Assembly (NCBI RefSeq): GCF_009834545.1
Contig: NZ_CP019427.1
Span: 5,403,501-5,467,500, forward strand
Source of the DNA: Pseudomonas sp. S04
GTDB taxonomy: Bacteria; Pseudomonadota; Gammaproteobacteria; Pseudomonadales; Pseudomonadaceae
Length of the DNA stretch: 64,000 bases
Direction of reading: 5' to 3'
How positions within the stretch are numbered: position 1 is the first letter of the stretch; the number at the start of each line of letters is the position of its first letter. The notes beneath the pieces were generated by a model, which ran no database searches, was not told the origin of the DNA, and saw nothing but the letters and a program-made list of their open reading frames with translations. The position numbers and the translations under genes were made by a program. Below, piece after piece: positions 1-64,000 of the stretch.

Positions 1-513
1 CCAGAAGATTTGCTGTTCATCTACCTGACCAGCCACGGCACCCACGAACACGAACTGGTGCTCGACCAACCGCGCATGGAACTGGCCGACCTGCCCGCCG
101 ATGAGTTGGCCGCCGTCCTGGCACCGCTGAAAAACCGCGACAAGATCATCGTGATTTCCGCCTGCTACTCCGGAGGTTTCCTACCAGCCCTCAAAGACGA
201 GCGCACGCTGGTCATGACCGCCTCGCGGGCTGACCGTGTGTCGTTCGGCTGCTCCGAGGAAGCGGACTTCACCTACTTCGGCGATGCCCTGTTCGCCCAG
301 GCACTGAACCAGACCGACGACCTCGAACAAGCCTTCAAGCTGGCCAAGGCCACGGTTGCCGAACGGGAACTGGCAGACAACTTCGAAGCTTCTGAACCAC
401 AGATCTGGGCACCCAAGGGGGTTCTGGCGCGCTGGCAGGCACTGCGCAAGCAGCAAGCACGAAAAGCGCTGCAAAATGCGGCGTTGAACAACACGGATGC
501 AAAGAGCAACTAA
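1..513 (+). CDS. C13-family (legumain-like) cysteine peptidase, C-terminal part
   Basis: The gene is cut by the left window edge; the frame is open from base 1 and ends with TAA at 511-513. The visible 170 residues carry the two landmarks of clan CD/C13 peptidases: a His in the sequence TSHGTH and, about 45 residues on, a Cys in VISACYSGGF, followed by a block with TASRADRVSFGCSEE. C13 family proteins of pseudomonads are usually much longer with an N-terminal membrane or signal region, which is not visible here. The tail is Lys/Ala/Asn-rich. It lies 27 bp upstream of the next gene and may be co-transcribed with it. The substrate is unknown; the family assignment rests on the His/Cys dyad and spacing. 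Confidence 0.8.
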   Translation, partial: PEDLLFIYLTSHGTHEHELVLDQPRMELADLPADELAAVLAPLKNRDKIIVISACYSGGFLPALKDERTLVMTASRADRVSFGCSEEADFTYFGDALFAQALNQTDDLEQAFKLAKATVAERELADNFEASEPQIWAPKGVLARWQALRKQQARKALQNAALNNTDAKSN

Positions 514-540
514 GCTGAACAGTATCAAGGGAGAAACACT

Positions 541-1182
541 ATGTACTTGACGCCTCAGCACGTACTGCTCGCTGGAGCCACCGGCCTGACCGGTGAACAT
601 TTGCTCGACCGGTTGCTCAACGAGCCCACCATCAGTCGCGTACTGGCGCCCTCTCGCCGACCGCTGGCGGAACACCCGCACCTGGAAAACCCAGTCGGCG
701 ACCCTACCGTGTTCCTGCCTCAACTCAATGGCCGGGTAGACATCGCCTACTGCTGCCTGGGCACCACGATCAAGCAGGCCGGTTCGGAACCGGCATTTCG
801 CGCGGTCGACCTGGACATGGTGGTGGCTTTCGCCAAACGGGCGCGCGAAATGGGTGCACGACACCTGATCGTGATCAGCGCCATCGGCGCGGACCCAAAA
901 TCCTCGGTGTTCTACAACCGCGTCAAAGGGGAAATGGAGCAGGCCCTGCGCGCGCAAGACTGGCCGCAGCTGACCATCTGCCGGCCCTCCCTGCTGCTGG
1001 GCGAACGTCTTGAGCCACGCCTGGCCGAGCAACTCGCCGGTCCGCTGTCCAGGCTGATCCCGGGTAAATACCGTGGCATCGAAGCCTGCCAACTGGCCCG
1101 CGCCATGTGGCGCCTGGCGTTGGAGGAGCAGGACGGGATACGGGTGGTGGAATCGGACGAACTGCGCAAGCTGGGCAAGTAG
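541..1182 (+). CDS. NAD(P)-binding atypical SDR-family protein
   Basis: This 213-residue protein begins with a Rossmann dinucleotide-binding motif GATGLTG at residues 12-18, as in atypical short-chain dehydrogenases related to NmrA/HTATIP2-type proteins. Further conserved-looking parts are [10 protein letters not shown] near residue 75, a VISAIGAD strand and a YNRVKGEME segment in which Tyr and Lys sit at the usual YxxxK spacing. Its length is normal for this small class, which lacks a big C-terminal substrate domain. GGAG in the context CAAGGGAGAAACACT precedes the ATG and supports the start. Substrate and physiological role cannot be read from sequence. It follows the C13 peptidase gene by 27 bp. 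Confidence 0.75.
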
Positions 1183-1189
1183 CCCTGCG

Positions 1190-1477
1190 CTACAACCCGC
1201 CCGTCGCCTGAAACCCGACCCCAAGCACCGTCAACACCGACAACGGCAGCAACAGTGTGTCGAGCAAGGCACTGGCCGGCAGGTCGAGGCCTGGATAACT
1301 TGGGGCTTCGGCACCAAATCGATCCTTGGCACAACAACCACCCTGTAGCGCATACCAGTCCAGGCGCGCCCCGGAATACACCACCGGAGCACCCGGTTGC
1401 GCGGCATCCAGGGTGCGCACGCTGGCACAACCGGCCAGTTGCAAGGCCAGCAGCACCAGCAGCAGCTTACTCATCAC
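1190..1477 (-). CDS. YceK/YidQ-family lipoprotein
   Basis: A 95-residue protein with a lipoprotein signal: a hydrophobic stretch after MMSK and the lipobox LAGC with Cys17 as the probable acylation site. The mature part has the short conserved layout of the YceK/YidQ family, including [13 protein letters not shown], a Cys-Cys pair and a C-terminal hydrophobic segment [17 protein letters not shown]. The function of the family is unknown; a location at the inner leaflet of the outer membrane is inferred. The start overlaps the 3' end of ubiX by 11 bp on the same strand, so it is probably the last gene of the mpl-ubiX operon. A second Met at residue 2 is an equally good start. Confidence 0.8.
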
Positions 1478-2099
1478 TGCTCAGATGGTGTTCGCCCCAA
1501 CGCGGCAGCATGTCCTGCGGGATGTTCAACACATTGAGAATCCGCGCCACGACAAAATCCACCAGGTCATCGATGGTCTGCGGCTGATGATAGAAACCCG
1601 GCGACGCCGGCAGGATAGTCACGCCCATGTTCGACAGCTTGAGCATGTTTTCCAGGTGAATGCTCGAATACGGCGCCTCGCGCGGCACCACAATCAACTG
1701 CCGGCGCTCTTTCAACGTCACGTCGGCGGCACGTTCGATCAGGTTGTTGCAGGCGCCCATGGCGATGGCGGACAAGGTCCCGGTCGAACAGGGCACCACC
1801 ACCATCGCGGCCGGTGAGCCGGAGCCCGAGGCCACCGGCGACATCCAGTCTTCCTTGCCATACACCCGAATCTGCCCGGCGACCGCACCGGTGTATTCGG
1901 TGAGAAAGGCCTGCATCATCTGTGGCTTGGGCGGCAGCGTGACGTCAGTCTCGGTAGCCAGTACCAACTGTGCGGCCTTGGAGATCAGGAAATGCACCTC
2001 ACGGTCTTCGCGCACCAGGCAATCGAGCAGGCGCAAGCCATACTGGGCGCCTGAAGCGCCCGTCATGGCCAGCGTGATGCGATCCGGACCGTTGTTCAT
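1467..2099 (-). CDS. ubiX: Flavin prenyltransferase UbiX
   Basis: UbiX joins dimethylallyl phosphate to FMN to make prenyl-FMN, the cofactor of the UbiD decarboxylase in ubiquinone synthesis. The 210-residue sequence has the family's flavin-binding N-terminus [12 protein letters not shown], the [15 protein letters not shown] loop and the strongly conserved [15 protein letters not shown] segment, followed by [10 protein letters not shown]. The length is typical. The start codon overlaps the mpl stop by 4 bp and its own 3' end overlaps the lipoprotein gene, showing a tightly packed minus-strand operon. Flavin from the rib genes elsewhere in this window would feed the reaction. Confidence 0.96.
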
Positions 2100-3451
2100 T
2101 TAAGCGCCTCGGCCAGCTTGCCGTGCAGGCCGCCGAAGCCGCCATTGCTCATGATCACCACGTGCGTGCCCGGTTGAGCCTGGCTCTGGACCCGCGCAAT
2201 GATGCCGTCCAGCGAATCGCTGACGATCGACGGCACCGTACACAGCGCCGCGGTGCCCGCCAGGTCCCAACCCAGGTTGGCCGGGGCGTACCAGATCACC
2301 TGGTCGGCATCGACCACGCTTTCCGGCAGTCCGTCACGGTGCGCGCCGAGCTTCATGGAGTTGGAACGCGGCTCGATGATGGCAATCAGCGGTGCGTCGC
2401 CAATGCGCTTGCGCAGGCCGTCCAGGGTGGTAGCGATCGCCGTCGGATGGTGGGCAAAGTCGTCGTAGATGGTGATGCCGTTGACCTGGGCCACGACTTC
2501 CATGCGCCGTTTGACACTCTTGAACGCGCTCAGCGCCGCAATGCCCATGGCCGGCAGCACGCCGACATGGCGTGCTGCCGCCAGGGTCGCCAAGGCGTTG
2601 GCGACGTTGTGCTGACCGGTCATGTCCCAGTCGACCACGCCCTGCGCGACGCCCTCGAACAGCACTTCGAACTTCGAACCGTCTTCGCTGAGCAATTTGA
2701 CCTGCCATTGCCCGCCGGCACCGGTGGTTTGCACCGGGGTCCAGCAGCCCATCTCGACGACCCGCTGCAACGCCGGCTCAGTGGTCGGATGAATCACCAG
2801 GCCTTCGCTCGGGATGGTGCGCACCAAGTGGTGGAACTGGCGCTCGATCGCTGGCAGATCGGGGAAGATGTCTGCGTGATCAAACTCAAGGTTGTTGAGG
2901 ATCGCAGTGCGCGGGCGGTAGTGGACGAACTTCGAACGCTTGTCGAAGAAGGCGCTGTCGTATTCGTCAGCCTCGATCACAAAAAACGGCGTGTCGCCCA
3001 GGCGCGCCGAGACCGAGAAATTCTGCGGCACGCCGCCGATCAGGAAGCCCGGGCTCATGCCCGCGTGCTCCAGCACCCAGGCGAGCATGCTGCTGGTGGT
3101 AGTCTTGCCATGGGTGCCGGCAACCGCCAGCACCCAGCGCCCTTGCAGCACATGGTCGGCCAGCCACTGCGGGCCCGAGACGTACGGCAAACCTTTGTTC
3201 AAGACGTACTCGACCGCCGGGTTACCGCGGGACATGGCATTGCCGATCACCACCAGGTCCGGGGCCGGGTCGAGCTGGGCCGGGTCATAACCCTGCGTCA
3301 GTTCAATGCCCTGAGCCTCCAGTTGGGTGCTCATCGGCGGATAGACATTCGCGTCGGAGCCGGTCACGCGATGGCCCAGCTCTTTGGCCAGAACCGCCAT
3401 CGAGCCCATGAAAGTGCCGCAGATACCCAGGATATGAATGTGCATAGTCAA
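2096..3451 (-). CDS. mpl: UDP-N-acetylmuramate:L-alanyl-gamma-D-glutamyl-meso-diaminopimelate ligase
   Basis: Mpl recycles murein tripeptide by ligating it to UDP-MurNAc in the cytoplasm. The 451-residue protein has the Mur-ligase three-domain layout: an N-terminal nucleotide-sugar domain starting [22 protein letters not shown], which is the Mpl version of the MurC motif, the ATP loop [11 protein letters not shown], the [15 protein letters not shown] block, and the C-terminal [10 protein letters not shown] motif. Its length fits Mpl. It is the first gene of the minus-strand mpl-ubiX-lipoprotein operon. The adjacent sequence upstream, 3452-3635, is divergent with the J-domain gene and should hold both promoters. 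Confidence 0.96.
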
Positions 3452-3635
3452 CCTCGTAAAACATCGAGGCAGGTTAGCCTAGGGTGGGAAAAATCGCACC
3501 TGATGTTTAAACGGGCGAGTCACTGCACCCTATTAAACGACTGAACATTCAGAATCTGCCTGCGACCCTGTACAACACCGATGCCGCTGATAATCTTGGC
3601 ATCCCTCACGCTTGAGTGATCGCCGGAGACCGCCC

Positions 3636-4760
3636 ATGAGCAAAACCACCTACGACCTGAGTATCTCCCCAGACAAAGGTCCCAAAAAATTGTCTGCCGG
3701 GCAGCGAAAATTCAATGAGCTGGTGAAAAAAATCGACAAACAACGGCAGATCCTGCAAGCGTGGGAAGCGGCCACCGCGCTTTATGAGCAGCGCTGGCAC
3801 AGTGAGTTCGTGCCCCAGCTCGACATCCTGCATCAACACACGGTCGGGTTCGTGCAACTTCTGAGCGACCTGGGCGAGCGAATCAAACTCTCGAAAACTG
3901 ATCGCAAGACGCTGACCCAGGAAATTTGCGGCCAAGCCTACGCCCTGCTTGATAGCGGCAATTGCAGCGAAGAGGAGCAAGTGCGCTTGAAAGCGCTGTA
4001 CAACCAGCACAGTGGCCGTGACTTCGATACCGATGAGGAAGAAGACAACGAGTTTCTCAAACTGGGACTGCAGGAGATGTTCGGGGTCGAGCTCGACGAC
4101 GATATCCAGGGGCTATCTCCCGACGACATCGCGCAAAAAATAAATGAGCGCTTGCAGAGCGAACAACCTGAGCCAAACAAACCTGGCAAGAAAAACGCCC
4201 ACCAGCTACGCCAGGAAGCAGCCGCCGCCGAGGCCAGCCAGTCCGTGCGCGAGGTGTACCGCAAACTGGCCAGCGCCCTGCACCCAGACCGAGAAACCGA
4301 CCCTGACGAGCGCGAGCGCAAAACCGTGTTGATGCAGCGCGTCAACCATGCCTATGGCCAGCGCAATCTGCTTGAGCTGCTGCAACTACAGCTGGAGTTG
4401 GAGCACATCGATGCAAGCACCCTCAACACGCTGACTGCTGATCGACTGAAACATTACAACCGCGTATTGACCGAGCAACTCGATGAACTAAAACAGGAAG
4501 TATTCGATCAGGAGCAAGGATTCAAACTGCAGCTAAATCTCGACCCGTTCGACAAACTGACACTGGCGAACCTGCCTGGTTTTTACCAGCAGCAACTCGA
4601 CTCGGTCCTGGATGATATTCAGGAACATATTCTGCTCGGCGAAGAGCTGAATGATCCCAAGAACCTGAAAGCCTGGCTCAAGGCACAGAGGGACTATGAG
4701 CGCGAAATGGAAAAATCACTCAACAACGACCTGTTTTTCGACGACCCGTTCTTTCGCTGA
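3636..4760 (+). CDS. J-domain (DnaJ-like) protein of unknown partner
   Basis: A 374-residue, highly charged protein. A J-domain-like segment lies in the middle (about residues 195-255) with the diagnostic HPD tripeptide in SALHPDRETD, preceded by VREVYRKLA and followed by VNHAYGQRNLLELLQL. No Gly/Phe region, zinc fingers or membrane segment were seen, so it resembles the type III proteins annotated simply as DnaJ in pseudomonads. The N-terminal half is predicted to be helical and may be coiled. I chose the ATG at 3636, which has GGAG 8 bases upstream, over a TTG at 3612. The Hsp70 partner and client are not known. It stands alone between mpl (divergent) and the sigma-54 regulator (convergent). 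Confidence 0.75.
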   Translation: MSKTTYDLSISPDKGPKKLSAGQRKFNELVKKIDKQRQILQAWEAATALYEQRWHSEFVPQLDILHQHTVGFVQLLSDLGERIKLSKTDRKTLTQEICGQAYALLDSGNCSEEEQVRLKALYNQHSGRDFDTDEEEDNEFLKLGLQEMFGVELDDDIQGLSPDDIAQKINERLQSEQPEPNKPGKKNAHQLRQEAAAAEASQSVREVYRKLASALHPDRETDPDERERKTVLMQRVNHAYGQRNLLELLQLQLELEHIDASTLNTLTADRLKHYNRVLTEQLDELKQEVFDQEQGFKLQLNLDPFDKLTLANLPGFYQQQLDSVLDDIQEHILLGEELNDPKNLKAWLKAQRDYEREMEKSLNNDLFFDDPFFR

Positions 4761-4783
4761 ACAGCCGTCACTTCAGCCAACAC

Positions 4784-6694
4784 CTAACGGGTTATCCCGT
4801 GCTTGCGCAGCTTTCTATAGAGGGTATTGCGACTGACCCCCAACTGTTCGGCCGCATGGGTCATGTGCCAGCGCTGTTGTTCCAGGGCATTGAGCAAGGC
4901 CAGGCGCTCGGCATCGTCGAGTGGAAACTCGACCGGCGCCGGTGCACTGCTCGATGCCGGACGAGCCTGGCGAATCATCGCCGGCAAGTCCTCCACACCG
5001 ATGCGCCCCTCTTCACACAAGGCTGCCAAGGTCCGCAGCACCGTGCGCAACTGCCGCACGTTGCCTGGCCAGGCAAACCCGAGCAACGCCTGGCGCGCCG
5101 GAGCATCAATCAACACCGCCTCGCCACCCGCCTCTTCGGCCAACAGAAAGTCCAGCAACTGGGATTTATCACTGCGCTCACGCAGGGGCGGCAAACCTAC
5201 CTCCAGGCCATTGAGCCGGTAATACAGGTCTTCGCGAAAGCTGCCATCCTGCACCCGCTCCAGCAAGTCACGGTGAGTGGCGCTGATGATCCGCACGTTG
5301 ACCGCCTGCGGCTCGCCACCAATCGGCACCACCAGCCGGTCCTCAAGTACCCGTAACAAGCGGGTTTGCAGGGCCAGGGGCATGTCGCCGATTTCATCCA
5401 GGAACAAAGTCCCGCCATCGGCCTGCTGCAGCTTGCCGCGCATGCCTTCCTTGCGTGCGCCGGTGAAACTGCCGCCGCGATAGCCGAACAGCTCGCTCTC
5501 GATCAGGCTCTCAGGAATGGCCGCGCAATTGAGCGCGACAAAGGCTTTGTCGGCACGCTGGCTGGCCTGGTGCACGGCCTTGGCAAAGGCCTCTTTGCCT
5601 GAACCGGTCTCGCCATTGATCAACAGCGGCACATCACGTTCGAACACCCGCAGGGCTTTGCGAAAATCCGCCTGCAAACCTTCATCGCCCAGGCAAATAC
5701 CGGCCAACCGCGGCCGCTCGGCAACCCTCTGCGCCTGCGCAACCGGGGCGGGCACACTGCGCGGCTGACCGCGCAACAGGGCAAACAAGGCCCGGCCGTC
5801 GCGGGTGCGCAGTGGCCAACTGGCGCTGGCGTTGACGCTGGCGCGAGACATCAGTTGATCCAGCGAACAGTCGAAAAAGGCCTCCACCGGCTTGCCCACC
5901 AGGCCGCCGCGAATATGCCCCAGCAGGTTCAACGCGCTCTGGTTGACCGCACTGATGCGCCCTTCCCCGTCAAATGCCAGCAGCCCTTCGCTGAACAACC
6001 CGACCGACTCGGCCTGCAGGTGAAAGCGCAGCAACCACTGGTTGTCGAAGTGGCGCAGGAAGTAGCAGCTCTCGATCATTTTCGCCGAGAGATTGACCAG
6101 CGCCATGGTGTGGAACTGGCTCTGGCGCGAAACGTCATGGCGCGCCGAGGAAACGTCGAGCACCGCCAGCAGCTCGCCATGGGGGTCGAACACCGGGCTG
6201 GCCGAACAGGTCAGGCCCGTGTGGCGGCCGCGAAAGTGTTCATCCTGGTGGATGGTCAGCGCCTGGCGCTCCACCAGGCAGGTGCCGATTCCGTTGGTGC
6301 CTTCGCAGGCCTCACTCCAGTCGGCGCCGAGCCACAGGCCGGCGCGCTCGAAGATCTTGCGCTCGGTGGACGCCGTGACACAGTTGAGAATCACCCCACG
6401 GGCATCGGTCAACAGCACCGCGTGCCCGGCACCGCTGAGTTGCTGATGCAGGCTGTTCATTTCTCCGCCGGCAATCTGCAGCACCTGCTGCAGGCGCTCG
6501 CGACTTTCCAGCACCCGACCATGCTCCAGCACCGTGGGCGCGATGGCCAATGCCGGATCGAGATGATAGTCCTCCAGGCATCGCAGCCAGGAACGGGCGA
6601 TGGACGGATCGCTGCCCGGACCGTGCAACTGGTTCTTGCCCTGGGTCACGGTCAAGACCTGTTGGGCATGGCGACTTAAATGGTTGCTGTGCAT
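4784..6694 (-). CDS. eatR: Sigma-54-dependent activator of ethanolamine catabolism (EatR/AcoR type)
   Basis: The 636-residue protein has the AcoR/AcoX layout: an N-terminal GAF-like sensor (about 80-190), a PAS-like region (about 225-290), an AAA+ domain with Walker A GETGSGKE at 361-368, the sigma-54 contact loop GSFTGA at 408-413 and Walker B GGTLFLDEIGDM at 427-438, and a C-terminal Fis-type helix-turn-helix ending RNTLYRKLRKHGI. There is no receiver domain, so it should sense a small molecule. It is divergent from the aldehyde dehydrogenase/eut genes, which have a -24/-12 promoter, matching P. aeruginosa EatR (PA4021). The loop has Ser where GAFTGA has Ala. The gene symbol is by synteny and architecture. 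Confidence 0.85.
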   Translation of the reverse strand: MHSNHLSRHAQQVLTVTQGKNQLHGPGSDPSIARSWLRCLEDYHLDPALAIAPTVLEHGRVLESRERLQQVLQIAGGEMNSLHQQLSGAGHAVLLTDARGVILNCVTASTERKIFERAGLWLGADWSEACEGTNGIGTCLVERQALTIHQDEHFRGRHTGLTCSASPVFDPHGELLAVLDVSSARHDVSRQSQFHTMALVNLSAKMIESCYFLRHFDNQWLLRFHLQAESVGLFSEGLLAFDGEGRISAVNQSALNLLGHIRGGLVGKPVEAFFDCSLDQLMSRASVNASASWPLRTRDGRALFALLRGQPRSVPAPVAQAQRVAERPRLAGICLGDEGLQADFRKALRVFERDVPLLINGETGSGKEAFAKAVHQASQRADKAFVALNCAAIPESLIESELFGYRGGSFTGARKEGMRGKLQQADGGTLFLDEIGDMPLALQTRLLRVLEDRLVVPIGGEPQAVNVRIISATHRDLLERVQDGSFREDLYYRLNGLEVGLPPLRERSDKSQLLDFLLAEEAGGEAVLIDAPARQALLGFAWPGNVRQLRTVLRTLAALCEEGRIGVEDLPAMIRQARPASSSAPAPVEFPLDDAERLALLNALEQQRWHMTHAAEQLGVSRNTLYRKLRKHGITR

Positions 6695-6855
6695 TTCTTA
6701 TTGTTCTCCCCGAGGGTCAGGTCCGCAGAACGGTCGTAACCCCCGTGTCCCCTATCTTGTGCCTGGTTCAGGCGAGTGCTTCGCCCTCTCATGCAGCCGA
6801 GCATCCTCCAGCCCGGCGCGCATTGCAATGCCAGCGAGACCGACCGGTCACGCGC

Positions 6856-6884
6856 TGTGCCACAAACGGTACAAAGTGTCACAC
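6856..6884. promoter_or_regulatory. Candidate upstream activator sites (two 9-bp palindromes)
   Basis: TGTGCCACA at 6856-6864 and GTGTCACAC at 6876-6884 are each palindromic around one central base. Their centres are 20 bp apart, about two helical turns, so both would face the same side of the DNA. They lie about 110-140 bp upstream of the predicted sigma-54 transcription start, the usual place for enhancer-binding protein sites. Binding by EatR is an inference. Confidence 0.5.
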
Positions 6885-6969
6885 GCCCCGTATCGCATCT
6901 GGCACAGCCTGCAAGCAAGGCCCCGCCGCCGACTGCGCAAACCCTTGATTTACAGGCACCACAAGGCAC

Positions 6970-6985
6970 TGGCCCGACCTTTGCT
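6970..6985 (+). promoter_or_regulatory. Sigma-54 (-24/-12) promoter for exaC-eutH-eutBC
   Basis: TGGCCCGACCTTTGCT matches the RpoN consensus TGGCACG-N4-TTGCW with the invariant GG (6971-6972) and GC (6983-6984) 10 bp apart and one mismatch in the -24 block. Transcription would begin near 6996, leaving a leader of about 57 bases before the dehydrogenase ATG. Confidence 0.8.
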
Positions 6986-7052
6986 CTAGGCTTGTACCAG
7001 CGCTTATTGCGCGTACTCCCCTATAAGCACAAAAGCCAAGGAGACACTCATC

Positions 7053-8573
7053 ATGCGTTACGCTCACCCCGGTACTGAAGGCGCTATCGTTTCGTTCAAA
7101 AGCAAATACGGTAACTACATCGGCGGCGAGTTCGTCGCGCCTGTCAAAGGCCAGTACTTCACCAACACCTCGCCGGTCAACGGCCAACCGATTGCCGAAT
7201 TCCCCCGCTCCACGGCCGAAGACATCGAAAAAGCCCTGGACGCGGCCCACGCCGCGGCCGATGCCTGGGGCAAGACCTCGGTCCAGGACCGCTCCCTGGT
7301 GCTGTTGAAAATCGCCGATCGCATCGAGCAGAACCTCGAAGTGCTGGCAATCACCGAATCCTGGGACAACGGCAAGGCCGTGCGCGAAACCCTGAACGCC
7401 GACATCCCGCTGGCAGCGGATCACTTCCGCTACTACGCCGGCTGCATCCGCGCGCAGGAAGGCAGCTCTGCGGAAATCAACGAACACACCGCCGCCTATC
7501 ACTTCCACGAACCGCTGGGCGTGGTCGGCCAGATCATCCCGTGGAACTTCCCGATCCTGATGGCTGCCTGGAAACTCGCGCCGGCCCTGGCTGCCGGTAA
7601 CTGCGTGGTGCTCAAGCCGGCCGAACAAACGCCGCTGGGCATCAGCGTGCTGCTGGAACTGATCGGCGACCTGCTGCCACCGGGCGTGTTGAACGTGGTG
7701 CAAGGGTTCGGCAAAGAAGCCGGCGAGGCCCTGGCCACCAGCAAGCGCATCGCCAAGATCGCCTTCACCGGCTCGACCCCGGTCGGCTCGCACATCATGA
7801 AATGCGCCGCCGAAAACATCATTCCGTCGACCGTGGAACTGGGCGGCAAGTCGCCGAACATCTTCTTCGCCGACATCATGCAAGCCGAAGAATCGTTCAT
7901 CGAAAAAGCCGCCGAAGGCCTGGTGCTGGCGTTCTTCAACCAGGGTGAAGTCTGCACCTGCCCGTCTCGCGCCCTGGTGCAAGAGTCGATCTACGACGAT
8001 TTCATGAAAGTCGTGATGAAGAAGGTCCTGCAAATCAAGCGCGGCGACCCGCTCGACACCGACACCATGGTCGGCGCCCAGGCGTCCGAGCAGCAATTCG
8101 ACAAAATTCTCTCCTACCTGGAAATCGCCAAGGGCGAAGGCGCCGAGCTGCTGACCGGTGGCAAGGTGGAAAAACTCGAGGGCAACCTGGCGACCGGCTA
8201 TTACATCCAGCCGACCCTGCTCAAGGGCACCAACAAAATGCGCGTGTTCCAGGAAGAAATCTTCGGCCCAGTGGTGAGCATCACCACCTTCAAGGACGAA
8301 GCCGAAGCCCTGGCCATTGCCAACGACACCGAGTTCGGCCTCGGTGCCGGTCTCTGGACCCGCGACATCAACCGCGCCTACCGCATGGGCCGAGCGATCA
8401 AGGCCGGTCGCGTGTGGACCAACTGCTACCACCTGTACCCGGCGCACGCCGCGTTCGGTGGCTACAAGAAGTCCGGCGTCGGCCGTGAAACCCACAAGAT
8501 GATGCTCGATCACTACCAACAGACCAAAAACCTGCTGGTGAGCTACGACATCAACCCGCTGGGCTTCTTCTGA
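7053..8573 (+). CDS. exaC: NAD-dependent (acet)aldehyde dehydrogenase, ExaC type
   Basis: A 506-residue member of the aldehyde dehydrogenase superfamily. It has the NAD-binding [20 protein letters not shown] segment, the FTGSTPVG turn, the catalytic Glu262 in VELGGKSPN and the nucleophile Cys301 in [11 protein letters not shown]. Length and sequence fit the ExaC/AldB branch. In this cluster it would oxidise the acetaldehyde released by EutBC to acetate. The start at 7053 is supported by AAGGAG at 7038-7043. It is the first gene after the sigma-54 promoter; the operon continues after a 187-bp gap containing a GC-rich hairpin. Ethanol oxidation is a possible second role, since ExaC proteins serve quinoprotein ethanol oxidation in some pseudomonads. 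Confidence 0.92.
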
Positions 8574-8581
8574 TCCAACCT

Positions 8582-8603
8582 CCCGGCGACTTCGGTCGCC
8601 GGG
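8582..8603 (+). repeat. Stable stem-loop between exaC and eutH
   Basis: CCCGGCGAC and GTCGCCGGG form a perfect 9-bp stem closed by a TTCG tetraloop, 8 bases after the exaC stop codon. No U-run follows directly, so it is more likely an RNA-processing or 3'-end protection element, or a weak attenuator, than a full terminator. Confidence 0.7.
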
Positions 8604-8760
8604 ACTGACCTGTACCGGCAAGACTCTTTTTTCATGCAGTGCATTCGGCCCCCTTCGGCGGCCGGACGCACGGCTGCAAGCAGAAAATCGCAAAAGCCCG
8701 CGCACCTTTGGTTAAACACAGCGTCCGCGCAGGAAAACAACAATAAGAAAGGAAACCGCA

Positions 8761-10041
8761 ATGGATCAGATCGGCAACTACGTGCTCTATCTCATCATGT
8801 TCTGCGCCGTACTCGGCGCCTTCGCGGCGATCTACAACAGCGATGAAGGACTTGGTAAAGAATTCATGGAAGGCATTCACGCCACCGGGCACATCTTCGT
8901 GCCGGCGGCGGGGATCATGGCGTCCATCCCCTACCTGACCGTGGTCATCGAAAAAGCCTTCGGGCCGTTCTTCAGCTCCCTGGGCGCTGACCCGGCACTG
9001 GCGGCGACCATGATCATCGCCTCGGACATGGGCGGTTATCACCTGGCCTCGGCCCTGGCGGCCAGTAAAGAAGCACTGGTCATGGCGCTGATCACCGGCT
9101 TCATGGGCGGCGCGACCATCGTGTTCTCCATTCCCATGGGCCTGGCGATGCTCGACAAGCGCGACCACAAGTACATGGCCCTGGGCATCATGTCGGGCAT
9201 CCTGACTATCCCGCTGGGCGTGCTGATTGCCAGTGTCATCCTCGCGTTCAGCAACCCGCTGGTGCGCGACCTGGTGTCGACCAACGGCGAAGCCACCTAT
9301 CAATTGGCCCTGGGCCTGGGCAGCATCTTCGCCAACCTGCTGCCGATCCTGATCTTCGTCGTGGCCCTGGCCCTGGGCCTGCGTTTTCTGCCCGACCTGA
9401 TGATCAAGGGCTTCATCATCTTCGGGCGCACCCTGGACGCCGCGATCAAGCTGGTCCTGGTGTTCTCCATCGTCGAGTACTTCACCGGCGTATTCACCCT
9501 GGTGTTCGGCAGTTGGGGGTTCCACCCGATCATCGCCGACGCTGAAGACCAGACCCGCGCCCTGGAAACCGCTGGCTACATCGGCATCATGCTGGCCGGT
9601 GCCTTCCCGATGGTCTATCTGCTGCGCAAGTACCTGGGCAAGCCGCTGGAAAGCCTGGGCAGCAAGATCGGCCTGAGCGCCGTTGGCAGTGCCGGCATGC
9701 TGGCGACCATCGCCAACATCCTGGCCATGTTCCGCCTGGTGCGTTTCATGCCGCCAAAGGACAAAGTGATCAACATTGCCTTTGGCGTGTGCGCGGCCTT
9801 CCTGCTGGGCGACCACCTGTCCTTCACTGCCAACTTCCAGCCCACCATTATTCTTCCGGTGCTGATTGGCAAGATAAGTGCAGGTTTCATTGCCGTGGGC
9901 TTGGCGTATTGGCTGTCGGTACCCAAGGCCTTGCAACTGGAAGCCGAGGACCGCGCCGCCGGGATCATTGCCAAGGGCGAATACCTGGGACTGCCGCTGC
10001 CGGAAACCCTGCACCCCGATGGCACCAAGGCAACGGCCTGA
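8761..10041 (+). CDS. eutH: Ethanolamine transporter of the EutH family
   Basis: A 426-residue, very hydrophobic protein with ten or more membrane segments. The sequence from MDQIGNYVLYLIMFCAVLGAF through EGIHATGHIFVPAAGIMASIPYL, DMGGYHLA and PKDKVINIAFGVCAAFLLGDHL is characteristic of EutH. EutH admits ethanolamine to the cytoplasm. It lies between the dehydrogenase and eutB, the slot occupied in P. aeruginosa by an APC-type ethanolamine permease (Eat, PA4023), so this lineage appears to use a different transporter family. AAAGGA before the ATG supports the start. The family call is from recognition of sequence pattern; alignment would confirm it. Confidence 0.85.
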   Translation: MDQIGNYVLYLIMFCAVLGAFAAIYNSDEGLGKEFMEGIHATGHIFVPAAGIMASIPYLTVVIEKAFGPFFSSLGADPALAATMIIASDMGGYHLASALAASKEALVMALITGFMGGATIVFSIPMGLAMLDKRDHKYMALGIMSGILTIPLGVLIASVILAFSNPLVRDLVSTNGEATYQLALGLGSIFANLLPILIFVVALALGLRFLPDLMIKGFIIFGRTLDAAIKLVLVFSIVEYFTGVFTLVFGSWGFHPIIADAEDQTRALETAGYIGIMLAGAFPMVYLLRKYLGKPLESLGSKIGLSAVGSAGMLATIANILAMFRLVRFMPPKDKVINIAFGVCAAFLLGDHLSFTANFQPTIILPVLIGKISAGFIAVGLAYWLSVPKALQLEAEDRAAGIIAKGEYLGLPLPETLHPDGTKATA

Positions 10042-10055
10042 GTCTGCTGCATTGA

Positions 10056-10115
10056 AGTGCGCTGCCCACGCCGAGCGTGGCATGCTCAGCCACGGCCGGC
10101 CCCGGGCAGCGCACT
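10056..10115 (+). repeat. Long hairpin between eutH and eutB
   Basis: AGTGCGCTGCCC (10056-10067) pairs perfectly with GGGCAGCGCACT (10104-10115). Inside the loop, CGTGGC and GCCACG can form a second stem around ATGCTCA. The structure starts 15 bases after the eutH stop and ends 24 bases before the eutB start. There is no U-tract. It could set relative eutH/eutB expression by processing. Confidence 0.65.
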
Positions 10116-10139
10116 GTCCTATTTGAAACGGAGACTGAA

Positions 10140-11534
10140 ATGGCAAGTTTTTCCCATAGCGTGGGCGCCCAGACCTACCGCTTCGACGACCTCAAGGACG
10201 TCATGGCCAAAGCCAGCCCGGCACGCTCCGGAGACTTCCTGGCCGGTGTCGCCGCGCAGAACGACGGTGAGCGGGTAGCGGCGCAAATGGCCCTGGCGGA
10301 TATCCCGCTCAAGCACTTTCTGCAAGAAGCGCTGATCCCCTACGAGACCGATGAAGTCACCCGGTTGATCATCGACACCCACGACGCCAACGCCTTTGCC
10401 ACCGTCAGCCACCTGACCGTCGGCGGCTTTCGCGACTGGCTGCTCAGCGACGCCGCCGACGAACACAGTCTGCGTGCGCTGGCCCCCGGCCTGACGCCAG
10501 AAATGGCCGCGGCCGTGTCGAAAATCATGCGCGTGCAAGACCTGGTGCTGGTGGCGCAGAAAATTCGCGTAGTCACCCGCTTTCGCGGGACCCTGGGCCT
10601 ACGCGGTCGCTTGTCGACCCGGCTGCAACCCAACCACCCCACCGACGAGCCGGCCGGTATCGCGGCGAGCATTCTCGACGGCCTGCTGTACGGCAATGGC
10701 GACGCGATGATCGGCATCAACCCGGCCACGGACAGCATCGCCTCGATCTGCGCCATGCTGGAAATGCTCGACGCGGTGATCCAGCGCTACGAAATACCGA
10801 CCCAGGCCTGCGTCCTGACCCACGTCACCACCTCCATCGAGGCGATCAACCGTGGCGTGCCCCTGGACCTGGTGTTCCAGTCGATTGCCGGCACCGAAGC
10901 CGCCAATGCCAGCTTTGGCATTAGCCTGAGCGTGCTCCAGGAAGGCTACGACGCCGGACTGAGCCTCAACCGCGGCACGCTGGGGCAAAACCTGATGTAT
11001 TTCGAGACCGGCCAGGGCAGCGCGCTGTCGGCCAACGCCCACTTCGGCCTCGACCAGCAAACCTGCGAGACCCGGGCCTATGCCGTGGCACGGCATTTCA
11101 AGCCATTCCTGGTCAACACCGTGGTCGGTTTCATCGGCCCGGAGTACCTGTACAACGGCAAGCAGATCATCCGCGCCGGCCTGGAAGACCACTTCTGCGG
11201 CAAGTTGCTCGGCGTGCCCATGGGCTGCGACATCTGCTACACCAACCACGCCGAAGCCGACCAGGACGACATGGACACCCTGCTGACCCTGCTGGGCGTG
11301 GCCGGGATCAACTTCATCATGGGCATCCCCGGCTCCGACGACATCATGCTCAACTACCAGACCACCTCATTCCATGACGCCCTCTACGCGCGCCAGACCC
11401 TGGGCCTGAAACCGGCCCCGGAATTCGAGGCATGGTTGGCGAACATGGGTATTTTCACGCAGGGTGACGGCAAGGTCCGGTTCGGCAACAACCTGCCGCC
11501 GGCCTTCCGCCAGGCCCTGGCGCAACTGGGATGA
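10140..11534 (+). CDS. eutB: Ethanolamine ammonia-lyase large subunit
   Basis: EutB is the catalytic TIM-barrel subunit of the adenosylcobalamin-dependent lyase that splits ethanolamine to acetaldehyde and ammonia. The 464-residue product has family landmarks such as [68 protein letters not shown] and [17 protein letters not shown] place the start at ATG 10140 ([15 protein letters not shown]), with CGGAG 9 bases upstream; an upstream ATG at 10077 would add 21 atypical residues from inside the intergenic hairpin. Its TGA overlaps the first of two candidate eutC starts. No carboxysome-like shell genes are nearby, so this is the cytosolic, microcompartment-free version. Confidence 0.96.
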
Positions 11535-11545
11535 AAGAGGTGCTC

Positions 11546-12370
11546 ATGGAACAACCACCGATCGACCCGCAGAACCCCTGGCTGGAACTGCGCCGCCTGA
11601 CCCCCGCGCGCATCGCCCTGGGCCGCTCCGGCACCAGCATGCCGACCGGTGCCCAACTGGATTTCCAGTACGCCCACGCCCAGGCCCGTGACGCCGTGCA
11701 CCTGCCCTTCGATCACGCCGGGCTGAGCACGCAGTTGGCCACAGCCGGACGCGCCAGCCTGCTGCTGCACAGCGCCGCCAGCGATCGGCATAGCTACCTG
11801 CAGCGCCCGGACCTGGGGCGCAAACTCTCCGAGCACTCGGCGCAAACCCTGCGTGAATATGCCGAGGCCCACCCAGGCGGGGTCGACCTGGCCGTGGTGG
11901 TGGCAGACGGCCTGTCGGCACTGGCGGTACATCGGCACACCCTGCCCTTCCTGGCGCGCATGGAAGAACAGACCGAGGCCGAGGGTTGGTCCCTGTCGCC
12001 GGTGATTCTGGTGGAACAAGGTCGGGTCGCCGTGGCCGACGAAATCGGCCAGTTGCTGGGAGCCAAAATGGTGGTGATCCTGATCGGCGAACGCCCCGGC
12101 CTCAGCTCGCCCGACAGCCTCGGCCTGTATTTCACCTACAACCCCAAGGTCGGCCTGACGGACGCCTACCGCAACTGCATCTCCAATGTCCGCCTCGAGG
12201 GTCTGAGCTACGGCATGGCCGCCCACCGCCTGCTGTACCTGATGCGCGAGGCCTGTCGCCGGCAGCTATCGGGCGTCAACCTGAAAGATGAGGCGCAACT
12301 GCAGACTATCGAGTCAGAAAACGACGCACAAACCAGCTCCAATTTCCTGCTCGGTCCGCAGAAACCCTGA
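11546..12370 (+). CDS. eutC: Ethanolamine ammonia-lyase small subunit
   Basis: EutC completes the base-off cobalamin site of ethanolamine ammonia-lyase. The 274-residue protein has the family pattern [35 protein letters not shown] near the start, then [30 protein letters not shown] and the C-terminal [20 protein letters not shown]. An ATG at 11531 overlaps the eutB stop, but the ATG at 11546 is preceded by AAAGAGG at a good distance and gives the usual N-terminus, so I prefer it. It ends the exaC-eutH-eutB-eutC run. AdoCbl could be supported by the BtuB/BtuF-like proteins found later in this window. Confidence 0.95.
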
Positions 12371-12500
12371 GTCTACTGCGCATTGCGTTTTAGTCGCGCT
12401 TTGAGGCAGAGTCGACGAACGGCTGCCCGAGTGATGGATCAATTGCCGTCAAATCCACTGGAAACTGCCGTCATATCTACTTGAAGTTGAGGCCTCTAGC

Positions 12501-12962
12501 ATGCGGATTATTCAAGCTACTCTCGAGCACCTGGACCTGCTGACGCCTCTGTTCGTCAAGTACCGCGAGTTTTACGGCTCGCTGCCTTATCCGGATTCCT
12601 CCCGCGCGTTCCTGGAAAAACGCCTGCGCCGCAAGGAGTCGGTGATTTACCTGGCCTTGCCAGATGACGACGATGGCCGACTGCTGGGCTTTTGCCAGCT
12701 GTACCCGAGCTTCTCGTCCCTGTCGCTCAAGCGGGTATGGATCCTCAACGACATCTACGTCGCCGAAGACGCCCGCCGCCAACTGGTCGCCGACAACCTG
12801 ATGCGCACCGCGAAAAAAATGGCCAAGGAAACCCAGGCCGTGCGCATGCGCGTGTCCACCAGCAGCGACAACCTGGTGGCGCAAAAAACCTACGAGTCCA
12901 TGGGCTTTCGTGAAGACAGCGAGTTCAAGAACTACATTTTGCCGATCAGCGACGAACTCTGA
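12501..12962 (+). CDS. GNAT-family N-acetyltransferase
   Basis: A 153-residue protein with the GNAT fold: an N-terminal helix IIQATLEHLDLLTPLFVKYREFYG, a central strand LGFCQLYPSFSSLSLKRVWILNDIYV, and motif A, which here reads AEDARRQLVADNLMRTAKKMA in place of the canonical Q/RxxGxG/A pyrophosphate loop. The C-terminal YESMGFRED segment is the common motif B. The loop RRQLVA keeps only part of the consensus, as in some family members. Substrate unknown. It sits 130 bp after eutC on the same strand, and a similar gene occupies this position in P. aeruginosa (PA4026, from memory), but no functional tie to ethanolamine is evident. Confidence 0.85.
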   Translation: MRIIQATLEHLDLLTPLFVKYREFYGSLPYPDSSRAFLEKRLRRKESVIYLALPDDDDGRLLGFCQLYPSFSSLSLKRVWILNDIYVAEDARRQLVADNLMRTAKKMAKETQAVRMRVSTSSDNLVAQKTYESMGFREDSEFKNYILPISDEL

Positions 12963-13136
12963 CATTAGTGACGTTTCCAGGTGGCGCGGGCGCACGCTCC
13001 CGCCGGGGGGTGCGTTGCGCCCCTGAAACCTGAACCCAGGCTGAACCCGATGCACTTGATTCCCCCGGCAATCCTCACACCATCGCCTTCGTAATCCCTC
13101 GCTACAAAACCCACACGCTTTTCACTTTGCTGTCCG

Positions 13137-13142
13137 TATAAT
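13137..13142 (+). promoter_or_regulatory. Candidate -10 element for the dedA gene
   Basis: A perfect TATAAT lies 104 bases upstream of the dedA start. No good -35 hexamer is visible at 16-18 bp spacing, so the promoter may need an activator. The rest of 12963-13246 is GC-rich and has no gene I can support. Confidence 0.4.
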
Positions 13143-13246
13143 CGCGATCTTTATCGGCCGTAAGAAATAGCCCGCGGCCTTGTAGTCATATTTTTCAGAC
13201 TTTCCGCACAGGCTTGCCGAGTCGAGCCGCCACACAGGTGCCCTCC

Positions 13247-13903
13247 ATGGATTTCAACCCGATCGACCTTGTCCTGCATCTCGATGTGTACCTCGATATG
13301 CTGGTCACCAACTACGGGCCATGGATCTACGCCATTCTTTTCCTGGTGATCTTCTGCGAGACCGGCCTGGTGGTCATGCCCTTCCTGCCGGGCGACTCGC
13401 TGCTGTTCATCGCCGGTGCCGTCGCCGCCGGTGGCGGCATGGACCCGGTGCTGCTGGGCGGGTTGCTGATGCTGGCGGCGATACTCGGAGACAGTACCAA
13501 CTATGTGGTCGGTCGAACGGCCGGGGAAAAACTGTTCAGTAATCCCAACTCGAAAATCTTCCGCCGCGACTACCTGCAACAAACCCACGACTTCTATGAA
13601 AAGCACGGCGGCAAGACCGTGACGCTGGCGCGCTTCCTGCCGATCATCCGGACCTTTGCGCCCTTCGTCGCCGGTGTCGCCAAGATGCCCTATCCGCGTT
13701 TTTTCGCCTTCAGTGTGTTCGGCACCATCCTCTGGGTCGGCGGCCTGGTGACCCTGGGTTACTTCTTCGGCAACGTGCCCTTCATCAAGAAGAACCTGTC
13801 GCTGCTGGTGGTAGGCATCATCCTGTTGTCGCTGGTGCCGATGATCATTGGCCTGGTCCGCAGCCGCTTCGGTGGCTCGAGCTCCAAAGCCCAGTCGCGC
13901 TGA
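13247..13903 (+). CDS. DedA-family membrane protein
   Basis: A 218-residue integral membrane protein of the DedA superfamily, proteins thought to act as lipid (undecaprenyl-phosphate or phospholipid) flippases driven by proton-motive force. It shows the conserved acidic/Pro/Gly block FCETGLVVMPFLPGDSLLFIAGAVAA and the second signature KTVTLARFLPIIRTFAPFVAGVAKMPYPRF with its two Arg residues. Five or six hydrophobic segments are visible. I use the ATG at 13247; an upstream TTG would only add 11 unsupported residues. It is followed 6 bp later by the mtfA-like gene and is probably co-transcribed with it. Confidence 0.92.
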   Translation: MDFNPIDLVLHLDVYLDMLVTNYGPWIYAILFLVIFCETGLVVMPFLPGDSLLFIAGAVAAGGGMDPVLLGGLLMLAAILGDSTNYVVGRTAGEKLFSNPNSKIFRRDYLQQTHDFYEKHGGKTVTLARFLPIIRTFAPFVAGVAKMPYPRFFAFSVFGTILWVGGLVTLGYFFGNVPFIKKNLSLLVVGIILLSLVPMIIGLVRSRFGGSSSKAQSR

Positions 13904-13909
13904 TCGCCC

Positions 13910-14722
13910 ATGGGCCTGCTCAGCACCTGGCGTCGCCAACGCACCCTGGCCAAGCACCCCGTTGCCGATGAAACCTGGCAGCGGGTCCGTCAGCACCTGA
14001 GTTTTCTCGACGGCCTGAGCGAGGCCGAGGACCAATGGCTACGCGAGTCGGCCGTGCTGTTCCTGCAGGACAAACACCTGACCTGCCTGCCCGGTGTCGA
14101 ACTGCACCAGGAACAACGCCTGCTGCTCGCCGCCCAGGCCCAGTTGCCGCTGCTGCACCTGGGCGATCTGAACTGGTACCAGGGTTTCCATGAGATCGTG
14201 CTGTACCCCGACGACTTCCTCAGCCCGCAGCGCCATCGCGATGCCAGTGGCGTGGAGCATGAGTGGGACGGCGAACACAGCGGTGAAGCCTGGCAGCAAG
14301 GGCCGATCATCCTGGCCTGGCCGGGAGTGATGGCCAGTGGTGGCTGGGAAGGTTACAACCTGGTGATCCACGAACTGGCGCACAAGCTCGACATGCTCAA
14401 CGGTGACGCCAACGGCCTGCCGCCGCTGCACAGTGACATGCGGGTCTCGGACTGGGCACAGGTGATGCAACACGCCTACGACGACCTCAACCGCCAGCTC
14501 GACCACAACCCCGATGCCGACACGCCGATCGACCCCTACGCCGCGGAAAACCCTGCCGAGTTCTTCGCCGTCACCAGCGAATACTTCTTCAGCGCCCCGG
14601 ATTTGCTGCACGGCAGTTATCCACAGGTCTATCAGCAACTGCAGCTGTTCTACCGCCAGGATCCCCTGGCAAGGCTTGCGCATTTGCAAGCCGAACATCC
14701 GGCGTATCAGCCACACGACTAA
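13910..14722 (+). CDS. mtfA: MtfA-family zinc-dependent peptidase (M90)
   Basis: The 270-residue protein has the zinc site HELAHKLD with His154, Glu155 and His158 and the MtfA context NLVIHELAHKLDMLNGDANG. Downstream, NPAEFFAVTSEYFF provides the expected acidic third ligand region. E. coli MtfA is an aminopeptidase that binds the repressor Mlc and so influences glucose PTS expression; pseudomonads lack that glucose PTS, so the partner here is likely different. The start lies 6 bp after the dedA stop. The sequence has no signal peptide and should be cytosolic. Confidence 0.88.
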   Translation: MGLLSTWRRQRTLAKHPVADETWQRVRQHLSFLDGLSEAEDQWLRESAVLFLQDKHLTCLPGVELHQEQRLLLAAQAQLPLLHLGDLNWYQGFHEIVLYPDDFLSPQRHRDASGVEHEWDGEHSGEAWQQGPIILAWPGVMASGGWEGYNLVIHELAHKLDMLNGDANGLPPLHSDMRVSDWAQVMQHAYDDLNRQLDHNPDADTPIDPYAAENPAEFFAVTSEYFFSAPDLLHGSYPQVYQQLQLFYRQDPLARLAHLQAEHPAYQPHD

Positions 14723-14767
14723 GGTCTACGCGACTTCTGGTACGTGGCACAGGCTCAGGAATATGCC

Positions 14768-14773
14768 TATAAT
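14768..14773 (+). promoter_or_regulatory. -10 element for ppa
   Basis: A perfect TATAAT in the context GCCTATAATCGCC lies 61 bases upstream of the ppa ATG, with a weak -35 candidate near 14745. The position and sequence fit a housekeeping promoter. Confidence 0.5.
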
Positions 14774-14833
14774 CGCCGCCACTTTTTGGTCAATCCGGCC
14801 AAGTCATTTGGCCACTAACGGGGGCACCGCCCA

Positions 14834-15361
14834 ATGAGCTACAGCAAGATTCCGGCTGGCAAAGACCTGCCGAACGACATCTACGTCGCGATCGAGATCC
14901 CGGCTAACCACGCGCCGATCAAATACGAAATCGACAAAGACAGCGATTGCCTGTTCGTTGACCGTTTCATGGCCACCCCAATGTTCTACCCGGCCAACTA
15001 CGGTTTCATCCCCAACACCCTGGCTGACGATGGCGACCCCCTCGACGTGCTGGTTGTAACCCCTTACCCGGTTGCTCCAGGCTCGGTCATCCGCGCACGT
15101 CCAGTTGGCATCCTGCACATGACCGACGACGGCGGCGGCGATGCCAAAGTTATCGCGGTGCCACACGACAAGCTGTCCCAGCTGTATGTCGACATCAAGG
15201 AATACACCGACCTGCCAGCCCTGCTGCTGGAACAGATCAAGCACTTCTTCGAGAACTACAAGGATCTCGAAAAAGGCAAATGGGTGAAGATCGACGGTTG
15301 GGGCGACGCCGAAGCTGCGCGCGCTGAAATCATGAAGTCGGTTGCCGCCTACAAAGGCTGA
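14834..15361 (+). CDS. ppa: Inorganic pyrophosphatase
   Basis: Family I soluble pyrophosphatase, which hydrolyses PPi and pulls biosynthetic reactions forward. The 175-residue protein has the classic active-site stretches [44 protein letters not shown] with the DxDPxD-type acidic cluster, and the later KVIAVPHDK and [17 protein letters not shown]. The length is standard for bacterial hexameric enzymes. A TATAAT promoter lies upstream and a strong terminator follows 32 bases after the stop, so it forms a single-gene unit. Confidence 0.97.
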
Positions 15362-15393
15362 GACGGCTTTGGCCTGGCGCCACTGACGGCTTG

Positions 15394-15420
15394 AAAAACC
15401 CCGGTTATCCGGGGTTTTTT
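15394..15420 (+). terminator. Rho-independent terminator of ppa
   Basis: AAAAACCCCGG and CCGGGGTTTTT form an 11-bp stem around TTAT, ending in a run of six T. It is a textbook intrinsic terminator and could work in both directions because of the A-run on the 5' side. Confidence 0.95.
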
Positions 15421-15588
15421 TATAACTATAGAAACTTCAAATAACAGTCTAATTAATACAATTTGGAAGGTTGTTTAGTTGCGTTTAGCGCTCACTTACA
15501 AGCTCTTGCAAAACAAGCGGATATTCCTGCGTAAATTGATCGGTTTGTTTATTCAATACCGTTAGTTGACTGAGTAAAATCCGCGTTT
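15421..15588 (+). promoter_or_regulatory. AT-rich control region of the S24 repressor with a likely leaderless start
   Basis: This AT-rich stretch ends in TAAAAT at 15575-15580, a 5/6 match to a -10 box, with TTCAAT at 15552-15557 spaced 17 bp as a weak -35. Transcription would begin at about 15587-15589, at the repressor ATG itself, and no Shine-Dalgarno sequence is seen. TTAGTTG occurs twice (15475-15481 and 15562-15568) and may be part of operators. Confidence 0.45.
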
Positions 15589-16338
15589 ATGAAAAAACAC
15601 AAATGCGGCCCACGCTTCAAGGCACTCCTCAAGGAGGTGAAAATCACCCCCTCGGAGTTTGCTACCTTCTGCAACGTCGAGCCCCAGCACATCAACAACT
15701 GGTACATCCGCGGCGTGCCCTACCCCCGCGTTGAAGAAATCGCCCGCCTGCTGAGCGTCAACAGCCAATGGCTGATCAACGGCGAAGGCCCCAAGCATCC
15801 CGTCATCGGCCATGCTCCCGAGCCGACTATCCCCCTTCTGGACACCCGGGAGTCCCGCGAGCAATACCAGGTCAGTGTCGACTCCCCAGACATCGAACTC
15901 CCGCTCTACAAAGAACTGCCCAAAGCCCTCGGCTCCAGCGACACCCATGTCGTCGCAATCCCCGGCGAAGCCGTTCGCCTGCCCCGCCACTACCTGGAGA
16001 ACCTGGAAGTCAAACCCATCCATGCCATCTGCGTGCCCATGGTCGGCGACAGCATGTCGGAGAGAATCGAAGACGGCTCGACCCTGGCCATCGACCGCAG
16101 CCTGACCCAGATCATCGACGGCCAGATCTACGCCCTCCAGCACGCCGGCATGCTGCGCATCAAATACCTGCACCGCCTCCCCGGCGGCGCCCTGCGCTTG
16201 CGCAGCCACAACAGCAGTGGCTATCCGGACGAAATCTTCAGCGCCGAACAAATCAAAAAACAGGATATCGACGTCCTCGGCTGGGTGTTCTGGTGGTCCA
16301 CCCTCAACAAACAGCGCCCGCCAGTACCCTTTGCATGA
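15589..16338 (+). CDS. Orphan phage-type repressor with S24 (LexA/CI-like) peptidase domain
   Basis: A 249-residue protein with an N-terminal Cro/CI-like helix-turn-helix (about residues 10-65) and a C-terminal S24 domain. The serine nucleophile is Ser155 in VPMVGDSMSERIEDGS, and the general-base lysine is Lys192 in LRIKYLHRL. The layout resembles PrtR-type repressors that control pyocins or prophages and respond to RecA. The linker, roughly 70-115, has no Ala-Gly or Cys-Gly dipeptide, the usual self-cleavage site. No phage or pyocin genes are in this window, so its target is unknown. It follows the ppa terminator and lies just upstream of the repeat-bounded block. Confidence 0.88.
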   Translation: MKKHKCGPRFKALLKEVKITPSEFATFCNVEPQHINNWYIRGVPYPRVEEIARLLSVNSQWLINGEGPKHPVIGHAPEPTIPLLDTRESREQYQVSVDSPDIELPLYKELPKALGSSDTHVVAIPGEAVRLPRHYLENLEVKPIHAICVPMVGDSMSERIEDGSTLAIDRSLTQIIDGQIYALQHAGMLRIKYLHRLPGGALRLRSHNSSGYPDEIFSAEQIKKQDIDVLGWVFWWSTLNKQRPPVPFA

Positions 16339-16455
16339 CCACCGCAACGCCCTGCAATACACATCGCACTGGGAATTCCCCAAAAAAATCAGTATGCTGC
16401 GCCCCACATTTGCATCGACCCGCCCCGCGCCGGTCCGATCGCACCGACAAGGCAG

Positions 16456-16536
16456 ATGACTTTCTCGCCAAGTCCCACAGCCGGACGCAAGATCCGGGTG
16501 TACGTTTTGAAGGCTGGTACGGTTTACCAAAAATAA
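16456..16536 (+). CDS. Small ORF, 26 residues, basic peptide
   Basis: ATG at 16456, TAA at 16534-16536. The peptide starts MTFSPSPTAGRK and ends RVYVLKAGTVYQK; it is basic and has no membrane segment. AAGG lies three bases before the ATG, closer than ideal. It fits neatly before the terminator at 16555. I do not recognise it; it could be a leader peptide or a chance ORF inside a small RNA. Confidence 0.3.
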   Translation: MTFSPSPTAGRKIRVYVLKAGTVYQK

Positions 16537-16554
16537 ACCAAGCCAGTCCCCGAG

Positions 16555-16578
16555 AAGCCGGCCACAAGCCGGCTTTTT
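16555..16578 (+). terminator. Intrinsic terminator, left copy
   Basis: AAGCCGGC and GCCGGCTT form an 8-bp stem around a CACAA loop, followed by T residues. From 16557 on it is part of the 28-bp direct repeat. The extra A-T pairs of the stem exist only in this copy, suggesting this is the complete native terminator. Confidence 0.9.
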
Positions 16579-16584
16579 AATGCC
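16557..16584. repeat. 28-bp direct repeat, left boundary of the ATPase/protease block
   Basis: A 28-bp sequence starting GCCGGCCACAAGCCGGC and ending TTTTTAATGCC is repeated without mismatch at 20585-20612. The flanking bases differ (A/T before, T/C after), so 28 bp is the exact match. The copies are 4,028 bp apart and enclose only the ietA/ietS-like genes and their leader. The repeat covers a transcription terminator, a place where elements can insert without damage. Confidence 0.95.
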
Positions 16585-16989
16585 TGAAAACCACGCAGAA
16601 TGCGTGCCGGATACGAAACGCCATCTTTGACCCACACCAAAGCGCTGGGTTAGCCACTCCATCCATTGACTCCATTACGTTGACACACTCGACCCGTCGC
16701 CATATCAGCGTGACCACCAAGCTCGCTTATATTGACCACCTACTTGCTCGAGGCTTGAGCTGTACGCACCAAGGTAGCGGTCGGTGCTCGACCCATAGCT
16801 GCCGGCGGCGATATGCAAAATCGGCCTAGAGTAGTCGTTGGGCAGCTATGAGATAACTGCTTTTTCAGAATGGGCTTCGACGAATGGCAGCCCGGCACCG
16901 GATCACTGCCACGCAACAGGAATATTGATCCTATCAAGGTCTATTCACCTCTAAGCGGTTACACTACTGGCTTCGAAAGGTTGAACACT
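16585..16989 (+). promoter_or_regulatory. Non-coding leader of the ATPase/protease block
   Basis: About 400 bases without a convincing gene. TGACCACC occurs twice, at 16711-16718 and 16733-16740, 22 bp apart, on either side of TATATT (16728-16733), a possible -10. These may be operator half-sites. The base composition is visibly less GC-rich than the flanking core genes. No integrase remnant was recognised. Confidence 0.35.
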
Positions 16990-17973
16990 ATGGCTAGCAG
17001 CGAACATCTGAAAGCGCTTCTGCGCTCACACATCAAGGGGGATGATGCCCACTTCTTGTCCGTCGCTATGCAGCTGGCGGCACATGAAGCAAAGCAGGGG
17101 CATGGCAAGCTCGCGGAAGATCTGCGAGCCCTCATTGACTCGGCCAAGAAAAACCGCATGCCATTGGCCTCTCCGGTTCCGATCGGTCAGCCACGAGGCG
17201 AGCTGGGTAACCTGGTCTCTGCTGTTCTACCTCGCACTCGATTTTCGGAAATGATCCTGGATGAGGCCACGCACAATCGCTTGGCCCGGATCATCAATGA
17301 GCAGCGTAACTTCGAGAAAATCCGCGCTCACGGCCTATCACCACGTCGCAAGCTCCTACTTGTTGGCCCACCCGGCACCGGCAAGACAATGACGGCCTCC
17401 GCACTTGCTGGCGAACTAGGCATTCCTTTATACGCCGTTCGCCTGGACAGCCTTATCACCAAGTTCATGGGCGAGACTGCATCGAAGCTTCGCCAGATCT
17501 TTGATGCCATCCGCGATACACGTGGTATCTACTTTTTTGACGAGTTCGACGCTATCGGCTCGCAACGCGGCCTGTCCAACGACGTGGGCGAGATCCGTCG
17601 CGTCCTGAACAGCTTCCTGCAGATGATTGAGCAGGATCAGTCCAACAGCCTGATCATCGCGGCCACGAACCATCCGGAAATTCTTGACTACGCCTTGTTC
17701 CGCCGCTTCGATGATGTTATCGAATATGGGCTCCCTAATCAGGAACAAACAAAGGCTGCGCTGAAGAGTCGGCTCGTTAATTACTCGAAGTCGATTCGCA
17801 GCTGGGAAAAGCTCTGCAAGGTGGCAGAGGGCCTCAGCTACGCTGAGCTTGCAAAGGCAGCAGACGATGCGATCAAGGATGCGATCATTAATGACCGCCC
17901 ACAGGTCGACATCAAGGACGTGGAAAAGCATCTTGAGGAACGAAAGGCTTTCCATGGGAGACAACGTTCGTAA
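16990..17973 (+). CDS. ietA: AAA+ ATPase, IetA-like (defence/incompatibility)
   Basis: A 327-residue AAA+ ATPase. After a helical N-terminal region (about 1-75) come Walker A GPPGTGKT (126-133), Walker B YFFDEFDAIG with Asp184-Glu185, sensor-1 IIAATNHPEILDYALFRRFD, and a small C-terminal lid. The core resembles FtsH/spastin-type ATPases that feed proteases. It is paired with a subtilisin-like protease gene 17 bp downstream, the two-gene order of IetAS, first described as a plasmid-incompatibility locus in Agrobacterium and later reported as an anti-phage system. I chose ATG 16990 (MASSEHLK); an upstream in-frame start at 16870 would add 40 residues that look like leader sequence. Codon usage is more mixed than in neighbours. 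The symbol is tentative. Confidence 0.8.
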   Translation: MASSEHLKALLRSHIKGDDAHFLSVAMQLAAHEAKQGHGKLAEDLRALIDSAKKNRMPLASPVPIGQPRGELGNLVSAVLPRTRFSEMILDEATHNRLARIINEQRNFEKIRAHGLSPRRKLLLVGPPGTGKTMTASALAGELGIPLYAVRLDSLITKFMGETASKLRQIFDAIRDTRGIYFFDEFDAIGSQRGLSNDVGEIRRVLNSFLQMIEQDQSNSLIIAATNHPEILDYALFRRFDDVIEYGLPNQEQTKAALKSRLVNYSKSIRSWEKLCKVAEGLSYAELAKAADDAIKDAIINDRPQVDIKDVEKHLEERKAFHGRQRS

Positions 17974-17990
17974 GTTAGTAGAGCCTCTAG

Positions 17991-20489
17991 ATGACGGAAC
18001 CAAAGGCAGGACAGCGACCACATTTTCACTTTCATGGAACGGGGCAACCAGAAAGGTTTCGCTCCACAGCATCCGCATCAAGGGACCCGCGTTTTCCGCC
18101 GCAGGACCGAGCCAGACACGGTGCGGCGTTGCTTGGCCAATTGCGATCCGTTGGCTCGCAGATGACCGAGGCCATCAATCTTCAGCGCCAATCAGGTCGA
18201 GATAGCGGGTTTGGCCTGCAGATCGAATTCAAAAGCTTCCCCGGATTCGAATTGGCCTTCGAGGGTCTTGCTCGTGGAGCGCAGCGCATTGAGTTACTAA
18301 ACGTGCGCCGAGACCGAGAAAACCATACCGACATGGCAACGGTTTTCGTTCCCGATGGCCAGCTTAAGGCTTTTGAGAGCCTCATTAGCCAGTACCTGGA
18401 GGCGAATACGTCCAAGGGGCAACCACGCAATGCACCGCTGCTCAACCCGATTCAGGAGATCCGGTTTGCCGCGTTCAATGCACTCTGGACCGATGATCCC
18501 TCGGTACTTCCTGCGAGCGATACCGACACGATATGGTGGGAATTCTGGTTGCCGGTCCGGCAAGATCGCGAGGCCGTACTCAATCGATTCCGAGCCATTG
18601 CAGAAGCCTCTGGCTTCATCACTTCAGAGAAAACTCTCCACTTCCCTGAGCGCACGGTGTTGAACGTCTTCGCATCGAAAGCGGCAATTACCCGATCGAT
18701 TCTGCTCCTCAATGAAGTCGCGGAAATTCGAAGGGCAAAGGAAACCGCAGAGTTCTTCGACGCTATGCCCGCAACCGAGCAGCACGCGTGGGTCGATGAG
18801 TTACTCGGGCGCACCACTGCTGGCCACGAAGACTGCGTGCGCCTCTGCCTCCTCGACACCGGAGTGAACCCAGGACACCCGCTTCTAGCCTCGCATGTTG
18901 GCCTTAACGACCTGTACAGCGTCGATCCAGCGTGGGGTGTCCAGGACGACGTGGGCCACGGTACTGGTCTGGCCGGGCTCGCCATTTATGGCGATCTCGT
19001 AGACCCTCTGTCGTCACAAAGCCCCATCACAATCCAGCACCGGGTCGAGTCAGTGAAGCTTCTGCAAGCCGCCGTAGGTAACCAGAAAGAACCCTATGGT
19101 GCTCTCACCATGTCGGCAGTTGCCTTGCCGGAAATCGCCCAGCCGAACGTGGATCGGGTCTTCAGCATGGCCATTACTAGCACCGATGCTCGCGATCGCG
19201 GTCGCCCGTCTGCTTGGTCCGCCGCAGTAGATGGATTGGCTTCCGATGCTCTCGGCGAGCGGGCGAATCCACGACTGATTGTGGTTTCGGCCGGTAACGC
19301 AGATCAGAATCAGGCGCTGGACTACCCCAACAGCAATGCCACCGACGGTATCCATGACCCTGGCCAATCCTGGAACGCTCTATGCGTAGGGGCGTACACA
19401 CAAAAAGTCACTATCGATCCGCCCAATACCACTCTGCAGCCAGTGGCTCCTGCAGGAAGCCTGAGCCCTTACAGCACTACTTCGTTGACCTGGCAGCGCA
19501 CCGCCTGGCCACTTAAGCCTGATGTGATGTTCGAGGGCGGCAATCTGGTTAAGGATCAGTTGGCCGCCTACAACTATCCCTCGGTCTCCCTACTGACAAC
19601 CTGCCACACTCCTACTGTACGGCTGTTCGACCTCACTAGGGCCACCAGCGCGGCCTCTGCGTTGGCAGCTCGCATGGCTGTACAGATTTTGTCCAGATAC
19701 CCGGACTTCTGGCCAGAGACTGTTCGAGCGCTAATGGTCCACTCTGCTGAGTGGACCGAACGCATGAAGGACGACTTCCTGGGCGCTGGGTCGAAAGGCG
19801 ATTACGAGCGGCTAGTGAAAACCTGCGGCTTTGGGGTACCCGACTTAGGGCGAGCACTGTGGAGCGCCGGCGACTCACTCACCTTGGTCGTTGAGGACGA
19901 GCTGCAACCGTTCATGAAGCCTATCAAGGGCAATCCCACTGCTCGCGATATGCATCTTCATGATCTGCCATGGCCGAAACAAGAACTACTTGATCTTGGC
20001 AACACCAACGTAGAGATGCGGGTGACGCTTTCCTACTTTGTTGAACCCAACCCTGGAGTTGTCGAACGCGGCATCAAAGGTCGTTACAGGTACGAATCTC
20101 ACGGCCTTAGGTTCGATGTCAGCCGCCCAACGGAAGAAAAGACTCAGTTCCGGCAGCGTATCAACAAACGTGCTCGCGACGAAGAAGACGGTATCTATCA
20201 GGGGGGCGGAGCAGATCCGAACTGGCTGCTAGGAACCCAGACGCGGCACCGAGGTTCACTGCACTCGGACATCTGGCGCGGCACTGCCGCTGAATTGGCC
20301 GACCGCAGCATGATCGGCATCTACCCGGCCCTCGGTTGGTGGAAGACCCTGCTTAAACAGGAGCGATACAATGATCGTGTCCGGTACAGCCTCGTTGTCT
20401 CAATCAAGACGGAGCAAACCGCCATCGATCTCTATGCAGCGATCCAGAACGTGATCGTGGCTAAAACAGCGATTGTGAACCAAGGGTAA
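17991..20489 (+). CDS. ietS: Subtilisin-like S8 serine protease, IetS-like
   Basis: An 832-residue protein with no signal peptide, so probably cytosolic, unlike secreted subtilases. A long N-terminal region (about 1-275) precedes the S8 domain, whose triad can be read as Asp289 in LCLLDTGVN, His323 in VGHGTGLAG and Ser553 in RATSAASALAA; Asn436 in VVSAGNAD is the oxyanion residue. A region after about 620 ends the protein. The serine motif ATSAAS departs from the usual GTSMA. Domain order and partner ATPase match IetS; the ATPase may recognise or unfold a target that the protease cuts, but mechanism is inferred. No strong Shine-Dalgarno is seen before ATG 17991, so translational coupling with the ATPase gene is likely. 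Confidence 0.8.
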   Translation: MTEPKAGQRPHFHFHGTGQPERFRSTASASRDPRFPPQDRARHGAALLGQLRSVGSQMTEAINLQRQSGRDSGFGLQIEFKSFPGFELAFEGLARGAQRIELLNVRRDRENHTDMATVFVPDGQLKAFESLISQYLEANTSKGQPRNAPLLNPIQEIRFAAFNALWTDDPSVLPASDTDTIWWEFWLPVRQDREAVLNRFRAIAEASGFITSEKTLHFPERTVLNVFASKAAITRSILLLNEVAEIRRAKETAEFFDAMPATEQHAWVDELLGRTTAGHEDCVRLCLLDTGVNPGHPLLASHVGLNDLYSVDPAWGVQDDVGHGTGLAGLAIYGDLVDPLSSQSPITIQHRVESVKLLQAAVGNQKEPYGALTMSAVALPEIAQPNVDRVFSMAITSTDARDRGRPSAWSAAVDGLASDALGERANPRLIVVSAGNADQNQALDYPNSNATDGIHDPGQSWNALCVGAYTQKVTIDPPNTTLQPVAPAGSLSPYSTTSLTWQRTAWPLKPDVMFEGGNLVKDQLAAYNYPSVSLLTTCHTPTVRLFDLTRATSAASALAARMAVQILSRYPDFWPETVRALMVHSAEWTERMKDDFLGAGSKGDYERLVKTCGFGVPDLGRALWSAGDSLTLVVEDELQPFMKPIKGNPTARDMHLHDLPWPKQELLDLGNTNVEMRVTLSYFVEPNPGVVERGIKGRYRYESHGLRFDVSRPTEEKTQFRQRINKRARDEEDGIYQGGGADPNWLLGTQTRHRGSLHSDIWRGTAAELADRSMIGIYPALGWWKTLLKQERYNDRVRYSLVVSIKTEQTAIDLYAAIQNVIVAKTAIVNQG

Positions 20490-20500
20490 ATCAACTCGGA

Positions 20501-20544
20501 CGTTGCCCAGTCGTGCTCGGCCAAGCCGACATGATTGGGCAACG
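20501..20544 (+). terminator. Long hairpin after the protease gene
   Basis: CGTTGCCCAGTCGTG (20501-20515) and CATGATTGGGCAACG (20530-20544) form a 15-bp RNA stem with two G-U pairs; the loop holds a further CGGC/GCCG mini-stem. It starts 11 bases after the protease stop. Without a U-tract, it is either a non-canonical terminator or an mRNA-stabilising end. Confidence 0.6.
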
Positions 20545-20584
20545 CTACATTGGAAATCGGCAGAAGTACGTAGAAGCTATAAAT

Positions 20585-20612
20585 GCCGGCCACAAGCCGG
20601 CTTTTTAATGCC
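20585..20612. repeat. 28-bp direct repeat, right boundary of the ATPase/protease block
   Basis: Perfect copy of 16557-16584. Here the hairpin is reduced to the six-base GCCGGC arms because the base before it is T rather than A. It lies 23 bp beyond the end of the nitrilase gene, which is read on the other strand, so the inserted block neatly separates two intact transcription units. Confidence 0.95.
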
Positions 20613-20635
20613 CGTTACCCCCCTCTCTTCACAAA

Positions 20636-21568
20636 TCACCCCTCCCCAAACACCACCGCCTGCATCGGTGCTGTATTCACCTTCAACTGAAACACCTCCG
20701 GCCGCGAATAGTGCCCGCACACATCAAAATCAAGATTACTGGCCCGGCCAATGGACAAATCGATGTCCGCATACAGGATGGTTTCCTGGTCAAACACTGG
20801 CCCTGCCAGCACTTCGCCGGTCGGGCTGACGATCATGCTGCCGCCGTGCATGATGTAGTCGGCGTCCTGGGCCTGGAGGTTGAAGTCTTCGCGGTAGCTG
20901 GCCGGGTATTCGCCCAGGGTGATGGCCTGGCAGGCGGACAGGACGTGGACCCGGCCTTCGAGGGCGATGTGCACCATCGATGAGGCCCAGGTTGGGCGGT
21001 CGTCGGCGGTGGGCGCGCAGTAGATTTCAGTGCCTTGGGCGTACATGGCCTGGCGCAGGGCGGGCATGTAGTTTTCCCAGCAGATGACGCTGCCCAGGCG
21101 GCCGAAGGGGGTGTCCACCGGGGCGATGGTCGAGCCATCGCCGAAGCCCCAGATGATCCGCTCCTGGCCGGTCGGCATCAGTTTGCGGTGATACCCGGCA
21201 ATGCCTTGGCCCGGGGCCAGGGTCACGGCGGTGCAATACAACGTGCGGCCTAGGCGCTCGATGATGCCCATGACCACATGCAGGCCGGTTTCATTCGCCA
21301 CTTCGCTGAGACGGGCCAGTTCCGGGCCGTCGAGGGTGACTGCGCCGTCCATGTAGCGCTCGAAGTGCGCGCGGCCGGTGGCATTGCGGCTGCCGATGAC
21401 GGTACCGAAGGCGGCGCCCTTGGGGTAGCCGCCGAGGAAGGCCTCGGGGAACACCGCAAGCGTGGCGCCCTGGGCGGCGGCCTGGCGGATCAGGCCGGCC
21501 GCTTTTTCGGCGCTCAGTTGCGGCTCGAACGGAATGGAAGACGCTTGCACTACAGCTGCTTTAAACAT
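20636..21568 (-). CDS. Nitrilase-family carbon-nitrogen hydrolase
   Basis: A 310-residue member of the carbon-nitrogen hydrolase superfamily, branch 1 (nitrilases). The catalytic Glu-Lys-Cys triad is visible: Glu42 in VFPEAFLGGYPKG, Lys129 in YHRKLMPTGQER and Cys163 in VICWENYMP. The CWEN context is typical of true nitrilases and cyanide hydratases, which convert nitriles to acids and ammonia. The downstream position behind a transporter gene, under a divergent LysR regulator, suggests a catabolic unit for an organic nitrile. The transporter is broken here, but the enzyme appears intact. Confidence 0.9.
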   Translation of the reverse strand: MFKAAVVQASSIPFEPQLSAEKAAGLIRQAAAQGATLAVFPEAFLGGYPKGAAFGTVIGSRNATGRAHFERYMDGAVTLDGPELARLSEVANETGLHVVMGIIERLGRTLYCTAVTLAPGQGIAGYHRKLMPTGQERIIWGFGDGSTIAPVDTPFGRLGSVICWENYMPALRQAMYAQGTEIYCAPTADDRPTWASSMVHIALEGRVHVLSACQAITLGEYPASYREDFNLQAQDADYIMHGGSMIVSPTGEVLAGPVFDQETILYADIDLSIGRASNLDFDVCGHYSRPEVFQLKVNTAPMQAVVFGEG

Positions 21569-21600
21569 GAGCCTTGCCTTGTGTCAGAAGAAGATGGGGA

Positions 21601-22691
21601 TTAACCACGAGTGATGTCGCGGTCCTTGGTTTCCGGCAGCAGGAACCAGAGCACGATGAAGCAGGCCAGTGACACGGCGGCCAGGTACACGGCAGGAATG
21701 TTCGGGTTGTGGGTGGCCTGGATCAGTGCCACGGCAATGAACGGGCCCGGGCCAGCCAGCAGGGCCAACGCCACGTTGTGCCCGACTGCGGCGCCGGTGG
21801 AGCGGATCGACGCTGGGAACACTTCCACCAGCAACACCACGTCCATCACCGCAGTGATCGCCACCAGCAGCGCCATGATCAGCAATCCCAGGAGGATTGC
21901 CCCGTAGTGGCCGGTGTTCATCAACAGAAACACCGGGTAGGCCAGCACGGTCAGGCCGAATGCAGCGCTGAGGACAAAAGGACGACGACCAAAACGATCG
22001 CTGAGGCGCCCGACAATCGGGTTGAGCAAGGTGTAGATCACCAGGGTCAGGCTGCACAGCCACAGGGCCGTGGATTTGCTCAGGCCGACGGTTTGCGTCA
22101 GGTGGGTGTTGGCGTAGGTGATGAAGTAGTACAGCGACACGCCGAACAAGGCAGAGAATGCGAAGGAAATCACGAACGCGCGCCATTTGGCCCGGCTGGA
22201 TACGGTTTCCAGGGTGTTGTTGGCCCGCTTGCGTTCAAGCTCCTCGTAGACCGGGGTGTCACCCAGTTTGCGGCGGATGTACATGGCCACGCCCGCCATG
22301 ACGATGGAGGCAACGAACGGTACTCGCCATCCCCACTGAGCCACTGCCTCCTCGGACATTGAACTGGTGATGATCGCCGCAATCGCCGTACCGCAAAGAA
22401 ATGCTGCGCCGGCCGTACCGGTAATCACGCTGGCAGCGGTGGCGCGGCGATTGGCCGGGCGAGAAACCCCACGGCGAACACCGCCAGCGACGACAGCAGC
22501 GAGACGCCGGGCTGGGTGGATGGGAAGAAGATCTGGCCGATCACCGCGGCGAAGTAGCCGTAGATGGCAAAGTCGAACCACTCCATGAAGTTGCCGATAC
22601 CGACAGCCACCGCGCGTTTGCGCAGCTCCGCCGCGGCGCTGGATGACGCTATGCCATCAGGTTGATCCGTTCGCGCTATCGTCTGTTGCAT
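21601..22691 (-). pseudogene. MHS/ProP-type MFS transporter, broken by internal deletion and frameshift
   Basis: Two frames together encode an MFS transporter of the metabolite:H+ symporter group. Frame one (22691-22425) gives a normal N-terminus up to AVFAVGFLARPI, then runs out of frame to a stop. Frame two resumes at NRRATAASVITGTAGAAFLCGTA and continues to PETKDRDITRG at 21601. The joined sequence is about 365 residues where the family is about 430-440, and the missing piece would contain the GDRxGR motif A and membrane segments 3-4. The junction lies at CGATTGGCCGG (22448-22458), a likely microhomology because both the ARPI and PANRR codons can be written with it. The gene should be non-functional in this strain. 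Confidence 0.85.
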
Positions 22692-22730
22692 GCTGAGGTT
22701 CTCGATTGTTGTTGTGTTTGCCTGGGTTGA

Positions 22731-22757
22731 GATTAAGAATCCGCAGGTTAATTAATC
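22731..22757. promoter_or_regulatory. Inverted repeat in the LysR/transporter divergent region
   Basis: GATTAA (22731-22736) and TTAATC (22752-22757) form an inverted repeat with a 15-bp spacer between the two divergent starts. The size and place suit a LysR-type regulator site, but the T-N11-A pattern was not clearly identified. Confidence 0.4.
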
Positions 22758-22778
22758 AAACGAATACTAGAGATACCC

Positions 22779-23720
22779 ATGATTAGAATTTCTAATATCA
22801 GTAGGGTCGACCTCAATCTGTTAATCATCTTCCAGTGCCTGATGACCGAGCGCAGCGTGACCCGCACGGCTGCCGTGCTGCACGTGACTCAAGGGGCGGT
22901 GAGCTCTTCGCTCAAGCGGTTGCGCGAACAGTTTCACGACGAACTGTTTCTGCGCACCGGCACCGGCATGGTGCCGACACCTCGGGCACTGGAGATCGCA
23001 CCCAAGGTGATGGAAGCGCTGACAGCCGTCAGCGCGATTGTCGATCGCCAGCCGCAGTTTGCCGCCGAGTCATCCAACCGGGTGTTCAACATCGCCCTGT
23101 CGGACGACATCGAAAGTTACCTGTCGCCCAGGCTGGTCAACGAGGCCAAGGCCCGCGGCCTGTCAGTGAGTTTCGCCTTTCACCAGACCAACAGCTCACT
23201 GTGGAAAAACGCCCTGGCGGACCCGGCCATCGACATGGTCTTGTGTTCCGAACCCAAGGAAGTCACCTCGCACTACTCCTCTCAAGTGCTGTTCTCTTCG
23301 TCCTACTCCTGCCTGTATGACGGACCACGTCTCAACCTGCAGAGTCCTATCAGTCGCGACGAATACCTGCGCCACGAACATGTGCGGGTATCCTTCGATG
23401 GCCGCCGTGGTTTCGTCGATGACCTGCTGGAAAGTGAAGGCATTCCGCGTCGGGTATCAGCGTCCTTTACCCACTTTTCCGGGGCCCTGGCGACGCTGGT
23501 CAATAGCGATGTGATCGCCACCCTGCCGACCTTTGCGGCGCTGTCCTACGCCCGGATTGCCCGACTGACGGTCAGCCCGGTGCCGATTTTTGTCCCGGCC
23601 TTTCGTGTGTTCATGGTCTGGGACGTGGAACACAACGACGACCCGCACAACCGCTGGCTGCGTAATTTCATTATCGATACCACCCAGGAGTTGCAGCGGG
23701 GGTCGTTGACGCCGGTTTAG
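22779..23720 (+). CDS. LysR-type transcriptional regulator
   Basis: A 313-residue LysR-family protein. The N-terminal winged helix-turn-helix is clear: LNLLIIFQCLMTERSVTRTAAVLHVTQGAVSSSLKRLREQF. The effector domain follows from about residue 95. It is divergent from the transporter/nitrilase pair, with 87 bp between the starts, so it most likely controls them in response to a substrate or product. The ATG at 22779 sits next to a perfect palindrome (22782-22796), which could serve as an autoregulatory site. Confidence 0.92.
   Translation: MIRISNISRVDLNLLIIFQCLMTERSVTRTAAVLHVTQGAVSSSLKRLREQFHDELFLRTGTGMVPTPRALEIAPKVMEALTAVSAIVDRQPQFAAESSNRVFNIALSDDIESYLSPRLVNEAKARGLSVSFAFHQTNSSLWKNALADPAIDMVLCSEPKEVTSHYSSQVLFSSSYSCLYDGPRLNLQSPISRDEYLRHEHVRVSFDGRRGFVDDLLESEGIPRRVSASFTHFSGALATLVNSDVIATLPTFAALSYARIARLTVSPVPIFVPAFRVFMVWDVEHNDDPHNRWLRNFIIDTTQELQRGSLTPV
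22782..22796. promoter_or_regulatory. Palindrome overlapping codons 2-6 of the LysR gene
   Basis: ATTAGAA-T-TTCTAAT has perfect 7-bp arms around one base, directly after the start codon. It may be an operator for autoregulation or an RNA hairpin that limits translation initiation. Its AT-rich sequence stands out in this genome. Confidence 0.45.
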
Positions 23721-23783
23721 AATTGGCGACAACCGCTCCTTCCCCCCCCACTGCCACGCGAACACTCAACGAGAACCCCACAC

Positions 23784-24974
23784 ATGCCCTTGCACATCCC
23801 GACTCTCTTAGTGGTCTCGGTGTTTGTATTCATCCTGATGGGGCTGTTGACCGTGCACGCCTGGTTGCGCGAGACCCGCGATCGCTCGCTGGCCTACCTG
23901 GGGTCCATGATGCTGCTGGCGGCCCTGGGCATGGTGCTGGTCAGCCTGCGGGACCTGGGCTTCGATGCTGTGCCCATCGTGCTGGGCAATGTGGTGCTGT
24001 TGCTGAGCGCAGCGATGAGCTGGACCGCCATGCGAGTGTTCACCGGGCGTTCGCCTTCTGTGCCGGGGATACTCGCCGGGGCGGGCATCTGGCTGAGCCT
24101 GTGCCTGGTGCCGGTGTTCTATGCCTCCCTGCCCGTTCGGGTGTTCGCCTACTCGGTGCTGGCGGCCGGCTACGGGGTATTGACCATCCTAGAGTTTGTG
24201 CACGGCCGCAAGACCCTTGAAGTCGCCTACCTGCCAGCGCTGATCCTCACCGTTCTGCACACCCTGTTCTATGCCGTGCGCAGCCTGACCGATCTGGGCC
24301 TGCCCCTGGATCAGGCACTGCGTGGGGCCGGCACCGGGGTGGGATTTTTCTCGTTCATGCTGTTCGAGTCGATGCTGTATGTGATCGGCATCGGCTACGT
24401 GACCCTGGCAATGGTCAAGGAGCGCGCCGAACTGCGCTTCAAGGCTGCCGCCCTGTGCGATGCCCTCACCGGTGCCGGCAACCGCCGCGCCTTCATGTTG
24501 CATGGCGGGCAACTGCTCAAGGACTGCGCTCAACGCGAGCAGCCTGCGGCCCTGCTGCTGTGCGACCTGGACTACTTCAAGCGCCTGAACGACACCTTCG
24601 GCCACCACATCGGCGACCAGGCCCTGATTGCGTTCGCCCGGGTCATCCAATCCAACCTGCGCAAACCAGATGTCTTCGCCCGCATCGGCGGCGAAGAGTT
24701 TGCCTGTGTGCTGCGCGACTCAGACTTGCAGCACGCCGTACTGGTCGCCGAACGCATTCGCCAGGCATTTGCCGAGCTCACGCTACTTGAACCGGGCCTG
24801 CTCAGCGTCAGTATTGGCGTCGTGACCAGCGTTGAGGCTGGCTACAACTTGGTGCGCCTGCTTTCACAGGCCGATGAAGCGCTGTACGTGGCCAAGGCCA
24901 AGGGCCGCAACCGAGTGCAGGTCGCGGGGCCGGCGGCCGTGGCGCGAGTGCAGGGTGGAAGTGTCGCCGGATGA
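23784..24974 (+). CDS. Membrane-bound diguanylate cyclase (GGDEF)
   Basis: A 396-residue protein with about six N-terminal membrane helices (residues about 5-210) and a C-terminal GGDEF domain. The active-site loop is GGEEF at 302-306, and RKPD at 293-296, five residues upstream, is an allosteric I-site. The substrate-binding DLDYFKRLNDTFGHHIGD stretch is intact. It should make cyclic di-GMP and be feedback-inhibited. No EAL or PAS domain is present, so the sensing element is the membrane part, of unknown ligand. It starts 63 bp after the LysR gene and is probably an independent unit. Confidence 0.92.
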   Translation: MPLHIPTLLVVSVFVFILMGLLTVHAWLRETRDRSLAYLGSMMLLAALGMVLVSLRDLGFDAVPIVLGNVVLLLSAAMSWTAMRVFTGRSPSVPGILAGAGIWLSLCLVPVFYASLPVRVFAYSVLAAGYGVLTILEFVHGRKTLEVAYLPALILTVLHTLFYAVRSLTDLGLPLDQALRGAGTGVGFFSFMLFESMLYVIGIGYVTLAMVKERAELRFKAAALCDALTGAGNRRAFMLHGGQLLKDCAQREQPAALLLCDLDYFKRLNDTFGHHIGDQALIAFARVIQSNLRKPDVFARIGGEEFACVLRDSDLQHAVLVAERIRQAFAELTLLEPGLLSVSIGVVTSVEAGYNLVRLLSQADEALYVAKAKGRNRVQVAGPAAVARVQGGSVAG

Positions 24975-24982
24975 AGAACCGC

Positions 24983-25019
24983 AGCAGGCATGTTAGAGGT
25001 GAAGGCGACAATGCCTGCT
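24983..25019 (+). terminator. Weak hairpin after the diguanylate cyclase gene
   Basis: AGCAGGCAT (24983-24991) and ATGCCTGCT (25011-25019) form a perfect 9-bp stem with a 19-base loop, starting 8 bases after the stop codon. There is no U-run, so its action as a terminator is uncertain. Confidence 0.4.
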
Positions 25020-25117
25020 CTCGGCCGGCATCAAGCCATTCCAATGGCCTCCGCGTTGCTGATCCCCCCCCTATCTGCTAGTGTCGCGCCGGTTCAAATG
25101 TCACCTGGATAGCCGCC

Positions 25118-25360
25118 ATGGCCCGCAAAAAAGCTGCACTGGATTTCGAACAATCCCTCGCCGACCTGCAAACGCTGGTTGAGCGTCTGGAGAACGGCGA
25201 GTTGTCGCTGGAAGACTCGCTGACCGCCTTCGAACAAGGCATCGGCCTGACCCGCGATTGCCAGGCCGCACTGGCACAGGCCGAGCAGAAGGTCCAGGTG
25301 CTGCTGGAGCGCGATGGCGAACTGGCCGAGGCGCCTTTCGACGCGGATCAACCAGAATGA
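25118..25360 (+). CDS. xseB: Exodeoxyribonuclease VII small subunit
   Basis: XseB is the small helical subunit of the single-strand exonuclease VII, several copies of which bind each XseA chain. The 80-residue protein begins [42 protein letters not shown], which is the family signature, and has the normal length. Its TGA overlaps the ATG of ispA by 3 bp, and the ispA-dxs pair follows, as in most gamma-proteobacteria. Confidence 0.96.
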
Positions 25361-26244
25361 TCGCGGCGTATTCGGCCAGCAGTCAGGCCCGGGTCAACGC
25401 CGCGTTGGAAAGCCTGTTCGTCGCGCCGAGCCCGGAGCTCGCGCGCTTGTACGAAGCCATGCGCTACAGCGTGATGAACGGTGGCAAGCGCGTGCGCCCG
25501 CTACTGGCTTACGCCGCCTGCCAGGCCTTGGGCGGCGAGGCTGAGCAAGCCAATGGCGCGGCCTGTGCGGTCGAATTGATCCACGCTTACTCGCTGGTGC
25601 ATGACGATTTGCCGGCCATGGACGACGACGACCTGCGTCGCGGCCAGCCCACCACGCACAAGAAGTTCGATGAAGCCTGCGCGATTCTCGCCGGTGACGG
25701 CCTGCAGAGCCTGGCTTTCAGCGCCCTGCTCGACCCGCGCTTGAATAACGCCGATGCCGAGATCCGCCTGCAAATGGTCAGCGCCCTGGCGTTGGCGGCA
25801 GGCCCGGCCGGCATGGTCGGCGGCCAGGCCATCGACCTCGGTTCGGTGGGCATCAAGCTCGACCAGCAAGCCCTGGAATACATGCATCGGCACAAGACCG
25901 GCGCGCTGATCGAGGCCAGCGTCAAGCTCGGCGCCCTGGCCAGTGGTCGGGCCGAGAAGAGCGAGCTCAAGGCGCTGCAGACCTATGCCCAGGCCATCGG
26001 CCTGGCGTTCCAGGTGCAGGACGACATTCTCGACGTCGAAAGCGATACCCAGACCCTGGGCAAACGCCAGGGCGCCGATATTGCCCGGGACAAACCGACC
26101 TACCCGGCCCTGCTCGGCCTCGAAGCAGCCAAGGCCTATGCCCTGGAACTGCGCGATCAGGCCCTGCACGCGCTGCGACCGTTTGACGCGTCGGCCGAGC
26201 CGCTGCGCGATCTGGCCCGCTATATCGTCGACCGCCGCAACTGA
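25357..26244 (+). CDS. ispA: Farnesyl diphosphate synthase (short-chain prenyltransferase)
   Basis: IspA condenses IPP with DMAPP and GPP to give farnesyl diphosphate for ubiquinone and undecaprenyl phosphate. The 295-residue protein has the first aspartate-rich motif in [17 protein letters not shown] and the second as [14 protein letters not shown], the [10 protein letters not shown] substrate loop near the N-terminus and length typical of the family. I chose ATG 25357, which overlaps the xseB stop codon, over an upstream start at 25258 that would run through xseB in another frame. Confidence 0.96.
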
Positions 26245-26248
26245 TCCG

Positions 26249-26295
26249 GCGCACGCTGCCCAGCAAGTTCCGCGCTCTGCGTGGGCAGCGTGCGC
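26249..26295 (+). repeat. 14-bp perfect inverted repeat between ispA and dxs
   Basis: GCGCACGCTGCCCA (26249-26262) and TGGGCAGCGTGCGC (26282-26295) form a perfect 14-bp stem with a 19-base loop, beginning 5 bases after the ispA stop. No U-tract follows. It could reduce read-through into dxs or protect the upstream mRNA. Confidence 0.7.
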
Positions 26296-26343
26296 TGCAT
26301 CAGGTAAACTGCCGCATCTTTTATACCTATAACGATTCGCCTG

Positions 26344-28242
26344 ATGCCCACGACGTTTCATGAGATTCCCCGCAAGCGCCCGACCACGCCCCTGCTCGAC
26401 CGTGCCAACACGCCGGACGGCTTGCGCCGGTTAGGCGAAGCCGAGCTGGAAACCCTGGCCGATGAGTTGCGCCTGGAATTGCTCTACACGGTCGGTCAGA
26501 CCGGTGGGCATTTTGGTGCTGGCCTGGGCGTGATCGAGCTGACCATCGCGCTGCATTACGTGTTCGACACCCCGGACGACCGGCTGGTGTGGGATGTGGG
26601 TCATCAGGCTTATCCGCACAAAATTCTCACCGGTCGTCGTGAGCGCATGGGCACCCTGCGCCAGAAAGACGGGATCGCCGCCTTCCCGCGCCGCTCCGAA
26701 AGCGAATACGACACCTTTGGCGTCGGCCACTCCAGCACCTCGATCAGCGCAGCGCTGGGCATGGCCATTGCCGCCCGCCTGCAGAACAGTGATCGCAAGG
26801 CCATCGCGGTGATCGGCGACGGCGCCCTGACCGCTGGCATGGCCTTCGAGGCGCTGAACCATGCGCCCGAAGTCGACGCCAACATGCTGGTGATCCTCAA
26901 CGACAACGACATGTCGATCTCGCGCAATGTTGGCGGGCTGTCCAATTACCTGGCCAAGATCCTTTCCAGCCGCACTTACGCGAGCATGCGCGAGGGCAGC
27001 AAAAAGGTCCTGTCGCGCCTGCCTGGCGCCTGGGAAATCGCCCGTCGCACCGAAGAATACGCCAAGGGTATGCTGGTCCCCGGCACCCTGTTCGAAGAGC
27101 TGGGCTGGAACTACATCGGGCCGATCGACGGCCACGACCTGCCGACCCTGATCGCCACGCTGCGCAACATGCGTGACCTCAAGGGGCCGCAGTTCCTGCA
27201 TGTGGTGACCAAAAAAGGCAAAGGTTTCGCCCCGGCGGAAGTCGATCCGATCGGCTACCACGCCATCACCAAGCTCGAACCCCTGGATGCCCCGGCCGCC
27301 GCGCCGAAGAAAGCCAGCGGGCCGAAGTATTCCGGTGTGTTTGGCGAATGGCTGTGCGACATGGCCGCTGCCGACCCGCGCCTGGTGGGGATCACCCCGG
27401 CGATGAAGGAAGGCTCCGACCTGGTGGCGTTCAGCGAACGTTTCCCGCTGCGCTATTTCGACGTGGCGATCGCCGAGCAACACGCGGTGACCCTTGCCGC
27501 CGGCATGGCCTGCGAAGGCGCAAAACCGGTGGTGGCGATCTACTCGACCTTCCTGCAGCGTGGCTACGACCAACTGGTGCACGATGTGGCGGTGCAGAAC
27601 CTCGATGTGCTGTTCGCCATCGACCGCGCCGGCCTGGTGGGCGAAGACGGTCCGACCCACGCCGGCAGCTTCGACTTGTCTTTCCTGCGCTGCATCCCCG
27701 GGATGCTGGTGATGACCCCAAGCGACGAGAACGAACTGCGCAAGATGCTCACCACCGGCCACCTGTACAACGGCCCGGCGGCAGTCCGGTATCCACGCGG
27801 CAACGGCCCGAACGCGACGATCGACAAAGACCTGGAGCCGATCGAGATCGGCAAGGGCGTGGTGCGCCGCCAAGGCAGCACCGTCGCCCTGCTGGTGTTC
27901 GGCGTGCAACTGGCCGAAGCGCTGAAAGTCGCCGAGACCCTGGATGCGACCGTGGTCGACATGCGCTTCGTCAAGCCACTGGATGAAGCGCTGGTGCGTG
28001 AGATTGCCGCCAGCCACGAGCTGCTGGTGACCATCGAAGAAAACGCAATCATGGGCGGCGCCGGTGGTGCGGTCAGCGAATTCCTCGCCCGCGAGAACAT
28101 CCTCAAGTCGATGCTGCACCTGGGCTTGCCGGACAGCTACGTCGAACACGCCAAACCGGCGCAAATGCTGGCCGAGTGCGGGCTGGATGAGGCGGGAATC
28201 GAAGCGTCGCTTCGCGAGCGCTTGCAGCTGCTGAACATCTAA
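26344..28242 (+). CDS. dxs: 1-deoxy-D-xylulose-5-phosphate synthase
   Basis: Dxs makes DXP from pyruvate and glyceraldehyde-3-phosphate, the first step of the MEP isoprenoid pathway and a precursor of thiamine and pyridoxal. The 632-residue protein shows the thiamine-diphosphate site [19 protein letters not shown] with DNDMSIS following, the [16 protein letters not shown] block and, in the transketolase C-half, [25 protein letters not shown]. The length is normal. The start ATG has no strong Shine-Dalgarno, and the upstream hairpin separates it from ispA; a TATACCT sequence just before the gene may act as a promoter. Confidence 0.97.
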
Positions 28243-28260
28243 AGACACATACAAAACCCT

Positions 28261-28348
28261 GTGGGAGCGAGCTTGCTCGCGATGACGGTCTGACAGTCGA
28301 CATATTCGTTGACTGACAGACCGTCATCGCGAGCAAGCTCGCTCCCAC
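28261..28348. repeat. REPIN (paired REP elements)
   Basis: GTGGGAGCGAGCTTGCTCGC at the left and its reverse complement at the right enclose about 38-base arms that match with one mismatch. This is the REP doublet (REPIN) of fluorescent pseudomonads, mobilised by RAYT-type transposases encoded elsewhere. It fills most of the 159 bp between dxs and the btuB-like gene. Confidence 0.92.
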
Positions 28349-28401
28349 ATTGGTTTCATGCTTTTCAAAACTATACTCGCTCCAAAGCCGATGGACTGCC
28401 A

Positions 28402-30300
28402 ATGAAACTCTCCCGCCTTGCCATGACGCTGACCCTGCTGCCGGCCGGCCCACTGCTGGCCGACACCTTCGAACGCGACCAGGCACTGAAGCTGCCCGAA
28501 GTCCTGATCAGCGCCAATCGCCAGGTCGAAGCCCGCAATGACAGCAGCGCAGCCAACACGGTGTTCACCCGCGAGGATATCGACCGCCTGCAACCCTCCA
28601 GCGTCACCGACCTGCTGAGCCGGGTGCCGGGGGTGCAAGTCACCCAGGCGGGCGGGCGCGGCAGCCTGCCGGGGATTTCCATTCGTGGCACCAAGTCCGC
28701 GCAAAGCCTGGTGCTGGTAGACGGCCAGCGCATTGGCAATTCGACCTCGGGCGACAGCAACCTGCAGCACATCAACATCGAACAGGTCGAGCGCGTGGAA
28801 GTGTTGCGCGGCTCACGCTCGGTGATTTATGGCAGCGATGCGATTGGCGGGGTGATTCAGATCTTCACCCGGCGCAGCGCCGAGCCCGGCCTGCAGCCAC
28901 GCCTGCACATGGGGTTGGGCAGCAACCAGACCTGGGAGCGTAGCCTCGGCCTGTCCGGTGGCGATGCCAACACTCGCTTCAACCTCGGCGCCAGCCTGGA
29001 TGAAACTGCCGGGATCGACCGCACCCACCAGTCCTACCCCAGCGATGGCGATCACGACGCCTACCGCAACCAGGCGCTGAGCCTGAGCCTGAGCCATGGC
29101 TTCAGTGACGACCTGGAAGTCGGTTTCAACGTGCTGGATAACCGCGGCAAGAGCGAGTTCGATAGCCCGTTCGGTCGCTACGACTCAAGCACGGGGCAAA
29201 GCTACCAACAAAAGCCCTACAGCGATTTCAACGTCAGTAGCGTCAGCGGCTATTTCGATGCCCGCGTCAACCAGGCCTGGAAGACGCGCGTCGAACTGGG
29301 CCACAGCGAGAACCGCGAACAAACCCGCGACAAGCTCAGCACTGAAGACTCGGTGTTCAACACCTACCGCGACTCCGTGAGCTGGCAGAACGACCTGACC
29401 CTCAACGAGCAGAACAGCCTGATCCTGGGGGGTGACTGGTACGAAGATCGGGTCAACAGCGACTTTGACTACTACGGGGCGCGCGCCGCTTTAGGTGAAG
29501 ACAGCCGCTGGAACCGCGCCGCGTTCATTCAGCATCATTTCACTGCCGAGCACTTCTCCACCGAGCTGGGCCTGCGCCGCGACGACAATCAACAGTTCGG
29601 CAGCCAGAACAGCTGGAGCGGCACCTTCACCCTGCCGCTGAACACCGACAATGACTTACTGCTGACTTACAGCGAAGGTTTCCGGGCGCCGACCTTCAAC
29701 GACCTTTACTACCCGGACTACAACAACCCGGGCCTGAAGCCTGAAACCTCAAAGAGCTACGAACTGCAATGGCGCAGCCAACTGACTGAAAGCAGCCGAC
29801 TGGAAGCCTCGCTCTACCGCACCGACCTCGAAGACGCGATCATCTATGGCAGCCGCCCGGAAAACGTCGCCTCGGCGCGGATCAACGGCTTCGAGGCAGC
29901 CCTCAAGCAGGAGCTGTTCGGCTGGCAGAGCAACCTGGGCGTCTCGATCATCGACCCACGGGACCGCGACAGCGGCCACACCCTCGCCCGCCGTGCCCGC
30001 CGCACCTTGAACCTGGACCTGGACCGGCAGTTCGACCAGCTCGGACTGGGGGCGACCTGGCAAGCGGTGAGCAGCAGCTACGACGATGAGAAAAACCTCC
30101 AGCCCTTGGGCGGCTATGGCCTGCTGAGCCTGCGCAGCAGTTGGGCGGTGAACCACGAAGTCACCCTGCAGATGAAAATCGACAACCTGCTGGACAAGGA
30201 CTACAGCCGCGCGCTGTACCAGTACCAAGGCGAGCAGTACGGTTATCGCGAGGAAGGCCGGGCGTTGATGTTCGGGGTGACGTGGATGCCGCAGCTCTGA
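28402..30300 (+). CDS. btuB: TonB-dependent outer-membrane receptor, BtuB-like
   Basis: The 632-residue product has a signal peptide (MKLSRLAMTLTLLPAGPLLADTF), a TonB-box/plug region beginning PEVLISANRQVEA, the plug motifs VTDLLSRVPGVQV, GISIRGT, SLVLVDGQRIG and VEVLRGSRSVIYGSDAIGGVI, and a long C-terminal beta-barrel ending in a typical MFGVTWMPQL. These plug motifs are close to E. coli BtuB, so cobalamin is the most likely ligand. The start at 28402 gives a proper signal peptide. No cobalamin riboswitch is apparent; the leader holds a REPIN. A BtuF-like protein is encoded convergently 138 bp downstream. Confidence 0.9.
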   Translation: MKLSRLAMTLTLLPAGPLLADTFERDQALKLPEVLISANRQVEARNDSSAANTVFTREDIDRLQPSSVTDLLSRVPGVQVTQAGGRGSLPGISIRGTKSAQSLVLVDGQRIGNSTSGDSNLQHINIEQVERVEVLRGSRSVIYGSDAIGGVIQIFTRRSAEPGLQPRLHMGLGSNQTWERSLGLSGGDANTRFNLGASLDETAGIDRTHQSYPSDGDHDAYRNQALSLSLSHGFSDDLEVGFNVLDNRGKSEFDSPFGRYDSSTGQSYQQKPYSDFNVSSVSGYFDARVNQAWKTRVELGHSENREQTRDKLSTEDSVFNTYRDSVSWQNDLTLNEQNSLILGGDWYEDRVNSDFDYYGARAALGEDSRWNRAAFIQHHFTAEHFSTELGLRRDDNQQFGSQNSWSGTFTLPLNTDNDLLLTYSEGFRAPTFNDLYYPDYNNPGLKPETSKSYELQWRSQLTESSRLEASLYRTDLEDAIIYGSRPENVASARINGFEAALKQELFGWQSNLGVSIIDPRDRDSGHTLARRARRTLNLDLDRQFDQLGLGATWQAVSSSYDDEKNLQPLGGYGLLSLRSSWAVNHEVTLQMKIDNLLDKDYSRALYQYQGEQYGYREEGRALMFGVTWMPQL

Positions 30301-30330
30301 ACTGAGATCAGCGGTGTTGCGGCCATCTCT

Positions 30331-30422
30331 TCGCGAGCAGGCTCGCTCCCACAAAGGCCCGGCGGGTGTATGCAAAACCTGCGAACACCCAAAGCCACTG
30401 TGGGAGCGAGCCTGCTCGCGAT
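30331..30422. repeat. Pair of REP elements between btuB and btuF
   Basis: TCGCGAGCAGGCTCGCTCCC (from 30331) and, in the opposite orientation, GTGGGAGCGAGCCTGCTCGC (from 30400) lie between two convergent genes. The two face inward, the reverse of the REPIN arrangement near dxs, so they are likely two singlets. Confidence 0.85.
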
Positions 30423-30437
30423 AGCCGCACCTCGGTC

Positions 30438-31232
30438 TTACCGACCAGGCGCAATCAACCGGCACAACGCCGCCGTCGCTTCGATCATCTGCCCGCTCGG
30501 CCGCTCCAGGCCTTTGTCGGTCACCCGCAGTAATTGCCCACTACTCACCGCCGTGACCTGTCGCCAAGCTTTCCAGGCATCGAGCTGAGCCTGGCTGCTG
30601 GCGAGGATCACCTGCGGATTACGCGCCAGTACCGACTCGATGCTGACCTGCGGCGCCGGCAGGCGCAGGTCGGCGAACACATTCCGCGCACCACACACCT
30701 CTAGCGCGTCGCTGATGATCTGCCCGCCGCCCACGGTGTATAGCGGCTGGTCCCAGACCTGATAGAACACCCGCAGCGGCACCTCGCGCCGGTAGCGCTG
30801 GCGCAAGCCATCCAATTGCCGACGCAGGTCGGTCGCCAGTGCTTGCCCACGTTCGGCTCGTCCCAGTTGCCGGGCAATGTCTTCGATCTGGGTAGTCAAT
30901 TGGTTGAGGCTGTGGGGTTCGGCGACGTAGGTGGGGATGCCCAGCCGGCTCAGTTGTTCGCGCTGTGCCGGGCCGACACTACCGGGCCAGAGCAGCAACA
31001 GATCGGGCTTGAGGCTGAGCAGGCGTTCCATGTCCAACTGGCCATAACGGCCCACCGATGGCACGGACTCAAGGGCTGGCGGACGCTCGCCGGCATCGAG
31101 CACGCCGACCAGCAGGTCGGCCGAGTCCAGCTCGACAACGATTTCCGACAGGGACGGTGCCAGGCTGACTACTCGCTCCACGGCGGCCGCTGGGCCACTG
31201 AGGACCAACAGCAGCGCCAGCCAGCGCCCCAT
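30438..31232 (-). CDS. btuF: Cobalamin-binding periplasmic protein, BtuF-like
   Basis: A 264-residue protein with an N-terminal signal [21 protein letters not shown] and the two-lobed layout of class III periplasmic binding proteins. It contains VVSLAPSLSEIVVELD, GVLDAGERPPAL, VGRYGQLDMERLLSLKPDLLLLW and QIISDALEVCGARNVF, which are BtuF/FhuD-type landmarks. It is the last gene of the minus-strand run ribA-membrane protein-btuF, overlapping its upstream neighbour by 3 bp. No BtuC or BtuD gene lies nearby. A role in corrinoid uptake beside the BtuB-like receptor is inferred from the family and the location. Confidence 0.82.
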   Translation of the reverse strand: MGRWLALLLVLSGPAAAVERVVSLAPSLSEIVVELDSADLLVGVLDAGERPPALESVPSVGRYGQLDMERLLSLKPDLLLLWPGSVGPAQREQLSRLGIPTYVAEPHSLNQLTTQIEDIARQLGRAERGQALATDLRRQLDGLRQRYRREVPLRVFYQVWDQPLYTVGGGQIISDALEVCGARNVFADLRLPAPQVSIESVLARNPQVILASSQAQLDAWKAWRQVTAVSSGQLLRVTDKGLERPSGQMIEATAALCRLIAPGR

Positions 31233-31651
31233 CAGCCGAGTTGACGCGGAATACGGTAGAGGTAGAACAGCACGCCAGTGGCCAACCCCAGCAGCACCAG
31301 AGGCACCGCCTCCAGGCCGACGAACACCGCCAGCGCGCCGATCCAGGCCGGCAGGGAGGCGACCAGCATGGCGCTGCGGCGCTGAGCGGCCAGGGCGATC
31401 CAGGCCGCCGGTTCATCGGCGGTGTCCAGGGCTTTTTGGGTGGCGATCAAGCCGTGCTTGTAGGCACCGAAAAATTTCAGGCTGACGAACATCGAGGCCA
31501 TGCCGGCGATGAAGAACGGCATCGCCAGGATCGGAGCCAGGGCTTCACCCTCGCCAAACAGGCCATTGATCACCAGCAACGGCAGCAGGGCCAGCGCGAA
31601 GTATTGCCACCAATTGACGGACAGGCGCCGCCGAACCTGGCCGCGGGTCAC
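31232..31651 (-). CDS. Small inner-membrane protein of unknown function
   Basis: A 139-residue protein with GTG start at 31651, chosen because it overlaps the ribA stop (GTGA) and a longer frame upstream would lie wholly inside ribA. Four hydrophobic segments are apparent: [58 protein letters not shown] and [20 protein letters not shown], ending near RIPRQLG. I do not recognise the family. It sits between ribA and the btuF-like gene and overlaps both by a few bases, so it is translated from the same mRNA. Confidence 0.7.
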
Positions 31652-32265
31652 GCCCGGTCTGCCTCGCCCTGATGCTCGTTGCCCATCATGTGGTCGAGCT
31701 TGCTGGCCTTGGTCGCCAGGTAGAGTTTGTTGTGCGGATTGTGGCCGGTGTGCAACGGCACGCGCTCGGCAACCACGATGCCCATGTCGGTCAATGCCTT
31801 GACCTTGCGCGGGTTGTTGGTCATCAGGCGCAGGGATTTGACGCCCAGGTGCTCGAGCATCGGCAGGCACATGGCGTAGTCACGCTGGTCAGCGGCAAAA
31901 CCCAGGCGCTCGTTGGCTTCAACGGTATCGGCACCGCCATCTTGCAACTCATAGGCGCGGATTTTGTTCAGCAGGCCAATACCCCGGCCTTCCTGGCGCA
32001 AGTACAGCAACACGCCACGGCCTTCGCGGGCGATGGCCTGCAAGGCGGCTTCCAATTGTGAGCCGCAGTCGCAACGCTGGCTGAACAAGGCATCGCCGGT
32101 CAGGCACTCGGAGTGCAGCCGGCCGAGTACCGGGGCACCATCGGCCACATCACCCAAGCTCAACACGACGTGCTCGCGGCCAGTGGACTCATCGAGAAAG
32201 CCATGCATGGTGAATTGCGCAAAAGGCGTTGGCAGCTTGGAAGCGGCAACAAAAACGACAGGCAC
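31648..32265 (-). CDS. ribA: GTP cyclohydrolase II
   Basis: RibA opens GTP to the pyrimidine precursor of riboflavin. The 205-residue enzyme has the zinc-binding pattern [20 protein letters not shown] with three Cys residues, the [14 protein letters not shown] substrate loop and the [10 protein letters not shown] segment. The length is normal for the stand-alone enzyme. This active copy matters because the RibA half of the RibBA-type protein at 35709-36800 lacks the zinc cysteines. It leads a small operon with the membrane protein and the BtuF-like gene. Confidence 0.96.
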
Positions 32266-32355
32266 CGGTGTGCTCCTGATCTATGTACTGGAGATTCGCA
32301 GAGGCGGCATTGTAACAGCAGGTTCCGAACCACGCTTAGGCTGAATTATCGGCCA

Positions 32356-32383
32356 TAACGATCAAATAGTTTGATCACTGGCC
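32356..32383 (-). terminator. Hairpin at the end of the binding-protein gene
   Basis: GATCAAA and TTTGATC form a 7-bp stem around TAG, extended by GGCCA/TGGCC further out with small bulges, at the stop codon of the 32375-33130 gene. There is no clear U-tract. It may protect or end the mRNA. Confidence 0.4.
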
Positions 32384-33130
32384 GGCGGGCATCAGGTTAC
32401 CCTCAAACGGATACGGTTGTTTCCAGCGTTCGAAAATCGGTTTCAGCCCGCCATTGCCGACCAGCAGGGTCATGCGCTGATCATACAGCTTCATCAGCGA
32501 CCTGGCCTGGGAGGTATCGGCAAAACCGAGGAACAGCGGCAGTTCGGCCAGGTGGGTATAGCGAAACTGCTGCGAATCGACGGCGCCTTTGAGTACCGCC
32601 TCGACCTCGGTCTGGGCGTCGATGTAATAGTCCGCACGACCCTGCTGGAGCATCGGCAGAATGCCGGTGCGGCGCTCGATCTGGTTATAGCGGCGCACAT
32701 TGGGCAGGTAGTTTTCGTAACGGTAGCCGCGCACCCAGGCCAGGCGGTACTTGCCCAGCGTGGCCTGGGTAGGTGCCGGACTGCTCGCCAGGCCGAGGGC
32801 ATAGATGTGGTCGGAGTCAAAATTCCAGTGCGGGTACAGCACGCCCTTGGCCTCGTCCCGGTAGGACCCGACCAGGGCATCGACTTCCTTGAGTTGCACC
32901 AGGCCGATCGAACGGGTGTAGGGCACCGTGCGGATATCCAGCTTGACCCCGGCCGGCTCGAACACCTCACGCAAGATGTCCAAGGCCAGGCCGTGCCCGT
33001 CGGCAGCGGTGTAGTCTTCCCAGTCTTCGCTCGCCAGATGGATTACCGCAGGTACAGCGGGCACTTCCACCGCACGGGCGACCGAGCAGACCATAGCCAA
33101 CAGCAGGATCCAGCAACCGCGCCGCACCAT
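32375..33130 (-). CDS. Periplasmic amino-acid-like substrate-binding protein (orphan)
   Basis: A 251-residue protein with a signal peptide (MVRRGCWILLLAMVCSVARA) and a type II periplasmic binding-protein fold: IHLASEDWEDYTAADGHGLALDILREVF near the start, then VPYTRSIGLVQLKEVDALVGSY, YYIDAQTEVEAVLKG and a C-terminal WKQPYPFEG. It resembles the polar amino-acid-binding (SBP_bac_3) proteins, but no ABC permease or ATPase gene is near, so it may act with a distant transporter, sensor or as a regulator. It lies 23 bp after pgpA on the same strand and may be read with the thiL-pgpA genes. Ligand not known. Confidence 0.8.
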   Translation of the reverse strand: MVRRGCWILLLAMVCSVARAVEVPAVPAVIHLASEDWEDYTAADGHGLALDILREVFEPAGVKLDIRTVPYTRSIGLVQLKEVDALVGSYRDEAKGVLYPHWNFDSDHIYALGLASSPAPTQATLGKYRLAWVRGYRYENYLPNVRRYNQIERRTGILPMLQQGRADYYIDAQTEVEAVLKGAVDSQQFRYTHLAELPLFLGFADTSQARSLMKLYDQRMTLLVGNGGLKPIFERWKQPYPFEGNLMPAGQ

Positions 33131-33153
33131 TCCCTAGCCCCTCGAACAGTCCC

Positions 33154-33657
33154 TCAGGTGAAATACCAGACCAGCCCCTGCATCCCCAGCCAGGCAAAGA
33201 CCCCCGCCAGCACGTCATCGAGCATGATCCCGATGCCGCCGTGCACATGCCGGTCGATCCAGCGAATCGGCCATGGCTTGAGGATGTCGAAAAAGCGGAA
33301 CATCAGGAACCCCGCCAACAACCAGTACCATCCCTCCGGCACCAGCCACAGGGTGATCCACATCCCGACCATTTCGTCCCAGACAATGCCTTCGTGGTCG
33401 TGCACGCGCAAGTCGTCGGCAACCTTGCCGCAGAGCCAGAAGCCGAACAGCATGGTGATGCCCAGCATCAGCCAGTAGCCCCAGTCGGGCAGCATCTGCC
33501 ACAGCGGGATGAAGGGTAGCGCAACTAACGAGCCCCAGGTGCCGGGTGCCTTGGGCAAGGTGCCCGAGCCAAAGCCGAAGGCCAGGAAATGCCAGGGATT
33601 GCGCCAGACCGATGGCGGCACGAACTCTGCCGGAACCTGTTTGGGATGATCTGTCAC
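33154..33657 (-). CDS. pgpA: Phosphatidylglycerophosphatase A
   Basis: PgpA removes the phosphate from phosphatidylglycerophosphate in the inner membrane to give phosphatidylglycerol. The 167-residue protein has the family core FGSGTLPKAPGTWGSLVALP, the acidic VHDHEGIVWDEMVGMWIT motif and the C-terminal KPWPIRWIDRHVHGGIGIMLDDVLAG. Three or four membrane segments are visible. The start overlaps the thiL stop by 4 bp. The order nusB-thiL-pgpA is conserved in gamma-proteobacteria. Confidence 0.95.
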   Translation of the reverse strand: MTDHPKQVPAEFVPPSVWRNPWHFLAFGFGSGTLPKAPGTWGSLVALPFIPLWQMLPDWGYWLMLGITMLFGFWLCGKVADDLRVHDHEGIVWDEMVGMWITLWLVPEGWYWLLAGFLMFRFFDILKPWPIRWIDRHVHGGIGIMLDDVLAGVFAWLGMQGLVWYFT

Positions 33658-34619
33658 GGTGTCTCCTGGAAATGTTGATAACCCCGGATGTTCGGGGTGA
33701 TGTCCTGCCCATTGGCGTCCAGCAGCGTTACGCCCTGCCCGGCCACGACCCGGCCGACCACGTGGATCGGCCAGCCCTCGGCCAACAGGGTCGGCAGATG
33801 AGCCGGCGGCAAGGTAAACGCCAGTACGTAGTCGTCACCGCCGCTGACCGCTGCCACCCGGGCCGCATTCTCGCCGAGAAACCCCAGTAGTGCCGCCGAC
33901 AGCGGCAGTTTCTGATTCTCCACCAGCAAGCCGACAGCCGACGCCTTGGCAATATGCCCGCAGTCGGCGAGCAAGCCATCGGAGATATCCAGCGCCGCGC
34001 TGGCCTTGCCGCGCAACGCCTGGCCCAACGCCAGCTGCGGCTGTGGCGACCAGTAGTGCGCCAGCAACGGTTCGGCGATAGCGGCCGGCGCCGTACGCTG
34101 GCCGAGCACCAGGGGCAAGGCCCCGGCGGCGTTGCCCAGCTCGCCGCCAACACACAGCAGGTCGCCGACCTGCGCACCGCTGCGGGTCAGGGCCTGGCCG
34201 GCCGGGACACGGCCGAACACGGTCATGGTCAGGCTCAGCGGGCCGCGCGTGGTATCACCACCCACCAGCCGCACGCCGCAGCTCTGCGCCATCTGGTTCA
34301 AACCACGGGCATAGGCATCCAGCCAATCGGCGGTTACCGTCGGCAAGGTCAGGGCAAGGGTAAAGGCTACGGGGGTGGCGCCCATGGCAGCCAGGTCACT
34401 GACGGCCACCGCCAGCGAACGCTGACCGAGCAAAAACGGGTCGCAGGGATCTGCGAAATGCACACCGGTCACCAGCGTGTCGGTGGAGATCGCCAGCTGT
34501 TCCCCTGCGGGAACAGCGAGCAAGGCGCAGTCGTCGCCGATCCCCAGCGCAACGCCATCGCCCGCCTGCGCACAGGGCGCAGCGGCGAAGTAGTTGCGGA
34601 TCAGCTCAAACTCGCCCAT
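33654..34619 (-). CDS. thiL: Thiamine-monophosphate kinase
   Basis: ThiL phosphorylates thiamine monophosphate to the active diphosphate. The 321-residue protein has the N-terminal GEFELIRNYF, the ATP-binding GIGDDCALL block, DTLVTGVHF, AVSDLAAMGATPVAFTLAL and the GGDTTRGPLSLTMTVFG motif, then ALDISDGLLADCGHIAKAS near the C-terminal half. The length is normal. It lies 24 bp downstream of nusB. Thiamine diphosphate is the cofactor of Dxs, also encoded in this window. Confidence 0.96.
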   Translation of the reverse strand: MGEFELIRNYFAAAPCAQAGDGVALGIGDDCALLAVPAGEQLAISTDTLVTGVHFADPCDPFLLGQRSLAVAVSDLAAMGATPVAFTLALTLPTVTADWLDAYARGLNQMAQSCGVRLVGGDTTRGPLSLTMTVFGRVPAGQALTRSGAQVGDLLCVGGELGNAAGALPLVLGQRTAPAAIAEPLLAHYWSPQPQLALGQALRGKASAALDISDGLLADCGHIAKASAVGLLVENQKLPLSAALLGFLGENAARVAAVSGGDDYVLAFTLPPAHLPTLLAEGWPIHVVGRVVAGQGVTLLDANGQDITPNIRGYQHFQETP

Positions 34620-34643
34620 CAGGTACCCTGTCTCAAGCGCGTA

Positions 34644-35144
34644 TCAGCGCTTGAACGCCTTCACTTCAGCTTCACGCAAGCGCGGGGCCAGCTTGTCGAG
34701 GACACCGTTGACGAACTTGTGGCCATCGGTGGAACCGAAGACTTTAGCCAGCTCGATGCCTTCGTTGATCACCACCCGGTACGGCACGTCGACGCGCTTG
34801 AGCAGTTCCCAGGTGGACAGGCGCAATACCGCCAGTTCAACCGGGTCGAGCTCGTCGATGGTCAGGTCCAGGCAAGGCGTGAGAGCGGTGTCGATTTCGG
34901 TCTTGAACTGCGGAACCCCGTGGAGGATTTCGCGGAAGTAGGCGCCATCGACATCACTGAAATCGTTATCGACCCGGAACTGCGCTTCGATCTCGTTCAA
35001 AGACTGCTTGGCCATGTGCCATTGATACAGGGCCTGGGTCGCGAGCTGACGGGCTTCGCGGCGCTTGACGCTCTTCGATGGTTTACCAGCATCCGCAGGC
35101 TTTGGATCGCGCGGGTTGAAACGATCGCTTTCGTCGCTAATCAC
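34644..35144 (-). CDS. nusB: Transcription antitermination factor NusB
   Basis: NusB binds boxA RNA with S10 and supports rRNA transcription. The 166-residue product has a basic, Asp-rich N-terminal extension followed by the helical core: [22 protein letters not shown], then [61 protein letters not shown]. The extension of about 30 residues is typical of Pseudomonas NusB. It overlaps ribH by 4 bp. Confidence 0.96.
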
Positions 35145-35617
35145 TTGGCCTCCAACTGCGCCAGCAGGCTGACCATTTCCAGAGCGGACAGGGCAGCTTC
35201 GGCACCTTTGTTACCGGCCTTGGTGCCGGAACGTTCGATGGCTTGCTCGATGGAATCAACGGTCAGCACGCCGAAAGCGACTGGAACGCCGAACTCCATG
35301 GACACCTGGGCCAGGCCCTTGGTGCATTCACCTGCCACGTATTCGAAGTGCGGAGTACCGCCACGAATGACCGCGCCCAGGGCGATGATTGCCGCGAACT
35401 CGCCTTTCTGGGCGACTTTCTGCGCAACCAGCGGGATTTCGAAGGCGCCAGGGGCACGGATGATGGTGATGTCGCTTTCGCTCACGCCATGGCGAACCAG
35501 GGCATCAACCGCACCGCTTACCAGGCTTTCGACAACAAAGCTGTTGAAACGGCCAACAACCAGGGCGTAGCGGCCTTTGGGGGCGATGAAGGTACCTTCG
35601 ATGGTCTTCAGGGTCAT
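35141..35617 (-). CDS. ribH: 6,7-dimethyl-8-ribityllumazine synthase
   Basis: Lumazine synthase joins the pyrimidine and the dihydroxybutanone phosphate in riboflavin synthesis. The 158-residue protein shows the N-terminal [24 protein letters not shown], the [11 protein letters not shown] phosphate/substrate site and [19 protein letters not shown], then [28 protein letters not shown]. In Pseudomonas literature this gene is called ribE. It is separated from the ribBA gene by 91 bp, without a visible FMN riboswitch, and overlaps nusB downstream. Confidence 0.97.
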
Positions 35618-35708
35618 TCGACAAATCTCTTAAAGAGCCGGGACGCGTTCAGTACGCGTCCCTCAGTGATATTTGAACCGCGAACAAGGGGTGGAAAAAC
35701 ACCGGCCT

Positions 35709-36800
35709 TTATTCGGAGGGCACGTATTCTACAACTTCCAGATCGAAACCGGATATCGCATTAAATTTCATTGGCGCCGACATCAGGCGCATTTTGCGTA
35801 CGCCAAGGTCGCGCAGGATCTGCGAACCGGCACCGACGATGCTGTAGGTGGTCGGCTTTTTCACCGCCGCCTGGTCAGCGGTTTCGCGGATATGCGCCAG
35901 CAACACGTCGCCATCGAGCGGGTGACCGAGCAACAGCACCACCCCGCTACCCGCCTCGGCAACCGCGGCCATGGCGGCGCGCAGGCTCCAGCGGCCCGGC
36001 TGCTTGACCATCAACAGGTCGCGCAGCGGGTCCATGTTGTGCACCCGCACCAGGGTCGGTTCTTCGGCGCACACGGTGCCCAGGGTCAGGGCCATGTGCA
36101 CGTCGCCTTCCACCGAATCACGATAGGTCACCAGGTTGAATTGGCCCAGTTCGCTGTCCAGTGGCTGCTCGGCAATCCGCTGAACGGTACGTTCGTGGAT
36201 CATCCGGTAGTGGATCAGGTCGGCGATGGTGCCGATCTTGATGTTGTGTTCAGCGGCAAAGGCTTCCAGCTCGGTACGACGGGACATGGTGCCGTCGTCG
36301 TTCATCACCTCGCAGATCACCCCGCTCGGCTCGAACCCGGCCATGCGCGCCAGGTCGCAGGCGGCTTCAGTGTGGCCGGCGCGGGCCAGGGTGCCACCGG
36401 CCTGGGCCATCAGCGGGAAGATGTGCCCCGGGCTGACGATATCTTCAGCCTTGGCGTCCTTGGCGGCAGCGGCCTGCACGGTACGCGCACGGTCGGCGGC
36501 CGAGATGCCGGTGGTCACGCCTTCGGCGGCTTCGATCGACACGGTGAACTTGGTGCCAAAGCCGGAACCGTTGCGCGGCGCCATCAGGGGCAGCTTCAGC
36601 AGTTCGCAGCGCTCGCGGCTCATCGGCATGCAGATCAGGCCACGGGCGTGCTTGGCCATGAAGTTGATGTGCTCAGCCTGGCAGCACTCGGCGGCCATGA
36701 TCAGGTCGCCTTCGTTCTCGCGGTCTTCGTCATCCATAAGGATGACCATCTTGCCTTGGCGGATGTCTTCAACCAGTTCTTCGATGCTATTGAGCGCCAC
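35709..36800 (-). CDS. ribB: 3,4-dihydroxy-2-butanone-4-phosphate synthase with degenerate GTP cyclohydrolase II half
   Basis: A 363-residue protein of RibBA layout. The N-terminal domain (to about residue 205) has the active-site residues of Rib[18 protein letters not shown] and later [24 protein letters not shown]. The C-terminal half aligns by shape with GTP cyclohydrolase II, but where RibA has CLTGD...CDC zinc cysteines it reads [18 protein letters not shown], without cysteines. So only the synthase reaction from ribulose 5-phosphate should work; the separate ribA supplies the cyclohydrolase. Such hybrids are usual in pseudomonads. Confidence 0.94.
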
Positions 36801-36831
36801 GCGGCACCCCCCTTCTTTCGAAATTTGAGCT

Positions 36832-37497
36832 TCAGGATTTGAGGTAGCCGTTGGCGGCCAGAAAGCTTTCAGTGATGGTGCCGCCGGCAGTCGACTCCGC
36901 AGCCTTGTCGCCCAGCAGCAGTCGCTCCAGGTAACGGGCCAGCAGGTCCACTTCCAGGTTCACCCGGCGACCCGGCTGATACGCGGCCATGATGGTTTCG
37001 CTCAAGGTGTGCGGAATGATCGTCAGCAGGAATTCGGCGCCATCGACCGCGTTCACCGTCAGGCTGGTGCCGTCGACGGTGATCGAGCCTTTATGGGCGA
37101 TGTACTTGGCCAGTTCCTTCGGGGCACGGATGCGGAACTCCACGGCCCGGGCGTTTTCGGTGCGGGTGACCACTTCGCCGACGCCGTCGACGTGACCGCT
37201 GACCAGGTGGCCACCCAGGCGGGTGGTCGGAGTCAGGGCTTTTTCCAGGTTGACCGGGCTGCCGCTCTTGAGGTCATTCATGGCGGTGCAGTCGAGGGTT
37301 TCGCGACTGACGTCCGCTGCAAAACCGTCGCCTGGCAGCTCGACGGCCGTCAGGCAGACGCCGTTGACCGCAATGCTGTCGCCCAGTTTGACATCGCTCA
37401 GGTCGAGCTTGCCGGTGGCTACGTGAACCCGTACATCTCCGCCTTTTGGGGTCAATGCACGAATACTGCCGATGGATTCGATGATGCCGGTAAACAT
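36832..37497 (-). CDS. ribE: Riboflavin synthase alpha chain
   Basis: Riboflavin synthase dismutates two lumazine molecules to riboflavin. The 221-residue protein begins MFTGIIESIGSI and shows two tandem lumazine-binding halves, the first with GDSIAVNGVCLTAVEL and LGGHLVSGHVDGVGEV, the second with KGSITVDGTSLTVNAVD. This is the ribC gene in Pseudomonas naming. It sits between ribD and ribBA, with gaps of 44 and 31 bp, in the minus-strand nrdR-rib run. Confidence 0.96.
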   Translation of the reverse strand: MFTGIIESIGSIRALTPKGGDVRVHVATGKLDLSDVKLGDSIAVNGVCLTAVELPGDGFAADVSRETLDCTAMNDLKSGSPVNLEKALTPTTRLGGHLVSGHVDGVGEVVTRTENARAVEFRIRAPKELAKYIAHKGSITVDGTSLTVNAVDGAEFLLTIIPHTLSETIMAAYQPGRRVNLEVDLLARYLERLLLGDKAAESTAGGTITESFLAANGYLKS

Positions 37498-37541
37498 GAA
37501 GTCCTCCTCGAGAACAAAACCTTCTTGGCCGCAGCCGGGAA

Positions 37542-38675
37542 TTATACGCTTGCGGCCGGCACGGGAATGGCGGTGACTCGCCAGTCATCGCCAACCGCAC
37601 GAATGTCAGTGATTTTCAGTGCCGGCGCATCCTTCATTTGCGTCAGTGGCCAGTCGAGCAATGGCCGCGCGGTGGAGCCGAGGAACTTGCCAGCGACAAA
37701 GATCTGGTACTCGTCCACCAGGCCTTGCTGGGCAAAGGCGCCCGCCAGCCTTGGGCCGGCTTCCACCAGCACCTCGTTGACGCCGCGGGCGGCCAGTTCG
37801 AGCAATAGCTTGCGCAGGTCGACCTGACCCTCTTCACCCGGCACGATCAGGCACTCGGGGCCGTTGGCGTACTGCTCTTCCACGGCCACGCAGGTGGCGA
37901 CCAGGGCCGGGCCGGCCTTGAAGAACGGGGCATCGAGCGGCACCCGCAGGCGACCATCGATCAATACCCGCAACGGTGGACGGCTCATGGCCAGGGCGCT
38001 TTGTTCGGCGTCCAGCCCCAACTCGTCGGCGCGCACAGTCAGGCGCGCGTCGTCCGCCAGCACCGTGTCGGCCCCCGTCAACACCACGCTGGCCTGCGCC
38101 CGCAGGCGTTGGACCGCGGAGCGCGCCGCCGGGCCGGTAATCCATTGGCTTTCGCCGCTGGCCATGGCGGTGCGCCCATCCAGGCTCATGGCCAACTTGA
38201 CCCGCACGAACGGCAAGCCGTGCTCCATGCGCTTGAGGAAACCCAGGTTGAGCTGGCGCGCCTCGCCTTCGAGCACGCCGCAGGTGGTGGCGATGCCGGC
38301 CTGTTCCAGGCGCTGCAGGCCACGCCCGGCCACTTCCGGGTTGGGGTCCTGCATGGCGGCAACGACGCGTGCTACCCCCGCCGTGACCAACCCATCGGCG
38401 CACGGTGGCGTGCGGCCGTGATGGCTGCAGGGTTCGAGCGTGACGTAGGCGGTCGCGCCCCGCGCCTGCTCGCCGGCGGCGCGCAAGGCGTGGACTTCGG
38501 CATGCGGCTCGCCGGTGCGCACATGCCAGCCTTCGCCGACGACCTGCCCGTCACGCACGATCACGCAACCGACCCGCGGATTGGGGTGGGTGCTGTAGTG
38601 GCCCTTGCGTGCCAGTTCCAGCGCGCGCGCCATGTAGTGGGCGTCGAGGATCGCTTGCTCAGTGGACATCGTCAT
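37542..38675 (-). CDS. ribD: Bifunctional riboflavin deaminase/reductase
   Basis: RibD deaminates and then reduces the pyrimidine intermediate of riboflavin synthesis. The 377-residue protein has the N-terminal cytidine-deaminase-like zinc site [11 protein letters not shown] with [17 protein letters not shown] and a C-terminal reductase domain: [26 protein letters not shown] and [24 protein letters not shown]. The ATG at 38675 overlaps the nrdR stop (ATGA), which supports this start; MSTEQ two codons later is possible too. Confidence 0.96.
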
Positions 38676-39136
38676 GGTTTGACCGGTTCTCGGGCCAGGC
38701 GATCGATCTCTTCGCGGAACTCGTTGAGGTCCTGGAAGCGGCGATACACCGAAGCGAAACGAATGTAGGCGACTTCATCAAGCTTCTGCAGCTCGGCCAT
38801 CACCAGCTCACCGACCACCAGCGATTTGACTTCGCGCTCGCCGGTTGCCCGCAGTTTGTGCTTGATGTGCACCAGAGAGGATTCCAGGCGCTCGACGCTC
38901 ACTGGACGTTTTTCCAGGGCGCGCTGCATGCCGGCGCGAAGTTTTTCTTCGTCGAACGGCTGGCGGCTGCCGTCGGTTTTGATCAGGCGCGGCAACACCA
39001 GTTCGGCGGTCTCGAACGTCGTGAAACGTTCGCCGCAGGCCAGGCATTCACGCCGGCGGCGCACCTGTTCGCCCTCGGCGACCAGACGGGAGTCGATGAC
39101 CTTGGTGTCGTTGGCACCGCAGAAGGGACAGTGCAT
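38672..39136 (-). CDS. nrdR: Transcriptional repressor of ribonucleotide reductase genes
   Basis: NrdR senses ATP/dATP and represses nrd genes. I place the start at 39136, giving a 154-residue protein that begins [18 protein letters not shown] with a zinc ribbon completed by CLACGERF, followed by the ATP-cone domain ([33 protein letters not shown]). A longer frame starting at 39193 would add an unrelated 19-residue N-terminus. It is first in the nrdR-ribD-ribE-ribB minus-strand unit, the usual arrangement. Confidence 0.96.
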
Positions 39137-39264
39137 GGTGGCAGGCAACAAAAAAAGGGAGGGCCATGGTAGCGCATCCCGGTGGCAAGACAAGCCATAG
39201 GGTTTACGGTATACAGACGGGCTATAGTGCTTGATCCATGGATTTCACCTCGCTGGAGCCGCAA

Positions 39265-39729
39265 ATGCCGCTACGACCGCTTGTTTTACTCAGTTTCGTC
39301 AGCCTGCTGGTGGCCTGTAGCAGTGATGCGCCCAAGCCCGCAGAACCGGCATCCGGCCCCGCGCCGCAGATGGCCCAGAAGAAGGCCCAGGCGTCCGCCG
39401 ACCAGGGTCCGCTGCCGGCTTACCAGCGCGAACTGAGCGGTTCGTTGCAGGGTGTGCCAGCGGGGGCCGAAGTCGAACTGGCGCTGCTGGTGGTCGACGA
39501 GCGTTCGCGGCCGCAGCAGTTGCTGGCCAGCGCCAACCTGGTCGGCAACAACCAGGCCCTGCCGTTTCACCTGCGCTTCAACCCCGAAGCCTTTCCCGCC
39601 GGCGCGCGGGTCGAGCTGCGCGGGCGCGCCAGCCAATCCGGGCAACTGATCCTGCACCTGCCCTCGCAACGAATTTTCCAGCCGACTTCCCAGGCTCTGG
39701 GGCAATTGCAATTCGTCAAAGCACCATGA
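39265..39729 (+). CDS. YbaY-family lipoprotein
   Basis: A 154-residue lipoprotein: signal MPLRPLVLLSFVSLLVACSSD with the lipobox LVAC. The mature part is rich in Ala/Pro/Gln at first, then has the YbaY-like beta domain LSGSLQGVPAGAEVELALLVVDER, with PFHLRFNPEAFPAGARVELRGRA at the centre. GGAG precedes ATG 39265 at good spacing; an earlier ATG at 39238 would put nine more residues before the signal. The stop overlaps the next gene's start by 4 bp. Function is unknown. Confidence 0.8.
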   Translation: MPLRPLVLLSFVSLLVACSSDAPKPAEPASGPAPQMAQKKAQASADQGPLPAYQRELSGSLQGVPAGAEVELALLVVDERSRPQQLLASANLVGNNQALPFHLRFNPEAFPAGARVELRGRASQSGQLILHLPSQRIFQPTSQALGQLQFVKAP

Positions 39730-40391
39730 CGGCACCGCTCGACCTGCAACACGCCCTGAGTGAACTGCTGGGCGATGCGCAACTGGTGCCCTGCCCGCTG
39801 CCGGATACCGAGCTGCAACTGTGGCTGATCGACGGCGACAACATGGACCGTGCCTTCAGCCCGGAAGAAACCCGACGGATCCTGCATGAACCGCCGTACT
39901 GGAGTTTCTGCTGGGCCAGCGGCCTGGCAGTGGCGCGTTACCTGGCCGCCCACCCACAGTGGGTCGCTGGCAAGCGGGTGCTGGATTTCGGTGCCGGTTC
40001 CGGGGTGGCGGGGATTGCGGCGGTCAAGGCCGGTGCCCTCGAAGTGGTGGCCTGCGACCTCGATCCCCTGGCACTCGCCGCCTGCCGGGCCAATGCCCGG
40101 CTCAATGGGGTTGAACTCAGCTATTCAACGGACTTTTTCGCCGAGGCCGATCGTTTCGACCTGATCCTGGTGGCTGACGTGCTGTATGACCGCGCCAACC
40201 TGCCGCTGCTCGACGCATTCCTCAGCCGAGGCCGCGAAGCCCTGGTCGCCGACTCACGGGTGCGCGACTTCTCGCATCCGCTCTACCGGCGGCTGGAGAT
40301 GCTCGAGGCCATGACCTTGCCCGACCTGGCCGAGCCTGAAGAGTTTCGCCATGTGAGCCTGTACCATGCTGCCCGCTGCGTTACGGATTGA
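39726..40391 (+). CDS. Class I SAM-dependent methyltransferase
   Basis: A 221-residue methyltransferase. The SAM-binding motif I reads VLDFGAGSGVAGIAAVKAGA, followed by the acidic VACDLDPLALAACRANARLNGV and the post-II LILVADVLYDRANLP. This is the pattern of the PrmA/ETFB-KMT family of protein lysine or amino-group methyltransferases. The target protein is unknown. It overlaps the lipoprotein gene by 4 bp and precedes the thioredoxin gene, an arrangement seen in P. aeruginosa near PA4061, as I recall. Confidence 0.85.
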   Translation: MTAPLDLQHALSELLGDAQLVPCPLPDTELQLWLIDGDNMDRAFSPEETRRILHEPPYWSFCWASGLAVARYLAAHPQWVAGKRVLDFGAGSGVAGIAAVKAGALEVVACDLDPLALAACRANARLNGVELSYSTDFFAEADRFDLILVADVLYDRANLPLLDAFLSRGREALVADSRVRDFSHPLYRRLEMLEAMTLPDLAEPEEFRHVSLYHAARCVTD

Positions 40392-40465
40392 CCCGGCTGC
40401 CTGCGCTTTCGGCCAACCCCACCAAGCTTTATAGTTGCCCCATCCACGTTTTTTCGAGAAACCCC

Positions 40466-41338
40466 ATGAGTCAAGACACGCCGTACATCTTCGACGCCAC
40501 CACCGCTGATTTCGAGCAGTCGGTGATCGAGAACTCGTTCCACAAGCCCGTGCTGGTGGATTTCTGGGCTGAATGGTGTGCACCGTGCAAGGCGCTGATG
40601 CCGATGCTGCAAACCATCGCCGAGAGTTACCAGGGCGAGTTGCTGCTGGCCAAGGTCAATTGTGATGCCGAGCCAGACGTCGTGGCACGCTTCGGCATTC
40701 GCAGCCTGCCGACCGTGGTGCTGTTCAAGGACGGTCAGCCGGTGGACGGTTTTGCCGGCGCGCAACCGGAATCCGCGGTGCGCGCACTGCTCGAACCCCA
40801 TGTACAGATGCCTCCGCCGCCTGCGGCCGATCCATTCGAACAGGCCCAGGGGTTGTTCGACGAGGGGCGCTTTGCCGAGGCCGAGGCCGCGCTCAAAGTG
40901 CTGCTGGGGGAAGACAACAGCCACGCCGGCGCACTGATCCTGTATGCCCGCTGCCTGACCGAACGCGGCGAGCTTGGCGAAGCCCAAGCCGTGCTGGATG
41001 CGGTCAAGAGCGATGAGCACAAGGCCGCACTGGCGGGCGCCAAGGCGCAGATCCAGTTCCTCGGCCAGGCAGCGAACCTGCCGGATGTGGCCGACCTGAA
41101 AGCGCGCCTGGCACAGAATCCACAGGACGACGAAGCGGTCTATCAATTGGCAATCCAGCAACTGGCCCGCCAGCAATACGACCCGGCGCTGGACTCGCTG
41201 CTCAAGTTGTTCATCCGCAACCGCAGCTACAGCGAAGGTTTGCCGCACAAGACCCTGCTGCAGGTGTTTGAGCTGCTGGGCAACGATCACCCGCTGGTCA
41301 CCACCTACCGCCGCAAGTTGTTTGCTGCGTTGTACTGA
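40466..41338 (+). CDS. ybbN: Thioredoxin-TPR protein, CnoX/YbbN type
   Basis: A 290-residue protein with an N-terminal thioredoxin domain and a TPR-like C-terminal half (about 115-290). The active site is WCAPCK with Cys38 and Cys41, so both redox cysteines are present, unlike E. coli CnoX, whose site lacks the first Cys. It should act as a holdase/redox chaperone linked to GroEL. The C-terminal helices start FEQAQGLFDEGRFAEAEAAL and continue in TPR-like repeats. The ATG at 40466 is preferred because the upstream in-frame region is intergenic. Confidence 0.88.
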   Translation: MSQDTPYIFDATTADFEQSVIENSFHKPVLVDFWAEWCAPCKALMPMLQTIAESYQGELLLAKVNCDAEPDVVARFGIRSLPTVVLFKDGQPVDGFAGAQPESAVRALLEPHVQMPPPPAADPFEQAQGLFDEGRFAEAEAALKVLLGEDNSHAGALILYARCLTERGELGEAQAVLDAVKSDEHKAALAGAKAQIQFLGQAANLPDVADLKARLAQNPQDDEAVYQLAIQQLARQQYDPALDSLLKLFIRNRSYSEGLPHKTLLQVFELLGNDHPLVTTYRRKLFAALY

Positions 41339-41353
41339 TCGCTACCGGAGCGT

Positions 41354-41713
41354 CTACAAAGGCTCTACCCAGCTATAGAGCGGTGTATCGCCGCCGCTCA
41401 GCACCTTGACCTCGGCGCAGTGGCGCAGGCGCACCAATAGGCGCTTGCCAGCTACTGCGCTGCCGGTCAGTCCTTCCAGTTGCTCGAGCAGATCCGGCCC
41501 ACTCAGTTGCCCGGACTTGCGCAGCAACGCCTTGGCCAACTGCCACTGGGCGTCGTCCGGATTGGCCGGTTTCGCCGCAACGCTGGCGGCGGGCTCTACG
41601 CCGTCGACCTTGCTCACCTGCAACTGCGCGCCAAGTTTCGCCCAATCGCCATCATCGAGCTCCAGGGTCAAGTCCACCGGCCAGTCGCCGATGCTTCCAC
41701 GTATGCGCAACAT
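41354..41713 (-). CDS. Conserved Pseudomonas protein of unknown function
   Basis: A 119-residue protein beginning MLRIRGSIGDWPVDLTLELDDGDWAKLGAQL. I prefer the start at 41713; a longer frame from 41773 would overlap the Zur-like box region. It has no signal peptide or membrane segment and ends with a beta-rich VRLRHCAEVKVLSGGDTPLYSWVEPL. The middle, PDDAQWQLAKALLRKSGQL, is helical. It may be a cytosolic accessory protein, but I recognise no domain. It is divergent from the zinc-related gene, so both may share control by the box at 41796. Confidence 0.65.
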   Translation of the reverse strand: MLRIRGSIGDWPVDLTLELDDGDWAKLGAQLQVSKVDGVEPAASVAAKPANPDDAQWQLAKALLRKSGQLSGPDLLEQLEGLTGSAVAGKRLLVRLRHCAEVKVLSGGDTPLYSWVEPL

Positions 41714-41795
41714 TGGGCTTTCCTCAGGTTTATGACGAACATGCTCCCACGCGTCTTGCGCAACGCCAAGCATGCAGTCAAACTCCCGCCGATAT

Positions 41796-41815
41796 TGTTA
41801 TAAGATCACATAACA
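41796..41815. promoter_or_regulatory. Zur-like zinc-responsive operator
   Basis: TGTTATAAGATCACATAACA contains TGTTAT and ATAACA arms and matches 14 of 15 bases of the E. coli znu operator form TGTTATAATATCACA, from memory. It lies 32 bases upstream of the DUF2796 gene, in an AT-rich patch, and could block its promoter when zinc is plentiful. Confidence 0.75.
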
Positions 41816-41846
41816 AAACAGTTAACTTCCGCCCCGGAGACTTTCC

Positions 41847-42446
41847 ATGCGCCGTCTGCTCCTCGCTTTGCCGTTTGCCCTGTTGCCGCTGGCCATCGCC
41901 CAAGCGGCCGACGAACATGATCATGATCATCAACACGCCAGCCTCGGAGCTCACGAACATGGCGTCGGGCGCTTGAACGCGGCGCTGGATGGCCAGACCC
42001 TGGAGCTGGAACTGGACAGCCCGGCGATGAACCTGGTGGGCTTCGAACACGCCGCCAATACGCCGGCAGACAAGGTCAAGGTTGCCGCGGTACGGGCACA
42101 ACTGGAGCAGCCGCTGGTGCTGTTCAGCCTGCCGCAGGCCGCCAACTGCGTGCTCAGCCAGCAGGAGCTGAACAGCCCGCTGTTCGGTGACAAACCGGAC
42201 GCCGACGATGACCACGACCACGCAGACGCCAAGGACGCCGAGGGTCATGAACACCACCATGACCACAGCGAAATCCACGCACATTACCAGTTCACCTGCA
42301 GCCAACCGGATGCGCTGAAGAGCCTGGACCTGGCCCAGGTGTTCAAGACCTTCCCCGCCACCCAGAAAATTCAGGTACAACTCATCAGCCCCAACGGCCA
42401 GCAAGGGGTCGAGGTGACGGCCAAGGCGGCTGCGCTTAAATTCTGA
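41847..42446 (+). CDS. DUF2796 periplasmic zinc-binding-type protein
   Basis: A 199-residue protein with a signal peptide (MRRLLLALPFALLPLAIAQA) and two His/Asp-rich clusters, DEHDHDHQHASLGAHEHG near the start and DDDHDHADAKD with GHEHHHDHSEIHAHY later. The rest is a DUF2796 domain. His-rich segments and the upstream Zur-like box point to zinc capture in the periplasm, as proposed for related proteins. It is the first gene of a zinc-associated set with the ABC transporter and DUF3299 genes, although a REPIN separates it from them. Confidence 0.88.
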   Translation: MRRLLLALPFALLPLAIAQAADEHDHDHQHASLGAHEHGVGRLNAALDGQTLELELDSPAMNLVGFEHAANTPADKVKVAAVRAQLEQPLVLFSLPQAANCVLSQQELNSPLFGDKPDADDDHDHADAKDAEGHEHHHDHSEIHAHYQFTCSQPDALKSLDLAQVFKTFPATQKIQVQLISPNGQQGVEVTAKAAALKF

Positions 42447-42459
42447 ATCCACCGAAGAT

Positions 42460-42550
42460 CCCCTGTAGGAGCGAGCCTGCTCGCGATGGAGTGTCAGATA
42501 CTTTGGTATCGACTGATACACCATCGCGAGCAGGCTCGCTCCTACAGGGG
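42460..42550. repeat. REPIN between the DUF2796 gene and the ABC genes
   Basis: CCCCTGTAGGAGCGAGCCTG at the left and its reverse complement at the right enclose a palindrome that is perfect at the ends with a short imperfect centre. It may mark an mRNA processing point inside the presumed operon. Confidence 0.9.
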
Positions 42551-42576
42551 TTCACCACCAACCAGACCGGTTTCAC

Positions 42577-43287
42577 ATGACCCAAGCACTCATCGAACTG
42601 ACCGACCTGGGCTTCCATTGGCCCGGTCACCCGCCCTTGCTGGACATCCCGGCGTTTCGCCTGGAGGCCGGTGAAACCCTGTTTCTCAAAGGCCCCAGTG
42701 GCAGCGGCAAGACCACCCTGCTGGGCCTGCTCGGCGGCGTGCAGAAGCCCAATCGCGGCAGCATCCGTTTGCTCGGGCAGGAACTGACGGACCTCTCGGC
42801 CGGTGCCCGGGATCGTTTTCGGGTCGACCACACGGGCTACATCTTCCAGCAGTTCAACCTGCTGCCGTTTCTCTCGGTGCGCGAAAACGTCGAGTTGCCC
42901 TGCCACTTCTCCAGCGTGCGCGCCAACCGCGCGATCCAGCGTCATGGCAGCGTCGACAGCGCCGCCGCGACGCTGCTGGCGCACCTGGGGCTCAAGGATC
43001 CAGGCCTGCTTGGTCGACGGGCCGACTCCCTGTCGATTGGCCAACAGCAACGCGTCGCCGCTGCCCGCGCACTGATCGGCCAGCCGGAATTGGTGATCGC
43101 CGACGAGCCGACCTCGGCCCTCGACTACGATGCCCGCGAGGCCTTCATCCGCCTGCTGTTCGCCGAATGCCGGGAAGCCGGTTCCAGCCTGTTGTTCGTC
43201 AGCCACGACCAGAGCCTGGCGCCGCTGTTCGATCGTCACCTGTCGCTGGCCGAACTCAATCGCGCCGCCACGCCCGCAGAGGTCTGA
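42577..43287 (+). CDS. ABC transporter ATPase (LolD/MacB type)
   Basis: A 236-residue ABC ATPase. It has Walker A GPSGSGKTT, a Q-loop QQFNLLPFLSV, a signature read here as LSIGQQQRVAAARAL in place of LSGGQ, and Walker B LVIADEPTSALD, then the H-loop SHDQS. The family is the LolD/MacB branch that works with FtsX-like permeases, and the permease follows 1 bp later. The signature motif has Ile for Gly, which some members show. With the DUF2796 and DUF3299 genes it forms a zinc-associated locus. Substrate not known. Confidence 0.9.
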   Translation: MTQALIELTDLGFHWPGHPPLLDIPAFRLEAGETLFLKGPSGSGKTTLLGLLGGVQKPNRGSIRLLGQELTDLSAGARDRFRVDHTGYIFQQFNLLPFLSVRENVELPCHFSSVRANRAIQRHGSVDSAAATLLAHLGLKDPGLLGRRADSLSIGQQQRVAAARALIGQPELVIADEPTSALDYDAREAFIRLLFAECREAGSSLLFVSHDQSLAPLFDRHLSLAELNRAATPAEV

Positions 43288-43288
43288 G

Positions 43289-44554
43289 ATGTATCTGTTC
43301 CGTCTAGCCATGGCCAGCCTGGCTAACCGCCGCTTCACCGCCATCCTCACGGCCCTCGCCATCGCCCTGTCGGTCTGCCTGCTGCTGGCCGTGGAGCGCG
43401 TGCGCACCGAAGCCCGCGCCAGTTTCGCCAGCACCATCAGCGGCACGGACCTGATCGTCGGCGCCCGCTCCGGTTCGGTGAACCTGCTGCTGTACTCGGT
43501 GTTTCGTATCGGCAATGCCACCAACAACATCCGCTGGGACAGCTTCGAGCACTTCGCCAACAACCCCAAGGTGAAATGGGCAATCCCGATTTCCCTTGGC
43601 GACTCCCATCGCGGCTATCGGGTGATGGGCACCACTGACGCCTACTTCCAGCATTACCAATACGGGCGCCAGCAACACCTGCAACTGGCCAGCGGCCGGG
43701 CCTTTGCCACGGATCCGTTCGAGGTGGTACTGGGCGCGGAAGTGGCCGACGCGCTGCACTACAAACTCGGCGACCAACTGGTACTGGCCCACGGCGTGGC
43801 GGTGATCAGCCTGGTCAAGCATGACGACAAGCCCTTCACCGTGGTCGGCATCCTCAAGCGCACTGGCACCCCGGTGGACCGCACGCTGCACATCAGCCTC
43901 GGGGGCATGGAGGCGATCCATGTCGATTGGCACAACGGTGTACCGGCGCGTGGCGATGGCCGGATCAGCGCCGACCAGGCGCGCAACATGGACCTCACGC
44001 CCCAGGCCATCACTGCGTTCATGCTCGGCCTCAACAGCAAGATCGCGACTTTCTCCCTGCAACGCGAGATCAATGAATTTCGTGGCGAACCGATGCTGGC
44101 GATCCTGCCGGGCGTGGCCTTGCAGGAACTCTGGAGCCTGATGGGCACCGCTGAAAAAGCGCTGTTCGTGGTGTCGCTGTTCGTGGTGCTGACCGGCTTG
44201 ATCGGCATGCTCACAGCGATCCTCACCAGCCTCAACGAACGCCGACGGGAAATGGCGATCCTGCGTTCGGTCGGCGCCAGGCCCTGGCATATCGCCACGC
44301 TGCTGGTGCTGGAGGCCTTTGCGCTGGCGCTGTCGGGGGTGATCGCCGGCCTCGGCCTGCTGTACCTGTGCATCGCCCTGGCGCAAGGTTACGTGCAGTC
44401 CAACTACGGCCTGTTTCTGCCGTTGTCCTGGCCAAGCGAGTATGAATGGACGCTGCTCGGTGGCATCCTGCTTGCCGCGCTGCTGATGGGCAGCGTGCCT
44501 GCCTGGCGGGCCTACCGGCAATCGCTGGCCGACGGTCTGTCGATCCGTTTATGA
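43289..44554 (+). CDS. ABC transporter permease, FtsX/MacB-like
   Basis: A 421-residue permease with an N-terminal membrane helix (FTAILTALAIALSVCLLLA), a large periplasmic domain (about 45-295) and three C-terminal helices (ALFVVSLFVVLTGLIGMLTAI, LEAFALALSGVIAGLGLLYL and LLGGILLAALLMG). RRREMAILRSVGARPWHI is the coupling segment found in FtsX-family permeases. I chose ATG 43289, one base after the ATPase stop. It should move or release a lipid- or protein-type substrate together with the preceding ATPase. A role in zinc homeostasis is suggested only by context. Confidence 0.9.
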   Translation: MYLFRLAMASLANRRFTAILTALAIALSVCLLLAVERVRTEARASFASTISGTDLIVGARSGSVNLLLYSVFRIGNATNNIRWDSFEHFANNPKVKWAIPISLGDSHRGYRVMGTTDAYFQHYQYGRQQHLQLASGRAFATDPFEVVLGAEVADALHYKLGDQLVLAHGVAVISLVKHDDKPFTVVGILKRTGTPVDRTLHISLGGMEAIHVDWHNGVPARGDGRISADQARNMDLTPQAITAFMLGLNSKIATFSLQREINEFRGEPMLAILPGVALQELWSLMGTAEKALFVVSLFVVLTGLIGMLTAILTSLNERRREMAILRSVGARPWHIATLLVLEAFALALSGVIAGLGLLYLCIALAQGYVQSNYGLFLPLSWPSEYEWTLLGGILLAALLMGSVPAWRAYRQSLADGLSIRL

Positions 44555-44563
44555 GGACGTAAA

Positions 44564-45082
44564 ATGCCCCGCGCTCTGCTTGCGCTGTTGATGCTGGTCG
44601 CCCTGCCCCTGTGGGCGGCCGAACCCAGGGACCTGACCTGGTCGGAGATGATTCCGCCGGACGCGCCCGCCGAAGTGCCGAACATGAAGCCGCTGCACGA
44701 CCTGTCGCAGATGAGCGACGCCTTGTCGGCCGAGTCGGCGCCGGCCGCCCGGCAGGACCTGCCCAACGCGCCGGTGGTGCAGAACCTCGACGGCCAGGCC
44801 ATTCGGTTGCCCGGCTACATCGTGCCGCTGGAGGTCAATGAGGCAGGACGCACCACCGAGTTTTTGCTGGTGCCGTATTTCGGCGCCTGCATCCACGTGC
44901 CCCCGCCGCCGTCGAACCAGATCGTGCATGTCCGGAGCGAGATCGGGGTCAAGCTCGAAGAGTTGTACCAGCCGTACTGGATTGAAGGCGCAATGCAGGT
45001 CAAAGCCTCCACCAGCGAACTGGCGGATGCCGGATACCAGATGGATGCCCAGAAGATCTACGTGTACGAATTGCAGGAGTGA
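44564..45082 (+). CDS. DUF3299 periplasmic protein
   Basis: A 172-residue protein with a short signal peptide (MPRALLALLMLVALPLWAAE). The body matches the DUF3299 pattern, with IRLPGYIVPLEVNEAGRTTEFLLVPYFGACIHVPPPPSNQIVHVRS and YWIEGAMQVKASTSELADAGYQM. The CIHVPPPPSNQ stretch, with its Cys-x-His arrangement, could bind metal. It follows the permease gene by 9 bp, so it likely belongs to the same mRNA and may act in the periplasm with the ABC pair. Function is not established. Confidence 0.85.
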   Translation: MPRALLALLMLVALPLWAAEPRDLTWSEMIPPDAPAEVPNMKPLHDLSQMSDALSAESAPAARQDLPNAPVVQNLDGQAIRLPGYIVPLEVNEAGRTTEFLLVPYFGACIHVPPPPSNQIVHVRSEIGVKLEELYQPYWIEGAMQVKASTSELADAGYQMDAQKIYVYELQE

Positions 45083-45189
45083 AACTGCGAAGTTTTCATG
45101 GACTGACCTGAACTTGCGTCTACGCTCAAGCCGGCGCTGACGACGACCGCTCATCCGAGCAACGATCTTAATGCGCCATCACGCTTTCA

Positions 45190-45203
45190 TTGAGCTGCGT
45201 CAA
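45190..45203 (+). promoter_or_regulatory. ANR/FNR-like box upstream of oprG
   Basis: TTGAGCTGCGTCAA keeps the TTGA-N6-TCAA core of the ANR/FNR consensus TTGAT-N4-ATCAA. Its centre (45196.5) is about 41.5 bp from a transcription start near 45238, with CATAAAA (45224-45230) as a plausible -10. This is the class II activator position. P. aeruginosa oprG is known to respond to ANR. Confidence 0.7.
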
Positions 45204-45266
45204 CGTCCCAGGTCGGATCCCTCCATAAAATGGGATATAGAATTCAAATTGTCCCTTGGAGCCCCC

Positions 45267-45965
45267 ATGCACAAGTCATTGCTTAGCGCTTCCCTCATTG
45301 CATTCGCGCTTGCAGCCCCGTCCGCCCAAGCCCACGAAGCCGGCGACATCATCGTCCGGGCGGGTGCCATCACCGTTAATCCGAAGGCCGACAGCTCCAG
45401 CGTCAAGGTCGATCGCGGCCCGCTGGCGGGTACCGACCTGGGCGGCAAGGCGACAATGAGCAGCGACACGCAATTGGGCCTGAACTTCGCGTACATGATC
45501 ACCAACAACCTGGGGATCGAACTGCTGGCGGCAACGCCGTTCGAGCATGACGTCAAACTCAAAGGCACCGCACTCCCTGCGGCCAACGGCAAGCTCGGCT
45601 CCTTGAAGCACCTGCCGCCGACCCTGAGCCTGGTGTACTACCCGCTGGATCACAAATCGGTGTTCCAACCCTACGTGGGCGCGGGCATCAACTACACCTG
45701 GATCTATGACGAACACGTCGGCAGCCAGGCCAGCGCCAACGGCTTCGACAACTTCCGGGCGAAAAACACCTGGGGCGTGGCATGGCAGGTCGGTGCCGAC
45801 TACATGCTGACCGACAACATCATGATCAACGGCCAGGTGCGCTACATCGACATCGACACCACCGGTTATGTGGATAACAACGCTGTCGCCCCAGGCACCC
45901 GCGCCAAGGTCGACATCGATGTGGACCCATGGGTCTACATGGTTGGCCTGGGCTACAAGTTCTAA
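45267..45965 (+). CDS. oprG: OmpW-family outer-membrane protein OprG
   Basis: A 232-residue eight-stranded beta-barrel protein. The signal peptide MHKSLLSASLIAFALAAPSAQA is followed by HEAGDIIVRAGAITVNPKADSS, an OmpW hallmark, then NNLGIELLAATPFEHDVKL, FQPYVGAGINYTWIYDE, VDPWVYMVGLGYKF with the C-terminal Phe. OmpW proteins form a hydrophobic channel with a lateral opening, and OprG is thought to admit small hydrophobic molecules. I used ATG 45267, which gives the normal signal peptide. Its position after the zinc locus equals PA4067. Confidence 0.93.
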   Translation: MHKSLLSASLIAFALAAPSAQAHEAGDIIVRAGAITVNPKADSSSVKVDRGPLAGTDLGGKATMSSDTQLGLNFAYMITNNLGIELLAATPFEHDVKLKGTALPAANGKLGSLKHLPPTLSLVYYPLDHKSVFQPYVGAGINYTWIYDEHVGSQASANGFDNFRAKNTWGVAWQVGADYMLTDNIMINGQVRYIDIDTTGYVDNNAVAPGTRAKVDIDVDPWVYMVGLGYKF

Positions 45966-45976
45966 GCCACACCCGC

Positions 45977-46010
45977 AAAAAAAAGGCGCCTCTAATCAGG
46001 CGCCTTTTTT
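45977..46010. terminator. Bidirectional terminator between oprG and the epimerase gene
   Basis: An A-run, GGCGCC, loop TCTAATCA, GGCGCC and a T-run give a stem of 12 bp when A-T pairs are counted. Because it ends in As on one side and Ts on the other, it can terminate oprG and the convergent minus-strand gene. Confidence 0.95.
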
Positions 46011-46025
46011 GTTCTCGTAAAACCC

Positions 46026-46955
46026 CTAGCGACCCAGCAGGCGGGCCAGACCGACGTTCATTGGCGTTTGCTCGGGGAAGGTGAAGCGCTGCAGCAGGCG
46101 CTGGTTGTTCGCCCGCGAATGGCGGATATCGCCCGAACGGGCCGGGCCGTAGGTGATCGGCGGCAAGTCGCCGACCACTTCGCGCAACGCCTGGAGCATT
46201 TGCTTGAGGGTGGTGGCCTGGTTCCAGCCGACGTTGACCGCACCGACTTCCAGCGTAGGCGCTTCGATAGCCTGCACCAGCAGGTCTACCAAGTCTTCGA
46301 CATAGACAAAATCACGAGTCTGCTCGCCATCGCCGAACACGGTGATCGGCAGCCCCTTGACCGCGCGCTCGCTGAAAATGCTGATCACCCCGGAGTACGG
46401 CGACGACGGATCCTGGCGCGGGCCGAAGATGTTGAAGAAGCGAAACACCGCGGGCTCCAGGCCATGCTGGCGGCGGTAGAAATCGAGGTAGTACTCACCC
46501 GCCAGCTTGTCCGAAGCGTAGGGCGTGAGCGGCGCCTTGGCGGTGTCTTCGTCGATCGACTGACCTTCGCCATTGTTGCCATAGATCGCCGCGCTCGAGG
46601 CAAACAGCACACGCTTGACCCCAGCCTGGCGCATGGCTTCACAGACGTTCAGGGTGCCAATGAAATTGCTCTGGTGCGTACGCACCGGATCGTCCACCGA
46701 GGCCTGCACGGAAGCCACGGCAGCCAGGTGCGCCACGGCACAACAACCGACCATCACCTTGGCCACCAGGGCAGCATCGGCGACGTCGCCTTCGATCAAC
46801 TCGATACGTGGATCGTCCAGTTGCAGGTTGCTGCGCTTGCCGGTGGACAGGTCATCGAGCACACGCACCGAGTAGCCCTTGGCAAGCAAGGCGTCGGCGA
46901 GGTGCGAGCCAATGAAACCGGCACCGCCGGTGATTAATACAGGGCCTTCAGCCAT
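46026..46955 (-). CDS. NAD-dependent epimerase/dehydratase (GalE/WbpP-like extended SDR)
   Basis: A 309-residue extended SDR. The N-terminal NAD motif is VLITGGAGFIGSHLADAL, the catalytic Tyr-Lys pair is in YASDKLAG, and the Ser/Thr partner in LFASSAAIYG. FFNIFGPRQDPSSPYSGVISIF and FGDGEQTRDFVYVEDL are sugar-nucleotide epimerase landmarks. The substrate is probably a UDP- or GDP-sugar for surface glycans. The start at 46955 is chosen because the longer frame runs into the next gene. It overlaps the RmlD-like gene upstream by 8 bp. Confidence 0.9.
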   Translation of the reverse strand: MAEGPVLITGGAGFIGSHLADALLAKGYSVRVLDDLSTGKRSNLQLDDPRIELIEGDVADAALVAKVMVGCCAVAHLAAVASVQASVDDPVRTHQSNFIGTLNVCEAMRQAGVKRVLFASSAAIYGNNGEGQSIDEDTAKAPLTPYASDKLAGEYYLDFYRRQHGLEPAVFRFFNIFGPRQDPSSPYSGVISIFSERAVKGLPITVFGDGEQTRDFVYVEDLVDLLVQAIEAPTLEVGAVNVGWNQATTLKQMLQALREVVGDLPPITYGPARSGDIRHSRANNQRLLQRFTFPEQTPMNVGLARLLGR

Positions 46956-47832
46956 GACGATAAAACCTATCCAGTAAGCCCGGGAGCGCGGCACGCCAGG
47001 CGCGCGGCTTGATCCCGAAGGTGTGCAGAATTTTCTTGCAGGCCAGGACCGCGTGTTGCGGTTCTTCGGCGGCATCCGGGCGCGCGGCATGGGCCTGCGC
47101 AGTCGGTGCTTCGATGGCCAGCGGATGCAGGCTGCGGGCCTCGGTCAAAATGGCCTGGCCCAGCGCCAGCGGCGTGGTCGCCTCGTGTCCGGCGTAGTGA
47201 TAGGTGCCCCACAGCGGCGCCGCGCAATCGAGTTGCTTGAGCACCGAAATGATCACCCGTGCAGCATCGTCCACCGGGGTTGGGTTGCCCCGCCGGTCGT
47301 CGGCCATCAGCAGCTCTTCAGGCTGTTCGGCACGTGCCAGGAAACGCCCCAGCGCGCCGTCGGCACTGTCATCGAGCAACCAGCCAAACCGCAGCATCAC
47401 GTGTTGCGGGCAGGTTGCGCGCACGCTCTGCTCGATGCGCCACAACGCCTGGCCACGCAGGCCCAGTGGCACCGGCTCGTCCTTTTCACTGTAGGCAGTA
47501 GCCCGCGAGCCATCGAACACTCGATAGCTGGAAGGCTGGAGCAGGACGATGTTGTGGTGCTGGCACAATTCCGCCAGGCGCTCGACTGCTCGTTCCTGCC
47601 CGGCCAGGCGCGCCTCGGGCACCTGCTCGGCCTGGAACCAGTCGAAGTAGTAGGCGAGGTTGATCAGCGCGTCCGGGCGAGTGTCGTCGAGCAGTTGGGT
47701 CAGGCTCGCGGCATCCCAGCCGTCTTGCGGTGGACGGGGGGCGAGGAAACCGATGTCTTCCTCCGCACCGAGGCGAATCAGCGCCTGCCCAAGGGCATTT
47801 CCGCCACCCAGTAACATAAGGCGCATTCGCAT
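46948..47832 (-). CDS. RmlD-like sugar-nucleotide reductase-family protein
   Basis: A 294-residue SDR-like protein starting MRMRLMLLGGGNALGQALIRLG, where GGGNALG stands for the Gly-rich nucleotide loop. It shows RPDALINLAYYFDWFQAEQ, AVERLAELCQHHNIVLLQPSSYRVFDG and later WGTYHYAGHEATT, which are typical of dTDP-4-dehydrorhamnose reductase-like proteins. The catalytic YxxxK is not clear to me, so it may be a non-catalytic relative. I use the start at 47832; the longer frame (48006) runs through the divergent promoter region of the helicase gene. Matches PA4069 in order. Confidence 0.8.
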   Translation of the reverse strand: MRMRLMLLGGGNALGQALIRLGAEEDIGFLAPRPPQDGWDAASLTQLLDDTRPDALINLAYYFDWFQAEQVPEARLAGQERAVERLAELCQHHNIVLLQPSSYRVFDGSRATAYSEKDEPVPLGLRGQALWRIEQSVRATCPQHVMLRFGWLLDDSADGALGRFLARAEQPEELLMADDRRGNPTPVDDAARVIISVLKQLDCAAPLWGTYHYAGHEATTPLALGQAILTEARSLHPLAIEAPTAQAHAARPDAAEEPQHAVLACKKILHTFGIKPRAWRAALPGLLDRFYRHG

Positions 47833-48053
47833 AGAGTCAGCAGGCCCAGTCTGTTTGAAACGATGAGTGTAGCGACAGCGCCCGCAGGCGTTGTCGTTGA
47901 GAGTTGCCGGAATCGTTACATTTTGCGGGTTTAATACGCAACCGTCACTTATAAACTGCCAACCGCAGCCTTTGCAGTCGCAGCCAGGGGCAGCGCTGGG
48001 CCGCACTGCGCGCGCACTTGCAACTTGGGCCGGGCCGTCGCATAACTGAGCCC

Positions 48054-52396
<4,343 letters not shown>

Positions 52397-52400
<4 letters not shown>

Positions 52401-54541
52401 GAACTGTGGCTCGGATTGGGCATCAGCAGCGCTGAGTTGTCCTTGGCGGCGACCGCCTCCTCATGCTTGTCTTCGGGTCGGTCCAGGTGTCGCTCGTGCA
52501 GCAGCACCTGCTGTGGATAAGTCTGCGCGAAATGCACCCATGGGCTGTTATCCACAAGCTTTTTCAAGCGCAGGTTGAACGCCCGGTTCACCGCATATTG
52601 GCCGCCGGAGACCGTGCGAAACTGCGCCGTCAGGATCACCCCGTTGAGGTCCATCTTGTCGACCCCGAACACTTCCAGCGGGCCTTGCAGGTTGTACTTG
52701 AGGAACGGGTCTTCGCTGATCGAACGGCCCGCGTCGCGGATCAGCGCGATGGCCTGGTCGACATCGGTGTCGTAGGTGAACTGCACCGAGAAAAACGCAA
52801 AGGCGAATTGCCGCGACTGGTTGGTGACCGCCTTGATCTGGCCGAATGGCACCGAATGCACGAAGCCCTTGCCGTCGCGCAGGCGCAGGGTCCGGATGGT
52901 CAGGCCCTCCACCGTGCCGGCATGCCCCGAGTCGAGCACCACCCAGTCGCCGATCGACAGGGTGTCTTCGATGATGATGAACAGCCCGGTGATCACATCC
53001 TGTACCAGTTGCTGCGAACCAAAACCGATCGCCAGCCCCACCACCCCGGCACCGGCCAGGAACGGTGCGACGTTGATCCCAAGGTTGGCCATGGTGGTGA
53101 TTGCGCAGATCACCACCAGGATGATTTTCATCGCGTTGCGCAGCAGCGGCAGGATGGTTTTGATCCGGGTACTGGGCTGGCGCGCATTGCGCTTGTTGAC
53201 CGGCGGCTTCAAGGCTTCCTGAATGGCCGTGTCGAGTACCACCCACACCAGCCAGGTCACCAGGAAGATCAGGCCGATGCGGCTCAACGAATCGCTGATC
53301 GCCCGGCCAATCGCGTTGCTGACCGCGAACTCGAACAACGATACGCCCCAGATCCGCCCCAGGATGTCGATGAAGGCGATGGCCATGACAATCCGCAGCA
53401 AGGCGTGGGACAGGCTCAGGAAACGCTCCTTGTAGGCACCGCTGCGCTGCACCGCGAGCGCGCTGCGGGACTTGAACAGGTGTTGCAGCATGGTGCTGAT
53501 AAACACCGTGGCAATCAGCAGCAACGTGGTGAACAAGGCACAGCGCAGGACCTTTTGATTGTCATCGCCGATGCCGATCAGGTTGATCAGCGACACCAGC
53601 ACCATCAACAGGATCGGCCAGTACCAGACCCCGGAAAAGATCCGCAGGGTCTCGCGCAATGCCGGTTGTTTCTGGCGCTGGGCCAGCGGCAGGATGCGGA
53701 TCAACTGACCCACCGGCCTGCGCAGGCGAATCACCAGCAGGCCGAAGATGATCGACGCCGACATACCGGTGAACACCGCGATACTGCTGGTCAGGTTGTC
53801 CCCCAGGCGATTGGCGATCTGCGAGCTGGTCAAGGCGTCGCTCAGGGCCACCAGAAAACCCATGGCGAACAACGGCCGCGGGCTGTTCTGCAGCAGGATG
53901 CGCACTGCCTGGCGCTTATGCCCGACGTTGAACAGCACCACCAGCGACAGCAACAGCGAGGCGACAAAGATCCCGGCGCTGGTGGCGTAGGCCAGGCTCA
54001 AGGCGAGTGCGCGGCCTGCCGATGCGGGCAGGAAATGACTGAGGTAGAGGGTCAGGGGCAAGCTGATCAAGGCGGGCAGCGTGTAGGGCAGCAGGTAACC
54101 GAGCAACGCCTGGCCACGCTCCCGGGTGAGCAACAGGCGATGCCGTGCCAGGCGTCGGGCCAGCAGGCCACCGAGTAACCAGAGCAGCGCAAACACCCCG
54201 CCCCATACCACGCTCAGCAGGAGGAAATCGCCGACCACGCTCCAACTCGAACGCGGCGAAGGCTGATTGACCAGTTGGTCCACCTCATCCACCGCGCGGT
54301 CCGCGCGCAGGCGCCAGGCTTGTACCAGGTGCTCGTTAAGATCGAGCTTTTCCTGGACATCGTCGATGCTCGAACTGATGGCGCCCAGCAGGCCGCCCTG
54401 CACCAGCGGTTCGGGTTTGGACGCTGCGGCCGGCTCTTTACCGGTAACCGCCGCAATGGCCGGTAGCGCATTCGCCTGCAAGGCAGGACTGGCGCAACAC
54501 AACAGTAGCGCGAGCCAGATCGCGGTTTTGATTGGAGACAA
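52397..54541 (-). CDS. Mechanosensitive ion channel (MscS family, large)
   Basis: A 714-residue inner-membrane protein with a signal-like N-terminus and a soluble region to about 105, then many membrane segments and a C-terminal MscS domain. The pore-helix and beta domain region reads APFLAGAGVVGLAIGFGSQQLVQDVITGLFIIIEDTLSIGDWVVL, which is the MscS hallmark. It is of the size of YbiO/MscM-type channels, which release osmolytes on hypo-osmotic shock. Convergent with the helicase gene, with a 4-bp stop-codon overlap. About 200 bp separate its start from the ybhP-like gene upstream. Confidence 0.92.
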
Positions 54542-54744
54542 AACGCGGTGCTCCTTTTTGACCAGGTGATGTGTGCAGAAGATCGCAGCCTTGAGCGATC
54601 GCTACAAGCGTAGATCGGCAAAACCCCATGAAGGTTTCACTGCCCAGGCGTTTGACCGCCTGTAACGCCGTCGAAACTTTCCGCCCTGGCCCACAGTCAT
54701 CAACAAACAGGGGGCAGCCCGACGATCATCAGGCGGGATCACAC

Positions 54745-55554
54745 ATGGCGGCGTTTGACATCAGCGGCGAGCAGGCCGAGCAACCCGATGCAGCGAGTGC
54801 AAGCCGCACCGCGGTACGCCGTTTTACCGTGCTCACGGTCAATACCCACAAGGGCTTCGCCGCCCTCAATCGGCGCTTCATCCTGCCCGAACTGCGTGAA
54901 GCGGTGCGCAGTGTCGGCGCCGACGTGGTGTTCCTGCAGGAAGTGCACGGCGCCCATGAGCACCATCCCCGGCGCTACAGCAACTGGCCCAGCATGCCCC
55001 AGTACGAATTCCTCGCCGACAGCCTCTGGCCGCAGTTCGCCTATGGGCGCAACGCGGTGTATCCGGCAGGCGACCACGGCAACGCCCTGCTGTCGAAATT
55101 CCAGATCATCCGTCACGACAACCTCGACGTCTCCATCAGCGGCCATGAAAGCCGTGGCGTGCTGCATTGCGTGTTACGCCTGCCCGGTGACGGCCAGCAG
55201 GTGCATGCCATGTGCGTGCACCTGGGCTTGCATCAGGCCCATCGCGATGAACAACTGCAACTGCTGATCAAGCGCCTGCAAGAGTTGCCAGCCGACGCCA
55301 GGGTGATAGTCGCCGGCGACTTCAATGACTGGCGCCAGCGCGCCGACGATCTGCTCAATCCGTTGGGCCTGCGCGAGGTGTTTCGCGAGCACCATGGTCA
55401 GCCGGCGCGCAGTTTCCCGGCCCGCCTGCCCCTCCTGCGCCTGGACCGCATCTACGTGCGCAACCTCAAGGCCCATCGCCCGCAGGTGCTGGCGGCGCGG
55501 CCCTGGTCGCACCTTTCCGATCACGTTCCGCTGTCGGTGGAGATTGAGCTATGA
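54745..55554 (+). CDS. Endonuclease/exonuclease/phosphatase-family protein (YbhP-like)
   Basis: A 269-residue EEP-fold protein: [42 protein letters not shown] gives the first metal ligands, [18 protein letters not shown] the middle, [16 protein letters not shown] the Asp-x-Asn pair, and [11 protein letters not shown] the catalytic His near the end. I prefer ATG 54745 (MAAFDIS) over 54628, which would add 39 residues. It is followed by clsB and a ybhN-like gene, the order of the E. coli ybhP-clsB-ybhN operon, so it may trim or modify a lipid head group or nucleic acid; substrate unknown. Confidence 0.82.
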
Positions 55555-56858
55555 GCAGCGCCCCGCTGGAAAAAAACCTGCTCGAACCCCAGGCCTCCGC
55601 CGCCGAATCGGTCACAGCCAGACGCGCCCTCGTCGACCTCGACTATGGCTGGCACGGCAACAACTGCGTGGTCTTGCTGGAAAATGGCGAGGCCTACTTT
55701 CCCAAGGTGTTCGAGGCTCTGCGCCAGGCCAAGAGCGAAATTCTGCTGGAGACCTTCATTCTGTTCGAGGACAAGGTCGGCAGCGAGCTGCAGCAGATCC
55801 TGATCGAGGCGGCGCAGCGCGGGGTGCGTGTCACCGTCAGCCTCGATGGTTTTGGTTGCGGCGAACTGGCCAGCGAATTCCTCCTGGCGATGTGTGATGC
55901 CGGCGTGCACTTGCAGATGTTCGACCCGGCCCCACGGCGCCTGGGCATCCGTACCAACTGGTTCCGCCGCCTGCATCGCAAGATCGTGGTGGTGGACGGC
56001 AGCATCGCCTTTGTCGGCGGCATCAACTTCAGCGCCGATCACCTGGCCGACTTCGGCCCCCAGGCCAAGCAGGATTATGCGGTGCAGGTAGAGGGGCCGG
56101 CGGTGGTCGACATCCATCACTTCGCCCTGCTGCAAAGCGGCCGCCATGCCCGGGCGCGCTCTGGCTGGCTGCGGCGCAAGCACCGGCGCAGCGAGCTGGC
56201 GTTCAGCGATCACGATGGCCAGGTGCGCCTGGTCTACCGCGACAACCGCGACCACCCCCGGGACATCGAAGACGTGTACTTGCAGGTGCTGCGCAGCGCC
56301 CAACGCCGGGTGATCATCGCCAACGCCTACTTTTTCCCCGGCTACCGCCTGCTGCGCGAAATTCGCAACGCCGCCCGCCGAGGGGTCGAGGTGCGGCTGA
56401 TCCTGCAGGGGCAACCGGACATGCTGGTGGCCAAGCTGGCGGCCCGCCTGACCTATGACTACCTGCAGCAAACGGGGGTGAAGATCTATGAGTACTGCGA
56501 CCGCCCACTGCACGGCAAAGTCGCCTTGGTGGATGAGGACTGGAGCACGGTCGGATCGAGCAACCTCGACCCCTTGAGCCTGTCGTTGAACCTGGAAGCC
56601 AACGTGCTGATTCGCGACCGGGCATTCAACCGCGAGCTGTGCGAGCGCCTCGACGAACTGAGCGACCATCACTGTAAGGTCATGCCGGCCAACCAGCGCC
56701 CCCGGGGATTGCTGTGGCGCATGACCATTGGCTTCCTGGTGTTCCACTGCCTGCGGCACTTCCCCGCCTGGGCCGGTTGGCTGCCGGCGCACAAACCGCG
56801 CCTGCAGCCTTTCACGCCAGCAACTCAGGTGCAGGATGACGCCCATGAATCGCGCTGA
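55551..56858 (+). CDS. clsB: Cardiolipin synthase B
   Basis: A 435-residue phospholipase-D-family enzyme. It carries the two HKD motifs as [18 protein letters not shown] and [21 protein letters not shown], needed for cardiolipin formation. The E. coli homologue is helped by YbhP and YbhN family neighbours. Length is normal. The start overlaps the ybhP-like stop by 4 bp (ATGA), and the ybhN-like start lies inside its 3' end. It should act at the inner membrane. Confidence 0.94.
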
Positions 56859-57831
56859 AAGCCAAGACGCCCCCGCCGTTGCCGAGCATCCGCCGTCCCG
56901 TTGGCGGCGCCTGAAAAAGCCGCTGACGGCGCTGTTTTTCCTGCTGCTGATTGTGTTGTTCACCCTGCTCGCCCACCGCATCGATTGGAGCGAAGTGTTC
57001 GACACCCTGCAGGACTTCAAAGTGCGGACCCTGATCATCGCCTCGACGATTACCGTGCTGAGTTTTCTCACCTATGCCTGCTTCGACCTGATCGGCCGCA
57101 CCTACATCGGGCAAAACCTGACATGGCGACAAATCCTGCCGGTGGGGGTGATCAGCTACGCGTTCAACCTCAACCTGAGTGCCTGGGTCGGCGGTATCGC
57201 CATGCGTTATCGCCTGTATTCGCGACTGGGGGTCAGCAAGGGCAACATCGCCAAGATCCTCGGCCTGAGCCTGGCCACCAATTGGTTTGGCTACATGCTG
57301 GTGGCCGGGGCGATCTTCAGCAGTGGCCTGGTGCACATGCCACCGGGCTGGAAGCTCAGCAGCGCGGCCTTGCAGGGCGTGGGCCTGCTGTTGCTGCTGG
57401 TGAGTGCCGGCTACCTGGCGGCGTGCCGCTTTTCCAGCCGTCGTGAATGGTCGATTCGTGGGGTTGAGATCAACCTGCCGTCACTGCGCATGGCGATGCT
57501 GCAACTGGCTCTGGGAGCATTGAACTGGTCGCTGATGGCGGCGGTGATTTTTACTTTGCTGCCGAGCAAACTCGACTATCCGCTGGTGCTTGGGGTGCTG
57601 TTGATCAGTGCCATCGCCGGGGTAATCACCCATATTCCGGCCGGGCTTGGGGTACTGGAGGCGGTGTTTGTCGCCCTGCTGCAACACCAGGCCTCTCGCG
57701 GCAGCCTGGTCGCCGGATTGCTGGCCTATCGGGCGATCTACTTCCTGTTGCCGCTGTTGATCACCGTGGCCATGTACCTGGTGGTGGAAGCCAAGGCCAA
57801 GGCGCTGCGGATCGAGAAAAAACCCTCCTGA
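56845..57831 (+). CDS. YbhN-like lysylphosphatidylglycerol synthase-related membrane protein
   Basis: A 328-residue inner-membrane protein with about eight hydrophobic segments, the first LTALFFLLLIVLFTLLAH. It belongs to the UPF0104/flippase-like group related to the membrane half of MprF: NLSAWVGGIAMRYRLYSRLGV and AGVITHIPAGLGVLEAVFV are landmarks. It follows clsB with a 14-bp overlap at ATG 56845; an ATG 9 bases earlier is also possible. It may move cardiolipin or other lipids across the membrane; inference from operon and fold. Confidence 0.85.
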   Translation: MNRAESQDAPAVAEHPPSRWRRLKKPLTALFFLLLIVLFTLLAHRIDWSEVFDTLQDFKVRTLIIASTITVLSFLTYACFDLIGRTYIGQNLTWRQILPVGVISYAFNLNLSAWVGGIAMRYRLYSRLGVSKGNIAKILGLSLATNWFGYMLVAGAIFSSGLVHMPPGWKLSSAALQGVGLLLLLVSAGYLAACRFSSRREWSIRGVEINLPSLRMAMLQLALGALNWSLMAAVIFTLLPSKLDYPLVLGVLLISAIAGVITHIPAGLGVLEAVFVALLQHQASRGSLVAGLLAYRAIYFLLPLLITVAMYLVVEAKAKALRIEKKPS

Positions 57832-57846
57832 ACGCCCACTTACACT

Positions 57847-57957
57847 GTAGGAGCGAGCGCCCGCTTGCGGCCTGCTCGCGATGGTCGCCAACGATGAAGT
57901 GCCAAGCCTGATTCCCCGCGGTGTCCTTGCGGGCATCGCGAGCAGGCTCGCTCCCAC
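57847..57957. repeat. REPIN with an internal insertion in its left REP
   Basis: The right REP (57935-57957) is canonical, ATCGCGAGCAGGCTCGCTCC followed by CAC. The left REP reads GTAGGAGCGAGC, then 13 extra bases, GCCCGCTTGCGGC at 57859-57871, and then CTGCTCGCGAT. The extra piece can base-pair in part with itself. It lies between convergent genes, where it does no harm. Confidence 0.85.
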
Positions 57958-57971
57958 CCCAAAAACGCCTG

Positions 57972-58730
57972 TCAGCTGGACTGGATGATGCTCAACCGCT
58001 CACCCACCACCATCTCGGTAATCCAGCCCACCAGGATCGAGGTGTAGGCCTGTTGCGCCACGGGCTCGCTGAGGGCGTGATCGGCGCCATCGATGATGCG
58101 GTGGGTCAGGGAGTGGGTCTGCTGGCACGCCGCGCGGTAACTCATGATGGTGGCATGGGGTACGTAATCATCGGTTTGCGACTCCACCAGCAACACATCG
58201 CCGGTGAATTGCGCGCAGGCATACAGGGCCCGATTGCTGTCGGCATGCACCAGGGTGCTGCGGTAATCGAGCAGGTCTTGCTTGTCGAGATCGCGCTTGG
58301 GGGTGTGCCATAGCTCGTCGCGGTACAGCGCGGGCACCCGTAATGCCAGCCAGCGCACGGGGCGCAAGGTGGTGAGGATCGCCGCCAGGTAGCCACCGTA
58401 ACTGGTGCCCACTACCGCCACCGCTGAAGTATCGATGGCCGGGTGGGCCAGCAGGCGGTCATAGGCGGCCAGGAGGTCCTTGAGGTTATCTTCGCGGGTC
58501 ACTCGGCTCAGTGGGATGCCCGTACCGCCGGTGTGTCCACGCAAGTCGAAGGTCAGGCACACGCAGCCCAGGCCGGCAATGCCCTTGGCCCGCTCCAGGT
58601 CGCGCTCCTGGCTGCCGCCCCAGCCGTGTACGAACAACACACCGGGGACCTTGGATTTGGGACTCAGGAAGGTCGCGCTCATGTGTTCGTCGTCGATCTC
58701 GATTTCAATGGTTTCGCTTCTAGCCGTCAT
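57972..58730 (-). CDS. Alpha/beta hydrolase
   Basis: A 252-residue alpha/beta-hydrolase-fold protein. The nucleophile elbow is VVGTSYGGYLA with Ser in GTSYGG; the acid and His are probably DD in LVESQTDDYVPH and His in DGADHALS. VLFVHGWGGSQERDL gives the oxyanion-hole HG motif. There is no signal peptide. It overlaps the DUF3182 gene by 11 bp, so the two are probably co-translated. Substrate not known; esterase- or peptidase-type activity is possible. Confidence 0.85.
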   Translation of the reverse strand: MTARSETIEIEIDDEHMSATFLSPKSKVPGVLFVHGWGGSQERDLERAKGIAGLGCVCLTFDLRGHTGGTGIPLSRVTREDNLKDLLAAYDRLLAHPAIDTSAVAVVGTSYGGYLAAILTTLRPVRWLALRVPALYRDELWHTPKRDLDKQDLLDYRSTLVHADSNRALYACAQFTGDVLLVESQTDDYVPHATIMSYRAACQQTHSLTHRIIDGADHALSEPVAQQAYTSILVGWITEMVVGERLSIIQSS

Positions 58731-59829
58731 AGGGTTTGACCGTCACATACTTGAGGAGAAAATCACTGTTTTCTGCCGGGCCGCGGTACACCTCGATGGC
58801 CCCGGCCGGCAAGGGCTGGTCCTGGTAAGTCTCCACCGACGACACGCGAATCGCCGGCAAACCCGGCTGGTTGAGGAAACTCTGCACCGCCGCCACCTCC
58901 GCACTGCTGGCCCCGCCCATGCGCCACGACTGCTCAAGCACGCCGCTGCAGCGCTGCCCCCGGGCATCGAGGCCCTGGGCGATGTCGTAATTGCGCCGCG
59001 AGGCATAAAAGCCCGGGTAAGCCTCGTCCGCCGCGACGTCGAACACCTGAGCCTGTTCAATGGCCAGGCGCACGTCGTCGGCCAATGGCAACTTGAGCAG
59101 GTCGGCGTAATAGCCCTGGACCACCAACAAGTCCGAACCGCCATAGACTTTTTCGCCTAGACCGTCTTCGGTCAGGTATTGCTCGCCGCAGTAACTGAGT
59201 ACGGTGTCAGCAATGAAACTCTGGCCGACGCTGTGGGTGACGACCTTCTTGAGGTCCTGCTCCAGCACCACGCCACTGGCGAACAAGTCGGCAGCGTCGG
59301 CACGGCCGAGGACCTGCCGGAACGCTGCGAGGCTGCTGATCACTTCCTGGCCGCGTCCGGCACATGCGTGTATCGGTTTCAGGCGCAGCGGACCACGCTC
59401 GAGCAGTTGCTCGGCCGCTGGCAGGGCGTCCTCGAGGGAAAACACACTGATGCCCTCCAGCACCACCTGGCGCACTCGCTCCGCAAACAAAGGGGCCCAG
59501 CCTTCGGGCGCCTTGGCCTGCCTGTTCAATAGACCATGGGTGATAGCTTTGGTGCAGATGAACGAGTGGTCGACGTAGCCGCCCCACAGATCGTCCGGCC
59601 CTTTGACTCCCAACTGACGGGCCGCCGCACCTCCGACCAGGGTCTGGGTGGGCAGCAGGTACAGGTCGCGCCCGGCATGGGTGTCCGCGTCGTAACTGCC
59701 GCCATATGGCCAGCCGAGAATCTGCGCCAGCCACTGCGCCAGCGCCCGGTTGGTCTCGACCTCGTGCTGCGGCGCCTGGGGCCGCACGGAATGGGCCACC
59801 ACCAGTTTGTTGCGATTAGTCGGGGTCAT
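58720..59829 (-). CDS. DUF3182 family protein
   Basis: A 369-residue protein (start at 59829, MTPTNRNKLVVAHS; a start five codons earlier is possible). It resembles DUF3182 proteins, with PYGGSYDADTHAGRDLYLLPTQTL, DDLWGGYVDHSFICTKAITH, LRLKPIHACAGRGQEVISS and the C-terminal SFLNQPGLPAIRVSS. LRLKPIHACAGRGQ is a Lys/Gly loop reminiscent of ATP-grasp enzymes, but I cannot prove nucleotide binding. It is the first gene of a two-gene unit with the hydrolase. Function unknown. Confidence 0.75.
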   Translation of the reverse strand: MTPTNRNKLVVAHSVRPQAPQHEVETNRALAQWLAQILGWPYGGSYDADTHAGRDLYLLPTQTLVGGAAARQLGVKGPDDLWGGYVDHSFICTKAITHGLLNRQAKAPEGWAPLFAERVRQVVLEGISVFSLEDALPAAEQLLERGPLRLKPIHACAGRGQEVISSLAAFRQVLGRADAADLFASGVVLEQDLKKVVTHSVGQSFIADTVLSYCGEQYLTEDGLGEKVYGGSDLLVVQGYYADLLKLPLADDVRLAIEQAQVFDVAADEAYPGFYASRRNYDIAQGLDARGQRCSGVLEQSWRMGGASSAEVAAVQSFLNQPGLPAIRVSSVETYQDQPLPAGAIEVYRGPAENSDFLLKYVTVKPYDG

Positions 59830-60014
59830 GCGTCCCCCTGCCATCTGCGCTTGATGAATGTAGCTCAGGGCGGTGCAGGGATCAGGCCAACCCTGGCTAT
59901 TGGCGGATGTGCGGTCGATTCGCGTGCTGTGGGGGGCACGGCTGGCAACTGGCTTGTCTTATTCTGCACGACCAGCGCCAACGCTCCGGCATTTTGCACG
60001 ATCGATCCACGCTG

Positions 60015-61010
60015 TTACCGCGCCAGTACCGCCGTTGGCGACACCCCGAATTTGCTGCGGTAATCGCTGGGCGCCAGCCCGGTGATTTTCCTGAAGGTCG
60101 CGCGAAACGCGCTGGGGTCCGTGTAGCCGACGGTCCAGGCGATATGGTCGATGGTGCCGTTGGTGAACTCGAGCATCTCCCGAGCCTTGCCCACCCGCAG
60201 GTGCTGACAGTATTCGGTAGGTTTCAAGCCGGTAGACGTGCGGAAGCGGCGCAGGAAAGTCCGCTCCTCCAGGCCCGCCTGCTGGGCCATCACGCTCAAC
60301 GAGACTTCCACCGCGCCGTTGGCTTGCAGCCAATGCTGGACCTTGAGGATCGCCGCGTCGCCATGGCTGAGGATCGGCGCGAAGTTGCTGCCGCACTGGC
60401 TCGCGCTGTCACTGTGTTCGACCACCAGGAACCGCGCCGTGCCGGTGGCAATGCTCGGCCCGAGCAATCGATCCACCAGGCGCAGGCCCAGTTCGGACCA
60501 GGCCATCAGGCCGGCGGTGGTGATCAAATCGCCGTCATCGACGATGGGGGTGTCGGCGTTGAGCTTGACCTGGGGATAACGCTCGGCGAACTGCTTGGCC
60601 GAGGTCCAGTGAGTGGTAGCGCTACGGCCATCGAGCAGACCGCTTTCGGCCAGCAGAATCGACCCCACGCAGACCCCACCCAAGGTTGCCCCGCTCGCGT
60701 GTTGCTGGCGCAACCAACCGATCAGCGGCGCTGACGCCTGCCCTTCGCAAAAACCGCCGATCGACGGCGGAATCAGCAGCGCCACCAAGCCCGCATCGGG
60801 ACCAGGATGACTGTCGTAGACACGCTGCGGAGCGTGTCCGGGCTCTGCCTGCCAGTGGCTGACCCGCAACCACGGCAACTGCGCGCTCTGGTGCTCGGCG
60901 GCAATGCGATTGGCGACGCCAAACAGATCGGTCAAGCCGTGTACTGCTGCCATCTGCGCACCGGGATAGATCAGCACGCCCAACTCGGCGACTGCGCGTT
61001 CTACACCCAT
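60015..61010 (-). CDS. GlxA-family AraC-type transcriptional regulator
   Basis: A 331-residue regulator with an N-terminal DJ-1/PfpI-like domain and a C-terminal AraC helix-turn-helix pair. The DJ-1 elbow reads GGVCVGSILLAESGLLDGR with THW two residues later; the DNA-binding part is SVMAQQAGLEERTFLRRFRTSTGLKPTEYCQHLRVGKAREML with HIAWTVGYTDPSAFRATFRKITG. I place the start at 61010; the frame extends to 61367 but that part overlaps the divergent gene. It faces the isochorismatase-like gene across a 96-bp gap and probably controls it. Confidence 0.9.
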   Translation of the reverse strand: MGVERAVAELGVLIYPGAQMAAVHGLTDLFGVANRIAAEHQSAQLPWLRVSHWQAEPGHAPQRVYDSHPGPDAGLVALLIPPSIGGFCEGQASAPLIGWLRQQHASGATLGGVCVGSILLAESGLLDGRSATTHWTSAKQFAERYPQVKLNADTPIVDDGDLITTAGLMAWSELGLRLVDRLLGPSIATGTARFLVVEHSDSASQCGSNFAPILSHGDAAILKVQHWLQANGAVEVSLSVMAQQAGLEERTFLRRFRTSTGLKPTEYCQHLRVGKAREMLEFTNGTIDHIAWTVGYTDPSAFRATFRKITGLAPSDYRSKFGVSPTAVLAR

Positions 61011-61106
61011 TGTCAGTTTTCCCCCTTCTATTGTCGGTGCGGCCAATCCTCGTAGCGTCCGTGCACGGCAATACTGGCGCCCACACCCACTCCAGAGGAA
61101 ACACCC

Positions 61107-61661
61107 ATGGCCAAGCAAGCACTCATCGTAGTCGATATCCAGAATGACTACTTCCCCCAGGGTAAATGGCCGTTGGTCGGCGCCGATGCCGCTGCCGACA
61201 ACGCGGTAAAACTGCTCCAGGCGTTCCGCGAAGCCGGCCACCCGGTGGTGCACATCCGCCACGAGTTCACTTCCAGTGACGCCCCGTTCTTCACCCCCGG
61301 CTCCGATGGCGCCAAGTTGCACCCCAAGGTGCTGAATCGCAGCGACGAGCCGGTGGTACTCAAGCACTTCGTCAACTCGTTCCGCGAAACCGAACTACAG
61401 TCAATCCTCGACCAGCAAGGCATCGAGAGCCTGGTGGTGGTCGGCAGCATGAGCCACATGTGCATCGACGGCATCACGCGCGCTGCGGCGGACCTTGGCT
61501 ACAACGTCACGGTGATCCACGACGCCTGCGCGTCCCGCGACCTGGAATTCAACGGCCAGGTGGTACCCGCCGCCCAGGTGCACGCCGCCTTCATGTCGGC
61601 CCTGGGTTTTGCTTACGCCAGCGTGGTGTCCACCGCAGAGTTCCTGGCGGCACAGCCCTAA
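61107..61661 (+). CDS. Isochorismatase-like cysteine hydrolase
   Basis: A 184-residue protein of the isochorismatase/nicotinamidase superfamily. The triad can be placed at Asp9 in VVDIQNDYFPQG, Lys in EPVVLKHFVNSF and Cys in VGSMSHMCIDGITRAA. IHDACASRDLEF is another family segment. These enzymes hydrolyse amides or ureido groups. AGAGGAAACACCC before the ATG supports the start. It is 96 bp from the divergent GlxA-type regulator and 36 bp upstream of a serine hydrolase gene, with which it may form an operon. Confidence 0.9.
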   Translation: MAKQALIVVDIQNDYFPQGKWPLVGADAAADNAVKLLQAFREAGHPVVHIRHEFTSSDAPFFTPGSDGAKLHPKVLNRSDEPVVLKHFVNSFRETELQSILDQQGIESLVVVGSMSHMCIDGITRAAADLGYNVTVIHDACASRDLEFNGQVVPAAQVHAAFMSALGFAYASVVSTAEFLAAQP

Positions 61662-61697
61662 GCCTCATTCCCTGAGCATTCATTGGAGACGATCGAC

Positions 61698-62522
61698 ATG
61701 GCTACTCTCACGACTCGCGAAGGCAACACCCTGTACTACAAAGACTGGGGCAGTGGGCAACCGGTAGTTTTCAGCCATGGCTGGCCGCTCTCCAGTGACA
61801 GCTGGGAATCACAGATGCTGCACTTTGCCGACAATGGCTTTCGCGCCATCGCCCACGATCGACGTGGGCACGGACGCTCCAGCCAGCCGTGGGACGGCAA
61901 TGACATGGATCACTACGCCGACGACCTCGCCGAACTGATCGAACAGCTGGACCTGAAGAACGTGATTCTCTTCGGCTTCTCCACCGGCGGCGGTGAAGTC
62001 GCCCGCTATATCGGCCGGCACGGCACTCAACGACTGGCCAAGGCCGGGCTGATTTCAGCGGTGCCGCCGCTGATGCTGAAAACCGAGACCAACCCCAAGG
62101 GCCTGCCAATCGAAGTCTTCGACGGCATCCGTGCCGGCTCCATCGCCGACCGCTCGCAACTCTACAAGGACGTTGCCGGCGGCCCATTCTTCGGCTTCAA
62201 CCGCCCCGGCGCCACACCGTCCCAGGGGCTGATCGACGCATTCTGGATGCAAGGCATGATGGGCGGCCATAAAAACACCCTCGACAGCATCAAGGCCTTC
62301 TCGGAAACCGACTTTCGCCAGGACCTGAAGAAATTCGACATCCCTACCCTGATCATCCATGGCGACGACGACCAGATCGTGCCGATCCAGGCCGCGGGGC
62401 TTGAGAGCAAACGCTTGATCGAACACGCCGAACTGATCGTCTACCCAGGGGCTCCCCATGGGCTGACGGATACGCATAAAGCGCAGGTGAATGCGGATAT
62501 GTTGCGATTTGCCCAGCGTTAA
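61698..62522 (+). CDS. Alpha/beta hydrolase, non-heme chloroperoxidase type
   Basis: A 274-residue alpha/beta hydrolase. The catalytic Ser is in [15 protein letters not shown], the Asp in [11 protein letters not shown] and the His in [23 protein letters not shown] and [26 protein letters not shown] are diagnostic of the cofactor-free chloroperoxidase/perhydrolase branch. In nature these are mostly esterases or lactonases. ATG 61698 has GGAG 12 bases upstream; the ATG at 61683 would add five residues. The product ends 20 bp before a terminator. Likely controlled with the isochorismatase-like gene. Confidence 0.9.
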
Positions 62523-62541
62523 GCGGCAAGCGAAAGCAAAA

Positions 62542-62572
62542 AACCCGCGTTTCGTGGACCGAAACGCGGGTT
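62542..62572. terminator. Bidirectional terminator between the hydrolase and ssb genes
   Basis: AACCCGCGTTTCG and CGAAACGCGGGTT form a 13-bp perfect stem around TGGAC, with an A-run before and CTTTC after. It suits termination from both the hydrolase and the ssb side. Confidence 0.9.
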
Positions 62573-62577
62573 CTTTC

Positions 62578-62606
62578 AGCTTGCAGCTTGTGGCTTGAAG
62601 CTTGTT
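62578..62606. repeat. Short AGCTTG direct repeats at the ssb end
   Basis: AGCTTG occurs three times with related GGCTTG in a 29-base segment just downstream of the ssb stop codon. It may be a remnant of a repeat element or slippage; no coding potential. Confidence 0.4.
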
Positions 62607-62612
62607 GCTGCG

Positions 62613-63140
62613 TTAAAACGGAATATCGTCATCAAAGCTATCGAAGTCTGCAGCCGGCTGCGGTGCGGCCTGTTGCTGTGGCGCTGGACGCGACTCACGC
62701 TGTGGCTGTTGCGACGGAGCCGGACGCGGTGCCTGCTGGCGTGGAGCGGCTTGCTGGTAGTTGTTACCGCCGCCCTGGCCTTGCTGGTCGCCCTGTGGAC
62801 GGCCGCCCAGCAGTTGCATGGTGCCTTGCATGTCGACCACGATTTCGGTGGTGTAACGCTTGATGCCGTCTTTTTCCCACTCGCGGGTCTGCAGCTTGCC
62901 TTCGATGTAGACCTGCGAACCTTTACGCAGGTATTCGCCGGCGATCTCTGCAACCTTGCCGAACATCGATACACGGTGCCATTCGGTCTTTTCGACTTTC
63001 TGGCCAGTTTGCTTGTCGGTCCATTGTTCGCTGGTCGCCAGACTCAGGTTGGTCACGGCGTTACCGTTAGGCAAGTAGCGAACTTCGGGATCCTGGCCGC
63101 AAGTGCCGACCAATATGACTTTGTTAACCCCACGGGCCAT
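62613..63140 (-). CDS. ssb: Single-stranded DNA-binding protein
   Basis: SSB binds and protects single-stranded DNA during replication and repair. The 175-residue protein has an N-terminal OB fold ([31 protein letters not shown]... through [12 protein letters not shown], about residue 112), a long Gln/Pro/Gly-rich linker and the acidic C-terminal tip [11 protein letters not shown] that recruits partners. A start next to an RBS-like GGAGAA supports 63140. The MFS gene lies directly upstream on the same strand, 9 bp away. Confidence 0.98.
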
Positions 63141-63149
63141 AACGTTCTC

Positions 63150-64000
63150 CTAGGCTTCGCACGCTGTCGGCGCCGGGTTGTTGACCAGGCGCTCGAGGGT
63201 GGTGCGATCCAATAGTTCGGTGTCCAATTTGATGTAAATGGCGGCTTCATCAGCCACCACGATGGCATCGGTTACCCCAACGACGGCCAGCAGGCGCTCA
63301 ACCAGACCGGCTTCGCGGATCGCTTCGGGCGATAACGGCAAGCGCAGGCTCGTCACATAGGGAGGTTCGCGCATGGTAACAGCAAAGGCCAACCAGAGGG
63401 CAGCCAGACCTGCGCATCCGAGGAACACAACCGACAGACCGCCATGCTGGTACATCCAGCCGCCCATGATGCCACCCAGTGCCGAGCCGAGGAACTGGCT
63501 GGTGGAGTAGACCCCCATGGCCGTGCCCTTGCCGCCTGCCGGTGAAACCTTGCTGATCAACGACGGCAAGGAGGCTTCCAGCAGATTGAACGCGGTGAAG
63601 AACACCACCGTACCAATCACCAGGGCCCGCAAGCTGTCGCCGAACTGCCAGAAGAATAGCTCAGTGAGCATCAGCGTCGCGACGGCACCGAGTAAAACTC
63701 GTTTCATTTTGCGTTTCTTCTCGCCGTAGATGATGAACGGAATCATGGCGAAGAACGAAATCAGTAGCGCGGTCAGGTACACCCACCAATGCTGTTCCTT
63801 GGGCAGCCCGGCTTTTTCCACCAGCGCCAGCGGCAAGGCGACGAAGCTCGACATCAACATCGCGTGCAACACAAAAATCCCCAGGTCCAGGCGCAGCAGG
63901 TCCGGGTGCTTGAGGGTCGGCAACAAGGCCTGGCGGGCGACCCCGGACTCACGGTGCTGCAAGGGGCCCGTGGAGCGCGGCACCATGAACATCACGATGA
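63150..64000 (-). CDS. MFS transporter, C-terminal part
   Basis: The gene is cut by the right window edge: the frame is open to base 64000. The visible part of about 283 residues has at least six hydrophobic segments, for example LGIFVLHAMLMSSFVALPLAL, WWVYLTALLISFFAMIPFIIYG and ALVIGTVVFFTAFNLLEASLP. It ends in a soluble tail of about 65 residues including LVERLLAVVGVTDAIVVADEAAIYIKLDTELLD, unusual for MFS proteins. The substrate is unknown. In pseudomonads the order uvrA-MFS-ssb is conserved, as I recall. Confidence 0.85.
   Translation of the reverse strand, partial: IVMFMVPRSTGPLQHRESGVARQALLPTLKHPDLLRLDLGIFVLHAMLMSSFVALPLALVEKAGLPKEQHWWVYLTALLISFFAMIPFIIYGEKKRKMKRVLLGAVATLMLTELFFWQFGDSLRALVIGTVVFFTAFNLLEASLPSLISKVSPAGGKGTAMGVYSTSQFLGSALGGIMGGWMYQHGGLSVVFLGCAGLAALWLAFAVTMREPPYVTSLRLPLSPEAIREAGLVERLLAVVGVTDAIVVADEAAIYIKLDTELLDRTTLERLVNNPAPTACEA

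Follow-up and report, generated by a model that had tools for sequence, protein, structure and literature searches.

An IetAS gene pair between two integrase attachment cores at an RNA-element terminator of Pseudomonas sp. S04

The ietA–ietS pair and its family

The window analysed here is a stretch of 64,000 bp from Pseudomonas sp. S04, and coordinates for which no other locus is named refer to this window and, with the exception of one nitrilase-family gene, to its forward strand. Two adjacent and co-oriented genes, namely, ietA for an AAA+ ATPase (16990–17973; putative antitoxin-type partner) and ietS for a subtilisin-like protease (17991–20489; putative toxin-type partner), are enclosed by two copies of a 28-bp repeat. 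The island including its repeats extends from 16557 to 20612, and the range from 16990 to 20489 comprises the genes only. Its chromosomal neighbours, both located outside the island, are a gene for an S24-peptidase regulator on the left (15589–16338; Peptidase_S24, 1.6e-18) and the nitrilase-family gene on the right (20636–21568, reverse strand; CN_hydrolase, 1.1e-51). The list of ORFs of at least 80 aa contains no further convincing gene beyond ietA/ietS between the two repeats, and no integrase. Downstream of ietS an inverted repeat (GTTGCCCA/TGGGCAAC) was read from the sequence at 20502–20543.

The ietA gene comes first and is separated from ietS by 17 bp, a gap that has precisely the same length in six relatives (L054, L055, L057, L058, L060, L061) and measures 19 bp in L063. 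The ORF containing ietA ranges from 16870 to 17973, but the most likely start is the ATG at 16990, because the aligned IetA sequences begin with MAS or MAT at this position. The Walker A motif GPPGTGKT (residues 126–133) and the Walker B residues D184/E185 are invariant in the alignment of 11 IetA sequences. In the 832-aa IetS protein (Peptidase_S8, E = 1.3e-54 in the profile search), D289, H323 and S553 as well as N436, a residue of the oxyanion-hole type, are invariant in all 66 aligned sequences. The Walker motifs, the catalytic triad and the 17-bp gap to a subtilisin-like protease gene had all been proposed in an earlier note on this DNA and are confirmed. In the P. putida plasmid locus L221 a DUF6088-annotated gene (6295–6900) is located immediately 5' of ietA, and G118 (L084) harbors an ORF of equal length (7353–7958) directly 5' of its ietA.

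The PADLOC profile search agrees with the earlier identification of the pair as IetA/IetS: IetA matches the model PDLC02196 (1.2e-78) and IetS the model PDLC02198 (1.1e-29), for which five tested IetS relatives score between 1e-33 and 1e-39. Both genes occur in the order of the system, with an intact Walker A/B and an intact Asp-His-Ser triad. The NCBIfam equivalogs of the anti-phage proteins IteA/IteS, which the pair resembles by profile, are matched far below their cut-offs (210.6 of 510 and 79.8 of 900 bits). Judged by these profiles, the pair is a member of IetAS in the PADLOC sense that lies outside the NCBI anti-phage equivalog group.

Relatives of IetS are numerous: of 7,999 candidates that were scored, 3,699 reach E ≤ 1e-3, and the nearest is 96% identical. 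IetS-like matches are present in 29 of 398 Pseudomonas genomes. In 18 of these, the S04 genome included, they are near full length with at least 38% identity; the remaining 11 comprise a partial copy (G095), a remnant (G002) and nine distant subtilases at 26–29%. The IetAS pair is accessory in Pseudomonas and not part of the core genome, and ietS is a single-copy gene in S04.

The flanking repeat and the RNA element

The two copies of the repeat (GCCGGCCACAAGCCGGCTTTTTAATGCC; 16557–16584 and 20585–20612) are identical at all 28 positions and spaced by 4,028 bp. Simple arithmetic yields a probability of about 4e-10 for an exact 28-bp repeat within 7.3 kb, so that a chance origin is not to be expected. 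Further direct repeats that were detected measure 16–19 nt and are 84–89% identical. The G+C content of the block amounts to 0.561 compared with 0.628 in the rest of the window. Among 120 sliding segments of 4 kb, two reach such a low value; the one with the minimum starts at 14501 and overlaps the block. The compact repeat-bounded block of the earlier note is thereby substantiated.

The left copy represents the terminator-type hairpin of a conserved, covarying and putatively transcribed RNA element (16400–16579, approximate limits). A query consisting of the S24-peptidase regulator gene and the stretch up to the left core matched 58 of 95 genomes, all of them Pseudomonas (58 of the 59 genomes of this genus). 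Among 35 sequences of the element, 97.1% of the cells are paired versus 91.4% in shuffles, and 58 cells are changed on both sides versus 16.3. The covariation score is 0.264 versus 0.152 (0 of 500 shuffles as high), and the number of pairs with a both-side change is 11 versus 7.7 (reached by 3 of 500). Pairing in slid controls is 25–58%, a comparison that favours the structure over its slid versions, as it was derived from a 28-row subset of the 35 sequences. The stem and the T run of the terminator are identical in 35 of 35 sequences, and the loop differs in three.

No Rfam family matched the RNA element at the gathering threshold, and it is a candidate for a new small-RNA family. PrrF, a small RNA whose locus receives islands in P. 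aeruginosa (see below), is an Rfam family, and the S04 element differs from it because the window has no Rfam match. One P. aeruginosa record contains a 75-nt match to the 3' part of the element, flanked by a DUF4340 gene on one side and by mandelate racemase–xseB–dxs genes on the other; the window ORF at 25118 presumably encodes XseB. In Pseudomonas, a gene for an S24-peptidase regulator often adjoins the element on its left, and a regulatory link is possible.

The docking site, its islands and the spread of IetAS

The exact 26-mer of the core is present in 312 of the 398 Pseudomonas genomes, nearly always once and in two copies in five, and its reversed-pattern control gave zero hits in all rows. 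This number is an undercount, because the leading A is missing in front of right-hand copies such as that of S04. Two core copies, with up to four mismatches to the 28-mer of the window, were detected in five of 19 other genomes retrieved at length, the five having been chosen since a second copy had already been seen in an earlier match. Their spacing ranges from 1.6 kb in G031 over 9.7 kb (G006), 16.0 kb (G055) and 17.3 kb (G009) to about 32 kb in G042. The other 14 genomes have one copy in the stretch examined, which was mostly about 19 kb long (7.5 kb in G021), and in G136 two copies are located 41.4 kb apart.

A P4-type integrase ORF adjoins the core in eight of 34 genomes (G006, G009, G022, G032, G037, G042, G055 and G136), many of the 34 being covered for about 1.5 kb beyond the match and G006 and G022 containing pieces of the integrase only. 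The domains Arm-DNA-bind_3, Phage_int_M and Phage_integrase are present in three of these integrases. Of the 398 genomes, 57 contain a match to the G055 integrase at E ≤ 1e-100. In 28 of the 30 best places of this integrase, the locus of the query included, the core is found at a distance of 145–175 bp, and the other two lack a core within 1.5 kb. This recurrent association identifies the 28-bp core as the attachment site for a family of P4-type integrases, and a docking site at the terminator of the RNA element is well supported. The earlier suggestion of a mobile cargo is borne out and can be sharpened, as the bounding repeat corresponds to this attachment core.

Three of the islands at the core carry restriction genes and have a P4-type integrase at one end (a fragment in G006). 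The G055 island (C8, 259234–275230) harbors HsdM/S/R, and type I restriction proteins are encoded in those of G042 (C26, 30512–62703) and G006 (C99, 7423–17180). For five of ten island cargo proteins (two each from G042 and G055 and one from G009) no PADLOC match was obtained at 1e-10. The insert of 1.6 kb between the cores of G031 (L035, 943–2602) contains a remnant of IS66 and a gene resembling ribbon-helix-helix antitoxins, and no integrase. The PAGI-97B-type islands of P. aeruginosa are a comparable case, since they carry restriction genes and are inserted at the PrrF1/PrrF2 small-RNA locus. They differ in their XerC/D-type recombinase, as described in passages of PMC8373256, from the S04 site with its P4-type integrases and its 28-bp terminator core.

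The left arm of the IetAS island (16585–16689) is common to other species and continues the alignments of the RNA element at 90% identity in G005 (to 16687), 85% in G002 (to 16676) and 83% in G055 (to 16637); G035 is also included. The arm is thus common to the integrase-bearing G055 island. Both arms of the latter contain the motif TTTGACCCACACC, of which the IetAS island has a single copy in its left arm (16626–16638) and none in the right arm; the comparison of arms did not reveal it in the islands of G009, G031 and G006. Its repetition suggests that TTTGACCCACACC may be an integrase arm site. Beyond ietS, the DNA homology stops at 20540 in G010 and at 20546 in G002. A cognate integrase is missing not only between the repeats but in the host as well, because the best relative of the G055 integrase in a search of the genome is 32% identical. 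The presence of the core at both ends and the absence of an integrase inside are indicative of a non-autonomous derivative rather than a complete member of the P4-type islands.

At the same docking site, G002 has the left arm and, after it, three pieces of the IetS region (103, 194 and 53 nt) with 95–96% DNA identity to S04, compared with 72% for the region of the S24 gene, which indicates that the cargo has moved between species and decayed there. G125 exhibits a single core, about 500 bp of other DNA and then the nitrilase gene, documenting that the order of core and nitrilase exists without IetAS. In G179 and G397, whose nitrilase is about 80% identical, core and nitrilase are located on different contigs. 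No clean empty site was found, G125 included. Within the 398 genomes, the IetS nearest to that of S04 (91% protein identity) belongs to G010 and resides at another locus, where the surroundings yielded dispersed-repeat matches only and no comparable flanking repeat. Furthermore, a P4-type integrase ORF is present in the examined flank of 3 of 101 IetAS loci, a set that includes some genomes twice and some short loci. Together with the location in G010, this shows that IetAS uses many vehicles and is not tied to this one.

Function of the cargo and alternative explanations

We consider it probable that the locus is a non-autonomous mini-island of 4.03 kb at an RNA terminator, whose IetAS cargo serves as an addiction/defence switch. 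This reading starts from what is established, namely, the gene identity, the intact catalytic residues, the borders, the association of the site with an integrase family and the lack of a cognate integrase. It draws in particular on the PADLOC pair order, the invariant catalytic residues, the core repeat, the left arm in common with G055, the decayed G002 copy and the precedents of sgiAT and a mycoplasma system. Counted against it are the small number of integrase-linked IetAS loci, the different location of the nearest IetS (G010), the scores far below the NCBI anti-phage cut-offs, the right arm without TTTGACCCACACC and the lack of a clean empty site. Site-specific recombination at the terminator of the Pseudomonas RNA element would have brought the island in, with an integrase that was either lost or always supplied in trans, and the intact IetAS module would be its only cargo. 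For S04 IetAS, we infer toxicity, neutralisation, trigger and any phage resistance by analogy. Following the precedent of the family, IetS would be a subtilase toxic inside the cell and IetA its neutralising AAA+ partner, an ATP-driven ring that may restrain IetS or its N-terminal region. If the island were lost, or if another element or a phage entered the cell, this balance would be upset and IetS would cleave cell proteins, leading to arrest or death of the cell.

The IetA/IetS pair of the Agrobacterium Ti plasmid pTiC58, likewise an ATPase and a subtilase, is reportedly a toxin-antitoxin and incompatibility locus. The S04 IetS is about 40% identical to copies on Agrobacterium plasmids, which may or may not be Ti plasmids, and unlike the pTiC58 locus the S04 pair sits in a chromosomal mini-island. 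In the sgiAT system of SGI1, S025 is toxic in E. coli and neutralised by S026, and SGI1 is kept better with sgiAT when an IncA/C plasmid is present, according to passages of PMC5006074. By this description sgiAT is a two-protein system of the same kind that likewise resides on an integrative island. SGI1 is capable of excision and of mobilisation with IncA/C plasmids, whereas the S04 island comprises 4.03 kb with two genes and no integrase. The AAA-ATPase/subtilisin pair T133/A132 (TA132/3) of Mycoplasma mycoides, in which the protease T133 is toxic in E. coli and neutralised by the ATPase A132, has direct repeats at one region (PMC8562856). Its host is distant, and the passages of this source do not link the repeats to an integrase site. 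IetAS is also called a toxin-antitoxin system in a passage of PMC8765062. The earlier designation as an IetAS defence system stands with regard to IetAS; "defence" is inherited from the family name only, because the NCBI cut-offs are missed by far and the two relatives whose experiments are described in PMC5006074 and PMC8562856 are toxin-antitoxin systems.

Two functional alternatives, to each of which we give somewhat less than an even chance, remain close to the mini-island reading. According to the first, the pair primarily mediates anti-phage abortive infection, with IetA sensing a phage replication product and unleashing IetS. The listing of the family as anti-phage by PADLOC and NCBI speaks for it, as do the type I restriction genes at the same attachment site in G055, G042 and G006. 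Passages of two sources point in the same direction: in a review table (PMC10286901) the entry ietAS appears among phage changes in functional phage proteins, and IetAS on a P. aeruginosa Pf prophage is associated with resistance (PMC11878078). The equivalog cut-offs are nevertheless far from reached, and the mechanism of IetAS is called unknown in passages of PMC11878078 and PMC11267873.

The second alternative, similarly tentative, is an addiction or incompatibility module that primarily stabilises mobile DNA, any effects on phages being side effects. IetS-like sequences occur in 490 of 72,556 plasmid records, 342 of the 490 being predicted conjugative; among 50,697 phage records there are 2. 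Within 60 rows sampled from these plasmid records, the identity to IetS is about 40% across almost its full length in seven Agrobacterium rows and 34% in an eighth. S04 IetAS is likely nearer to the plasmid toxin-antitoxin branch than to the NCBI anti-phage group. The stabilisation of SGI1 by sgiAT is in accordance with this function (PMC5006074). On the other hand, the S04 copy is chromosomal in an element without an integrase to excise it, and the decayed G002 copy shows that its loss is tolerated there.

An unlikely extension would be a minimal satellite of two att cores, one arm and IetAS, mobilised in trans by integrases of the same terminator. IetAS would then guard the site: once an integrase that enters the cell had excised or displaced the island, the cell would be killed or arrested, and plasmid-style incompatibility would have been transferred to a chromosomal docking site. 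It is very improbable that the repeats are coincidental Pseudomonas terminators and that the block arrived by homologous recombination. Terminators with such a hairpin are common in the genus, and the G010 pair lacks a comparable flanking repeat, but the exact 26-mer is single in nearly all genomes that have it, its reversed control is zero, and the core accompanies 28 of the 30 best integrase homologues. A housekeeping quality-control protease with its unfoldase is scarcely credible despite the relationship of the AAA module to FtsH, PAN and p97, and an FtsH-type identity was rejected, as the AAA+ protein reaches 115 of the 600 bits of the FtsH_fam cut-off and the pair occurs in 29 of 398 genomes, so that neither contrary outcome named in the earlier note, a housekeeping FtsH-like match or conservation in most Pseudomonas, was observed.

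IetAS itself is a known system, and the novelty lies in its vehicle: open-licence PMC papers yielded no earlier report of the docking site that this non-autonomous mini-island occupies. With two genes between identical attachment cores, the natural copy is a clean locus for deletion, transfer or excision. One integrase family uses the terminator of a structured RNA element that matches no Rfam family, and the islands at this terminator carry restriction genes and, in S04, IetAS. The docking site is present across much of Pseudomonas and thus represents a place to seek further defence cargo.
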